Under the pieces are notes generated by a model. The model was not told the origin of the DNA. It saw only the letters and a list, made by a program, of their open reading frames with translations, and ran no database searches. From Diphasiastrum complanatum (lineage: Eukaryota > Streptophyta > Lycopodiopsida > Lycopodiales > Lycopodiaceae): a stretch of DNA of 64,000 nucleotides. A program made the position numbers and the translations under genes. The DNA lies in assembly GCA_029204225.1 (NCBI GenBank), contig CM055092.1, positions 99,636,651-99,700,650 of the forward strand. Direction: 5' to 3'. Positions 1 through 64,000 of the stretch are shown in pieces (within the stretch, counting starts at the first letter, position 1; each line of letters opens with the position of its first letter).

Positions 1-330
1 TGAGCAAACATATGAGTACGCTGGCTTGTGTTACGTGTAAGGCAGCTGATCAATGAAGGAACTGTGAAAGTTGAGTCTTGCATAGAGACTTGGTATTTCG
101 AACGGACGCCTAAGGGATAGTTCGTGTTGAGATCGGACTAGTGCAAACTCTGGGTGCATGTTTCTGATTCAAAGAGAGCTACTTGAAGCTAAGCTCGATG
201 TACACTTCTTGTTTGACTGTGAGGCAACTAACCAGTGATGGAATTGTGAAAGTCAAGTTTTGCGCGACGGACATGGTGCTTCAAACAAACGCGAAGAGAT
301 AGTTCGGATGCGGATCAAACTGGTGCGACC
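1..330 (+). pseudogene. Decayed Copia RNase H C-terminal tail, partly duplicated
   Basis: Two diverged copies of one stretch lie in tandem, about 180 bp apart (roughly 40-210 and 220-390). The second reads VRQLTSDGIVKVKFC in frame, which resembles the tail of Copia RNase H, where a 'VxDGxIxLxYC' stretch precedes the end of the polyprotein. The first copy is broken by stops. The position fits, because a purine tract and LTR start follow at 969-981, as expected for a plus-strand Copia element. Upstream polyprotein lies outside the window. The family call rests on this short motif and on position only. Confidence 0.35.
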
Positions 331-980
331 CTTTGGCTTTCCATGAGGTCAATGGTTACATTTGGGCTGATTCAAAGAGCTACTTCAAGCTAAGTGAGAG
401 GTGCATTGCGGAGTACTCAATCTTTGCCTACCTTAAAGAGCCAAGATGGAAAAGTATCAAGATCAGGCTGGGACAAAGAGAGAAATCAAGGTGCAGAAGC
501 AACAAGGCACGGAGTGGACCAATAAGTGGGCAATCAAACGATAAATCCTTCGGCTCAGGGAGCCTTGATACCTGTGCGGAACCCGAACAAATCTGGAGCT
601 CAGGGAGCTCAACACAAAGTGCATCAAGGACAAATAGGAGCTCAAGGAAGTTCCAAAGTCGAAAGTCAGAAGCGACAGGGGCGAACATTTCAAAGAAAGG
701 CCTCTGTCACCAGTTAATAAGGCTCTCGGGTTTTACGAAAGCGATATCAAATCTACGCTTTTCCCAGACAAAGATATTTGTTTCAAGTTATGTAATTTTT
801 TTCAGTACAAAGAGCTGAGCCTCCGACTTGTGGTGTGCCAGTTTCAATGTTAATAAAAAGTGGCCAGTAAATTGAGTACTGTGCCAAGTAGCATAAATAT
901 ATAGTCATTTTAATTGGGAGACACCTTTACTTTAATCTGACATCTGATGAGGACATCAGATTTTATAAAGGTGGGGTGGA
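331..980 (+). other. 3' untranslated part of a Copia element, ending in a polypurine tract
   Basis: No convincing gene. A Gln/Gly-rich frame (AQGA and GAQG repeats, about 526-717) is open but resembles nothing I can name. The last bases before the LTR form a purine tract, AGGTGGGGTGGA (969-980), typical of the plus-strand primer of plant Copia elements. An inverted repeat (gatgaggacatc) lies just upstream at about 947-958. Confidence 0.35.
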
Positions 981-1600
981 TGTTGTAAAGCTACCTTTAC
1001 AAGCTTTACTTCCGGCGCCATTGGCGCCAGCTATGTCCCCGGCGCCAGCAGCGCCCCTGCTGCTCCCGGCGCCAACGGCGCCGGCGCCGCTCCCCGGCGC
1101 CACTGTGACCAGAATCCAGCCGGCGCCAAGTTCCTATGGCTGAAAATCTTTGATCGGTTCTAGCGGAGTCCAGAGAGCTCAGATCGATGTGCAATCACCT
1201 CACACGATCTAGGCATGATTAAAGGAAGCCTGGGATCAATAAAATCTAGAGAGAGAAAATGACTTTCTAGAAAGAGAAAATCCTAGAGAGAGAAAAACGT
1301 GCTTTTACCAGCTTAGGTAGAGTGCTTGTTATGAGGGGAGGTGCCGAATCACACCAATACTATAGGAGAGTGTGGGGTTGCGACTCAGGACGAGCTCCAA
1401 CCAAGTCTCAGCCTCCCTTGCTGGAATGTTGTCATGGCTCTCGCCTTGGCATGCTAGCGCCCCGGAGACTAGGGTCGGTCACACACTTGAAATGTAACCT
1501 TCTCAAATTTATCAATAAAGTGGGATTTTCCTCAAACTGACTCTGATTACCTTCTGGGTTTCAGTGTTCGGTAAAAGCGCCAGTTGTAAGGCCGCTTTCA
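981..1600 (+). mobile_element. Probable Copia 3' LTR (right end uncertain)
   Basis: The LTR starts TGTTGTAAAG directly after a polypurine tract, with a short inverted repeat at its start (TGTAAAG ... CTTTACA). An AATAAA-like signal (atcaataaag) lies near 1510. I cannot fix the end: CA dinucleotides that could close the LTR lie between about 1550 and 1602, and no second LTR is in the window for comparison. This could be the 3' LTR of the element whose tail is upstream. Confidence 0.45.
1014..1127. repeat. Cluster of eight GGCGCC palindromes
   Basis: The hexamer GGCGCC occurs at 1014, 1023, 1041, 1068, 1077, 1083, 1096 and 1122, usually as CCGGCGCCA, in an otherwise AT-rich window. The cluster lies in the first part of the putative LTR and forms a small GC island. 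Confidence 0.85.
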
Positions 1601-1641
1601 AAATTTTTAACTTGGCACATAGCTGAGGGTCGTATCCCGGG

Positions 1642-1712
1642 ACGCCAGCGGTATGCCGTCGGGACCATTCGGTCCGTGGCGCCAGCGGTATGCTGTCGGG
1701 ACCATTTGGTCC
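1642..1712 (+). repeat. 37-bp tandem duplication
   Basis: Two copies of a unit beginning gccagcggtatgc at 1644 and 1681 differ at only a few positions, including cggtcc versus tggtcc at the end. GC-rich and noncoding. Confidence 0.8.
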
Positions 1713-1899
1713 AGGAACTGGTTGTTTCCATATCTGTCGCGGCTTGTGGTTCTGAGTGTTCCTTGCATGAACGTGAATGGGTTAAGCTCTTGGGGAACGG
1801 GCTCTAACCTGTCGGCTGAGTTGGATGGCTTGCTTGGGTGGATGTTACCTGTTTATGGCTGTCCAGTCTGGCGTGGCGCCAGGTTGGCTTCCAGCGCTC

Positions 1900-2145
1900 G
1901 TGACGAAGCTTTCAGTTGGTTAAGTCTGATGTAAGTCAGACCGCTTGCTTGGAATGGATGTTACTCGTTTGTAATGAAGCTTCGAGTTGGTTAAGTTTGA
2001 TGTATGTCGGGCGGCTTGCTTGGAGGGAAGTCACCCACGTCGGGACTCCCGATCTGGCATGGCTCCAGGTTGGGATCTCAATGTTGGTTTTCGGAACTTC
2101 AAGTTGGTTAAGTCTGATCGTTGTTGGCGAGTTGGCTGCTTGTAT
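1900..2145 (+). repeat. Diverged tandem repeats of about 70-120 bp
   Basis: Three diverged copies of a block containing agttggttaagtctgatg, then (except in the last) a variant of cgcttgcttgga, begin near 1904, 1976 and 2094. Open frames through this block on both strands follow the repeat periodicity and do not look like genes. Confidence 0.6.
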
Positions 2146-2329
2146 GTCAAGTGGGTTTGGATGGCAAGAGTTGAAGGCTGGGAAGCTAAGTCGTGGTTCC
2201 CGGCTCCCTTTGGGATGCCTGCGCATACACATATAGACAATGTCTTCCATATTGGATGAAAAAATCATCAAATTTTTAGAGATGCGTCTTGAAGATTACT
2301 TTATTGATGGTTTGTGATTGTTGGAATTG

Positions 2330-2640
2330 CGAATATTGAGAAACTGAGAAAATGAGATTGAGAAACTGAATAACTCAGATTCTGAGAAATTGAGATTCTA
2401 GAAAACTGAAATTGAGAAACTGAACATCTGAGATTATGAGAAACTGAGATTCTAGAAAACTGAAATTGAGAAACTGAACATCTGAGATTATGAGAAACTG
2501 AGATTCTGATAAACTGAGATTCTGAGATTTTCATCGTGAATGTTGTGAATAGTGATTGTAAATATTGTTAATATTGATCATGAACATTGTGAATACAAAT
2601 CGTGAATACTGATGTGAAATTGTGAATATTGAGAAACGTA
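2330..2640 (+). repeat. Degenerate gagaaactga repeats with an exact 54-bp period
   Basis: A purine-rich region made of gagaaactga and gagattctga units. A higher-order copy beginning gagattctagaaaactg repeats exactly at 2392 and 2446 (period 54 bp). It then passes into ttgtgaata/attgtgaat units to about 2640. The minus-strand open frame across it (ISVSHNLR repeats) is a by-product of the repeat. Confidence 0.8.
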
Positions 2641-3490
2641 TATTGTGAGATACGTGTATAAATTGGTCCTACTAGATCAAAGCAAATACCAAATTAGACA
2701 AGGTTATTATTATAGTCAATTCAATTGTTAAGTTTTTCTTATTTTCTTCTTAGCTTGAAAAGCATACTATTTTATCTTTTAAATGACCAGCAATATTTGC
2801 ACAAATGGTTATGGACCAAGAGACTATATAGAGCTAGAGATTTTTTCTATTTATCAAATCAACCATGACATTTTCAATGTCTTTTCATTTTTTTTGAATC
2901 ATCGTGTTACCGCAAGCAAGGGCTAAGCAATATTTTTTGCTAAGTTTAAGAGAAAATGACTGTAATGCTTCGATTTGGAAAGAACACTGCAAAAACGATC
3001 CAATTGTTTAAAATCCATTTTGAGCAAATCACATCAGTAGTATATTATTGTGATAGTGATTCAACAACAACAATTCAAGGAATTGTGATTGATAAAAATG
3101 CAGCAAAATAATCTCATTTGATCCTAGAAATGATGGAGAAAGCACCTACTTAAGATCCAAACAGGATCTAGAAGCTAGATTAATAATCAATGCATTGATT
3201 CCTAGCTTATCTTGGTTTGAACTCCATGAATTAGCTCCAAAACTCATTAATACAAATTAAGAATGTTAAAATTTGATTATTTAAAATAAAGATTGCGCTC
3301 GTTAATCTTGGTTATTTGTGCTAAAATTTTATTAACTGGAAATTACAAATCTTATCGATTTTTTCTAACATGAAAATGTCTAAAAAAGCTTACGTCAAAC
3401 TAATATCCAAAATTTGAAAGTAGAGAATAATTGCACAAAATAATTTCTAACACCAATATCTAAAATGCCTTATCCAAAACCTAAAATTTT
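2641..3490. other. AT-rich stretch with no gene seen
   Basis: Both strands have short frames broken by stops. I see no domain, LTR boundary or RNA gene. Confidence 0.5.
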
Positions 3491-3492
3491 AG

Positions 3493-3607
3493 AATTCATG
3501 CAAGTTATGACATGGCAATACCTTTGTGTACAATACCACATCGTTTTTGTTTATTCATGCTATTATGACATGGCAAGGCCTTCGTGGTATACACATCGTT
3601 CTTGTTT
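3493..3607 (+). repeat. Imperfect tandem duplication of about 58 bp
   Basis: attcatgc + nn + ttatgacatggcaa begins at about 3493 and again at about 3552, each followed by a related sequence ending in acacatcgtt or accacatcgtt, then ttgttt. Confidence 0.65.
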
Positions 3608-3689
3608 CGTAATAACGTGATGTGATGTCTTGTTTGTGGGCTGGTAGCTATTGGGAAGCACAAAGAGGAGTTAAGGTTTTTGAGTGGCA

Positions 3690-5160
3690 AAGATGGCACC
3701 AAGAACTCCAAAAGCAGTTGTGAAAGTGGATCCTCAGAAAAGGCCTTAGGAGCAAGAGAAGCCTTTGCACAACAGATGGCACCCAGACATTCCCCCTGCC
3801 GCAGAGGTGCAGGAAGGAGAATTATTTGGAGTGGAGACTGTGGATCGGACTGGTGGGCAGATTCATGACAATGACTCTGCTGAAGATGTCAATTAATATT
3901 GACCTCTCAACGGTGATCATCTGGGTGGGAAAGGCAACCGCGATGGCAGTTAACACAGCCAGGCTGTGGGCAGTGCTGTGGCCATGTGGGCAACCCCACG
4001 TTTTCCAGCTGCGCAGCCTGGCTGAGCATGTGGCCAGCGTCAGAGAGAGATGCCCTCGTACTACTGCAAAGAACCCATTTCTCGTTTATTTGGGAAATCA
4101 GCATTTTTTTCCTTATCTGTTAGAAATGTAGAAGCTTCTAATTACAATCCATTTCTTGTGACGGATGACGAAGGTGGAGGCCATGAGAGTCATGCTGGGG
4201 ATGATCGACAAGTAGATACAAAGTGATTTGCGTATAGCAAATATACGCAAATCACTTCATATGCAGAGCAAATAAGCAAGGTTGATGAGAAGGTGGAATG
4301 CTTGCAAGAGAATTTCTCCATGTTGCAGAAGGCAGCAAAGGGAGGAAATGAAAATCTTCATAAAATCTCCACGTATCAACAGTAAAGGTGGAGGATCTAA
4401 GTCGAAAGCTAGCCATAATATCCATGGAAATAGATTCACAGCAAAAGAACTGCCCTACCACAGAATCTAAATTTTGGCTTGAAAGTAGACAAAAGATAGA
4501 GGAAGAATGAGATTAGCGAGCTAATTTTCTATTTAAGGAAGAAATAATGCTAAAGAGTGACTTGAACGAGATTGCATTATTTTCCTTGGAAAAGGTGGAA
4601 TCCCTTGTACTATGTAGATCCAAGTTATGTGGGACAACGATACACCGGCTAAGATCCAGGGAAAAAGCAAAGGCTTGGGGCCAATTATGCTTCATTCTAA
4701 TGCAAATTGTGACTTGCAAAAGTTATCAGGAAAAGCTTCTTGGAATACAAGAAACTAACAAAGTTTTGGAGGTGCCTTAGCAGCAAAGCAGAAAGAAAAT
4801 TTGCTACTCAATTATGATGTATTACCTCAGAACATGAGGACTGAGAATCTGAAGCATAGTCAAAGTATGAGCAGATTGAGAGGCTGCAAGGTTTGAGTGA
4901 GCATATAAGTCTAGAAAGATCTACTCATACCTTGTGGAAGGGATGATGGAGTTGCTTCAACTAATTCGAAGTGAGGAACACCTGCTTTCAATCTCTTGTT
5001 CCATGCAGCAAACTGCAGCAGAAGTATGAGAGGGAATTTTCAAATCTGTCTTCTTCACCAGATACACACAGCTCCAGTGAAGAGAGGGCGGTGGGCGCAG
5101 CAGAAGGAAGAAGAGCGGTGCAGCAGCCGTGACAGAGAAGCGCAACAGCAGAAAGCTGAC
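3690..5160 (+). pseudogene. Decayed protein-coding remnant with coiled-coil-like stretches
   Basis: Long pieces of one coding sense can be followed by changing frame. A frame from ATG at about 3692 is soon stopped (MAPRTPKAVVKVDPQKRP then stop). At about 4260-4390 a frame reads AEQISKVDEKVECLQENFSM with heptad-like spacing. At 4547-4780 a 77-codon frame continues with LNEIALFSLEKVESL. At 4790-4960 short Lys/Glu/Leu-rich pieces follow. In-frame stops and frameshifts are frequent, so this is a dead gene or transposon gag-like remnant. No conserved domain was recognised. It abuts the PPR pseudogene downstream, but the two need not be related. Confidence 0.35.
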
Positions 5161-5166
5161 AAATAA

Positions 5167-6310
5167 GCTATTAAATTGTTCGATCAGATGCTGATAGAAG
5201 GTATCCAGCCGGATGAAAGAACCCTCACCATCGTTCTAAATGCTTGCTCTAACCCTTCAGTCCTTGCCAAAGGGAAACAGATCCATGCCCTAATTGCTGA
5301 TTTCCGACTGGAGTCGCATGTTATTTTGGGAACTGCTCTTGTGAAAATGTATTCAATATGTGGTAGTGTGCATGCGGCAAAAGATGTATTCGACAGGCTC
5401 CCTGTTCGGGATTTAATCTGATGGATAGCATGATTGCAGCGTATGTTTGGAAGATGGAAAAGCAATCCATGGCCAGATTGTTGAACTGAACACAGTAACC
5501 TTTGTTAACCTACTTAACGCAATATTTAGCAACTTACCTTTCTTGGACTTGGGTAAAATCCTTCATACTTATGTTATTGAAAGTGGATTGCAGGTGGATG
5601 TTGTTTAGGAAATGCCCTTGCCAACATGTCTGTAAAATGCGGAAATCTGGAGGATGCATGGAAAGTTTTCGAGACAATGCCAGTGCAAGATGTTATGCAA
5701 TGGAATACGATGGTGGGAGCTTATGCACAATGTGGTTGCAGAAAAACGGCTTTAAAAACTTTTTAAGTTGATGCAATGAGAGGGTGTTCAACCGAATAAG
5801 ATAACAACTCTAACATCCTACATGCAGTGGACAGCCCAGCAGCCCTAGCAGATGGGAAGTTTATTCATGCTTGTATAAAAGAGGCTGGATATGAGATGGA
5901 TGTTTCTGTTGGAAATGCTCTACTTAATATGTACAGCTGTTGTAGAAGCTTGGAGGGGGGACATTTTCAACCGAATGCAAGAGAAAGATTTAGTTACTCT
6001 GAATGCTATGATTGGAGCCTTTGTTCAGCAGGGATTGGGAGCAGAAGGCCCTCAACTCTTCAAACAAATGCAATTCAAAAATTTGAAGCCTGATGAAATC
6101 ACAATAGTGAACGTGCTACATGCCTGTTTCAGCCTAGCAGAAGGCAAGTTGGTTCATGCTTACATAGTTGAATGTGGCTTTGAAGGCAATGTTATTGTAG
6201 GAAATGCTCTCTGAACATGTATGGAAAGTGTGGAAGCTTAAGAGATGCATGTGAGCAATTTGAGAAGATGATTCACCGTGATATAGTAACATGGAATGCC
6301 ATCATCGAAG
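5167..6310 (+). pseudogene. PLS-class pentatricopeptide repeat (PPR) protein pseudogene
   Basis: PPR proteins are helical-repeat RNA-binding proteins that act on organellar transcripts. Repeat motifs are clear: FDQMLIEGIQPDERT, LAKGKQIHALI, LGTALVKMYSICGSVHAAKDVFDRLPVRD (first part), then HTYVIESGLQVDV, FETMPVQDV, WNTMVGAYAQCG, LLNMYSCC, ALVQQG-like FVQQGLGAE, FKNLKPDEITIVNVLHACF, LVHAYIVECGF and NMYGKCGSLRDACEQFEKM. The order and the K-x-H-A and MY-K-CGS signatures are those of plant PLS repeats. At least eight repeats are recognisable, but the frame changes several times and stops interrupt it (for example just after 5418, near 5768, and between 6214 and 6240). No E or DYW domain is seen, so the 3' end is also missing. 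Family assignment is firm; function is lost. Confidence 0.85.
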
Positions 6311-6790
6311 TGTCAGCACACACTCTCTAGGTCCTGTGCACCCATCCCCATGCATTCCAAAAAGTAGCACTATTATGGGTAATCATGCCTCTTACAAAAC
6401 ACGTGCTAGCATAAAACGAGTTAGTGGATACCACATGATATTGCCCCTCTTGATCTCGATTGCCCTTATCCTGTGAACCTCGGCCCACTCTGCTTCCGAA
6501 AAATTTCTCTTGAACTATTCACTAGAGCACTCACACAGCCTACGCACGTTGTATAACTAGTCTCCTAGCTCGGTCTTAATGACGCCGATCTCGTTGAGCC
6601 TAAGTCAGTAACAGCACATAACAACACTTAGAAGATAGAGCTGCAATATGATGTGAGTCCACGAAGGCAAGATTGTCAAAAAAATTGGCAGATTTTTGTC
6701 AAACGTACATGTTGATACGATTCATGGACGATAAAAGCATCATACTGGTCTCGGCATCTGGCTCAATAGAACTTGCACGAACCACAACGT
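6311..6790. other. No gene seen
   Basis: Sequence after the PPR breakpoint. Frames are short on both strands, and I see no repeat or element boundary. Confidence 0.4.
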
Positions 6791-6795
6791 GCTTG

Positions 6796-7524
6796 CTAAT
6801 ATCCCCAACGTAGTCTTCCTGAATGGCCACCATCCAAGCATACAAACATACAAAACATATGACCCTGCAGATCAGACCAATGGAGATTTTCGGACACTAC
6901 CTCATCGAAATCCTTACTCATCTTCTCCCGTATGGCGTCCCACTGGGTCTTCGCATGGTCTTTGACCAACACACTGGACCGGTAGAGGTGGTCGTAGATA
7001 GAACAAAGTCCCCCTTCTCCACTATATAATCGTCCCGCTTTCAGTTTCAGTCTTTGCTTCCCCACTGTACGAATTGCCTTGTGAATTTCATCATTTCATC
7101 ATGGGAGGAGGGGAATCTCGCACCAACCTAAAGCGTGCGAGTGTAACGGAAAGCATGTCAAGATGAAATGATATGGGGAATGTGCCAATCTCATCCCCAG
7201 TTTTCCTACCACCCTTGGTTTTGTCTTCGCCACCATCATGTATTGCAAGCTCATTTTCCTCAATGTGTTGGCTTGCCTTTGGCTCCAAATCATCTGCTGG
7301 AACGCCTTATGTAGGTAACTCGTCTGCAGTCTTTGTTTGCAAAAAAATAGTAGATTAGCAACAAGAAAAAAACAAAAATTATGGTTGAACTTAATCTTAC
7401 ATAACATAAAAAGGAGAGAATTTACCTCTTCTGCAAGAGTCTTCTCCATGGTCTCGGCTTCGGCTGCCTTCATGTTCTTCCTAAAAACTACTTTGTTTCC
7501 ACTCTTCTTCCGCCCTCTTACCAT
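6796..7524 (-). CDS. Unrecognised minus-strand reading frames, possibly a broken two- or three-exon gene
   Basis: Reading leftward, a possible first exon starts MVRGRKKSGNKVVFRKN (7524) and reaches ..ETMEKTLAEE, where a good donor (AG|GTAAAT) occurs near 7427. A pyrimidine-rich acceptor (gactgcag) lies near 7320. After it a frame gives EPKASQHIEENELAIHDGGE and DKTKGGRKTGDEIGTFP. Farther left another frame reads AKTQWDAIREKMSKDFDEV and ENLHWSDLQGH. The basic start and charged, soluble middle suggest a nuclear or transposon-encoded protein, but I recognise no family. The exons cannot all be joined without a frame change, so it is probably decayed. Confidence 0.25.
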
Positions 7525-7699
7525 GGCTGCAATGTATTTAGAATCCTGGAAAGTATTTCTTAAGAACGACTAAACACAATGTCATTTGTTTTGATTCGTG
7601 CTAATACGATCCACATCAGTTATAAACAATAGTGTCACAAAAAACATAAGCATTACCATACAACTTTTAACAAAACCTTATTCGTGGAATTTGTTATAA

Positions 7700-9000
7700 A
7701 TATCCCTTGCACAATCTATTCAAATGCCAATAAATCTAATCAATTTTTCACCTTCATAGCCCAAACCAAGCACTCTATGTGGTATGGTCGCCGGCGACCA
7801 AACCGTACAGATGAATTTCAACAAGAGCAACTAAGCGAAGATGACCATCAAACTAAGCGAAAGCTCGGACAAATAATGTGCGGCCTTAAGGGTTAGCGTT
7901 TACAAAGACAGCTCGTACGGTATGGTCACCCCGGCGACCAAACCTTTTGTGGTTCCAATACACTGCACCATCGCTCAAATATTCAGCTGTATGGTATTCC
8001 AAGTTTAATAGTAGCTCATGAAAAATTTCGTGGATCGCTATCCATATAGCCTAAGTAATGATTGAATACAAACAAAAGACAATATCAAATGCATGTCTAT
8101 TCCTGCATAGAACCAGCACTGGCCTAGTTGTGGGTAAATCATTGTTAGGGCATAAAAAAAAAGTAGGTCAATTGTTATTCCAACAACCAGCAGAGCTTGG
8201 ACTTTGACATAGCATAACTACATCCCTTTACGAAGCCAAAAAAATGTGTGAAAGAGGGCCGGGGTATTCCAAGTTTAATAGTAGCTTGTGAAAAACTCAG
8301 TTGATCGTTATTCCTTTACGAAGCAAAACGAAGCGGAAAAGACTTATATTGACCCTAAATCATACCTTCCAGAAAATAGTACTATTTTGTAGGAGGTCAT
8401 TGGAAACCTCTTGTACGGTATGGTCGTCGACGACCATAACATATAGGGGGTTCGAATCATCATCAATAACTAAACAGAATCATCATCTTCTACGAACTTT
8501 ATCATGCATAATTTCTAATGATAATCAATTCGAGGATATTATGCCCAAACTCGAGATTGATGAGAGCCTGCAAGACAATTGTTTGCAAGCTAGGATGAAC
8601 AAAACACACTGTACAATGGCTTCAGAACATCAGATCATATGTACTTCAGCTCATCTCATCTCACTTCTACTTCAGCTCATCTCATCAAAATATGTACAAT
8701 ATCAGAGATCACGAACCAGTTTCTGAGGCGAGCTACTTTTACTCCTATTCAGTTGAGACCCCCGCAATGCCACTCAAGAGATCATCTATATGGTATGGTC
8801 GCCAGCAACCATACCATACAGATGTTAGAATAAATATATCTATGTGTAGTATAAATGTGAACGCGCCTATAAGATACCGAGCTAATGTGTGGGTCCCCAA
8901 ACGGTGTGACTCTTCACATCACACATCCATTCGCAACCATGTAGAGGTTCTACCTCATTTGTTACAGATCAATAATACAGTATGTAGTTAGAGAACATGT
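7700..9000. repeat. Noncoding field with four dispersed TGGTCGYCGRCGACCA-type palindromes
   Basis: Perfect or near-perfect palindromes occur at 7785-7800 (TGGTCGCCGGCGACCA), 7923-7940 (tggtcaccccggcgacca), 8421-8436 (TGGTCGTCGACGACCA) and 8789-8818 (arms TATGGTATGGT / ACCATACCATA). Each is preceded by a variant of gtacggta or atatggta. A second repeat, ggtattccaagtttaatagtagc, occurs at about 7993 and 8264. The motif tacttcagctcatctcatc is repeated near 8641-8690. No convincing gene is present. Confidence 0.75.
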
Positions 9001-9084
9001 GTGCACTCTCTCAATTCTCTCTGCGATGCTTTCTCTCTGATCTCTTTTCATGTTGATCCGCTGCTGCATATTCTGTAATAACAG

Positions 9085-9853
9085 ATGGATTTCAACAAAC
9101 ACAAAACAGAACAACATACAGAGGAATGCAAAACAAACACAACCCAAAACTTTACCTTCGTTCGTTTTCTGAGGAGAGCTACTTTGTCAACAACAATCAA
9201 TGAAATGCCAAAGGAATATAATGGAAACCAGATGTTCGAATTTCCACCCACACAAATATCAGCAATGTAAGGAATGTAGAGGGCCATTGACTGCCATAAC
9301 TGTATTCCTTATGCAACCTCTACCATGCAAAGATTTCTTGGTGTGGTGCGACTATCTTCATGTGGTGGTGCGTTTGAATGTCCAAATTCTAATTGTGGTT
9401 ATTACATGTCTTTTGGTAAGAGGAACACTACACAGTTCCACGACACACTAAATGCTAGATGTCCAATTGGACTTGTTCCAAAGGGAGTCGGCAGCATGCG
9501 ATGTCATCATTGCAACCATCCACCATTTTGCATCATACATTGTAAAGCCAAGATATGTTATTGCATCCCTAGGGACACTAGCGATATGAGAATGGTCATT
9601 CACAATGGCTATCATGATCATGACTTTGGTGTTGCAAAATCCCACATCGGCATGGAGAAATATGGAGTCTTTGGTGACGAGGAAGACATCTGAAAATGTT
9701 TCTCGCCACCTGAAGGTGATATTGAAAGAAATAGCGACGACGCTTATCTGTGATTATCTGTTGTCTTCATCATCAACAAATACGAACATTGATTCCACTA
9801 AGCTAGATGAATTGCTAGCAACCATGGAACCTATTATGGCCCTATTCGGTTAA
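9085..9853 (+). pseudogene. Zinc-cluster (WRKY-GCM1/FLYWCH-like) transposase-type fragment
   Basis: One frame runs from about 9085 through two stops (9268, 9277) and on to 9693; a second frame (9605-9853) continues it after a frameshift. The core has closely spaced metal-ligand candidates: DCHNC, CGGAFECPNSNCGYYM, CHHCNHPPFC, IHCKAKICYC and a final HNGYHDHDFG (H-x-H). This Cys-rich arrangement ending in H-x-H resembles the WRKY-GCM1/FLYWCH zinc folds found in Mutator-like and related transposases, which bind DNA. The two early stops could lie in a short intron (acceptor at atgtag|AGGGCC). The tail (KEIATTLICDYL, LDELLATMEPIM) is cut by the LTR at about 9832. The fold call is inference from residue spacing. 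Confidence 0.35.
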
Positions 9854-9954
9854 GGACCTTGAATAGTCCTAATATGGTAGACCGACCCTCCAGTGTTCGA
9901 GATCATTGGTCACACCGTGATTTAATTCCATGTCAAGGCCAGTTTGTGACTAAT
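9832..9954 (+). repeat. 5' LTR of LARD copy A, left piece
   Basis: Aligns with 38371-38492 (aaggacc..gaatagtcctaatatgg, gatttaatt..catgtcaagg) up to gtgactaat, where the Copia insertion begins. The terminal TG has decayed to TA. Confidence 0.8.
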
Positions 9955-10603
9955 GTGAAAGATTTCAGATCCTTAAGATCCAATCTACTTGAATGATCTT
10001 TGGTTAGAAAGAGAAATACACTACCAATTTCACCAATGTAGAAAAATCAGCATCTACACACAATTTGAGATGCAAACACTAATAAAACTTGATCAAACTT
10101 GAATGAAATGATTATGTACTGTTGCTGTCCGTACAAAACCAGCAAGCTACTGTATTTCACACATGTGGATTCAAAAATAGCAAATATAGATCATTCTACA
10201 CATAGAATTGCAAGCAGTCACCAAGATAGTGCACCAATGGATAGTAGAACCCAAGAGAACCATGTATAAGCATGAAATGAGATAGAGAAGAGAGAAGATG
10301 ACTCTCTCCACGAGTTACATCCTTTTATAACAGGTCCAAACCCTATTTGGCCACTTGGCTTTCCCACCAAAATGCTAACCCTACCAATTTTGGGTCTAGA
10401 TTCAATGTACCCAACTTATTCAAATTGAATCTACTCAAACTCGCATTCTATCTTTCCCCCACTTTCAAAAAGTGTTTATTCAAATGAAATTTAGACTAAT
10501 GAACTTTGAAAAGTCAACCTCTAAGTCTAAAACAAGTTTTGGCCTCAATATGCCAAATATGGAAATATTGCAAAATGTGATGAAACTAGTTGAATCTTTC
10601 ACA
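9955..10603 (-). repeat. Copia 3' LTR, 649 bp
   Basis: TG...CA termini with perfect 11-bp inverted ends, a polypurine tract on the internal side at about 10604-10613, and host LARD LTR on the other side. Only one LTR of this element remains. Confidence 0.75.
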
Positions 10604-10757
10604 CTCCCTCTTCAACTAGTTTTAGCATAGACTTTGATAATACTCCAAGTGAAGTCCTATGCTTCATGAACAAGTCTTTTCCCAATGCTTTGGTGAAGAT
10701 ATCAGCTACACATTCCCTTGAAGACACATGTTGAAGCTCCACCTCCTTTGCAATGAC

Positions 10758-11183
10758 TCACTCCCTCACAAAATGATATTGTATCTCAATATGCTTGCTC
10801 CTAGCATGAAAGACAGGATTGGATGCCATTCTTTGGGCTGATTGATTGTCACAAAAGATGATTGGGCTCTCTGAAAAATCCAGCAAGTGAAGATCCTTGA
10901 TCATCCTCTTGATCCATACCATCTCCTTTGTGCAATGTGTAAGAGCTTTGTACTCGACCTCACTAGATGACAATGAGATAGTGGCATGTTTCTTTGACAT
11001 CCATGATATAGCTCCATCACCTATGAAAATACAATAAGAACTAATGGATTTCCTATCCATTACATCTCCAGCATAGTCCGAATCTGAAAATCCAAAAAGA
11101 TTAGGTGATGATCCCTCATACAATATGCCAAAATCTCGAGTTCCAATGATGTATCTCAAAACTCGCCTTCCTAGCTTCCAATG
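10758..11183 (-). pseudogene. Copia RNase H fragment
   Basis: The frame reads LGRRVLRYIIGTRDFGILY, then GFSDSDYAGD, SISSYCIFIGDGAISW, LSSSEVEYKAL, WIKRMIKDL, ICFDNQSA-type IIFCDNQSAQRMASNP, and ARSKHIEIQYHFVRE. These are the standard blocks of Copia RNase H, including the catalytic D (SDYAGD), E (SSEVEY) and D (CDNQSA). The piece is about 140 codons and open, but it lacks the reverse transcriptase that should precede it, so it cannot act alone. The final block after HFVRE is missing. Confidence 0.9.
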
Positions 11184-11869
11184 CTCCTAGCATAGTTTTT
11201 GCCAATAGAACTTTGATCCATCATAAGAATGATCTTCTTCCTAAGAATAGATCTCCTTTCAATGATCATGTAATGCTCAAAATAGAAACAACCATAAGTG
11301 ATATAGAGAATAGTGTCCACTTGGGATGCTTCACTATTTCTTACATCAATTTTACATGTAAAAATGTGACTAGAACATGAAGAATCAAATAGAATGTAAA
11401 TGAAATGATTCCACCATGCTTCTAACTCTGAACTCTCTGGAAAAATACAACAAACAAACAATAAATGTGAGTGATCAACTTTTGCTTGCATGTCTCCTCC
11501 TTCTTTGTCCTTTGTTGCCTTGTATCCACCATGATACTCCATGAATGAGCCTCCATCTTCATCTTGCCACAAGAAACCAACAAACCTTGGAAATCCATGA
11601 GTAGGTGAGTACATAAATGATGCAAATCCATCACCACATGACTCCATAAACCAAGTAGTTTGCACTAGTCCATCTTCAAGATCTACTTGACACAAGAAAA
11701 TGACCATGAATTCACCAAAAATTGACAATCTCCAAGTATTGACACCAAGTAGCTCAACACTTGAGAACTTAGCCATGGATGAGTGACATAATGAACCTCC
11801 AATAACTTCATTTCTATCAGCAAAATCAGCCAAGAATGCTAGTACAATACTCCTAGCATAGTTTTTGCC
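11184..11869 (-). other. Copia accessory reading region bounded by a direct repeat
   Basis: The 22-bp sequence ctcctagcatagtttttgccaa occurs at both ends (about 11184 and 11848) in direct orientation. Between them one frame is open for about 215 codons, fused in frame to integrase on the right. It shows no known domain. The piece SEASQVDT matches SEASKVDT in the accessory frame of the complete element at 31879-32685, with HIFTC/HVFTC shortly before it in both. It therefore belongs to a feature shared by this Copia lineage. Function is unknown; it may be noncoding leader or UTR sequence that happens to be open. Confidence 0.45.
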
Positions 11870-12162
11870 AAACTTGACAAAGACATCATACACTTCATCC
11901 TTGCTCTTTAGTAGATAGATCCAACAAAATCTATTAAAATCATCAATGAATGTTACATACATCTTAGCTCCACTATTGCTAATTGTAGTAAATCCATGAA
12001 TATCCGAATGTACAAGTTGAAAAGGCTTTATAGATCTAGAAATAGATCTAGTATAAGGTAGTCTATGTGACTTAGACAAAGCACAAGACTCACAAACATG
12101 CTTGTCATTACTTAAGGAACTTGGAAGACCAATCACAACCTTCTTCCTTGCCATTACCTCCA
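11860..12162 (-). pseudogene. Copia integrase N-terminal fragment
   Basis: The frame contains the zinc-finger end CESCALSKSHRLPY, then PFQLVHSDIHGF (first catalytic Asp, in HSD) and MYVTFIDDFNRFCWIYLLKSKDEV. These are the diagnostic blocks of the Copia pre-integrase/integrase junction. The reading stops being integrase at KFGKNYARS, where the direct repeat and accessory region begin. The second Asp and the Glu are lost. At its upstream end the coding sequence breaks into LARD LTR at about 12163. Confidence 0.9.
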
Positions 12163-12286
12163 CATGGCATGGCTTGGGGACTAGATCCAGGTTTGATCTA
12201 GGATTGGTTGGGCGGTTTGGCTCCATAGTCTCTCTTATTGTGTTCTCCTATCCTCATCTTAGGGGTAATCCTTTAGGGTCATTACA
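12163..12286 (+). repeat. 5' LTR of LARD copy A, right piece
   Basis: Aligns with 38728-38853 (cacatggcatggcttgggg, ctcttattgtgttctcctatcctcatctt, tttagggtc) and ends ATTACA, which gives the CA terminus directly before the primer-binding site. Confidence 0.85.
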
Positions 12287-12287
12287 T

Positions 12288-12299
12288 TGGTATCAGAGC
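12288..12299 (+). promoter_or_regulatory. Primer-binding site (initiator Met-tRNA) of LARD copy A
   Basis: TGGTATCAGAGC, one base after the LTR end, complementary to the 3' end of plant initiator Met-tRNA. It fixes element orientation and the 5' LTR boundary. Confidence 0.9.
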
Positions 12300-15200
12300 C
12301 TGGCTAAGACACGGTCTTGGATAGGATGGAGACAAGCTCTACATAAAATTGGAAGCACATGGATTTATGTCCTGGATAGGTGTGTGGAACTCTCAAGGGA
12401 AAAATCGAAGTTTGGATTATCTAATTTTTGGTTGAAGCGTGTTGGCAAGAGGAGTGGTAGAGTGCACTTCCACTAGATTATCTTTTTGTTAATATTGCTT
12501 CTAATTAGTATGATTCATGTCTTATTTTTTTGGAACTTTGAGGGAACCTTTTTTGAGGTTGTATGATTTGTGTATACAAATCCAGTAGCTTGTTTCCCAT
12601 ATCATTGATGATTGATAACACACAGGACAGGTTTATGTTTGTTGATAGATTGAATATGTTCAGTTTATCTTGGAAAACAAATTATGGGAACCAAGTTTAA
12701 GGATTCTACTGTTTGCAAGTGAGGATTCAGATTTGAAGACGTAATTCTCCAATATTATATGCTGAATTGTAGACCTTAGGTGAACTGCTTTTGTATCTAT
12801 TCTTCAACGATATTCTGTGGAAACTAGAGACTTGTTAAAGTAAATCATCCTTATATGTGTGAATACCTGTTCTCCGAAAAATCAATGATATTTCTTCTTT
12901 CCATCGTTTTCAAGGTTTCGTAAAATAGCAAGTAGTAATGATTGGGATAGGAATGACATGCATAATCCCGGTGAGAGACTTTGGAAAAACTATGTCATGA
13001 CATGTTGTCTTCTTCATTCTTGCTTGAATGACAGTAAAACATATTTAGGAATCAGGACATGCTTTCCAACTTGGGATTGAAATTAGCTGTCAGCTTTTTA
13101 AGCTAAGTCACCTATGGATCAAATAACTTGTTTGTTGATTACCAAGAAACCATTGTCTGCTATCTGTGCTTCTAGGTGCTGAATGAACAGGAAAGTTCAA
13201 CCCGTGCCTATCTTATTCTAGTTTTCATATGCCTTTTGGATGGTCGTTTTATAAAAAAAACCCAACCCAGATTTCATGTGAATGAACTCTACTTTGCGCC
13301 TGTCGTGGATTGTTTTGAGATTGAGTTGCCTTGACCTCTGATAGCCTGTTGATGATAGTTTCAAGATCAGTTGTTCCCTATCCCTGATGGGTAGGAATAT
13401 CCTTGGAAATTAGCTGTCAAAGATCAGCTGTTGCAGTGCTGGTCGTTGTCTGATTTGAAGGCATGATGCATGGGATGGAAGCGCGGACCCTATCGTGCAT
13501 TCAATCAGTCTTTGACAACGATGGAGGGCATAGAGTAGCAGAGATGGTTAGCCCTGGAGATATGGCGGATGGGCAGTGGTTGGGGGGGAACATCATTAAT
13601 GGAAATAGCTTTTGAGCATGTTTAATTAGGTTGCACCCTCTTTAGGGTTGTTTGACCTTGAAGGAGTTCATGCCATTTGCATGAGGTGTGTCTTGTTGCA
13701 TGCAAGATATTAGTTAGGTCTCTTTGATATGAGAACTTTTCTTGGTAGTTGCATTTTTGTTTTTGAATGTTAAGTGACGGTGACTAACATGTAGCCTTGA
13801 CCAGAAAATGGATTGAACGAATAATTTTGTTATCCTAAAGGTGAGTCGGTGAACTAGGGTTCACGGATTTTGGATTTACAGCAAATTATTAGGTCCTCCC
13901 AAAATTTTCGCAAGCATGTACTCATTTAGGGGATTTGATTCTTTGGTACTATGCTTTATAGCCACTTATAACTCTGGAGTATTCATACTTCCAGTAAATG
14001 GAGTTAAGTGGGGTTTTTAGTTTTCTTCTTTTCAAATCGGTGGAACACCAATGGGTTTGTTATTGTGTTCTTGATGATTTTGATCATTAGGATTGAACAA
14101 GCCAAAGCTTTTGAGATACTTGTTAAATTAATTAATGAGAATTAAATTGATAATATTTGGTGGTAGCTCTTTATTTGGCAAAAACTTATATGTCAAATTA
14201 CAGTAAAAGAAGTACCCGAATCCAAATTTTATGGATTTTTCATTAATTAGAGACAACTTTAACGAAGTAACTCTTAAGCCAGTTTATTAAAAAGGAAAAA
14301 CAGTCCAATTTTATTGAAGAAATTGTAATAATACAAATATCCTATATAGATTATAGGACAACTAGATGATCAATGGATCTCTAGAATATCAGATGAGGCG
14401 ATTAAGGGTTTTCTGGAAAGGAAAGCTGATGGTAGACATTAGTAATTTTGGAAAGGGAATTCTAGGACTGTAAGATCTGATGATCAATGGTGTGTTTACC
14501 TAGTCGCAATGTGGGAAAGAAAAGAAAACCATTAGATCAAATGTGGAGTATTTTAAATTTTTTGAAGTTTAATCTAGATCCTAATGTGGTATCTCAGTAT
14601 TTACAAAATCAAAAGCCCTCAAATCTATTTCTCGCTTTCTTAATTAATCCTTTAATTCTTTGTAATTTCTCGATTATAAGACATCAGACTGCTTTATATA
14701 TTTCTTTCCAATATGGAGTTATTCTTTTGAAAGACTATTATGTCATATAAATTACTACTTGTGGGAATAGACTTGGAATTCAGATAAATTCCAAAAGTTA
14801 AAGTGTTTCAATTTTCTAAACCTAAAATATCTCTTTGTGCATAAATGGATTTCGATGGAATGGTAGTTTCTGTCACTCGATTGAAAATATTTGAAAGTGA
14901 AGTCCTGTTTGTAATAGAGTGAATCCTTTTGTGGAATGTACTTATTATTGACTTTTCTTGGATTTGGATATTTTCGTATGTCATCTTTCCAGTTAACTTT
15001 TATTGAAATTGATAATTTCTTTAAAAGGAGGGGTGAAGTGATGGGGTAAAATTCTATTTGGGAATCTGTGGGCTGCATAGTTTTTGGAAGAGAACCTGAA
15101 AGTAATTTCAGATAGATTCAGAGTAAGATACACATATGTGGGTTCTAGAGAAATTTGCCAGATAAGAACATGTTTATGTACTGGGTCATAGTGAGATTAT

Positions 15201-15602
15201 TCACATATGTGCACGATTAATCTTGTATAAATCTACTGTATATTCCTAGTTACTTGGGTTATTTGGTGCACTTAATCTAGTCGGTGAGCATGAACCTATG
15301 ACTAAGTATTGTTTTGACATATACTTGCAGAGTTAATGGATCTTTCTATGAAAGATTTATGGGTTAACTAATATATGATTTGGATAAGGATCTAAAGAGA
15401 GTGTTATGCTAGTATAATTAAGATCTGCACCTAGACATTTGAGATTTCTGAATCATTGACAATTAACTTGAGTAGTTGATTGCTCTAGGATGAAGTTAAT
15501 TGGTAAAATGATCAGTGTGATGAGGATTCACCAGAAACTGATAGTTTTGATTTATATTACTTGTAAGATGCATAATCAGTGAATTATTTAGATTCATCAG
15601 TC

Positions 15603-16175
15603 ATTAGAGAAAATATGGGCCCTATTAAAAATGCCATGTAGCATAGATAAAAATAACTATAAAGTAATTATAATATCATTTTCTAACTTCTTTACGCATC
15701 TGCCCGCACTACTTTCCATGTAAATGAATGCACCTTAGTTTAGTCACATCATACTTCACTGGTGCTTAACCGTAGTTAAAATATAATTTTCAAAATGATG
15801 AAATATTCCCTCCCAATAATTGGGAACACTCGAAAATTGAAATTAGGAGTGACATCTCTGAAACAAAGTCTACGCCATCTCTATCTCCAACAGGGTCTAG
15901 CGCCTTCTCCAGCTTTGTTATTGTCATTGTGTTGTTTGTTACTATACTACTGTATTGATGACAAAGCTTCATCATCTTCATGTGGATCTGTCACCAGGAT
16001 ATGCTCCGCACTAGACAAGAAATTCAAAGCAACCCAAATTGTCAACTTATGATATGGTTTGATATAGAGAAGAAAAATTAAATCATATAGATTTATGGTC
16101 ATCAAGAACATTGTATCATGTTGATCCATATTCATTGCAACATCCAGATTTTCATTCGGTGAGTTAGTTAATAAT
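15603..16175. other. Unassigned sequence beyond the LARD breakpoint
   Basis: On the minus strand short frames (ALNFLSSAEHILVTDPHEDDE and KLEKALDPVGDRDGVDFVSEM, 15790-16135) could be remains of one broken gene. Nothing was recognised. Confidence 0.25.
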
Positions 16176-16179
16176 CTAT

Positions 16180-16578
16180 ATGTGTCATGTCAAAAATGGC
16201 CTTTTGGGTTACTGTGAGAATTTGATGTTTTATGGGAATGCACATTCATTGCAAAAAGTACATTATTTGGAAGAGAAATCAAGGAAAATATCAAAGGAGT
16301 GCAAAGAAAAATCTACAAAGTTAAAAACTTGTTTGGATGAAAATGAGATGCTCAAGAAGGAGATCGAAATGTTGAAATCTTCTTTGCATCATTATGCAAC
16401 TAGTAATGATGAGATAAAAACTTCATTTCAATCCATGCGTATCTCATATTTGTCTCTTGTTAAAGATATGGATGTGCTCAATAAAAAGGTCCAAAGCAAC
16501 AAGAGGAAAAGACTGGTAACCAAGGATATATGGTTCGTCATAGAAAAAGACGAATCCGTGCATTCAAGTAAGTTATAG
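16180..16578 (+). CDS. Hypothetical coiled-coil exon
   Basis: The frame is open for about 130 codons and rich in Lys/Glu/Leu heptads (YLEEKSRKISKECKEKSTKL, ENEMLKKEIEMLKSS, MDVLNKKVQSNKRKR). It is therefore a likely coiled coil with a basic end. At the 3' end a GTAAGT donor occurs (ttcaa|GTAAGT, about 16570), which suggests one exon of a larger gene, but I cannot follow a next exon. No family recognised. The AT-rich surroundings and lack of flanking exons make a pseudogene or transposon exon equally possible. Confidence 0.35.
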   Translation: MCHVKNGLLGYCENLMFYGNAHSLQKVHYLEEKSRKISKECKEKSTKLKTCLDENEMLKKEIEMLKSSLHHYATSNDEIKTSFQSMRISYLSLVKDMDVLNKKVQSNKRKRLVTKDIWFVIEKDESVHSSKL

Positions 16579-17340
16579 CTTATCTGGTATTGAATATTGC
16601 TTGAACTTTTTGATTCATCCATAGTCACTAGTTTTGTTATTTATTCATTTCAACTTTATGTTGATTTGTTTATTATACTGCTGAATGCAGGGCACCCCCA
16701 AAATTCAAGATAAGGCCCCTAAACCAAATTAGACCTCTAAGGACCCATGAATCAGTACATAATCAAAATTGGGTCCATCATAAATTAAGACAAACTTAAC
16801 ATGGCCAACAACCCAATTGTTGAAATTCATTTTCACCTCTTCATTTTAGATTTACAAGTTTTTCATATGGCTTCATTAAATATTAGGCTTTAAGGTTTTT
16901 ATGAACCTTAGGTTTTAAGGTTTTATTTTAACCTTTTACCGATTCCGTAATGGTTTTGTGGGTTTTTTATATGGTTAGTTTGAAACGTTTTTACGAGCAC
17001 CAAATGCTCAAACCCTAAGACTCTTCAAACATCATTCTTTTGTAATATACCATGTGATGGTTTTGTTGGAGTGATATTAGATGTATAATAGGATTGAGAG
17101 TACATGAAAAAGAGGGCCTCTAATGTGTATTCATTTTTGACAAAGTCCATCATCGGAGAATGTTCTTCTACATAGGGTACACAAGTAAAACATACACCCC
17201 CAAGAGGGAGTACACTTTTAGGGGTCAATTTCAACTAGAAGTAAGTACCCAAAATCTCCCTTCATAATCTTTTTAGTCATTGTTGGCACCTGCAGTAGTC
17301 TTGCCATGCATATATAGTATTGCCATGCATATATAGTATT
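16579..17340. other. Intergenic, with a 19-bp exact tandem duplication
   Basis: No gene seen. tgccatgcatatatagtat is repeated exactly at 17302-17320 and 17321-17339. The sequence then becomes pyrimidine-rich toward the dioxygenase gene, consistent with promoter and 5' UTR. Confidence 0.5.
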
Positions 17341-17810
17341 GTTGGTTCTCTCCGAGAAGACTTAGGCTGCAGTGCCACCGCCACCTCTCCTTCACCCTTA
17401 ACCCTTCATCCCTACACGCGGCTCTGACCTTCTCGATCTATTACGCTACTTCGAAATCTGGGAAATCTCTCTCTCGATCCTTTGGTTGCTTTTGCTCTCG
17501 TGCGCGCATACATATCACTGACGGTGGAGAAACTACCCCACTAATGCTCTATAGCTAAAGATACTGCTAGCTAGTCCGCTGCTATTGCTCAAAAAACTAC
17601 TCCACCGCCCACTGATCGGGAGAAGTTTCCTGTCTCCAACGCCACCACTGCACTGCACTGCTGCTCTCTGCACCACCGATACCAGGACCAATTCTGATGC
17701 ATTGTTCCTGTATAAAGCCTACATTGGCACTCACTGGCTCTAACAGCATTTTGGGCTTCTGCTGCATAGTGTTTTTTGTTCGGTCTTATCTTAGTATATT
17801 CAATTTCAGC

Positions 17811-19508
17811 ATGGATATTGCCCAGATTCACGTTCAGGTGAGTGTTTACACACTTGTTTTTGTGATGCTCGTTCGCAGCAGGAGTTTTCGTCTATGCTAT
17901 GTGTTGATAGTTGGTTGTAACTAATTGTATATTGGGTAGCTATTTGGGAGTGTGTACGGGCACCTGGGTGGTCATTGCTTAGTATTGTGGGATAATTATT
18001 GAACATAGACTGGCCAGAGTGTGAGTTTGATTAAACTTGCTGTTCCACGATCCGCCACTTACTCTAATTAATTTCTCTTGCATTCGGTTGCTTTTCTATA
18101 TATTAGCTTGTCAGGGGATGTTTTTCTTTCGGAATTGGTGAGAACATGTTTTTGAGTCGAAAGATGGTTTGATCCAAAGCCCATGCAAGCAACACACATC
18201 GCTTTCTTTCCTTCATAGCTTTACATAGTCTTGCCAGCATTGTTCTAACATGGACACAGCAACCTATAAATGAACTGATACTGTGGTTGATCAGTTATGG
18301 CACTTCAGTTATAAAAGCTTTTGCTAGTTAAGACGTTCTAATTATATTGTTTTCACTGAATGTAGAAAGAGTTGGAAGCTTGGGAGTACAATGCAAACGA
18401 TGAGGATCACCGGCATACGCACAAGTTTAGTCCCAATCGTCCAGTGCCACAGGAACACATCCACGGTATTCACACTCAACAAGCAACTACTAAGATTAGT
18501 TTTGCTTGTACCTATTGGAGATATTGGAGAGGATATGAAAGGAGCAAATTCAAGCTGAATTTACTAACCATGCAAGTTTTGACTGTCAGAGCTGGGAGTG
18601 CTGACATGGAAGCTTGATGTAGACGAACGGGAAAAGAACACTTTGCTAGAAACAATCGAGATGGATCGTGGGTACAAATACTCGGTATTGTCCTCGCGTA
18701 AATTGATTCAGCAGTTGGTTTGGACTCTGGCGTTTCTATCAGCTTGAGTTTATTATTGGAGTCGGATGCTAATATTCTCAATGATGTGTGGCACTAGGAG
18801 GTCGTGACTGTTTGCCCCAAAGAGATGGAAGATTTCGAAGAAAAAGTGAAGGATTTTTCCAAGAACATATGCATTCTCAAGAGGAAATACGGTTGATACT
18901 GAATGGCAACGGTCAGAAGAGGCCATTAACGAATATTAGTTAAAAAATTAGAATATGTTTTTTTGTCTGTGTTTCCAGTCAAATTCAGTGATTGCAAGAA
19001 CAATTTAGCCGTAATGGGTTGATCTTGCGTTTGCAGGCTACTGGGACATTCGAGATTATGACGGTAAATGGATTCGTTTCCGCGTAACTAAGGGTGATAT
19101 GATTGTTCTTTCTTCCAGGAATGTGTCACAGGTTTACGATTGATGAGAACAATTATATCAAGGTAATGCAACCATGTATGAAACTTTTTCCCATCATAAC
19201 GATTTCAGAATCTTATACAATCTAAAGCCAGCATACTTGGGTACAGGCACTTCTCTTGTACACAGACGTTCCATACAGGACTCAGCATGGAGCGGAGAGT
19301 GAAAGTGCTGCAAGGTAAGAAAGCCGGCTTCAGCATGGGTAACATTCGCAAATTTTCCTAACATTCATAAAGTTTTCGACTACCACGAAGAGAAGCAAGC
19401 TCTATGTACTTGCTCTCATTGTCTGGATCGTGGTACAGGAAAGAATACGTGGTCAAAGTGCTGAATAACCCTGTGGCCGTTCATAGACACCGGATTACAA
19501 CTCAGTGA
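17811..19508 (+). pseudogene. ARD: Acireductone dioxygenase (methionine salvage), complete exon structure with two frameshifts
   Basis: Acireductone dioxygenase is a cupin metalloenzyme that cleaves acireductone in the methionine salvage (Yang) cycle. Seven exons with GT-AG introns can be placed: 17811-17837 (MDIAQIHVQ), 18366-18465 (ELEAWEYNANDEDHRHTHKF), 18590-18684 (ELGVLTWKLDVDEREKNTLL ... MDRGYKYS), 18798-18911, 19037-19162 (YWDIRDYDGKWIRFRVTKGD), 19247-19314 and 19439-19508 (RKEYVVKVLNNP, stop TGA). Exons total 600 nt, about the family length. Metal-ligand motifs are present: EHMHSQEE (H-x-H...E) in exon 4 and GMCHRFTIDE (third His) in exon 5. One base is missing in exon 4 near 18852, which creates a stop, and one is extra in exon 5 near 19117, so as sequenced it is a pseudogene unless these are assembly errors. 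A pyrimidine-rich 5' region precedes it. Two partial copies lie at 23.5 and 45 kb. Confidence 0.88.
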
Positions 19509-20223
19509 CAGCCAGTCTAAGTCTAGTCTGTTAACACAAACTTTCCAGCCAAGATGGTGGCTGTTGGTTCTTTTATATAGCTGTCCTAAAAATATCTCTA
19601 GGGGCTGTGTCCGGACCACATATATACCCAGTTATAGATTAGTTCATATCGGCATATCTCGTTTTTTAAGACGCTCCTAATTCGCAGGATATATTAGTCA
19701 GATATACTATTGATTAGTACAGTACAAAACTGATACAATCATAGAAAATGAGCGGGATTCTTTCCATTCACCTGGATAAGTTCTGTGCTTGTACAAGGTA
19801 TATAGTTATCTATATGATGAATTGTCACACCAGGGAGTTCTGGAATATAAATATGAAGTTAATTTTCTGTCTGCAGAGCTCATAACATTCTATTTTATTA
19901 CCCTTTTGAGCATTAACATGCTGTCCAATTTCTTTCTTTTTTTTGGAATTAAGGGCTGCATGGAAGGTGAAATTTTCATGACAATTCCACATGAATCTAC
20001 TTGATCTACAATGCCCACATAAAGCAACTTGATATTTAATATGACAAATTCCCTGAAATATACTTAACGATACCTTTCTGACTTAATATACTTAACGATA
20101 CCTTTCTGACTTAATTCTTCTCTCTGTAGAATTATATCTTATTCACTTGAGTTTCAACATAATACATATTCTTGTCTATCGGAAATTAGCTTCAGATCTA
20201 GATGTCTTTCTATGTGCCGAAAT

Positions 20224-20281
20224 CTCAGAAGTTATTATTCCTTCTTTGGATAACTGCAACAAGAAATAATAACTTCTGAGG
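20224..20281. repeat. Stem-loop with 16-bp perfect arms
   Basis: CTCAGAAGTTATTATT and AATAATAACTTCTGAG flank a loop of roughly 25 bases. The same structure is kept in the duplicate at about 24969-25026. Hairpin RNA or a small foldback remnant are both possible. Confidence 0.6.
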
Positions 20282-20759
20282 GCATTGTAGGTCACAAACA
20301 ACCTACACTATTATTCTAACCTGAAGCAAAATTTGAGGCTTGGCATATCCTTCGAACTCGTCGTGGTATCCCATACATTTTTATCTGCTGAAGGTTTGAA
20401 TTCTTATGTGAAAGTGCATACTATGGCTACAGTCACTTGGATGATGATCATAGCTTGCTTGGAATCCTTTGTTCTTGGAGCCTTTGAGATCATTTAAGTA
20501 TCTTTCTATGAATCATGTAGATGCAAATAAGTGAGGATCGAGAGGAACATTGCAAGGATTATTAGCTATATAATGAGGAGTTGGATTACTAATTGCTCGC
20601 TACCTGTACTAGAAATCTTGGTGTATTACACTAAGGAATCCTCTTTTAATTAACATAGATGTGACTAATTGAGGCAACTTTTGTCTAACAAATTAAAGGC
20701 CAAAAGTAAATTCTAAAAAATTATGTACATCTTTCATGAATCCATGAATTGTTAACTAT

Positions 20760-21090
20760 ATGAGCCTGCTCATTAGCTTTTTATAGAGAGTAGTGTCTTC
20801 AGAGGATGGTTCTCTATCTCTTATACCTCGCTTACTATCTCTTAAACCAAGTTAATTTGAAACACTTGGCTAAGTGCTAGCTTCATTTCATCTTTACAAT
20901 TTCTCCATGACTATCTTTCTTGAACAGTGTCATCAACACATAATATAAAAATTTGATGTTAAATTAATCAATCATAAATGTGATGTTAAGAAAATGCATT
21001 ATGCTCACTCACAATGAACTAAAGACCAACCTAGAAATTTAGAATCGAGCATTCAAATATCTTGGGGCTTGCTTGAGCCCATACAATAGC
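20760..21090 (-). pseudogene. Copia reverse-transcriptase fragment, copy 1
   Basis: On the minus strand the sequence ttgtatgggctcaagcaagccccaag encodes LYGLKQAPR, the signature just before the second half of Copia reverse transcriptase. A broken frame follows that corresponds to the better preserved copy at 25526-25829. Confidence 0.7.
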
Positions 21091-21689
21091 ATAACACCAC
21101 TCCTTATATAGAATTAAGTCTACCTTATCTAGATTCATGATATGAAATAACAAACTATTTACATAATCCTAATCTTCAATGGCAAGCGAGGGATAAATTG
21201 GTCCCAAACTTGTTGCCCCTCATCCGGTGCCATCCTAACCACGTTCTTGTGATCACTTGCTGCGGTTGTTGGGTTGAGCTTCTGCACCAATTTAGCAATA
21301 ATAAAAATATATGTTGAACAAACATAAGAAATGACAATGTCATACATGAGAATTCATTTATGCGAATGAATTTTGAGGTCCAAATATCACCATATCAAAA
21401 CAACAATTATTACAAATTGTCTCATCCATAAAGTATACACCAATACAATAAATTGAATAGTTACCTAGTGCCTTAAAGAACCATTTTTACTTCGAACACT
21501 GGCTCAAGGAGCAATCTCCTTTCTTACATTTCTTCAAAAAAATCTTGGATAAATGTCTTTTTTCATGCAAGAGTGTTGGGAACTTAGTGAGTCCTACCGC
21601 TAAAGTACTATTGGCTAAGATTACCAAGTGGGCCTGCCACAATACATTGTACAACTAGAGTAATAAGTACGAGGGCACTAGCATACTGT
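21091..21689 (-). other. Unassigned; possible short minus-strand exon
   Basis: Right of the duplication breakpoint. A minus-strand frame (21159-21347) includes KLNPTTAASDHKNVVRMAPD and EGQQVWDQFIPRLPLKI, with an acceptor-like ggtgcag before it. No family recognised. Confidence 0.25.
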
Positions 21690-22227
21690 GTGTATAAGCC
21701 ATGAATCATCATCTAAGTCTTCCATCTTCTTTTCTGATAGCATCTTCCATGGCTTCCTGCAACGAGGCATTTTGTTTTCGACATTTAAGCTCTCTTCGGA
21801 TGCTTTGTGGTAACTCAGCGAGGAAGCACATAATCACCACATGATCGGGAGTTAGGGCCGTGTTGCATTGAGATCATAAATGTTTGACCTGTTCAATATA
21901 GTCTTAGACCCTTTCTCATTTTCTCATTTTAATTTTGCTTAACAGGAGAAACGGGTCTTCCAAGAACTTTCTTGGTTTAAAGTGGGTGATGAGAGCCACT
22001 TTAATCCCTTCCCATGTGGAATCTTCTTTAGCTGATTGGTTGAAGAAGCAATCATGGGCTGCAGCTACTAATGCCTTCTTGCTCTCGTCTTTGGAGCTTG
22101 AATCTCCATCTTTCCCTCGACCTCTTTGCCTAGGTTTTTTTTGGATGGATTTGTAATAATTGCCAAGTGAAGATCCGACTAGATCTTGTTGTATGCAAAC
22201 AAAAGGACACATGTGGAGCAAAACCAC
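21690..22227 (-). pseudogene. Gypsy-type gag fragment
   Basis: The frame from 22227 reads VALITHFKPRKFLEDPFLLL then SKIKMRK, a pattern of Ty3/gypsy capsid ('F.PR......L..LK'). After a stop at about 21916 other frames continue with pieces such as NVENKMP and EKKMEDLDDDS down to about 21690. An acidic/basic segment with QRGRGKDGD precedes it. There is no protease or zinc knuckle here. It lies between the Copia gag fragment on the right and the duplication breakpoint on the left. Confidence 0.5.
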
Positions 22228-22612
22228 CCAACCAACAGAAATTGGCCAGTCAATACCCTAACCATTTCACCCCCATGCGATGGTGAATGAATGCAAGAGA
22301 GGAAGGGCTCCTGGCTTCAAGGATCGAAAAATCCAATATGTAGATGGGGGAGTTTCCACTAGTATATATTCTCTCCCATGAGGAGATTCTCTCCCATGAG
22401 GAGAGAATATTTCTCTTAGGATCCCCATGAAACCTGAATAAGCAATTGACCTCCTATTCTTGCATCCAAACACCATGCAAGTAATCCTATGTCCAACTAT
22501 ATAGGTATGGGCCCTCATACGATTATTAATTACTTTATTGGCCAAACCCAGAATGATGAGGCAAACTAATCACCATATACGCTGGAGAAACCGTCTATCC
22601 ATGTCAGGAATT
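22228..22612. other. Spacer with repeat and hairpin TTCTCTCC..GGAGAGAA
   Basis: attctctcccatgaggag is repeated twice at about 22367-22408, and the second copy forms a hairpin (ATTCTCTCC / GGAGAGAAT) ending near 22410. Probably part of an LTR or leader; no gene. Confidence 0.45.
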
Positions 22613-23309
22613 ATTTCAAATCCCACATACTGGACATGGACATAACATGATTAGTCTTCTTCTTGTCTTTGAATGAGAAGTTGGACTTCTCATCTCCATC
22701 TTGCAAGAACAAAGATCCCCTCCTTGCCTTGACATGTTGTATCCTAGTCTCCTTGGCCACAAGCACACTATGGAGCTTGTCAATGGTAGAAAGTTGGACT
22801 TGGATGGCAAAAATTGGAACTAGAGTAGTGCACTGTTCACCTAGCCCATTAATAATGACTTGCACAAGTTCATAATCTTGTATTTTATCTTAAATGGGAC
22901 CCAATTCCTTGTTCAAATATTTGATTCTTAGCACATAATCTTGTGCATTCTCACCACTTCCTTTCATGCTTTGAAGTACTTGGTTTCTAAGCATGAGAAT
23001 CCTTGAAGTGTTGTTGGATTCATAGATTCCTTTCATTGAATCCCAAGCCTCCTTGGTTGAGATACAAGATGACACCTCTTTCAATAGGTCATTGCTCACA
23101 TTCATCTTTATGCAATGTAAGGCAAATCTAGCCTTCCTCTTGTATCTAACTAGTTCTTGCCCACCAAGAGGCACATCTGCCTCTTCATGGACAATGTCAT
23201 AGAGATCATGTAGAACCAACAGTGACTCCATTCTCACTTTCCAAATGGCATAGTTTGTGGATGTAAGCCTCTCATTGGCTTCAAGCAAGAATCCACTCCT
23301 TGATGCCAA
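22613..23309 (-). pseudogene. Copia Gag fragment (UBN2-type)
   Basis: The minus-strand frame starts MASRSGFLLEANERLTSTNY and AIWKVRMESLL, the N-terminal signature of Copia Gag, and continues with MNVSNDLLKEVSSC, TKEAWDSMKGIYES, RILMLRNQVLQSMK and AQDYVLRIKYLNKEL. A stop near 22892 interrupts it. It resumes with QVIINGLGEQ and LHSVLVAKETRI, then is cut at about 22613 after DEKSNFSFKDKKK, before the zinc knuckle. It closely resembles Gag of the complete element at 54757-59327, so it is a truncated relative. Confidence 0.9.
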
Positions 23310-23530
23310 GATGAATGATTTAACTCTTGAAATTCACAAAGATTTCACTTTTGGAATGATCCAAGGTATAAATCTAGCACTCTTATTGCTTCTAGTCTTA
23401 GCCCAATCAATCTAGCACATAGCTTGGATGATGGTACAATAAAATCAATTCACAAATCAAGCAAATCACTCCCTAGATCTTCAGTTTATGACAATCAACC
23501 CTTTAGTTCTTACCACTCCCTATCAAGATC
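23310..23530 (-). other. Leader region upstream of the Copia Gag fragment
   Basis: Noncoding sequence between the Gag start and the dioxygenase-derived block. No primer-binding site or LTR end was found, so the element is truncated on this side as well. Confidence 0.35.
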
Positions 23531-24279
23531 TAGAAACAATCAAGATGGATCGTGGGTACAAATACTCGGTATTGTCCTCTCCTAGATTGATTCAGTTGGT
23601 TTGGACTCTGGAGTTTCTATCAGCTTGAGTTTATTATTGGAGTCGCAATCTTAAATCATAGGCCATAAATAGGAGGGAGATGCTAAATAGTAATATTCTC
23701 AATGATGTGTGGCACTAGGTAGTAGGAGGTCGTGACTGTTTCCCCAAAGAGATGGAAGATTTGGAAAAAAAAGTGAGGATTTTTACAAGAACATATGCAT
23801 TCTCAAGAGGAAATACGGTTGATACTTGATGGCAACGGTCAGAAGAGGCCATTAACGAATATTAGCTTAAAAATTAGAATATGTTGTTTTGTCTGTTTTC
23901 AGTCAAATTTAGTGATTGCAAGAACATTTTGTCTTTTAGCCGTAATGGGTTGATCTTAACATTTTGTTCACACTCAACAAGCAACTACTAAGATTAGTTT
24001 TGCTTGTACCTATTGGAGATATTGGAGAGGATATGAAAGGAGCAAATTCAAGCTGAATTTACTAACCATGCAAGTTTTGACTGTCAGAGCTGGGAGTGCT
24101 GACATGGAAGCTTGATGTAGACGAACGGGAAAAGAACACTTTGCTAGAAACAATCGAGATGGATCGTGGGCTATGTACGTTGCTCTCATTGTCTGGATCG
24201 TGGTACAGGAAAGAATACGTGGACAAAGTGCTGAATAACCCTGCGGCCGTTCATAGACACCGGATTACCACTCAGTGAC
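23531..24279 (+). pseudogene. Acireductone dioxygenase fragments, rearranged second copy
   Basis: Two pieces lie head to tail. Piece one (23531 to about 23957) has the end of exon 3 (MDRGYKYS), the intron, exon 4 (VTVSPKEMEDL..., frame broken) and the start of the next intron. Piece two (about 23965-24279) restarts in intron 2 (cacactcaacaagcaac), includes exon 3 (GVLTWKLDVDEREKNTLLET), then jumps from MDRG straight into the 3' part of the last intron and last exon (RKEYVDKVLNNPAAVHRHRI, stop). Exons 1, 2, 5 and 6 are missing. It continues without a break into the duplicated 3' flank, so a rearranged segmental duplication is more likely than a processed copy; introns are retained. Confidence 0.85.
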
Positions 24280-25829
24280 AGCCAGTCTAGTCTTTTAACA
24301 CAAACTTTTTCTAGCCAAGATGGTGGCTGTTGGATCTGTTATATAGCTGTCCTAAAAATATCTCTAGCGGCTACCCAGTTATAGATTAGTTTATATCGGC
24401 ATATCTCGTTTTTTAAGACGCTCCTAATTCGCAGGATATATTAGTTAGATATACTATTGATTAGTACAGTACAAAACTGTTACAATCATAGAAAATGAGC
24501 GGGACTCTTTCCATTCAACTGGATAAGTTCTGTGCTTGTACAAGGCATATATTTATCTATATGATGAATTGTCACACCAGGGAGTTCTGGAATATAACTA
24601 TGAAGTTAATTTTCTATCTCCAGAGCTCATAACATTCTATTTTATTACCTTTCTGAGCATTAACATGCTGTCCAATTTCTTTCTTTTTTTTGGAATTAAG
24701 GGCTGCATGGAAGGTGAAATTTTCATGACAATTCCACATGAATCTACTTGATCTACAATGCCCACATAAAGCAACTTGATATTTAATATGACAAATTCCC
24801 TGAAATATACTTAATGATACCTTTCTGACTTAATATACTTAACGATACCTTTCTGACTTAATTCTTCTCTCTGTAGAATTATATCTTATTCACTTGAGCT
24901 TCAACATAATACATATTATTGTCTATCGGAAATTAGCTTCAGATGTAGATGTCTTTCTATGTGCCGAAATCTCAGAAGTTATTATTCCTTCTTTGGATAA
25001 CTGCAACAAGAAATAATAACTTCTGAGGGCATTGTAGATCAAACAACCTGAACTATTATTCTACCCTGAAGCAAAATTTGAGGCTTGGCATATCCTTCAA
25101 ACTCGTCGTGGTTTAGATCCCATACTTTCTTATGTGCAGAAGGTTTGAATTCTTATGTGAAAAGTGCATACTATGGCTATAGTCACTTGGATGATGATCA
25201 TAGCTTGCCTGGAATCCTTTGTTCTTGGAGCCTTTGAGATCATTTAAGTATCTTTCTATGAATTGTGTAGATGCAAATAATTGAGGATCGAAAGGAGAAT
25301 TGCAAGGATTATTAGCAAAACAAGGAGTTGCATTGCTAATTGCTCGCTACATATACTAAAAATCTTGGTGTATTACCCTAAGGAATGCTCTTTTAATTAA
25401 CATCGATGTGACTAATTGAGGCAACTTTTGTCTAACAAATTAAAGGCCAAAAGTAAATTCTAAAAAATTATGTACATCTTTCATGAATCCATTAGTTGTT
25501 AACTATATGAGCCTCCTCATTAGCTTTAATAGAGAGTAGTGTCTACAAAGGTTGCTTCTCTATCCCTTATACCTAGCTTAATATTTCTTAAACCAAGCTT
25601 TATTTCAAACACTTGGCTAAGTGCTAGCTTGATCTTTACAATTTCTCCATTAGTATTTTTCTTGAACATTGTCATCAACATATAGTATAAAAAGTTGATG
25701 TTAAATTCATCAATCATAAATGTGATGTTAAGAAAATGCATTATGCTCACTCACAATGAACTAAAGCCCAAGCTAGAATTTTCGAATTGAGCATTCAAAT
25801 ATCTTGGGGCTTGCTTGAGCCCATACAAG
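24280..25829 (+). repeat. Segmental duplication, copy 2 (partner 19509-21090)
   Basis: Nearly collinear with the first copy, with small indels. It ends at the same point, gcttgagcccatacaa, inside the Copia LYGLKQAPR motif, after which the sequences differ. That places a breakpoint in Copia sequence. Confidence 0.85.
25526..25829 (-). pseudogene. Copia reverse-transcriptase fragment, copy 2
   Basis: Reading leftward: LYGLKQAPR at 25829, then after a stop a frame with LYYMLMTMFKKNTNGEIVKI, KLALSQVFEIKLGL and IKLGIRDREATF. These correspond to the Copia block that carries the YVDD-type box, the 'F.M.DLG' loop and the 'LGI.I.RDR' strand. The YVDD box has decayed to YYMLMTM, so the catalytic aspartates are lost. 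Confidence 0.75.
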
Positions 25830-26300
25830 TGTTCTTGAGGAATACTCTCTGTCCATCACTTCTTTCAAATATCGGAGTCAGGTTGGCTTAGTGCCTCATC
25901 GAAAGTAATCGGTTCCTAAATAAAAAGATAGGTAGACCCATGAATATACCTTGTGGGTTGTATGCACACTCGGTTTGATCTTTTCGAAGGTGGTGTTGGT
26001 TGTGTTGTCAATGAGTAACAACAACATTTTCATCTGATTCGTTGTCAACTATCTGCATTCTTGAGCTAGAGAATCGAATTGTCGTGTCGTAGGCAAGGGC
26101 TATCGAAGGTTTGCATGTAACTTTGCTCTTGCCTTTGAAGTCGATGAATTGATCCTCAATAAAGACTGTATCCTTGCTGAATAAAATTTGTTGGGTATCG
26201 GGACCATACAACTTGTAAGTATTGTCAGAGAAAATGTAATCAATTAAAATGGTCTTTAGACTTTGGAAATCGAATTCTCCTTTGTGCCAACTTGCAAAAC
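25830..26300 (-). pseudogene. Copia integrase C-terminus and linker fragment
   Basis: The frame at 26008-26211 reads MYGPDTQQILFSKDTVFIED and QFIDFKGKSK. This is the Copia integrase end, where 'Y.L.DP....F.SRDV.FDE' precedes the linker. Left of 26008 frames are broken up to the reverse-transcriptase fragment. A second, equally broken member of this family is at 47980-48303 (SLYRGSIHRLQRQEQ in another frame). Confidence 0.7.
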
Positions 26301-26306
26301 AATGGC

Positions 26307-26396
<90 letters not shown>
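26307..26396. repeat. Composite microsatellite (CT)n(AT)n(GT)n
   Basis: About 9 CT, then about 17 AT, then about 18 GT units in direct succession. Open frames read through it on both strands are artefacts of the repeat. Confidence 0.97.
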
Positions 26397-26397
<1 letters not shown>

Positions 26398-27413
26398 GTA
26401 GGGTGTAGGGATCCAAAGGCAACCCTAACCCTGGTCAATAAGTGAGAGGAATTTGGCACCTTGCGTGTGTAAGTCCAACCCAATGATCACATAGTTATTT
26501 GATTAGTTACAAGTCAATAAAAGGACTTTAGGCCTTTTTGTAGGACTTTTAATGTCGCAGGGCCTAAATGTCAAGTTAGTGAATAAAGTTGGGTTTTCTT
26601 CCAATTTGGATGGTTTTCACTCTTTTTTAAATTTGAATAATTAGGGAGACAGAAATGGACCAATAGGATTCAAAGACTAGGGTCCTCCTCTCTACTATAA
26701 GAAGGGACCAACTCAAGTTCTTACACATGTTTCATTTCTTCATTTCAATAAAGCAGATTGGTTCTCTTGTGAAATGGATTTATGAATGTCCTTGCTCTCT
26801 ATCACTTTTCCTCCATCTCTCATGCTTTCTTTGGATTTATCAATTGTTGGATTTGATTGTTATTGGGATTGCATGTTATTATATATAGGAAATGACTTGG
26901 AGACCCATTTTTTTAAATTTTTTTAAATTTTATCCAAATTTAAAATGCTTCGAATAAATATATTGTAATGTTCAAAAAATGTTGTATTTTGCAAGAAAAT
27001 CATTCAAGCTACAAAAATTTGGTCAATAAGATTTTCATAAATAGCTTAAAATTAGTTTAAACATCAAATAAACACAAATGAAATTACTTTACAATAATCG
27101 AGATTAAATCACCTTAAAAAAAATCTTTTCATTTCTTAAAATTTCTAACAATATTTTGTTTTACAAAAAATATTATAAAAACACATCCAAAATTAAAATA
27201 ATATAAACTTGACAAATCGTTACACTTTTAGTTTTTGGTAATGATTATCAATGTTAAAATTTTTAAAATATTTCAAATTCTTAATCTTAAATCATTAAAA
27301 AACAAATTCAAGAACATTAAGTCAATAAAAAAGATTTCAAAACACATTACATAAATATAAACACAATACATAAATATAAACACAATTATTCTTTAAAACA
27401 AAAAAAAAAAAAT
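26397..27413. other. AT-rich region with LTR-like promoter signals
   Basis: At 26690-26770 a TATA-like actataagaag is followed about 60 bases later by tttcaataaagcag, the spacing of an LTR R region, but I see no LTR ends. From 26880 to 27413 the DNA is very AT-rich and holds no gene. Confidence 0.3.
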
Positions 27414-28310
27414 TTATTCCCAAAAATCATCGAGGTCATTTACATCTTTTTCTTTTTCTTGAGTAGCCACCGTACTTTCAAGTGGCACCTCTTCTATAGT
27501 TTCCTCGACTACCGTAGCCACATTATAATCTTGAACCAAGACATCAACAAATTCTCTTGTGTCGCCTACTTTTCCGCTGGCAGGAGGCTGAGGTTCCTTG
27601 GACAAGGGAATTACTGAATCCTCGCTATCTAAACTCTTTTCCACCTCAAATAGTTCATCTGGCAAAATTGAAAGAGATTTCTTTCTCATTTTTACAAAAT
27701 CAACTAAATTAGTATCTAAATCTATTGCAGCAACATGTCTGCATTTCTGAACAACACATGCGCTCGTAGTGCCGCTACCGCTAAATAAATCCAAAACCCA
27801 ATCAGCTGGGTGAGAAAAAATATCAATTAAATGATTAATTAATTGTTGTGGCTTCTGGTAGAGACAAGCCACGGAACCCGTCATTGGATTCTTTAATTTT
27901 TTTGTCACGGTTGGATATTGGAACAAGTTTCTAAAACTTGTTAGCCTGGAAGTGTTGTAATGAAGCATCGAGCATTTGCCATCCAAAGAATAATAACCGA
28001 TGGATATGTATTCTACTTCATTGCAAAGTCGTGCTCCTCTCGAGTTTCTGACATTTCGGCAATGCAGAGTGTATAAGGCTTTTGTTTTTAAATTTTAAAA
28101 TTTCTCTGCAATCATCCTCCTCAATCGAGTAGAAGCATGGTTGATCATCGACACTTTTGGGAAGGTAGGTCTCTAATGGATCCTCCTCCGCAATGGTCTC
28201 ACCCCGTGCCAATATCTCCCTGTCCCCTTTTTTTGCTTTTCCCTTTAGAATATGTCTTTTAAATTGCTCTGGAAGGACTTTGTTTTTCTCATCTTCGATA
28301 GATTGAAAAA
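27414..28310 (-). pseudogene. Beta-class DNA methyltransferase (N4-cytosine/N6-adenine type), C-terminal part, frameshifted
   Basis: Such enzymes methylate the exocyclic amino group of cytosine or adenine in DNA. The frame ending at 27414 has YQKPQQLINHLIDIFSHPA, then WVLDLFSGSGTTSACVV, the S-adenosylmethionine-binding FxGxG motif, then HVAAIDLD. Placement of FxGxG near the C-terminus after a 'QKP' block marks the beta-class order. An acidic tail ends ..DDFWE. Upstream, another frame (28018 to about 28310) reads LPEQFKRHILKGKAKKGDRE, RGETIAEEDPLETYLPKSVD and IEEDDCREILK. It joins the first frame only through a frameshift near 28085, after which NEVEYISIGYYSLDGKCSM follows. The catalytic (D/S/N)PP(Y/W/F) motif is not found, so this is inactive. 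Plant N4-cytosine methyltransferases are reported from Marchantia sperm; kinship is inference. Confidence 0.8.
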
Positions 28311-28480
28311 GAAAAAGCTATGCTTAGCATGGGAGAGACAAAATATAAAATAGAATGGAAGACTTAAAGTATCAAAAAGAAATAATTAAATAAAGAAAAA
28401 GCTATGCTTAGCATAGGAGAGATAAAATATAAAAAAGAAACAATTAATAAGCACCTATGCTAAGCATGGGTGAAATGAAT
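28309..28480 (+). repeat. About 87-bp tandem repeat with ctatgcttagcat
   Basis: gaaaaagctatgcttagcatrggagaga occurs at about 28310 and 28397, and a shorter third copy (cctatgctaagcatgggtgaaat) at about 28456. ctatgcttagcat is itself nearly palindromic. Confidence 0.7.
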
Positions 28481-29130
28481 ACCATGTCTCTAAACAAAAT
28501 AAAAAATGGACTCAAAGATTCATTTCGGTTGCTCAGAGGATAAAGCCTCTGGCACTCTTCGAAATCTTGACAATTTAACCTTGTCACAAGGGCTTCTTGA
28601 ACTTGCATAATTAATTTATGCTTGCATTTAAAAAGTATAATTGTTAAAACGTGTACTCATCATGTGTGGGAGAACGTCCCACAGCGGCTCACTGCACAAA
28701 CATTCCAAATTTTGATCATATAAAGAGAGCATCGTATTCCAACGTGTTTTACGAAAAACCCCTGAAGATAAGCAAATGAGGTATGTGATCAATCTTCATA
28801 TAAAAATTTTGTGATTTCATTTAAATAAATGGTTTGGTAAATTTTAATGCTAATTTTGTAGTATACGTTTAGTTGTTGATACTAGATTACACAAACTATA
28901 TGTGAGTTACCTAAATTGTGTTTATAAAACGATGAACATTCTTATAACAAAAACAAGATCTTAATACAATCATAGATGGTGCACAACAAAAGTTAAAACA
29001 AACAATGCAATTATTGACAATACTTGAAATGTACATTGACGGTTGATAAACATAGATGGTGAAACAAAAATCACATATATATATATATCTTTAAACTTAT
29101 GTACACTTTTGCGCATGTGTATGGGTGCAC
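28481..29130. other. No gene seen
   Basis: Spacer between the methyltransferase remnant and LARD copy B. Frames are short. A small (AT)n run lies near 29078. Confidence 0.4.
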
Positions 29131-30935
29131 CCATGCATCTTAGGATGGAAGCAAGCTCTACATCGATTTGGAAGTTGAAGTGCTTAGATTTACATCCCGG
29201 TTGGAGTGCTGTTTTTTCTCAAGGGAATTATGGAGCTGGATGCACAAATTCCGGATAAGTAGCATACTTTTCGAAATTATGGTAGAGTTTTCTTCTACAA
29301 GGTTAATTTTGATTGAAAGATGCTGAGAATTTGTGTGAATTCACTAGTAATTTCCATTTTTTTGGAGGAAAATTTCAAATGATGTAGAAGGATATGTTGT
29401 GTGAGATTCTATTGCTTGATTTGAGGCCGGATTCTGCTTGGATACATATGTTAATCCACAGTGTTTCAAATTCTGACATCTTGTTTAAGTTCATAGTAAA
29501 ATTTCAAGAAATTTGATTCTTTTCTGCATGCTTAGGAACATAGAAGGATGAACTAGAGACAAATTTTCTTTGCTTTCTAAGCGATGGACATTCAACAGTG
29601 TCCTGCAGTCACTCGGCCATAACATGATTAGTTTGTGTTGATTTGTGGCTCACCTTTCTCTACAATCAATACTTCACGAGTTTGTGTAAGCACGCTCTCT
29701 TGCTTTGAAAATTGTAAGAGAAGATGCATCTGGGAATGGAATCCCAGCAGATCGACATCTTGCATGCTAATCTCATTTTCTTGGAACATGAGCTGAATTC
29801 TTTTTGCTAGAAGGGCTGAGAGATGGCCGAGGCAGGAGCCCAATTGGCTCCAATTGTTTCCTTGAAACGATCTATGGGTGCAACAATTTATCAGAGTCTC
29901 AGATTCCCTTTGACATTTGTGAAGATTGCAAAAGCTGTGAAGCCTCATTTCCTACGCGATGCCTTGCTGTGTAAGAGGTCAATCCTGGTCCTATTTTGTC
30001 TCTCTCTCTCTCAAATGCGATGAGGAAGCATCTTCTCCAAAGATATGAAGGCTGCTGTTTGGGTTCAGGTTTCCCCTCAACCTATTAGGGTTTGAGGGTC
30101 AAGTTTTTGCATGGCCTTGAAAGTAGATACTTTTAGGCATGTTGGTTTGGCCTTTCTGAAGGGAAGTGATCGACGGTTTTGACTATCATGCAGGGAAACC
30201 TTATAATGATGTAGCTTTTGATAGTTACATGGACTTTGTTTCTTACATCGGCATATACATGTAAGCCCAGATTTATGGAACTTTGGTACTATTGGATCTT
30301 TGGTCAAGCTGTAATAATCGGTTTTTGGAATGAATCTTTTTAAGCCGATCTTGACGGAAAAGTGAAGAGTCGTATGGTTCTCAGACATATACCCACCGAT
30401 ATAGGAATTCGATTCCTTGGTATTATGCATTTTAAACTATTTAACTATGGAGTATTGATACTGCAGGTACATGGAGTTAAATTGTATTTTGTTTCCTCCT
30501 TTTCAAGTCGGTGGAACGCTGATCAATTGGTTTTGGGTTCTTGATGATTTTAATCATTAAGATTGAACAGGCCAAAAGCTTTTGAGATACTTGTTAAAAT
30601 AATTATTGGAATAAAATGGATAATATTTGGAGACAATTCTTTATTCCACAATCCCGTGTGAATACAGGAAAAGAAGTACCTGAATCCAAATTTTATGAAA
30701 TTCCCATTAATTATAGACAACTTTAACAAAGTAATTCTTAAGCCAGTTCAATGAAAAAGAAAAATAGTCCAATTTTATTTGAAATTGGTAATTGATAAGA
30801 ACTGATCAAAAGAAAAAAAAAACTGATTTCATTTCCAGTTAAATTCTATGGTGAATTATATTCAATAGATCAGACTAGTAGTGTTTGTCATACTAGTAGA
30901 AAATTATTAGAATGCACTTATTACTGACCTGTTTT

Positions 30936-31755
30936 TGTTGAATTTCACACGTGTGGATTGTCCACTACATGTACTTGTGATCTCCTAAGGTGTGTAGATG
31001 CACCAAGATCAAGACTAGATTGAGATTCAAGATCTATCTTTGATTCTATGGCAAAAACACACTACTACATGCATTCAATCACTTCCAACTCTCACTCACA
31101 CGTGTGGGAAGTGTTCCAAAAGTATTCTAAGTAAAAACAAGCTTCTCTCCTTGGGTAGAGAGAGAAAAACCATCATGAGCTCTCGGGTAGAGAGAGAAAG
31201 CTAGAAATTCAATGACACTCAAAATCCACTCAATCTCAAAATCAATTAGATCCAAAAGGAGGAGTACAATGATACTAATAGATTCATGAGCTACCACTAT
31301 GCTTAACTATGATTGGATCACACTTTGCCACCTCTTAATCCTATTGGACCATTGATCCATGCACCTCTAAATTCTATTGGACTATATTCAAGCACACCTC
31401 AATTTTCTATTGGACCTCACAAGGTTCCACCTCTAAATCCTATTGGACCTCTTAAGCTTCATCAAACAAAAGCATGACACTTGTCTACACTCTAATTGGC
31501 ACAAGTTTGGCTCTATTTTGGCTCAATAGTGGCATTACAAGTGGAAATGGATAATTTGCCATCTATGCCAAATTTGACCCTATCAACATCCTACACCTAA
31601 ATGCTTGACTATGAAATTCTATGAGACCCCTATATCAAACATTTTGATTTACTTTACAATTCTCCACACGTGGGAACATCCTCCACACATGTGAGTTTCA
31701 CTTACAAACTTCTATCATAAAAAATACCAAGCTAAATTTTTGCCAATTTCTCACA
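30936..31755 (-). repeat. 3' LTR of the TR-GAG-like element 1
   Basis: Termini TGTTGAATTTCACACG and ATTTCTCACA on the plus strand, so TG...CA on both strands. It contains two gggtagagagagaaa copies (near 31144 and 31184). Confidence 0.93.
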
Positions 31756-31878
31756 CTCCTCAAAAAATAGCTTGGAAAGGTACTAGATCACTTGAGAAGT
31801 TTGTAAATCTTTTTGAGTGGATCCTTTGGTATGCATAAGAAGTGAAGATCAGCCAAGGGATCCATCATAGCAGCACCC

Positions 31879-33366
31879 TCACCATATCCATGATAAGATC
31901 TCTTTGGTAGAGATCTCTTGCCAATGCCTTTGAAGAGTGCTCCACCAATATGCCACTATTATCATGGGCTTCCTCCATGCTTGATGATGATCTTTGCCTT
32001 GAAAGTTCCACTTGCATGATGGATGCACCATAAATAGAGAAATACGAGGCTTCCAAGCCTCATAAGGATCATGGAGATCAAGATCATAAGATGTGAAACA
32101 ATGATGATTATCAAGATTATACTTTCTAGCTTGACTAGTCCACATACAATGAACTATATCCATGATGGATCTAATCTTGATATCAAAGACTATCTTGATC
32201 TTTTTTAGGCTAGTTACTCTCTCAAGGATGTAAGTGTCCACTTTGGATGCTTCACTTAATCTCAAGAGGAGTTTACAATTTGCCTCAAAACATGTGAAAA
32301 CATGATTTTCAAAAAAGTGAGTACCAAGCTCAATCTTGTTCTTACTAGAACCAAGAGCATACTTTTGACAATACAATATCTTGCTTTCAAAAAGTATTGG
32401 AAACACATCTAATTCAATAATGACAAGAAACATGTCCATACCATAAGCATCATACAAAACTAGTATAGCTTTTCTTGAACTTTGAGATCCAAAAAATTCA
32501 ATGAAGCAAGATAGCATTTCAAGCAAAGGAAGAGAAGCATATATGAATGTGTTGTAGTAGATACAACATGAAAGATGCCCCTCTTTGCCATGTAAGGTGA
32601 GCCATAAAGACTCGGCCATGCATCTTAAAGATCTTCTTGAAATCATATGAAGAAGAAACTCCTCCTCACACATTGGCCCCATCATAACTTAAATACCTTC
32701 AAAAAGGATAACTTGTGATGCTTCTTGAGAAGCCTTGATCTCGGCCACTTCCAAGATTGAATCTTCATGCAATATGACATCTCTATTCACCATCACATTT
32801 GAAATAGAGAGTGTAAAGACACTAAAGGCCTCCTTGATGGATGAGTATCCAATCATGATCCATGAGCTTGGATCATCCTTCCTTCTTGTTTCCAAGGGAA
32901 TATATGCAAAGCAAGCACTACCAAGTTCACTAAGGTGATCAACCTTAGGCTTCATCTTGAATAAAACTTCATATGGTGCTATTCCTTCAAGAGCTCCAAT
33001 ACTCCTCAAAGCTTTGATCTTCAATGAGAATTTCTTCTCAACATATGCTTTGAATAATAAGGAATAATCATACACCATAATACTTGAAGAGAGAAGATAT
33101 GTGCATCTTGTGTGATCCTCCTTTTTTGAAATATTGGAAATATAAGAAACATCAAGAGAGTTTGCACTCTCACTTGGATCAAATTTGTAGATGCCTTCAA
33201 ATCTTGATCCATATGCAAGGATCTCACCATCCTTCTTAATCACACAATTGTCAATATTGAAATTGACATCAAAGCCACTATCAAGAAGTTGGCCAACACT
33301 TGATGTTCTTTGTAAGCTTTGGGACAAAAAGAACATTGTTGAGAAAGAGATATTTAGAAGATGCAA
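31879..33366 (-). CDS. Second reading frame of TR-GAG-like element 1: pre-integrase, integrase C-terminus, unknown region
   Basis: Reading leftward, SVGQLLDSGFDVNFNIDNC and KKDGEILAYGSRFEGIYKF form the Copia pre-integrase start. Soon after come GIAPYEVLFKMKPKVDHLSE, CFAYIPLETRRKDDP and MVNRDVILHEDS, the integrase C-terminus. The zinc finger and D,D-35-E core between them are deleted. At 32689 a single TAA interrupts the frame, which then stays open in the same phase for 268 codons to 31879 with no recognised domain (SEASKVDTYILERV, HVFTCFEANCKLLLRL). The frame lies one base out of phase with gag-protease. Whether the unknown part is translated is open; its length without stops suggests recent coding or chance preservation in a young element. 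Confidence 0.6.
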
Positions 33367-34450
33367 GCTTCAAGGGAATAATCCCTACTCCTTCAATATT
33401 GCACTCATGCTTACTTGCAAAATATATGGTCTTCTTGACTCCATCATAAGGCATAATAGATGAAAAAAAGTGCTTGGAGCCACACATATGTGAAGATGCT
33501 CCACTATCAATATACCATGAGTCATCCTTGTTGAAGGTGGAAGAGGAGAAGCTTGATGCCATAAGAGAGCCTTCTCCATCACTTGCAATATAGTCTTCTT
33601 TCTCATTGGTGATGTTGGCTTGATTGAGTTGATTCTTCTTCTTGAAGCAATTGGTGTCATAATGGCCTTTCTTGCCACAATAAAAGCACTTGATCATCTT
33701 CTTCTTGAGATTTGAATTAGAAGCATGAGAGGTATCCTCCTCCTCTCCATCTTGGTCTTTAGCTTTGTCATTAGAGAAATGATGGTGTTGCTTCTTACTC
33801 CTCTCTTTGTGCTTGGCAAATAGAACTTTGCCATCATCATGATTGAGTGATAGCTTGTCCATCCTCAAGAGTTTGTACTCTTGTCTTGATTCTTCAGAAA
33901 TAAGCACACTTTGAAGGGCCTCCAAACTTGGTAGCTCCTCCTTAATAGCATAGGATTGGACAAGGTTGTCATATTCATCTCTCAAGCCATTGAGAATGAC
34001 TTGGACTAGCTCACTTTGATTGATTGAGTCACCAATACATGCAAGCTCCCTATGAATATCCTTGACCCTCAAAACATAACTAGATGCACTCTCATCACTC
34101 TTTTGGCTACTTTGAAAGATTTGATTCCTAAGAGTGAGAAGCCTAGAGGTATTTTTAGCCTCATAGATAGTCTTGAGACAATCCCAAGCTTCCTTGGATG
34201 TAGAACAATCACCAATCTCCCTCAATGTCTCATTAGAGACATTCATCTTAATGTAGTGGAGAGCCATCCTAGCTCTCTTCTTGTATTTTTGTACTTCTTG
34301 AAGGACTTGAGGCTCCTCCTCAATCCCAAGTACAATGTCCATCACATCTTGGAGTATCAAGATGGACTCCATCCTCAACTTCCATATTGAATAATTGGAA
34401 GTAGACAATCTCTCACTTGGTTGCAACAAGTATGAGCTCATTGAAGTCAT
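33281..34450 (-). CDS. Gag-protease of TR-GAG-like element 1 (389 codons)
   Basis: Forms the virus-like particle of the retrotransposon. It starts at an ATG (MTSMSSYLLQPSERL) and contains, in order, the Copia Gag signature YSIWKLRMESILILQD (near residue 20), the capsid region (SKEAWDCLKTIYEAKNTSRL, YVLRVKDIHREL), a basic linker, the CCHC zinc knuckle CFYCGKKGHYDTNC (about 260-273), and the aspartic protease active site WYIDSGASSHM (about 320). It is intact through the protease and ends KCWPTS, one base out of phase with the pre-integrase frame. Gag and protease look functional as far as can be read. Confidence 0.93.
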   Translation of the reverse strand: MTSMSSYLLQPSERLSTSNYSIWKLRMESILILQDVMDIVLGIEEEPQVLQEVQKYKKRARMALHYIKMNVSNETLREIGDCSTSKEAWDCLKTIYEAKNTSRLLTLRNQIFQSSQKSDESASSYVLRVKDIHRELACIGDSINQSELVQVILNGLRDEYDNLVQSYAIKEELPSLEALQSVLISEESRQEYKLLRMDKLSLNHDDGKVLFAKHKERSKKQHHHFSNDKAKDQDGEEEDTSHASNSNLKKKMIKCFYCGKKGHYDTNCFKKKNQLNQANITNEKEDYIASDGEGSLMASSFSSSTFNKDDSWYIDSGASSHMCGSKHFFSSIMPYDGVKKTIYFASKHECNIEGVGIIPLKLASSKYLFLNNVLFVPKLTKNIKCWPTS

Positions 34451-35195
34451 GTAAAGTGGAGATAAATAAAAGTGATGAACAAAAAATGTTGCTTCTCTCT
34501 CACTATAGGATCCAATAATGGTGTGCTACCATCTCCTATGCAAGATCTTGCAACAAACTGTGAGATGATTCTCACTAGCTATCTCAATCTCTCCAAAACT
34601 AGATCTACTTCACATCAAATGATGGAGTATGGGCAAAGTTAGGATCAAACACTCTTAGCACGTGTGAAATACACTAAGAAACCAAATTTGACTCAAATAC
34701 AATGATATTGCATGAAACAAAATGGCTAAGATCTCAAAACAGTGCCTAGATCACATATAGATGAGATTGGTAAGCATTCAACTGTGATTTTGGATCAAAC
34801 AAGCAATCTTTTGACCAAACCAAATGTGTCCACCCAGGTCTAGGTGCCCTACCTAACCCTCTTCAAAATCTTATAACTTTTGATTGGCTCAACCAAATGG
34901 AATGAAACTGATTGCATCAGAAACTAGACAAAAATAGCTTCAAAACAAGCTATCTAGCAAGATTTTTGGATCAAACATGAAAGAGAACTCCCAAACTGAA
35001 ATTGGATGTTCCTCACACGTGTCTGAGCACCTGATTTCGTACAGTACCAGGTCAGACCCAATCAATGTCCTTTTGATCTCTTTTGATCCAAAATTGAACA
35101 AGATAGCTAGGAAAATGGGCCTTGACAATTTCTAGCTCAAGATTGATGAATAGTTTTCACTCAAATGGATCAAAATGCATGGTAACCTTAGGTAG

Positions 35196-35207
35196 GCTCT
35201 GATACCA
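35196..35207 (-). promoter_or_regulatory. Primer-binding site (initiator Met-tRNA) of TR-GAG-like element 1
   Basis: gctctgatacca on the plus strand is TGGTATCAGAGC on the element's strand, directly next to the LTR end (...CAACA). Confidence 0.93.
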
Positions 35208-36026
35208 TGTTGAATTTCACACGTGTGGATTGTCCACTACATGTACTTGTGATCTCCTAAGGTGTGTAGATGCACCAAGATCAAGACTAGATTGAGATTC
35301 AAGATCTATCTTTGATTCTATGGCAAAAACACACTACTACATGCATTCAATCACTTCCAACTCTCACTCACACGTGTGGGAAGTGTTCCAAAAGTATTCT
35401 AAGTAAAAACAAGCTGCTCTCCTCAGGTAGAGAGAGAAAAACCATCATGAGCTCTCGGGTAGAGAGAGAAAGCTAGAAATTCAATGACACTCAAAATCCA
35501 CTCAATCTCAAAATCAATTAGATCCAAAAGGAGGAGTACAATGATACTAATAGATTCATGAGCTACCACTATGCTAACTATGATTGGATCACACTTTGCC
35601 ACCTCTTAATCCTATTGGACCATTGATCCATGCACCTCTAAATTCTATTGGACTATATTCAAGCACACCTCAATTTTCTATTGGACCTCACAAGGTTCCA
35701 CCTCTAAATCCTATTGGACCTCTTAATCTTCATAAAACAAAAGCATGACACTTGTCTACACTCTAATTGGCACAAGTTTGGCTCTATTTTGGCTCAATAG
35801 TGGCATTACAAGTGGAAATGGATAATTTGCCATCTATGCCAAATTTGATCCTATCAACATCCTACACCTAAATGCTTGACTATGAAATTCAAGGAGACCC
35901 CTATATCAAACATTTTGATTTACTTTACAATTCTCCACACGTGGGAACATCCTCCACACATGTGAGATTCACTTACAAACTTCTATCATAAAAAATACCA
36001 AGCTAAATTTTTGCCAATTTCTCACA
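35208..36026 (-). repeat. 5' LTR of the TR-GAG-like element 1
   Basis: Near-identical to 30936-31755, with one 1-bp indel and about nine substitutions noted by eye, including clusters at the gctgctctcctcagg and attcaaggag segments. Confidence 0.93.
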
Positions 36027-38370
36027 GTTTTGGATGTAGATATTTTCATGTATCATCTTTCCAGTAAACTTTGATTGAAATTTATAATTTCTTTTAAAGA
36101 AGGGGTGTAGTGGTGGAATAAAATTCTATTTGGAAATCTGTAGGTTACGTAGTTTCGGAAGAGAACCAACTGTGTATAGAAATGAGATTTGGTCTGAATT
36201 TCGGATAGATTCAAAATAAGATACCTCATTGGACTTTTTGAAAAAGAGGAATTCTCTAGGGATTGTGTGGACAATCTAGAACTAGAACACATTTGATATT
36301 TGAATTATTATCTATAAGTAGTACAATGAAAGGTCAAAGATTACTAATTCCATGTTGGAATAGAAGTAAGTGTGATCAAAATTTAAGTTGAGAGTTATGT
36401 ATTGGATCAACCTAATCCTAGTTTTAGTACTAGGATCCGTGAGGGGTTGATTGAGTGGAATAAATTATGTAATTAGAAGGTAAATTGGATTGGCAAATTG
36501 TTGAGAGGGAATCTTATTTGTCTTAGAGATTTTATGGATATCTTATTTACTTATGAGAAATAGAAAATCTTTCGTAGCTGAGTTACAAGATCTCAATGAG
36601 ATATGTGAGTAACATATGTGGGTTATGGAGGAATCTGCTAGATAAAAATGTGTTTATGTGTTGTGGGTCATAGTGAGATTATTCACATATGTGCACGATT
36701 GATCTTGTATGAATCTATTGTGTATTCCTGGTTACTAGAGTTATTTGGTGCACTTAACCTAGTCCGTAAACATAGACATATGATCAAGTATTGTTTTGAC
36801 AGATACTTGTAGAGTTAACAAATCTTTGTATAGAAGATTTAAGGATTAACTTATAAATGATTTGGATAAGGATCTAGATGGGGTGTTATGCTAGTAAAAT
36901 TAAGATCTGCACCTAGACATTTGAGATTTTTGAATCATTGGCAATTAACTTGAGTAGTTCATTACTCCATGATGAAGTTAATTGGTAAAACAATCAGTGT
37001 GATGAGAATTCATTATAAACTGATAGTTTTGTTTTATATTGCTTGTAAGACGCATGATTAGTGAATCATTTGGATTCATCAGTTAAAATTATGTGCATTG
37101 GATATACAATATTCTTGAGATAGAGTATTTCTTAGCTAAGAAATAAACTCAGCTCATTAGTGATTGTATCCCAGAGTGCTCAATTGGATAACGAAAATCA
37201 TAATGAATCTAAGAATAATAACTGAATTGATATTCAACAGAACTTTAGGTATCTAGATTTGATTTTAGATTGTAATCTAAATTTTTTTGTAGTTGAAGAT
37301 GATTGTCATTTTGGTATGCGTTCAGTCTTTAATTACTAGTGGTTTATAGAACTTGAATCATGCACTTCCGTTAAGGAATTCTGTTTGAAAAATATTTCTA
37401 AATCCAATATCTTTTTAGTGGAAAGATTTTGGAATGATTCTTACTTTTCTCGAGTTATGTTGGACATATGCTCCAGTATCCTATAAATGATTATGGTTTT
37501 GGAATCCAAAAACTTATGATTGACGAATCATACGAATCTAAATATTTATGATTGACAGATCATAAATAGATACTTAATTATTGTTAGAGGATTATATGAA
37601 ATTGAGATGATTCTCAAGTGTGATGATTAAAATGGAGTAAGAATTTGAATCTCTCTACTCTAGTATTTATCTGAGAACCTATGGATCTCACAGACATTAT
37701 TTTATTTATCTAGTGGGTGCTATTCTGCTACAGTTTATGGTATGTAGATGCTTGAGTACAGTTCTTCATTTGACTGGATCTCCAGATATCCTAGGAGACA
37801 GACAAGTCTATTAAGATAAATGAATGTTATTTTCTTGTATTTGGTGTTACAAACAGGAGCATTTAACTCAAAAGAGTATCTGGAATACTCAGAGTTGAGT
37901 TTTAATCATTCTATATCTTAATGATTCTCATAGAGATTCTAGTTGAATGAATTATTATATCTTAGAATTAGATTCTAAAGATAGTTGTACTTGGAAGTTT
38001 TTTTATGAATTATCTGCAGAGGTTGTGGATAATTTCAGATTGTAATTATTATTACTCTAAATCTCCTAAGTAAGGGAATATTTCACTCAGTGATTCATGT
38101 AAGTGTTTTACATGAAGGTGATGTTACTAACTTGTCTTGAGTGTAACCATGTTGAGAAAATATATCTCTTAATGTACTTTTTCAAACTAGAGTTTGTACT
38201 CCAGAACAGAAATTAACGGTTGAAAACAGTTTTTCTCAGAGTACTTATTTGATATGAAAGTCAGATTAAGGATAATGATTTTCTCAGTTAATCCTGAAAG
38301 TTAAAAGAACTGCATTTCTTTCTTGTTTTGAGGAGCTTCTAAGAATAAAAGCAGTTTAAGGAGGGAAGAA

Positions 38371-38853
38371 TGTCATGGCCATATTCAGTAAGGACCTGGA
38401 ATAGTCCTAATATGGTAGATTGGCCCTCCGGTATTCGAGATTGTTGGTCACGCCATGATTTAATTACATGTCAAGGCTAGTTTGTGACTAATAACCTTGA
38501 GAGGACCCAGACACCCCAATTGAGACATATGGAGTATTGCATGTCTGTGTCATGGATATAGACATGAGGAATGCATGAAGAGATGAGACCTATTTATAGT
38601 TGACCTGCATGGGGGTTGCATGGTTTCAAAAATGCACAGGACTCTACTCTCTATATAATGAGGTAGGGATTCTCCCGTCGACATATTGGAGTTTAGGTTA
38701 CCAATTTCTCTCTTCTCCTCTTGCTTCACATGGCATGGCTTGGGGGCTAGATCCAGGTGTTGATCTAGGATTGGCTGGGCGGGTTGGCTCCATTGTCTCT
38801 CTTATTGTGTTCTCCTATCCTCATCTTGGAGGTATTCCTTTAGGGTCAATACA
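38371..38853 (+). repeat. 3' LTR of LARD copy B, 483 bp
   Basis: Starts TGTCATGGCC right after the purine tract and ends GTCAATACA. A TATA-like ctatttatag lies near 38590. It matches both pieces of the copy A LTR and supplies the segment missing there. Confidence 0.88.
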
Positions 38854-39207
38854 CTTATTCTTGTCATTTTGGTCTTGTTGGTCCCAAGGAGTGAATAAGT
38901 TGTGGCCAAAATATTTGAGTGCAAGCTTGTGCATCATATTGATGACGACGTTTCTCTTAGTATCTTTGATGATGGAACCATTATCTCCTAAATTATAGAA
39001 TAAATTGTATAATTCCTCCAATGGGATATCCATCGAAGGATTACCTCTATTGGACTCTTCTTCCAAAAGACAAAAATGTTTCAATCTTTGTCTCTCTTTG
39101 GGATATAGTGAACCATGAAAGTCTGCAATCCGATAGGAACCAGATCCTCCTCCTCCACTACAAGAGGATCTTGGTCTTCTCCTAGAACCACTACCACTAG
39201 AAGACAT
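38854..39207 (-). pseudogene. N-terminal part of an unrecognised protein, cut by LARD copy B
   Basis: The frame begins at an ATG (39207) with a low-complexity SSSGSGSRRRPRSSCSGGGG start, then YRIADFHGSLYPKERQRLK, FCLLEEESNRGNPSMDIPLE, ELYNLFYNLGDNGSIIKD, VVINMMHKLALKYFGHNLF and TPWDQQDQNDKNK. There the LTR end interrupts the reading; what follows in frame (CIDPKGIPPR) is LTR sequence. About 118 codons survive. A (GT)n tract lies directly before the ATG. I do not recognise the family. It is on the same strand as the methyltransferase remnant on the other side of LARD B, so it could be that gene's 5' part, but nothing proves it. Confidence 0.45.
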
Positions 39208-39378
39208 TGTGTGTGTGTGTGTGTGTGTGTGCGTGTGTGTAGAGAGAGACAGAGAGACATAGAGAGAGAGAGAAAGATAAAAGCTTAACAAATGGAAAGA
39301 AATAACGAGACTTGAGAGAAAAAAAGAGCTTGAGAAAGAGAGAGCTTAAGAAAAATAAAACTTCAAATTTTGTGTGTT

Positions 39379-39411
<33 letters not shown>

Positions 39412-39485
39412 TGAAAGCTTAACAAATGGAAAGAAACAAAGGGAGCTTGAGAAAGGGAGAGCTTAAAAAATATAAAACTTCAAAT

Positions 39486-39559
<74 letters not shown>

Positions 39560-39560
39560 G
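39208..39560 (+). repeat. Tandem block of about 135-145 bp with GT/GA/AT microsatellites
   Basis: A unit beginning aaagcttaacaaatggaaagaaa starts at about 39280 and 39414, and a third start (aaagcttaatca) at about 39557. Each carries gagcttgagaaag and a (GT)n tract. The tracts end differently: GT then AGAG at 39210-39280, GT then GAGA at 39370-39411, GT then (AT)n at 39485-39555. Confidence 0.85.
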
Positions 39561-40056
39561 CTTAATCACTAACACAATGAAAACAAAACCACGCATGGCA
39601 AAAATAAAAAAGTTTTTTTAGTACTGTCGTACTCTCATGGCCTGCAAGATATCAAAATGCAAATTTTTTTGTGTCCACGACGTGAAAGGAGTTGAAATCT
39701 AATTGTGTGCAAAAAAAAAATCATTACTTTAGTGATTTAAAAAAAGGATGCGAGTTGATTTAAAAAATTAAAAAAATTAAATGTCTTGTCTCGTTCTTTT
39801 AAGGACAACAAGTGAAAGTGAGACAAGACATTTATTTTTTTTATCTTAGAGGACAACTATAATCAAAATAATAAGACATTAAACTTAAGTAATTTAAACA
39901 ATTCTGTTAAAAATTATAAAAGAATAAAGAATAGTTTGACATGTTTTAAATTTTTTTAATTTTTTTGATGTTAGTGACATGTAAGGAAATTGTCGAGGAC
40001 TTGTGCACCCACTCGAGCTCGTGGCTCAAAGTGGTCGTTCTCCAGGGGGTCCTGGT
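39561..40056. other. AT-rich spacer with a 14-bp inverted repeat
   Basis: AAATGTCTTGTCTC (39779-39792) and GAGACAAGACATTT (39820-39833) are perfect complements around a 27-base loop. No gene. Might be a foldback or MITE remnant. Confidence 0.55.
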
Positions 40057-40698
40057 TGTTGGAATTCGATGCTCGGCCTCAAATCCATTCATTAATAAGC
40101 ATCCTAAAAGCTGTACAAAATCCATAAAAAAGAAGGCTTGAATTTTGAACAGAAGATTGAAAAATTTAGGATCAAAATTCCTAGAATTTTTTGATACCGG
40201 ATCGACATAAAAAATCCATAATTTTTTACAGTATATATTTTTGAGTCATTGTACATTTTTTGATACATTGTAAATTTCGATATTGTCGGTTAGAAATCTG
40301 ATCTGCATTAACAGTCTACCTACTTTGTAATTCAAAAGTGGTTGTAATTAATGAGCCAGATAGGATTTAATGCTAATTAGATATTTAGCAATTAGAAGAT
40401 ATTTTGTAATAGACAAATAAACTATGGATATGAAGTTAGTTAAGACTTAATCTTCATCAAAAAGCTTTGAATTTCTATAGCCAGTGTTTATCACGCTTAA
40501 CTAGCTGAAGTTACTATTTCAAGCAATTGTACTCGTTTGTTAATATTAATCAGAGTGCAATTTCAGTCCTACTACTGTATCGTTTCATTGTGCATCTATA
40601 AATCATTCATTTTGAACGATCTGTTGCTAAGTGTGGCGCTTCCAATCCTACACCAAGCTCGCTCATCAGTTTCTGCTCATTCTTACTAATTTTCGTCA
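40057..40698 (+). repeat. Copia 5' LTR, 642 bp
   Basis: Starts TGTTGGAATTCG and ends TTTTCGTCA, with TGGTATCAGAGTGAGC immediately after as primer-binding site. Only one LTR is found in the window. Confidence 0.75.
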
Positions 40699-40712
40699 TG
40701 GTATCAGAGTGA
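40699..40712 (+). promoter_or_regulatory. Primer-binding site (Met-tRNA-like)
   Basis: TGGTATCAGAGTGA follows the LTR end with no gap. It differs from the canonical site only after TGGTATCAGAG. Confidence 0.8.
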
Positions 40713-40829
40713 GCATTTTAGTAATCTGTTTTTTTTTTATTGCGGATTATTAGTCGTGTTTCTATCAAGACAACGTTTTAACAAGCGCACAACAAACAAT
40801 ATTCCAAAATTGTTGTTACTACCAAAGAT

Positions 40830-41911
40830 CTCGCTCAACCAAAATGAATCTGTCTTTTCTAATCGAGAGACTCGATGGAGAGAACTATTGTCTCTAGAAG
40901 CTAAAAATGAAAGTCATGTTATCAGCCAAGGAACTGTGGGACGCTGTTGATGGCACAAAAGTCAAGCCAGAAGGTGATGCATCCATTATCACCAAATGGA
41001 AACTGAGAGATGGCAATCACTCTCAATATCAAGGATACATAGATAATTCCCATACGTAATGCTCAGATAGGAGATGCATGGGACATTCTAGCATCCCTAC
41101 ATGATATCAAGAATGTTTATACTTCCAAGTTACATTTGACGAATAAATTTTTCAACCTAAAGATGTCTGAAGTAGAAAGTGTTACAAGTCATATGAACAC
41201 TTTCAACAATCTTATGGAGTAAATGGCTGCAATCGACTCAATCATTGAAGATTCTGATGCTATTATGAATCTACTATCGAGTCTACCTGAAGCCTATAAA
41301 AATTGGATCATGATAATTTTGACCCAAGAGCAAATCACTCTATCAAGAGAAATTTTGATGTTTCTACAAGAGGAAATCAGAAAATCTACATCCTCCTCAG
41401 GCTCAGGGTTGGATCCTCAAGCTCTATATTCAAAAAATTAGAAGTTCAGATCGAAAAAGAAGAGCAATATGCAGCCAGGGTCGAATTTTGGCTCTGGGTC
41501 GAATTTTGACTCAGGGTCCAATTTGAACCCTTCATCTTTCCAACCAAAGTAGAAACTTTTCTGCAGATACTGCAAGAAAACTGTACATGAAATCAAGGAC
41601 TGCAAAACGTTGAAATATAACAATGAGAAAAAGTAGTACCAACAACAAGCACATAAGACCAAACAACATGATATCGATTCCTGATATCTCGATTCTAGAG
41701 CAACACAACATATGACTCACCACCAAGACTGGTTAAAATATTATAAATCTTTCAGCCACTCTCGAGTTGTGCAACTAGGAGACAACTCATCACATTCTAT
41801 CCATGGTGAAGGAATAGTAAGGATCGAATTTCAAAAGGGTGATGTCAAGTTGCTGTCCAATGTTCTCCATGTACCAAATCTGACCAAGAACCTACTCTTA
41901 GTTAGCATAAT
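40830..41911 (+). pseudogene. Copia Gag-protease pseudogene
   Basis: Broken frames follow one another: IERLDGENYCL (Gag start), LKMKVMLSAKELWDAVDG, KWKLRDG, then AIMNLLSSLPEAYKNW and QITLSREILMFLQEEIRK. The zinc knuckle CRYCKKTVHEIKDC and protease YLDSRATQHM follow, with VVQLGDNSSHSIHGEGIVRI and NVLHVPNLTKNLLLVS after them. The protease motif reads D-S-R rather than the usual D-S-G, as in the related fragment at 49440. Several frameshifts and stops make it nonfunctional. It is cut at 41911 by the TRIM. The Gag part is duplicated at 51933-52370. Confidence 0.9.
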
Positions 41912-42194
41912 TGTGAAAACGTTTTACACTTGGTGTGTGTGGTCAGGCTAGGGATTGAACATAGGACTTCCCCCATTCAAGTGGGGTGCTCTACCACTAA
42001 GCTACCCGTCCATCTGTGTTCCAAGAGTGTTGTGCAAGGTCTATAGCCTTGACACTTTCTAACACTCCCCCTCAAGGCATAGCCTTGTTTAGCTACTACC
42101 CGCCTAAACCACACCCACAACCATGGCTCTGATACCATGTGAAAAGTTTTTATACTAGGTGTGTGTCAGGCTAGGTTTTGAATCTAGGATCTCC
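41912..42194 (-). mobile_element. TRIM (miniature LTR element) whose LTR holds a tRNA-like sequence
   Basis: The left LTR is 41912-42064 (153 bp, TGTGAAAACG...TTTCTAACA on the plus strand, so TG...CA both ways). The internal part is only 73 bp (42065-42137). On the minus strand the internal part opens with TGGTATCAGAGCCA (42124-42137), a strong initiator Met-tRNA primer-binding site abutting the right LTR. It closes with a purine tract, TTGAGGGGGAG, abutting the left LTR. The right LTR (42138 to about 42194) is truncated after ggatctcc, where DUF4216-coding DNA begins. LTR, PBS and PPT without coding sequence, and a total under 400 bp, define a TRIM. A decayed relative lies at 52371-52486. 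Confidence 0.8.
41941..42011 (-). other. tRNA-like cloverleaf (71 nt) inside the TRIM LTR
   Basis: Minus strand: acceptor GGACGGG / CCTGACC pairs at 6 of 7 positions counting one G-T, with T8-A9. The D arm is GCTT-AGTGGTA-GAGC. The anticodon arm is CCCCA-CTTGAAT-GGGGG with T33 and A37. The variable loop is AAGTC. The T arm is CTATG-TTCAATC-CCTAG with one mismatch. A-box TAGCTTAGTGGTAGAGC and B-box TTCAATC are in place for RNA polymerase III. The anticodon position would read TGA, but there is no long variable arm, so it is not an ordinary tRNA-Ser gene. It is best read as a tRNA-derived module of the element. Confidence 0.75.
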
Positions 42195-42829
42195 ATGAAG
42201 TGTGTTTTGGTGAAAATGGTAAATATTTTTTGTTTGATGTGAAATAGTTCAAAATCAATTATCAAGAGTCAAATGCAACCGTGAAAAGAGATCGTAGTGG
42301 ATTTTTTGCTATCGATTCAACCAAGACATTAAGCATGAATTTTTCAAACACATTGGTGCTGCCTCATCATTGTGAACAAGTGTGTCACATGAGTTTGACA
42401 TCCATTTTTTCTCAATCATAATCAGTAATATACAGTATTTCAATGCAATTTCATGACATTATTGGAACAAATTTTTTAACTTAACATTGTTAAATGTGCA
42501 GGTATTTTTTCAACCAGATCCACTAAACAACAAGTGGTGATATGTTGTTCGAGTTAGCCATGAGCAAGACATGTATTTGAAAATGGATACATTGAGAATG
42601 AAATGGAGGACTTGAATATTGACAACACAAACATGGACGTTGATGAGGATATAGAAATATCTCCAAGTTTTTTTAATATTATAGAAAATACTATAAATGA
42701 ATCGAATGATTCTGACACAAACGACAATATTGAGAGAGTCCGATTACTATAGCACTGATGATGAAATTCATCTAAGCGGGGATGAGTTGCAAGATGTACT
42801 GGCTGATGAATTTGAATCTTGTTATGATG

Positions 42830-42833
<4 letters not shown>
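42195..42833 (+). pseudogene. CACTA-type DUF4216 protein fragment, copy 1
   Basis: DUF4216 proteins are encoded by plant En/Spm (CACTA) transposons. The frame reads KVCFGENGKYFLFDVK (stop), FKINYQGSNATVKRDRSGFF, AIDSTKTLSM and LPHHCEQ. A GT at 42373 and acceptor gtgcag| at about 42492 join to VFFQPDPLNNKW and YVVRVSHEQDMYLK, which matches the DUF4216 end pattern ('QVFY..D....W..VVR..PRDMY'). An acidic tail follows in another frame (MEDLNIDNTNMDVDEDIEIS). One stop replaces the Trp of 'VKWF', and frames shift, so it is dead. Copy 2 at 52488-53108 keeps DVKWF. Confidence 0.65.
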
Positions 42834-42863
<30 letters not shown>

Positions 42864-43420
42864 CACTACCATTTATGTGATAAAATAATAGTTTGCATAA
42901 TTATTGCATCTCTATAATGCGTTCTTGTATTTTTCAAATTCATCTTGAGTTCTATCTGGCAATCACTTATGATTCATTTTAAATCAAATGCTTTCACTGC
43001 AATCTATATCTTATTAAAGATCTACCGAAAATTGATTGACCAAATAAGACAATTAGTAAACATACATTGATCATTTATATATGCTTAAAAAATAATTTTC
43101 TTTTGAAACATCCTTACTATACTAAAAATCTATATATTAAAACAATATCTTCATATCTTCACTTTGGTTGAAATAACTTTTCTTTTCAAATAAGAAAAAA
43201 AACTGTAGATATATTCTTGTTGGTTTCGATATTCTTTCTTTGCTTGTTTGCTAACATTGCTTTTTGTTCATCAACAAATTTTTGGAACATAATAATTTCG
43301 TCATAGCATAATAATTTGACATCATGATCATTTGATTTTTAGCTCAAAATCATGATCACATAATAATCATTTTATTATTAGTCAACACTTATTTAAAATC
43401 TCAAAAGAAGTATTATTCAA
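42834..43420. other. AT-rich spacer, 3' part of the CACTA remnant
   Basis: Begins with a (TA)n run (about 42838-42863) and is collinear with 53117-53960. No gene. Confidence 0.5.
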
Positions 43421-43439
43421 ATTAATCCAACTTATTGGA

Positions 43440-43650
43440 ATTTTCTGAAAATTTGCCACGCGTGGCAAATCTCCATAATTACACTTTGAGTGAAAGTTGG
43501 TTAAATAACAGCCATGCGTGGCACTTCCACACATGGCTCAACCATGACAATCACTTTATTACTAGACCCCACTTCCAGCCTGGATTTTCTCGGAGTACTT
43601 TGGCGTGGATGTGCCACGCATGGCAGAGCCACACAAAAGTCTCATATATA
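43440..43650. repeat. Subterminal palindromic repeats of the CACTA remnant
   Basis: A perfect 20-bp palindrome ATTTGCCACGCGTGGCAAAT occupies 43451-43470. Imperfect relatives occur at about 43510-43540 (AGCCATGCGTGG / CCACACATGGCT) and 43610-43637 (TGCCACGCATGGCA, then gagccacac). Clustered short inverted motifs near the end are typical of CACTA transposons, where the transposon's own binding protein attaches. The terminal CACTA sequence itself is not seen. Confidence 0.6.
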
Positions 43651-43990
43651 CTGTTAAAATATCCCACACTTTTTTGTAGGTGGTACTAGTTGATCCGTGA
43701 TCAATCCGAGTGTCCTTCAGATTCAAGAATACAATGGCAAGTGCTTTGCCATCCTTTGCTTCCCATGTTAGGAGCACTTCTAGTTCCGCCGGTCTGGCTA
43801 TCGAACCATTTTTGTATCCCCATAGCTTCTTTTCGATCAAGATCATCCTCATCTTGAATTTGCACGTGGAAATCATCTCTGTTGAACATTTTGATCAAGT
43901 GGATCTCAGAGGTTGAACCTTCCATAGTGATCGAAGAACAGAGATTGAACACAAATAAAATATAAACTAGCTTTGAAAACAAGAACTTAT
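43650..43990 (-). pseudogene. Copia Gag N-terminal fragment
   Basis: The minus-strand ATG near 43925 gives MEGSTSEIHLIKMFNRDDFH. After a frameshift come FKMRMILIEKKLWGY, AKDGKALAIVFLNLKDTRID and STTYKKVWDIL, the Copia Gag pattern ('W...M...L....LW.V', 'A...I...L', 'KEVWD.L'). It is cut at about 43650 by the CACTA remnant. Confidence 0.8.
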
Positions 43991-44032
43991 TAGGTTCCTT
44001 TTATATTCTAGACTATAGTAAATCCAACAACC

Positions 44033-44126
44033 TGCTTTGATACCACTGTTGTGAATGTGGCTTTGATATCACTAATGTAAAATGTGTCTCTGATACCACT
44101 GATGGTGATGTGGCTCTGATACCACT
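44033..44126 (-). promoter_or_regulatory. Four-fold tandem array of Met-tRNA primer-binding sites
   Basis: gctctgataccact-like units occur at 44034, 44059, 44087 and 44112, spaced about 26 bp. On the element's strand they read AGTGGTATCAGAGCC with small changes. An element needs only one such site, so the 26-bp unit has been amplified between LTR and Gag. Confidence 0.8.
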
Positions 44127-44199
44127 GTGATGGTAAGCATTGATAAGCACATGATCCTACTTATAAATACAAATCAATTGCTATCCTGAGTCTTGAATC

Positions 44200-44265
<66 letters not shown>

Positions 44266-44690
44266 ATCTAACTCTGAGGAGTCAGATATTGTGAGACCAA
44301 TTTTGGTCGTAAGATCTTTGTTGGAATATCTTCATGCATCATTTTTCATCTACAATGCTCATTTCCTTAAATTAAAAGCTGGATGATCTTGTTCTATTCT
44401 AGCTTTACAATTACAAAATTGTTAATAGCTGTTTAACTGATCAATTAGATCAGTTATTATTGGAGCATGAAGACATAACAATCTCTACTTATAATCTTGT
44501 ATAAATCTATAGAGTTTTGCATTCTTCGCATTCTTCAAAAAAATGACGCATGTCTTCAAGTGCGCAAAATGGCCCGAAATCTTGAGTAAACACTTTGTTG
44601 GGTTTTTCGGATTTTTTGTGAGCTGAAATTTTCAAGTAAAAATGTAGACTGTTGCGACAAACAGTTCAAAAATGCAAACTTCCATGAGAG
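44127..44690 (-). other. Possible LTR region with CT/AT microsatellite
   Basis: The minus strand has a TATA-like gtatttataagtagg at 44156-44170, as expected in the LTR before the primer-binding sites, but no LTR ends were identified. A (CT)n(AT)n tract fills 44200-44262. Nothing is recognised from 44270 to 44690. Confidence 0.4.
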
Positions 44691-44759
44691 AGTGATTTAC
44701 ATAGAAGAAAAGGAGGGTAGTTAGGATGAATAGGAGTAAGATGAAACTCCAACAACCAC

Positions 44760-44946
44760 CACACAATGCCTTGATGAGTCCAAATCTCTACAACTGCACC
44801 ATGAAGCTCTACCCAAACTTTGTGAGACTCGCTTATTGGCTGTGCATGCACTGGCAACTGAGAAAGTGCAACGCAAGGTGTGGAATGATCATCAGTTACA
44901 CAAGAAATATATTCATCTTGGAGATCTAGTCCTAATATATACGACG
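44760..44946 (+). pseudogene. Gypsy-type integrase C-terminal fragment
   Basis: The frame reads LHHEALPKLCETRLLAVHAL, EKVQRKVWNDHQLHKKYIHL and GDLVLIYTTKVIK. This matches the plant Ty3/gypsy integrase end ('R....W.D.HL..K.F..GDLVLLYD'). Stops bound it on the left, and it ends about 24 bases before the dioxygenase copy. Confidence 0.75.
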
Positions 44947-44969
44947 AAGGTGATCAAGTGAAAATTGAC

Positions 44970-46138
44970 GTCCAGTGCCACAAAAATACATCCACGGTAT
45001 TCACACTCAACAAGCAACTACTAAGATTAGTTTTGCATGTACCTATTGGAGATATTGGAGAGGATATGAAAGGAGCATATTCAAGCTAAATTTACTAACT
45101 ATGCAAGTTTTGACTGTTAGAGCTGGGAGTGCTGACATGGAAGCTTTTGTAGACGAATGGGAAAAGAATACTTTGCTAAAAACAATCAAGATGGATCGTG
45201 GGTACAAATACTTGGTATTGTCCTCTCCTAAATTGATTCAGTTGGTTTGGACTCTGGAGTTTCTATCAGCTTGAGTTTATTATTGGAGTCGCAATCTTAA
45301 ATCATAGGCCATAAATAGGAGGGAGATGCTAATATTCTCAATGATGTGTGGCACTAGGAGGTCGTGACTGTTTGGCCCAAAGAGATGGAAGATTTTGAAG
45401 AAAAAGTGAGAGGATTTTTCCAAGAACATATGCATTCTCAAGAGGAATACGGTTGATACTTGATGGCAACGGTCAGAAGAGGCCATTAATGAATATTAGC
45501 TTAAAAATTAGAATATGTTGTTTTGTCTATGTTTTCAATCAAATTCAATGACTGGAAGAACAATTTAGCCATAATGGGTTGATCTTGCGTTTGCAGGCTA
45601 CTGGGACATTCGAGATTATGACGGTAACTGGATTCGTTTCCACGTAACTAAGGGTGATATGATTGTTCTTCCTCCATGAATGTTTCACAGGTTTACGATT
45701 GATGAGAACAATTATATCAAGGTAATGCAACCATGTATGAAACTTTTTCCCATCATAAGGATTTCAGAATCTTGTTGATTGCAGTGCTAGTGTTATACTC
45801 TAAATCCTGCATACTTGGGTACAGGCACTTCTCTTGTACACAGACGTTCCATACAAGACTCAGCATGGAGCGGAGAGTGAAAGTGCTGCAAGGTAAGAAC
45901 GTCAGCTTGAGCATGGGTAACATTCGCAAATTTTCTTAACATTCATAAAGTTTTCAACTACCCCGAAAAAAAGGCAAGCTCTATGTATGTTGCTCTCATT
46001 GTCTAGATTGTGGTACATGAAAGAATATGCGGACAAAGTGCTGAATAACCCTGCAGCCGGTTATAGACACCGAATTACCACTCAGTGATAGCCAGTCTAG
46101 TTAGGTAACACAAACTTTTCCAGCCAAGATGGTGGCTT
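44970..46138 (+). pseudogene. Acireductone dioxygenase, third copy (5' truncated)
   Basis: Collinear with 18440-19560 but lacking exon 1 and most of exon 2: it begins at gtccagtgccac (PVPQ). Exon 3 has a 1-bp loss near 45147 (ELGVLTWKL then frame change). Exon 4 keeps EEKVRGFFQEHMHSQEE, including the H-x-H metal motif that is out of frame in the first copy, but is one base short after it. Exon 5 reads YWDIRDYDGNWIRF and GDMIVLPP, then stop, then FHRFTIDENNY. Exon 6 (ALLLYTDVPY) and the last exon (VLNNPAAG-like) follow to the stop near 46089. Similarity continues to 46138 (agccaagatggtggct). Introns are retained. Its lesions differ from those of copy 1. Confidence 0.87.
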
Positions 46139-47640
<1,502 letters not shown>

Positions 47641-47649
47641 AGCAAAAAG

Positions 47650-48010
47650 GGGTCAAAAAAATCAAGCACCCTCTACCTCGAGATCCTATTAGAATGTGTG
47701 ATAGGTTCATTTGTACTTGAGTTTTTTGGAGTTAATAAGATTTCTACATTTTTTAGTCATATGGGATTCTCTCTCTACCCAAGCATTGATTGTTGGTTTT
47801 CCTCTCTACCCGAGAGCAAGGCTTTTCCACAGTTAGTTTTTTCTTTGACAAGTCTCCACACGTGTTGATATATGCATGTTATCAAGAGCTCTTGCCTTCG
47901 TTTTTTGAGATAGATCTTGATTATCAATCTATGTTTGATCTTGTGCAATCACCAAGTCTTAGGAGATCATAATCACACTTTAGGGCACTTCCACACATGT
48001 GAAATTCAAC
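47650..48010 (+). repeat. LTR fragment related to TR-GAG-like element 1, opposite orientation
   Basis: Ends CACACATGTGAAATTCAACA, the reverse complement of the LTR edge at 30936 apart from one base. It also contains ctctctacccgagagc (about 47800), matching the gctctcgggtagagag repeat there in reverse. No primer-binding site follows, so it is a truncated or 3' LTR. Confidence 0.6.
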
Positions 48011-49660
48011 ACTTCAGAATATGACTTCATCGAAGAATAATATATCAGGTGCACTATGCTAACTTGATCTTCTCGAAGGTGCTGTCGGCTGATGATCCAA
48101 TCCTTGGTTGTGTTGTCACTGAGTAACAACAACATTTGCATCTGATTCATTGTCAACTCTCTGCATGCTTGAGCTAGAGGCTCAAATTGTCGGCTATCGA
48201 AGGTTTGCATGGAACTTTGCTCTTGCCTTTGAAGTCGATGAATTGATCCTCGATAAAGACTGTATCCATTGTATAAAAACTGATGGGTATTAGGATCATA
48301 CAACTTGTAAGTATTGTCAGAGGAAATGTAATCGATCAGAATGGTCTTAAGACTTTGGAAGTCGAATTTCTTCTTTGCCTGCTTCGAGATCTACTCGTAG
48401 GTGATTCATCCGAACACTCGTATGCTTTTCACTGAAGTCTTAGATCATCTCCAAATCTCATAACGTGTCTTTCTTGAGAGGGCTCTGGTCGAACATTTGT
48501 TCTGGATGTAAGCTGCAGTGGAGACGGCCTCAACCCATAAACTCTCCTCTCAACAAGTCCATTCAATTGAGGAGAATAGGGAGTAATGAACTGTTGTTCG
48601 ATGTCTTGGCTTTGTGAGTACTTCTTGAATTCACTACAGATATACTCTTCACCATTGTTGGATGTCAGGGCTTTGATCTTTTTACCAGTTTCTTTTTCTG
48701 CATGCTCTTTCAAGGTCTTGGAGAGATTGAAGGCCTCTGACTTCTTCTTGATAAAATACATAATTGTGAATTTGGAAAATTCATCAATAAAAGTAATGAA
48801 ATACTTTGCATCCTTCAATAAGGCTTCTGCATTAGGACACGTCTGTCCATATGCACAATATCTAACAGTCCTCTAGCAACATGCTGGTGGCTTGATCTAA
48901 AAGGTTTCCTAGGCTGCTTACCGACTATACAGTCTTGACAGACAAGTAGTTCAACTTTCCTATCTGGATAGTCGAGATCAAGTACAAGTGACTGATTAGA
49001 CATGTGCGATACAGAAGCATAATTCAAATGACCAAGTATATAATGCCAAAGTAAACTTTTATTTATATGAACAAAAGTTCTGTGAGCCTAACTAGACATA
49101 GAAAAAGCAATGACTTAATCTGTACAAGTATCAATTTTTCTTTTTGAGTGCTAGGATCTTGTCTGTCCTATCGACTACTTTACATTGATCTGATTCGAAT
49201 TCTACTTTGTGTTTTAAATCTATAATCTTGCTAATAGAGAGCAGATTTGTAGATAGATTTAGTACATGCAAGACACTTGAAAGTAGTTTGGATTGATCAT
49301 TTGCAGACATTAATCTTACTGTACCTTCACCTCTGATAGCTTGTGTGCTATTGTCGCCCAGGTGAACATACTTTTTGGTACTATAAGACATATATGATTC
49401 GAAGCAACTAATACGGATGGTCATATGCTGAGTGGCTCTGGAGTCCAAAAACCAAGAGCTGTCGTCTGATGCTTCTTGATGGCTTGTCATGAATGCATCA
49501 TGGTCCGTTCTTGAAGGGGTTGAGTGCTTCTACAGTTGCATTTTCCATCTCATTCGATTGCCCTTTGCTATTGTTCTTGGCTTGTAGAATGCGACAATCT
49601 TGAATCTCGTGGTTTGTTTGTTTGTAATATCTGTAAAATAGCTTCTTCTTTGTCGCCGAG
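48011..49660 (-). pseudogene. Copia fragment: zinc knuckle, protease, pre-integrase, integrase
   Basis: Leftward order: decayed knuckle YRYYKQTNHEIQDC (about 49600), protease WFLDSRATQHMTIR with HLGDNSTQAIRGEGTVRLM and LHVLNLSTNLLSISKI (49131-49490), pre-integrase LLVCQDCIVGKQPRKPFRSS (48815-49027), integrase core KYFITFIDEFSKFTIMYFIK ... LTSNNGEEYICSEFKKY ... FITPYSPQLNGLVERR (48429-48818), then a broken C-terminus to 48011. The second catalytic Asp is Asn (SNNGEEY), the first and the Glu remain, and the protease has D-S-R. With frameshifts between domains it is inactive. Confidence 0.9.
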
Positions 49661-49936
49661 TAGAAACTTCTAGATCAAAAACCCTATTACAATATGAACT
49701 AGATTCAATGTATCTAACATTAAAATTTGAATGTGTCCAAACTTGACTTTCTACTTTCCCTCACTTTATAAATGTGGTAATTTCAAATGCACTTAGGCTA
49801 AAAATAACTTCATAAAGTTTATCTGTAAGTATGAAATGCATATTGGCCTAAATTGTCAAATAGTCAACATAGACCAAAATAGATCAAACTAGTTGACAAT
49901 TTCTCACAGGAGATTCCTATCACCACCTCTTAACAT
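49661..49936 (+). repeat. LTR fragment before a Gag fragment
   Basis: Sequence resembling the Copia LTR at 9955-10603 in part (tagattcaatgtatctaacattaaaatttgaa). It ends cacctcttaaca just before a degenerate primer site. Left boundary unknown. Confidence 0.35.
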
Positions 49937-49948
49937 GGTATTTGAGCC
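49937..49948 (+). promoter_or_regulatory. Degenerate primer-binding site
   Basis: TGGTATTTGAGC differs from TGGTATCAGAGC at two positions. It is upstream of a plus-strand Gag frame. Confidence 0.5.
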
Positions 49949-50146
49949 GATTTGATTCCTTTATTTGATATCCGCATTGTATCAAAAGCGATTTTATGTC
50001 AGAGCTATCTTCATACCTTGATAAGATTCCCACAGAACCTGATGCTATCATCCGAAAGAATAATTGTTTTCTTATTCTGTAAATAGAATTAGATTTTCAT
50101 TCTTAAGTCACTGATAGTAACTACTGTCACTTAGACTAACTTCCAC

Positions 50147-50670
50147 ATGGATTTTGAAAGCAAAGCCAGTCCCATCATGGACAAGCTTGATGGATCCAAC
50201 TATCATTTGTGGAAATTCAAAATAAAAATTGTGCTAATGGCTAAGGAATTGTATGATGTTGTCATAGGTGCAGAGGCAAGACCCGATGCAGACAACATTG
50301 CAATATGTCGATGGAAGTTGAAGGATGGCAAGTCCTTTGCGCTGATCATCCTTAACATCTCAAACACACAAATCGACCATGTGTCTGAAGCTCATACCTC
50401 AAAAGAAGTCTGGGACATTTTGAGCACACTATTGTACGATGTGCGAGATGTAGCTTCCAAGCCACACCTTAGAAGAATATTTTTCTCCCTCAAGATGACA
50501 AATGGTGATTCACTACAGAATCACATCAACCAATTCAAGAATCTACTACAATAGATGGCCATTGTTGGATCAGTCATAAAAGATCAAGACGTAGTGTGCT
50601 GACACTGTTTTTAAGCTTGCCAAAATCTCATATGACAACTGGGTGATGATCATCATGACACACCCATAAT
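50147..50670 (+). pseudogene. Copia Gag fragment (plus strand)
   Basis: ATG at 50147 opens MDFESKASPIMDKLDGSNYH, LWKFKIKIVLMAKELYDVV, WKLKDGKSFALIILNISNTQ, SKEVWDILSTLL and FSLKMTNGDSLQNHINQFKN: a good Copia Gag N-terminal half. A stop at 50552 and a short broken stretch (KISYDNWVMI-like) end it; nothing follows from the zinc knuckle onward. Confidence 0.88.
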
Positions 50671-50918
50671 TTATATACCTGAGTTCTCTTGGGTTTCTAT
50701 CCATTGGAGCACTATATTGATGATATTTTGCAATCTTGTGTATATAATTCTTTGATATATAGTTCATTGAGTTCACATCTTATTGAGTTTGCATCTTTTT
50801 CATTAAGTAGATGTTGATTTTCTACATTGCCAATATTGCTAATTGTGTTGTCTTTCATACCAAAGATCAATAGATGTTTTTGGAACTTAGTGATTCATAA
50901 TATCTTTGCATGGTATCA
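50671..50918 (+). repeat. Probable LTR end upstream of a second Gag fragment
   Basis: AT-rich sequence ending atatctttgca immediately before TGGTATCAAAGC (50919-50930), a one-base variant of the Met-tRNA primer site. Left LTR edge not identified. Confidence 0.45.
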
Positions 50919-50991
50919 AAGCTTGTGTTGAAAATTATGAAAGGACCAACCATATTTAGCAAAGATCTAGAGTAGTTACCAATTCTAGAGT

Positions 50992-51770
50992 GTGCTAGAT
51001 TATTGCAACATGGCTACATCAAGTGGATTCATGTTGGAAGGCAATGATAGGCTTACCTCATCCAACTACTCTACATGGAAGGTGAGAATGGAATCACTTC
51101 TTGAAATGCATGAGTTAATGGATATTGTTGTAGGGTTGGAGGAGAGACCCTTGGTTGAACAAGATCAATTGAGGTATGACAAGAGAGAAAATAAAGCTCT
51201 ACACATGATCAAGATTAATATTACCAATGAGCTACTCAAGGAGATTGGTAACTGCAATTCATCTCACATTGAGGCTTGGGAAGCTTTGAAGAAGCTTAAT
51301 GAATCTAAGTCTGCATCCTAGAGTGTTGACTCAAAAAAGACAAATCTTTCAAAGCATACAAATAAATTAAGAGAGTCCTAATACATTTGTTTTGGGAGTG
51401 AAGGCTTTAAATGATGAGTTACCTTGCATTGATGAGAGCATTAAGGAAGGACAACTTGTACAAGTTATTCTTAATGGTTTGTTGGGTGCTCATGCTAACA
51501 TTGTACACAGTCTTATTATTCAAAAAGCTTTTCTAAGTTTGATGGATCTTCAAGAGATCTTGATCAATGAGGAATATAGGCTTCAAGCAAGAGGTGGATC
51601 TACGACAACATCTCAAGATGGTGAGGAGGCAATGCTCATCAAAGGTAAGTTCAAGGGCAAAGGAAAGGGCAAGTGGTCTAAAGGACAAGATTATGGCGAG
51701 TCTTCTTCTTTTGGCAAGAAGAAAGATAGGTCTAAATTTAAAAGCATTAGAGGAGTTCTAAATCCAAAAA
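50992..51770 (+). pseudogene. Copia Gag fragment with frameshift
   Basis: MATSSGFMLEGNDRLTSSNY and STWKVRMESLLEMHELMDIV begin a standard Gag. The frame stops after NESKSAS (51321) and resumes at 51392 with VKALNDELPCIDESIKEGQL, VQVILNGLL and DLQEILINEEYRLQ, then a Lys/Gly-rich linker (GKFKGKGKGKWSKGQ). It is cut at about 51765, before the zinc knuckle. It is related to Gag at 33281-34450 and 56264-57364. Confidence 0.88.
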
Positions 51771-51932
51771 AGACCCTTTGTAAAGATTCTTTTTATATTT
51801 TTTCACAAATTTTTCTTACACATGGACCAATCAAAACACTCAAATTCGAAATCTACGTAACGTAACTTTTTGAGTCCACATTTTGATTCCATACTAAAAA
51901 TGACATAACTTTTTAGTGGTAATCTGAAATCG
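51771..51932. other. Junction sequence of unknown origin
   Basis: 160 bp between the Gag breakpoint and the start of the duplicated gag/TRIM/CACTA block. Nothing recognised. Confidence 0.35.
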
Positions 51933-52370
51933 TTGTTACTACCAAAGATCTCGCTCAACCAGAAAGTATCTGACTTCTCTAGTCGAGAGACTCGATGGAG
52001 AGAACTATCATCTCTAGAAGCTCAAAATGAAAGTCACGTTATCAGCCAAGGAACTATGGGACATTGTTGATGACACGGAAGTCAAGCCAGAAGGTGATGC
52101 ATCCATTATCACCAAATGGAAACTGAGAGATGACAAGGTATACGTAATTCACATATCATGGATACATAGATAATTCACATACGTAATGCTCAGACAACCA
52201 AGGATGCATAGGGCATCCTAGCATTCCTACATGATATCAAGGATGTTTATACTTCCAAGTTACATTTGACGAAGAAATTTTTCAACCTAAAGATGTCTGA
52301 AGTAGAAAGTGTTACAAGTCATATCAACACTTTCAAAAATCTTATGGAGCAAATGGCTGCAATTGGCTCA

Positions 52371-52486
52371 AGGCATAGCCCTTTTTAGCTATTGCCCGCC
52401 TAAACCACACTCACAACTATGGCTCTAATACCATGTGAAAATTTTTTATACTTGGTGTGCGTGGTCGGATTGAACATAGGGCCTCC
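52371..52486 (-). mobile_element. Decayed TRIM remnant, second copy
   Basis: Internal region (aggcatagccc...ctatggctctaatacca, primer site with one change) followed by a truncated LTR (TGTGAAAATTTTTTATACTT..., from 52434). It is truncated at the same place, just before the DUF4216 sequence, so it is a duplicate of the first copy and not a new insertion. Confidence 0.7.
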
Positions 52487-52487
52487 C

Positions 52488-53108
52488 ATAAGTGTGTTTT
52501 AGTGAAAATGGTAAATATTTTTTGTTTGATGTGAAATGGTTCAAAATCAATTATCAAGGGTCAAATGCAACCATGAAAAGAGATCGTAGTGGATTTTTTG
52601 CTATCGATTCAACCAAGATATTAAGCATGTATTTTTCAAACACATTGTTGTTGCCTCATCATTGTGAACAAGTGTGTCACATGAGTTTGACATCCATTTT
52701 TTCTCAATCATAATCAGTAATATACACTATTTCATCGCAATTCCATGACATTGTTTGAACAATTTTTTTTAGCTTAACATTGTTAAATGTACAAATCGAC
52801 TAAACAACAAGTGGTGGTATGTTGTTCAAGTTAGCCACGCACAAGACATGTATTTGAAAATGCATACATTGAGAATGAAATAGACGACTTGAATATTTAC
52901 AACACAAACATAGACGTTGATGAGGATATAGAAATATTTCCAAGCTTTTCAAATATTATAGAAAATACTATAAATGAATCGAATAATTCTGACACAAACG
53001 ACAATATTGAGAGAGTCCGATTACTATAGTACTGATGATGAAATTCATCTAAGCGGAGATGAGTTGCAAGATGTATTGGCTGATGAAATTGAATCTTGTT
53101 ATGATGAA
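52488..53108 (+). pseudogene. CACTA-type DUF4216 protein fragment, copy 2
   Basis: CFSENGKYFLFDVKWFKINY, MKRDRSGFFAIDSTKILSMY and LLPHHCEQV are better preserved than in copy 1 (Trp kept in DVKWF), but the exon after the intron has lost its start (VFFQPDP is largely deleted). The acidic tail (IERV, FESCYDE-like) remains. Inactive. Confidence 0.65.
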
Positions 53109-53116
53109 TAAATTAT

Positions 53117-53192
<76 letters not shown>
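53117..53192. repeat. (AT)n microsatellite, about 76 bp
   Basis: It occupies the position of a run of about 26 bp at 42838 in the paralogous block, so it has expanded (or the other contracted) since duplication. Confidence 0.95.
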
Positions 53193-53195
<3 letters not shown>

Positions 53196-53959
53196 AACCA
53201 TTTATGATAAAATAATAGTTTGCATAATTATTGCATCTTTATAATGCATTCTTGTATTTTTCAAGTTCATCTTGAGTTCTATCTGACAATCACTTCTGAT
53301 TCATTTTAAATCAAATGCTTTCACCGCAATCTATATCTTATTAAAGATCTAGCGAAAATTGATTGACCAAATAAAACAATTAGTGAACATACGTTGATCA
53401 TTTATATATGCTTAAAAAATAATTTTCTTGTGAAACATCCTTACTATATTGAAAATCTATATACTAAAACAATATCTTCATATCTTCACTTTGGTTGAAA
53501 TAACTTTTCTTTTCAAATAAGAAAAGAAATTGTAGATATATACTTGTTGGTTTTGATATTCTTTCTTTGCTTGTTTGCTCAATCCACAATGTTGACAATG
53601 CAATTCATCACAATCAAGTACACACAATCATGCAAATTATATATGAATTCACATAGTCATGCACAATCATGCAAATTATATATTCACATAGTCATCATAT
53701 ATTCACATTATAATATGAGAGATAATAATATACTTTTTCGCAGTGTTCGATTATTCATTCATCTTTGCAAACACAAAAACATACATAACAATGTTTTTTT
53801 TTCATCAACAAATTTTTGGAACATAATGATTTTGTCAGAGCATAATAATTTGACATCATGATCATTTGATTTTTAGTTAAAATCATGATCGCATAATAAT
53901 CATTTCATTATTAGTCAACACTTATTTAAAATCTCAAAAGAAGTCTTATTCAAATTAAT

Positions 53960-54160
53960 CCAACTTTTTGAAATTCTCTAGAAATTTGCCACTCATGGCA
54001 AATCTCCAGAATTACACTTCGAGTGAAAGTTGGTTAAATAACAGCCATGTGTGGCACTTCCACGCGTGGCTTATCCACGACAATCACTTTGGCGCTCATT
54101 TTTTTAAATTCTATTTTAAAAACAAATTGTGTGGTACTGCCACACATGGCAGTGCCACGC
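53960..54160. repeat. Subterminal palindromic repeats, second copy
   Basis: atttgccactcatggcaaat (decayed from the perfect 20-mer), agccatgtgtggcacttccacgcgtggct and tgccacacatggcagtgccacgc. The palindromes have drifted at CpG positions. Confidence 0.6.
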
Positions 54161-54756
54161 AAAACGCAGATGACCAATGTTCCTACCAACACCAACAACA
54201 ATGCTTCATTTGAAAAATGTACATTGGTCGCCCATACTACCACTGTTGTACATCATCCATTCAATCATCTGCAGAGGCCACAAAAAAAAGCACAAGTCAT
54301 CAGCGAGCGACATCCCATAGGCTTACGTAAAGTGAAAAAATCTCAAGTCAATAAGAGATTGAAGCTATGAGCGCACAACCTCAATGACAAAGCTTTCAAA
54401 GAGCATTGGTTATACTATGGATAGATATGCAAATCCACACAAGACCCATCTCATTCCTTTTTTCCATCCATTCATTCTCTCATGTTCCACCATATACTAC
54501 ATCTTGCAGCTTCATCTCACTTCTCCCATCCTTGTTTCAAGTCTTCATTCCTCCCTGATGAATCAATCTACACTTCTCTAGTTTGTTAACTACAGTACTT
54601 CGTGAAGCAGACAACTCTACGACATCTGCATCATACCATTGATAAAGTTCGTGGCGCTTGAAGCAACAAACTCAAGGATGTTAGAGGCTCTAAACAATGA
54701 TAATGAGCCATGTCTTAAATCCAAAAAAAAAAAAAATGACACATTAACAGCTTGTT
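54161..54756 (+). other. Unassigned host sequence, left of TR-GAG-like element 2
   Basis: Continuous with 59333-59899 before the insertion. A plus-strand frame (54047-54370) has RPQKKAQVISERHPIGLRKV and KKSQVNKRLKL, not recognised. May be the 3' part of the Gypsy element whose LTR starts at 59900. Confidence 0.3.
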
Positions 54757-55458
54757 GTGTGAAGAATTGCCAAAAATTGGCAAATCTAGGTTGATCAAAA
54801 ACCATGTAGAATAGTGTAAATTGTGTACACAAGTGGGTCCCACACATGTAAGGCCATGATGCCACATGGGAAACCCATCCTAATGTAGGTTAGGTCAAGT
54901 CAAGAGAGTTGGTCATGTCTATTTGGTGGTCATCCCTACTTTATAGGACCTACACCTAAGTTTAAGGTGAAAATTTGACCAACTAGCTACCTACCAAGCA
55001 TAACTCTAGGAAATAGACTAGGGTTTCATTTTAGGTCAAGGAGAGTGAGTTAACTTCCTTATTATATGCTGGAAATCCACCTAACTTCAAGAAGAAAGTC
55101 GAATTTGCTATGTATTCCCTCTCTCCATAGTGAGTAGATAGAAAATTTTTGGAACTCATTGGCAATCTCAAGCTAGTTCACTATGTACATTGAGTTTTTG
55201 TGATCCAAATGAAACCAAATCAATTTCTACTTGTTTCTTAGGTTGAAGGCCGTATTACAGTCTGTAGTACACACGTGTGGGCTCGGATTTCAATGTTTAT
55301 CGATGCTTTTGATTGTTAATGCTTGTTGTTTGTCAAATTGCCAATCTAGATCAACTTTTTTGTGTCTAGTTTTTTGATAGATTGTTAAGCAAGCATCCAA
55401 TCACTCTTGTGGATCTTTTGTAGATCCATTTATGGTCCTAAAGTACAGTACTTTCACA
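54757..55458 (+). repeat. 5' LTR of TR-GAG-like element 2
   Basis: TGTGAAGAATTGCCAAAAAT to ACAGTACTTTCACA. Short inverted termini TGTGAA/TTCACA. Confidence 0.93.
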
Positions 55459-55470
55459 TGGTATCAGAGC
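55459..55470 (+). promoter_or_regulatory. Primer-binding site (initiator Met-tRNA) of TR-GAG-like element 2
   Basis: TGGTATCAGAGC, immediately after the LTR. Confidence 0.93.
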
Positions 55471-56263
55471 CAAGTACAAGAGCATAAGCCATTGATCTAA
55501 TGCAAATCCATTTTTAGCAAGTTTTGGTGCTAAAAACTAGTATTGAGAGGGCAAGCTAGAATCTTGATTTTGGTGAGGAGATTTGATCCCAAACTTGGTA
55601 GGGGTCCAAATCCCTACTGTCCACATGTGTGGGCACCTCTGAACCTGCATTTAATGCATGGTATTCATTTAATCCAAAAAAATTCAATTTGTGAGCTATT
55701 GGTGTAATTTTTGGTGGAGATCTTAGGATAATCTACCAAGATCATTTGCCATTGATTAGATTTGAATTTGTTTCATGAAATCTAATTAATCTAGGCTGAG
55801 TTCAAGTCCTATTAAGGTTAAAAACAGGTCTTGAAAGTACACCAAGAAGGAAGAAAGAGATTAAGTCATTTTTTTGTCCAAAAATAGCCAAATTTGACAA
55901 GATTTGATTGTAAGTAGATTTCACATCATCTTATCTTCATTCCAACTTTGTGAGGGAGTGCTAGAACTGAGATTATAAGTCCATTTGTTGGATTAGAAAT
56001 CTAATTTGAGTGAAAAACTACAAGAGAGAGACCTTAGTGAGTTTCTAGATACAATCAAATCCATTTCTTGGCAAGATTTGTTTGAAAGTAGTTTTCACTT
56101 CATCTTATCTTCATTCCAGCTTTGTGAGGGAGTGATAGAACTGTGATAATAAGTCCATTTGTTGGATTAGAAATCAAATTTGAGTGAAACACTACAAGTG
56201 TGAGACCTTTGTGAGTTTCAAGTCAATCAAATCTATTTCTTGTTTGTAGAAGTCACTAGTAAG
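55471..56263 (+). other. Leader of TR-GAG-like element 2 with an internal repeat of about 170 bp
   Basis: gtagatttcacatcatcttatcttcattccaactttgtgagggagtg near 55913 recurs with a few changes near 56087, followed in both by gtccatttgttggattagaaatc. Packaging or leader function is possible; no coding frame. Confidence 0.6.
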
Positions 56264-57364
56264 ATGGGATCTGCTGGAGCATACCTTCTAGAAGCTAGTG
56301 AGAGGTTGAATTCTACAAATTATGCTATTTGGAAGGTTAGAATGGAGTCACTCTTAGTGCTCCAAGACCTTTATGAGTTCTTGATTGAAGATGAAGATGA
56401 ACCTCTAGGTGCACAGGAGTTACCTAGATACAAGAAGAGATCTAGGCTTGCACTTCGTTGTGTGAAGATGAATGTGAGCAATGATTTGTTGAGAGAAGTA
56501 TCAGCCTGTACTAATGCTAAAGAGGCTTGGGAGTCTTTAAAATCAATCTATGAGTCTAGCAACACTTCTAGAGTTCTTATGCTTAGAAATCAAATTTTGC
56601 AAAGCATGAGGAAAAGTGAGGAGAGTGCACAAGATTATGTACTCAGAATCAAGTCTCTAAATAGGGAGTTGGCTTCCATTGGAGAGAAGATTCATGATGG
56701 AGTTGTACAAATTGTCCTTAATGGTCTAGGAGATGACTTTGCAAATTTGGTCCAAAGTTTTGCCATCCAAGACACTTTGCCAACTATAGAAAAACTTCAC
56801 AGTGTATTAGTGGCTGAAGAGTGTAGGATGCTCCATGCAAAATCTAGGATGAGTTCCTTGTCTTTGCAAGATGGTGATGAGAAAGCCAATTTCTCATTCA
56901 AGGGCAAAAAGAAGACCAATGGAAAGAAGAAGCATCCAAAGCAGGCCAAAGAAGAGGATGATGCATCAAGCTCAAAGGACAAGTCAAAGCAAAAATGCTT
57001 CTTTTGTGGAAAGAAGGGGCATTATGCATCTAAATGCTACAAGAGGCTAAGAGCACAAGTGGAGGAGGACAAACAAGGAAACCTTGCAAAGGAGGAGGAG
57101 GAGGATGAAGTAGATGTATTCTTGATGGCATCTACATCCTCACCAACAAGCAATAACAATTCAAGAGACAATTGGTGGATTGATAGTGGGGCTAGCTCCC
57201 ACATGTCTTGTGAAAAGGACTTTTTCTCAACCTTACACTCATTCAATGATGCTAAAAAGTTTGTCTTTACTGCAAATGATGAAGAGTGTAGGATAGATGG
57301 TGTTGGCACCATCTCTTTGTGTCTAGAATCCTCAAAATGCATGGATCTAGAAAATGTCCTTTAG
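56264..57364 (+). CDS. Gag-protease of TR-GAG-like element 2
   Basis: I choose the ATG at 56264 (MGSAGAYLLEASERLNSTNY), which matches the start of other Copia Gags. Domains in order: AIWKVRMESLLVLQDLYEFL, capsid blocks (NAKEAWESLKSIYESSNTSR, AQDYVLRIKSLNREL, TLPTIEKLHSVLVAEE), basic linker, CCHC knuckle CFFCGKKGHYASKC, acidic stretch, protease WWIDSGASSHMSCEKDFF with the D-S-G triad, and FTANDEECRIDGVGTI. It stops at 57362 in 'ENVL', one base short of the pre-integrase frame. It is open and well conserved. Confidence 0.93.
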   Translation: MGSAGAYLLEASERLNSTNYAIWKVRMESLLVLQDLYEFLIEDEDEPLGAQELPRYKKRSRLALRCVKMNVSNDLLREVSACTNAKEAWESLKSIYESSNTSRVLMLRNQILQSMRKSEESAQDYVLRIKSLNRELASIGEKIHDGVVQIVLNGLGDDFANLVQSFAIQDTLPTIEKLHSVLVAEECRMLHAKSRMSSLSLQDGDEKANFSFKGKKKTNGKKKHPKQAKEEDDASSSKDKSKQKCFFCGKKGHYASKCYKRLRAQVEEDKQGNLAKEEEEDEVDVFLMASTSSPTSNNNSRDNWWIDSGASSHMSCEKDFFSTLHSFNDAKKFVFTANDEECRIDGVGTISLCLESSKCMDLENVL

Positions 57365-58416
57365 TACCATCAATCACCAAGAATATGATTAGTGTTGGTC
57401 TACTCTTAGAAAGTGGTTTGGATGTCCACTTTAAGCATGGTGTTTGCTTCATCTTGAAGAATGATGTTTGCATTGCAAAGGGATTTAGACATGAAAGATT
57501 GTTTAAGTTGGAAGCTAGTGTTGCTTTTAAAAGAATGAGCTTGGCAAAGGAGGAGATCACTCAAGATGAGATCTTGGCAAAGTGTGATCTTGCTTGCATT
57601 GAGGAGGAGCATCAAAAGGAGGAAGACCTTGAGGATCAGCCTCAAAGCATGAGAGTTCCAAGGGAGTCCTCAATGACAATGTTTGAGTCATCAAATTGCA
57701 TGCAAATTGTCCATTCAAGTGTGCATCTTGCAAGGGTGGTGAGCATTGGAGAGTCTACTATCTTTGAATACTTTTTGGAAAGTATTAGTAGACATGAGGT
57801 GACTTGTTTCTTACCTTTAAGATTCATGGTGTTTATTACTTTGTATGACAAGACAATGAAATGGGATGCTTTGAAATCTACATTTGTTGTTGATAAAGCA
57901 ATTTCATTGGATAACTATTTTTGTAATAGTTTGAATAGTGTCATAAAAGATGAAACATCATTTGTATTGGAAATCTTTGGGTCCACATGCTTTGAGCATG
58001 ATCATTCCAATGTAAGGACCAAAGATTATCCTATTTCAATGATAGGAATAATGGTAGTGTTTTGCTCTTCAAGTAGAGATTGTAGAATCTACTTGTTTTC
58101 AGCCAAAGAATTTGTCAATGGTGGAAATGTGATCTTTCAAGAGTGGAAGATTTGTAAACTTGAAGAAGCACCTTTGGATCAACACCTTATTCAATTCATT
58201 GATGGTTTGGAGTCAAGTCAAGTGGAGGAGCAAGCTCAAGACCCGAGGACTCCAAGAAGAACCTTGAGTATCGAGATGGAGCCATCTAGGCTCAATCATA
58301 TGGATCAAGCAAGACAAGTTGTCTTTGGCAACATTATTTATGCACTTAATATTTTAATTGATTTATCTTCAAGTGCACAAAATGCCTTGGAATCCATGGC
58401 TTGGCATGATGTTTAG
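57365..58416 (+). CDS. Downstream frame of TR-GAG-like element 2 (about 350 codons, unknown)
   Basis: The first part is Copia pre-integrase: VPSITKNMISVGLLLESGLD, CFILKNDVCIAKGFRHERLF, KLEASVAFKRM. After an acidic Gln/Glu stretch (EEEHQKEEDLEDQPQ) it turns into sequence with no recognised domain (MFESSNCMQIVHSSVHLARV, FLESISRHEVTCFLPLRF, ALKSTFVVDKAISLDNYFC). It ends with a linker-like EEQAQDPRTPRRTLSIEMEP, which resembles the stretch between Copia integrase and reverse transcriptase. It stays open with no stops over 350 codons, although integrase and reverse transcriptase are gone. It is one base out of phase with gag-protease. Confidence 0.6.
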
Positions 58417-58626
58417 TTTTGAAGTGTGCTACATGTATATAGACACATTTATGGAACATCTTGTAAGGGATCCTCTAAGAGGTGGTGAAAGATCCTTCAT
58501 GGACATCATTCTCTATTGGAGTCTCAAAAGTTCCTTCTTTGTAGCTGGATTTTTTAGACACTTCTAAAAGCTTTCATTGATCTATCAAGAGAGTTGTAAA
58601 TAGATCAAGCTAAATTTGAGGAAGAG

Positions 58627-59327
58627 TGTGAAGAATTGCCAAAAATTGGCAAATCTAGGTTGATCAAAAACCATGTAGAATAGTGTAAATTGTGTACACA
58701 AGTGGGTCCCACACATGTAAGGCCATGATGCCACATGGGAAACCCATCCTAATGTAGGTTAGGTCAAGTCAAGAGAGTTGGTCATGTCTATTTGGTGGTC
58801 ATCCCTACTTTATACGACCTACACCTAAGTTTAAGGTGAAAATTTGACAAACTAGCTACCTACCAAGCATAACTCTAGGAAATAGACTAGGGTTTCATTT
58901 TAGGTCAAGGAGAGTGAGTTAACTTCCTTATTACATGCTGGAAATCCACCTAACTTCAAGAAGAAAGTCGAATTTGCTATGTATTCCCTCTCTCCATAGT
59001 GAGAAGATAGAAACTTTTTGGAGCTCATTGGCAATCTCAAGCTAGTTCACTATGTACATTGAGTTTTTGTGATCCAAATGAAACCAAATAAATTTCTACT
59101 TGTTTCTCAGGTTGAAGGCCGTACTACAGCCTGTAGTACACAGGTGTGGGCTCGGATTTCAATGTTTATCAATGCTTTTGATTGTTAATGCTTGTTGTTT
59201 GTCAAATTGCCAATCTAGATCAACTTTTTTGTGTCTAGTTTTTTGATAGATTGTTAAGCAAGCATCTAATCACTCTTGTGGATCTTTTGTAGATCCATTT
59301 ATGGTCCTAAAGTACAGTAGTTTCACA
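58627..59327 (+). repeat. 3' LTR of TR-GAG-like element 2
   Basis: Aligned end to end with 54757-55458. Termini TGTGAAG...GTTTCACA. Confidence 0.93.
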
Positions 59328-59332
59328 TGTTG

Positions 59333-59899
59333 ATCATTCAAAAAAAAAAAAAACAAGGCCATACACGCCTCTATACATTCGCGACCGTTTGAAGAGTTCT
59401 TGAACTTTGTGAAGAATTCAAATAGCTGCAAGAAACGTCAAATGAGAAACCTCTGTTGCCAAAAGTGCTTCAAAAGACAATAATGAGTAAAGGAATTTTG
59501 ATCCATCCAGGCACTTCCATATATCCACCTTCACCACTTCCAAGATTTCAACACCCTCTATCACACTCACTCCGTCTTCATATCACTGTCGTTCAGTAAT
59601 CCCTTGTGTGGCATTCACATCATGTCTCAAGAAATACTAAGCTCGTGTACATCATCTGTTGAATAATTTGCATGAGCAATTGGAAGCAAGTCATCAACGA
59701 GCCAACTCCACTCTGCTTCAATTCAAATCTTCTGTAGAAACTCATACTTCTTCAAAGCTTCATCTCCTATAGAGCAGCACTTTATAAAAAGTTCCACATC
59801 TACAAGCTACACCAACTTTGACTCCTCCAGCACCATAAGGAGCGGGGTCTTAACATTGCACTTGGCATGGGACTGCCAAGTTCTTAGAGGAGGGGATAA
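59333..59899 (+). other. Host sequence right of TR-GAG-like element 2, ending in a purine tract
   Basis: No clear frame. The end (ttcttagaggaggggataa) is a polypurine tract directly before the LTR at 59900, so this is probably the 3' internal part of a Gypsy-type element. Confidence 0.4.
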
Positions 59900-60644
59900 T
59901 GTAGGCTGATATTCCAAGGAATATTCTAGCCATCCTATGGAACATCTTCAAACATACAAGTAGAATAGGATTTAAACGTAGAACTTGCCGAGCAAGTTTA
60001 GGCTTTTACGGTATCCGTACTGGCTTAAGTTATTTAGTTCTAAGTTTAAATTGCCATGGGCACTGCACATAGATATGTAATTTCAAGTTATGTAAAAGTT
60101 AGTCACAAAAGCCTATTGAGGGTTTGTCCCATGGCACCAATGTGATTCAAAGTAAGTTAGTCTATGTGGCTTACTTGTCCCACAGTGCATTTATGTAAGT
60201 GACTACCACTCCAAGTATAAATAGGAGTGCAAGAGTCCATTTTCGAGAAGAACCTCATTTGCAATACATGCTATCTTTCTCTCTGAGTGTTCTCCCTTGT
60301 GTGGTTTCATGTACTATGTTACTTCACATTGTATTGTATATTATTCATCTGGCAATAGATTAAGTTAACCTAGGCCCTCCATTCTCTAGTAGAGTAAGCC
60401 TTAGATGATGAGGCTTAGTTTATGGTTTTATCTTTTAGGTTAAGCCTTCATTTGTTAGAAACTAAGGAGAATAAAGAGAGAAGAGTGGATCTTACCCATC
60501 TGAATACTCACCACCATGCTCATGACTGTCTTTCTTGCATCCATATCCAAACTAGTTGGAGAAGCCATAGCGTAGACTAGTTGGGAGACTGCCATAGTCA
60601 TGCTAGTTGGAGCCATAGCCGGTGTGGAGGCTGAAGATCCAACA
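59900..60644 (+). repeat. Probable Gypsy-type 3' LTR, 745 bp
   Basis: TGTAGGCTGATATTCC follows the purine tract. A TATA box (agtataaatagg) lies at about 60213, and the sequence ends GATCCAACA. A threefold ctagttggag..agccatag repeat lies at 60550-60620. Assignment to Gypsy rests on general LTR appearance only. Confidence 0.5.
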
Positions 60645-60728
60645 GAAAAAATATCGAAAGCAGATTAGATATTGCTGAATTGTACTTTGTAAATATTTTT
60701 ATTTAATTTACAAAATTTTACTGTGTAT

Positions 60729-62690
60729 CTATAGCCTAATGGCTTGTATAAATTTGCATGTTTTTTGAGATTTTTTATAATCCGTCAATTTTGTATTATG
60801 ACGAATTTGGATTCTTCTGTAAAACCATTGGAAAAGTTGCAGTACATAGCTATTTTTTGTGCTAGTCCCGCCATGTTGGGTACTTTTATGAAATGCCGCT
60901 CTTGCTTGCCAATGAGATTTTTCCATTCCTTGCGATGACCATATGCTAAGACTTCCACTATTTCTTGCAAAGAATGTCAAATGATGTTGTAATATGTGCT
61001 GCATGTCATAAAAACATAATCTAAATCAGTACCAAAAGTATCTAATTTAATTGCACATATTTGTCTATCATAGTGTAAAATCATAATCTTACCATATAAT
61101 GTGTTATATGATCTACACTCCATGTCATTTGAGCTGCATCCACAATTCATTGGTTGTTTTCTGTATCATTTGTATATCAGTATTTGAAAATTTATCTTTT
61201 CTCAAGTATTTCACCATGTTGTCTAACTTTTTCCAAACTTCTACTTTGTGTATACGAGTAGAACATTCTTCTTTGAAATCTTGAGTTGCTACAATAATTT
61301 CCAAACCGTGTATTGAACCTTAGATTGTTTGCCAGAATAATTTGATAAAAATCTTCGAGCTTTAGATCCTCCAATGCTCGGCTTGCATGAAATATTTCAT
61401 GTTTTACCTGATAGCTTGTCATCTTTTTTTATTTTAACGTGGCCTTTATGTAAGCCTTCTTTGGACAACACATCCTCTAATCTGGAAATAGCTTCCTTCG
61501 CAGAGACCTCTCACTCAAAATTCCATGCAAACAAGATGTGAAAATATATTATTTTTCTATAATACGCACCTCCGCATGCAATGTACAGATATGAACATTT
61601 TGTAGAGGATTCGGTAGTACAGGTTTCCAATTAGGATCTTCTCGATCTCTTGATATTCCTTTACTCCTTGTCATGTCTTTTGTTATTTTCATGCAGTACA
61701 AACAAGGGTGTTTAGAGTTAGCGCCATGAGATACATTGAACATACATTTTAATGTCTTCAAATATCTTGCTAAATGCCATTCAATGTTGAAAGTGCCAAT
61801 TCCAGAAATATTGAGTGGAACTCCCTCCATGTGATTTTTTATGGTGGCATGATATGATGTTCTATTAAATATCCATGAGAGAATGTCATGGTCGTTTTTC
61901 AACACCTATAAGAGAATACAAAAACGTGATTAGCCTCATAATATTAACACAGAGAAGATTTTAGATATAAAATCCATATTCAAATGATTATCCCTATTTC
62001 TTATGCAAAGAAACAGCTATACCTGAAATGCTGTAAACCACCAGATATCATTTTCTAATTGAACACTGAAATTGAGGCCTTCTGAGTCTTCTAAATTTGA
62101 AAGTGCTCCATTTATGATCGTGAGATTGACTCTTTTCATTTTTTGTCCTTTTATAATTTCAGACTCATCTAACTTGAGAACAACTATCAACTTGTTATTG
62201 ACATTCTCCTTGTAATACCGTAAAAAATTATGATGAATGTTAATAACTGATTAATGTCAATAAATAAATTGTTGGAATTGGTATAAGCTAGACTTTTCCT
62301 TTTGAGCAATACACTTCATTGATATGAGATGGATTACCAACTAATGTATGCATACCATGTTTTAACATGTCTCTTTTTTTTCTAAGATGAAAAGGTCATG
62401 GGATTGGAAACTTTTTCATATTTACCTGTGCAAATGCCTCCTTTATCATCTTAAACATTGTTGCATATGCTTCCCTACTGATACTAGAAAAGTCACATGC
62501 CCCTTGAAGCAATGTAGTGTCTAATATTTTTCCAACTTCATTCATAATGCTGTCAGTAACTGAAGCCTTAATCTTTTTCATTTTGTTACTATTTAACATT
62601 GATTTCATAGACTTAGAAGTCAAGATAGAGCCTAGTGAGTTTCCAATTGAAATCTCATCAGCCAAATGGTCTTCAACAACCAATGCTGAT
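60729..62690 (-). pseudogene. Unrecognised multi-exon gene, probably transposon-derived
   Basis: Reading leftward, exon 62426-62690 has a clear acceptor (ttgcaatgcag) and donor (CACAG|gtaaat): VEDHLADEISIGNSLGSIL ... DTTLLQGACDFSSISREAYA. Exon 62023-62208: NKLIVVLKLDESEIIKGQKM, QLENDIWWFTAFQ, donor gtatag. Exon 61905 leftward: VLKNDHDILSWIFNRTSYHA, TFNIEWHLARYLKTLKCMFN, KHPCLYCMKITKDM (C-x2-C), VHICTLHAEVRIIEK. Farther left, frames change: KPSIGGSKARRFLSNYSGKQ, then SIWSSQGMEKSHWQARAAFH, STQHGGTSTKNSYVLQLFQW and FYRRI to about 60740. Upstream exons are lost to a Gypsy insertion near 62840. The Cys pair and the tail suggest a transposase-like protein with a zinc site, but I cannot name the family. 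Confidence 0.5.
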
Positions 62691-62839
62691 CTGCATTGCA
62701 AAAATAATGCTCATGAAAATGTCAGTAGAAATTAGGACACTCATAGTATTCACAACAGTATATAATAAGAAAATCAATAGAAAGTTGAAATGAATAAATA
62801 ACAAAATTATTGATTATGTGGACCCAATCAGTTTCTATC

Positions 62840-63835
62840 AATGCTAAATGACGATCCTCCTCCAACTATGTTAAAGCTATCATTCGCTCTTGGAGGCTAT
62901 CGTTCTCATCCATACGTTCCTCATTAACAATGCAGAATGTTGAAATTTCGAACTCTATAGGTAATATGGGGTGCATTCCATATACAAGGTAATATGGTGT
63001 CTGCCTGGTTGTAATCTTTTTGGCAATCTGATATGCCCATAAAATTGATGGGAGCTTCTGATCCCAATCAAAAGAATGTGTTTCTATTATTTTGTTCAAA
63101 GTTTTACACAAGATTCCATTGGTCACTCACAAGTCCATTGGGTTTTGGATCATACTGAGTGGTTTGACGATGTGTGATGGAAAAATATGATAACATAGCT
63201 TCAAAGGTTTGGTTAAGAAAATGGGTTCCCCTATCACTAACTAGTTGTAAGAGACAACCAGAACGAGTGATAATGTTTTGGAACAAGGACTTTTCCACTG
63301 TTTTGGCATTGTTTTCGTCGATGGCTTCTGCTTCTACCATTTTGGTAGTATAGTCCCTCGTAACGAGTATGTAACGTCTTCGGGTTCTACGAGTGGTTGG
63401 TCTAATTGGTCCTACAAAATCCATTTTCCATTTCTCAAAAGGTGCTAAGGGAATAATAGGTGTAAGTGGCCAGTGAGTCACGAAGCTGGGTTTCCCCATT
63501 CTCTGACATGTGTCACATTGTTGGATAAACAATTTAACATCTCTATAAATGGTAGGCCACCAATACTTAGCGTTCAGAATTTTTTTGGCAATATTTTTAA
63601 GAGCAAAATGGCCCATCGAATCTTCTTCATATGATACACAGATTAGACTTATGACTTCAGTGGGTTCTAGATAGCAACGAAGATTATCGTCTACTCCTAA
63701 TTTATATAATACTTTATCTATAATCGTATATGGTCCTAATTTTGTAAGAAAAATAGTTTTTTGTTGTTTGTCAAAGTGATCAGGATATATCTCTTGTAAA
63801 AAATTTATAATATTTGTATATATAGATGATTCTGC
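62840..63835 (-). pseudogene. Gypsy-type integrase fragment
   Basis: Reading leftward: YKLGVDDNLRCYLEPTEV, then zinc finger GHFALKNIAKKIL ... YWWPTIYRDVKLFIQQCDTC (H-H-C-C), core KWKMDFVGPIRP (first Asp), LVSDRGTHFLNQTFEAMLSY (second Asp) and TQYDPKPNGLV. There a 2-bp loss near 63115 removes the catalytic Glu. The other frame continues TNGILCKTLNKIIETH, LPSILWAYQIAKKITTRQTP and YYLVYGMHPILPIEFEI. This is typical plant Ty3/gypsy integrase. It runs into the multi-exon gene at about 62840 and into Copia at about 63836. Confidence 0.92.
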
Positions 63836-63837
63836 CT

Positions 63838-64000
63838 AGATACGCATCATGTGCAACAAAGATAACCAAATACTCAGAGGTGTAGTAGACTGAGTTTGTA
63901 GCCATAAAAAGCTTCAAAGGGAGTCCGTGAGTCGACTGCTTTGGTCAAATAATTTTGCAGATCGCAAGCTGCTAAAATAGCTTTAGCCCAAAAGTTCTTG
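63838..64000 (-). pseudogene. Copia integrase C-terminal fragment (runs off the window)
   Basis: The frame at the window edge reads KNFWAKAILAACDLQNYLTK, AVDSRTPFEAFYGYKLSLLH, then L-stop-VFGYL. This matches the Copia block '..AL...RTP.E...G.KP.L.HLRVFGC'. The reading is broken by stops and joins the Gypsy fragment at about 63836. Confidence 0.8.

Follow-up and report, generated by a model that had tools for sequence, protein, structure and literature searches.

A tRNA-derived module in both LTRs of an abundant TRIM family of Diphasiastrum complanatum

The window, i.e., the entire stretch of 64,000 nucleotides analyzed here, harbors a truncated TRIM on the minus strand (41912-42194), which consists of a 57-bp remnant of the 5′ LTR (42138-42194), a 73-bp internal region (42065-42137) and a 153-bp 3′ LTR (41912-42064). 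The 3′ LTR is complete with TG...CA ends (TGTTAG...CACA), and the same boundaries were seen again in copies elsewhere in the genome. The internal region starts with a primer binding site (PBS), TGGTATCAGAGCC (42125-42137), placed directly at the LTR end and which we take to be of the initiator Met tRNA type, and terminates in a polypurine tract (PPT), CTTGAGGGGGAG (42065-42076), directly at the 3′ LTR; both lie on the minus strand. The original prediction, made from the sequence of this stretch, had described a TRIM with an LTR of 153 bp and an internal region of 73 bp with PBS and PPT at its ends, and all these parts were found on the minus strand, the PBS being 13 bases long instead of 14. 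The 3′ LTR is whole, but the 5′ LTR breaks off within the tRNA-like part and is cut to its last 57 bp; hence, the window copy is a fragment without a comparable TSD. Since only 44 of 54 comparable bases of the 5′ LTR remnant were identical to the 3′ LTR, the copy is an old one.

The 3′ LTR contains a tRNA-like sequence (41940-42011, minus strand) in the direction of the element, and the 5′ LTR remnant includes the 3′ half of the same part. The Rfam tRNA model (RF00005) matched from 42011 to 41940 with 48.2 bits (E 3e-7, whole window searched), and ARAGORN called a tRNA from 42011 to 41939, its sole call in 64 kb; when the window was simulated 40 times with a first-order Markov model, ARAGORN called none. 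Both calls agreed with the predicted orientation and placed the end of the unit one to two bases beyond the predicted limits (41941-42011). An A-box-like motif, TAGCTTAGTGG (41994-42004, minus strand), and a B-box-like motif, GTTCAATCC (41952-41960, minus strand), presumably represent the two promoter boxes, to judge from their match to the box consensus. A run of four T (41916-41919, minus strand), 4 bases short of the LTR end, is a possible polymerase III terminator. The complete cloverleaf that had been predicted was recovered by the covariance model but not as the lowest-energy fold of the window copy, which contained no cloverleaf and did not exceed shuffled sequences in stability (z -0.43). 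Folding of four other copies gave a cloverleaf in two and a near-cloverleaf in one, with no excess stability over shuffles in any of the four (z -0.46 to -0.89). The anticodon loop of the window copy has 6 bases according to ARAGORN and 7 bases in the Rfam alignment, which takes a non-pairing A-G as stem; the T33 reported in the original prediction stems from this 7-base reading.

The 3′ LTR end of the TRIM adjoins a Copia pol fragment (Pol_BBD; 41685-41911, plus strand), the match of which reaches profile position 77 of 81 and ends at most 4 bases from the boundary; this fragment is probably the insertion target of the TRIM. The other flank, within a duplicated block, showed a weak match to DUF4216 (E 0.016, below the cut-off). 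The block (40807-43557 and 51927-54090) is duplicated as three pieces of 88-92% identity, and both copies of the block carry a TRIM remnant. The second remnant (52367-52487, minus strand) comprises the truncated 5′ LTR and the internal region and is without 829 bp found in the first, the gap being bordered on either side by CTCAA. As the two copies share one duplicated block and the same truncated 5′ LTR junction, both derive from one insertion, and the second was not counted as separate evidence that the element transposed. Further duplicated stretches were located at 18438-19562/44969-46137 and 19402-21086/24171-25828. The window also contains two Copia elements, both with a PBS of initiator-Met type, one on the minus strand (30936-36026; LTR pair of 820 bp, 98.8% alike) and one on the plus strand (54757-59329; LTR pair of 704 bp, 98.0% alike), along with a reading frame (27414-28094, minus strand) matching the Pfam DNA methylase family N6_N4_Mtase (E 3e-12; two relatives found, 61% and 38%) and a long GA/CT dinucleotide repeat (46886-47140).

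A search of the genome (1.74 Gb, 5176 contigs) with the element gave 79 matches from the 40 scored of 591 first-look candidates. Thirty-nine stretches were fetched, and 33 were treated as complete elements of one family, designated family A; this included L013, L039 and L042, in which one LTR match ended 2-4 bases early and was extended. The array L048 and the copies L019, L020, L030, L031 and L038, with a 5′ LTR incomplete in the BLAST layout, were excluded from the TSD count. The 33 copies represent the best-matching part of the family and are hence biased to well-kept copies. They measure 375-379 bp (LTRs 152-153 bp, internal regions 69-73 bp) and possess a PBS and a PPT, and an exact 5-bp duplication (TSD) flanks 22 of the 33. 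Grouping by shared flanks reduced them to 24 loci, with a TSD in 14 by hand count, one of these within a CT repeat. The LTR pairs at the 24 loci differ by a median of 2.6% (range 1.3-6.5%), indicating fairly young copies. The 39 stretches yielded 81 Rfam matches (36-61 bits), every one of them to tRNA, within an LTR and in the correct direction; each of the 66 LTRs carried one, exactly two per complete copy (33/33). The proposal of a TRIM with a tRNA in the place of the 5S sequence of Cassandra was thereby supported in both LTRs of 33/33 complete copies, and full copies with LTRs lacking the tRNA-like part, sought as counter-evidence, numbered 0/33.

To the same unit belong 1617 genome matches (787 + 830, at most 2 mismatches) of a 25-base piece from its A-box side, the reversed control giving 0 matches. 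A less biased sample was drawn from the 100 exact matches listed for this piece, merging neighbors and skipping places already analyzed, which left 40 places with 49 exact units. The LTR was found on both sides of the unit in 40 cases and was cut on the 3′ side in eight; the remaining unit (L059) consists of the 5′ tRNA half only, directly after an LTR end and an altered PBS. The free SINE form, which would have contradicted the TRIM identity, was thus represented by 0/49 units in this sample of exact matches to the family A piece, a sampling by which a diverged SINE relative would be missed. An exact TSD was present in 2 of 11 two-LTR copies of this sample, and two more matched at 4/5 bases. 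Family A is thus shown to have the anatomy of an LTR retrotransposon with TSDs, dispersal and tandem arrays, and the window element is a decayed, 5′-truncated member of this abundant TRIM family, with a tRNA-derived module in each LTR.

The module has kept the promoter boxes and not a decoding tRNA. The A box TAGCTCAGTGG occurs in 54/66 and the B box GGTTCAATCC in 59/66 LTRs of the other copies, i.e., in most copies examined. ARAGORN called 64/66 family A LTRs, and in 62 of these calls the anticodon had two letters, so that nearly all called units depart from a functional tRNA gene, for which a readable anticodon in a 7-base loop is expected. Among genome matches to the tRNA model, 58 of the 63 scored (from 84948 candidates) reached 66-75 bits, above the 36-61 bits of the TRIM units. 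The family A unit showed at most 65.3% identity to 20 high-scoring tRNA genes of the genome, a set that does not span all isotypes. These features suggest that the tRNA-like part may act as a promoter, without a decoding role. An MK-like test for selection in the two boxes, which compared their changes (2 inherited, 12 post-insertion) with those in the rest (27 and 96), was not significant (p 0.73).

A second family of tRNA-carrying LTRs, family B, was encountered in two sampled stretches (L069/L095) and is seen, over a longer stretch, as an array of the form LTR-internal-LTR-internal-LTR on C3 (C3:4648000-4650520; L094 1169-1830). Its LTRs are 142, 144 and 144 bp long and its internal regions 116 bp, with the PBS TGGTATCAGAGCC and a PPT. 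All three LTRs matched the Rfam tRNA model (30.5, 47.3 and 50.0 bits), ARAGORN called Ile-GAT in two of them, the A box was exact in 2/3 and the B box GGTTCGAATCC was present in 1/3. The array is nested, with TSD GTGGT, in an LTR of a family A copy, and this host copy (TSD AGAAT) in turn interrupts a third LTR with a tRNA, behind which lies a PBS-like sequence. Families A and B agree at 60/74 bases of the tRNA part and have similar internal regions (score reached by 0/300 shuffles), with the LTR flanks near the shuffled level (2 and 16 of 300 shuffles). This pattern suggests that the elements are related and retained the tRNA module, or that the module was exchanged.

Tandem arrays were also observed in family A. 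On C18, six LTRs in the same direction are joined to one inverted LTR (L051 3176-4471), and three gaps of 29-30 bp each still hold the PBS start and the PPT. The inverted LTR terminates the array, so that both array ends are LTR 3′ ends, flanked by TATGT and TATGC. On C6, seven or more full LTRs follow one another (L082). Separately, among the copies L027, L032, L049 and L043, the octamer TGATACCA, the reverse complement of the PBS start, immediately precedes the 5′ LTR in three, and TGGTATCA immediately follows the 3′ LTR in one; in L032 and L043, these sequences stand beside an apparent Copia LTR end. It is possible that they are leftovers of primer-containing cDNA.

Four or more consecutive T near the LTR end (position 145-146) were present in 62/66 family A LTRs, and such a run in 0/33 internal regions. 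On this layout, polymerase III would start in the 5′ LTR, close to its tRNA-like part, by means of the A and B boxes, pass the weak four-T stop ending the 5′ LTR and halt at the equivalent four T of the 3′ LTR, giving an RNA of ∼320 bases. R (∼96 bases) would begin at the tRNA-like part and end with the four T, and U5 would comprise four bases, an arrangement that requires some read-through at the first four-T stop. The RNA would then be reverse transcribed by proteins of a Copia element with initiator Met tRNA as primer, and the copy integrated. A 5-bp TSD and this type of PBS point to a Copia helper, and it is on these two features that the helper is proposed. The search for an autonomous partner compared the two Copia elements of the window with the TRIM internal region and LTR, and none scored above 30 shuffles; these two were rejected as the helper. 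In yeast, polymerase III is described as continuing beyond weak terminators, in typical cases for 50-200 bases (PMC4937561), and Cassandra is treated as the tested precedent for polymerase III in PMC10886601 and PMC12786077. The model cannot be extended to family B as far as the terminator is concerned, since no four-T run occurs in the three LTRs and two internal regions read. Transcription by polymerase III is the likely mechanism as read from these motifs. The complete explanation, i.e., a TRIM with the tRNA module of its LTRs as polymerase III promoter, a read-through RNA and Copia proteins, was given a probability of about 0.72. The interpretation of the original prediction is supported, transcription by polymerase III being a probable part of it.

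The strongest competing explanation retains the same TRIM and has polymerase II make the genomic RNA, polymerase III producing at most a separate tRNA-like RNA of ∼96 bases that ends at the LTR four T. It accords with the review in PMC12786077, by which most plant LTR elements use polymerase II, and with the position of the four-T run soon after the tRNA-like part in 62/66 LTRs, where a strong stop would cut off the transcript ahead of the PBS. However, only 53 bp of the LTR lie upstream of the tRNA-like part, and this part is the sole LTR stretch clearly common to families A and B. Genomic RNA made by polymerase II was judged a minority possibility, at odds of about one in five.

The other explanations deny either the TRIM or the place of the module in it, and each was considered highly improbable. 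An ordinary tRNA-derived SINE with coincidental LTR-like repeats would share with family A the tRNA-derived boxes A and B, which run in the direction of the element. SINEs insert by a target-primed mechanism; family A differs from tRNA-derived SINEs in having LTRs, PBS, PPT and 5-bp TSDs, as observed in 33 two-LTR copies with LTRs of 152-153 bp (TSD in 22/33), and all 49 units of the exact-match sample lay within TRIM sequence, which refutes a SINE identity for the sample of 40 places. The late insertion of a SINE into one LTR could be entertained for the window copy, in which only the 3′ LTR is complete, but it is refuted by the tRNA-like 3′ half in the 5′ LTR remnant and by the module in both LTRs of 33/33 complete copies. 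A cellular tRNA gene lying near repeats by chance would account for the tRNA model match in the window, but not for the occurrence in both LTRs (33/33), the 1617 genome matches, the odd anticodon loop and the identity of at most 65.3% to 20 tRNA genes, and was likewise discarded.

Relatives of the TRIM were looked for in other sequence collections, with 0 matches in viral contigs and three in prokaryote genomes, and no relative emerged. Two of the three gave 0 ARAGORN calls; the other, in a cyanobacterial MAG (Trichormus, CAKZGI010000079.1), has the reading frames of a Copia-like retrotransposon, is 5 kb long and lacks a tRNA match, and it was probably introduced as contaminating DNA of the plant in which the symbiont lives. 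At gathering score, Rfam found no 5S rRNA in the window or in the 39 stretches, where all matches were to tRNA. Family A resembles Cassandra in carrying a small-RNA gene with a polymerase III promoter, putative in family A, in its LTRs, in the same PBS and in tandem LTR arrays, as Cassandra is described in PMC7215508, but differs in that Cassandra carries 5S rRNA and family A a tRNA. SMART and other plant TRIMs are similarly very short non-autonomous LTR elements, whereas the word tRNA does not occur in the main texts of PMC3281118 and PMC4717578.

The original prediction knew of no described TRIM carrying a tRNA; such elements were published in 2024 by Kojima (PMC10886601), who gave the name Helenus to TRIMs whose LTRs include a tRNA-like part and proposed TRIMp3 for polymerase III TRIMs. 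According to that account, Helenus is known mainly from fungi and animals and may have had several origins, and a working polymerase III promoter is expected of its members without being a condition of membership. The sole plant family characterized there is Helenus-1_SMo of the lycophyte Selaginella (LTR 120 bp, internal region 85 bp); among the matches listed in a literature search, with subscription papers mostly outside its coverage, no further plant tRNA-carrying TRIM was found beyond Helenus. Family A shares with Helenus the TRIM form of less than 1000 bp with two LTRs, PBS and PPT (33 of 39 stretches, 375-379 bp), the tRNA-derived sequence in the LTRs (66/66) and, with plant and fungal Helenus, the 5-bp TSD (22/33 exact; 2/11 in the less biased sample). 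It is set apart from Helenus-1_SMo, as described in PMC10886601, by its lengths (LTR 153 bp, internal region 69-73 bp), and further by its abundance and its coexistence with a second family. Family A is thus a new, abundant plant Helenus family. A wider picture can be offered tentatively, as one that is rather doubtful in its entirety: this lineage might hold a large multi-family group of tRNA-carrying TRIMs, in which the tRNA module would be the sole selected stretch of the LTR, polymerase III would read through between two four-T stops and the LTR arrays (units of ∼180-260 bp) would form scattered promoter clusters like the 5S-like arrays of Cassandra. Tallies of tRNA genes in such genomes may be inflated by TRIM LTRs. 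With fairly young copies, more than 1600 matches of the 25-base piece and a second family, the polymerase III question posed by Helenus becomes testable in a plant.
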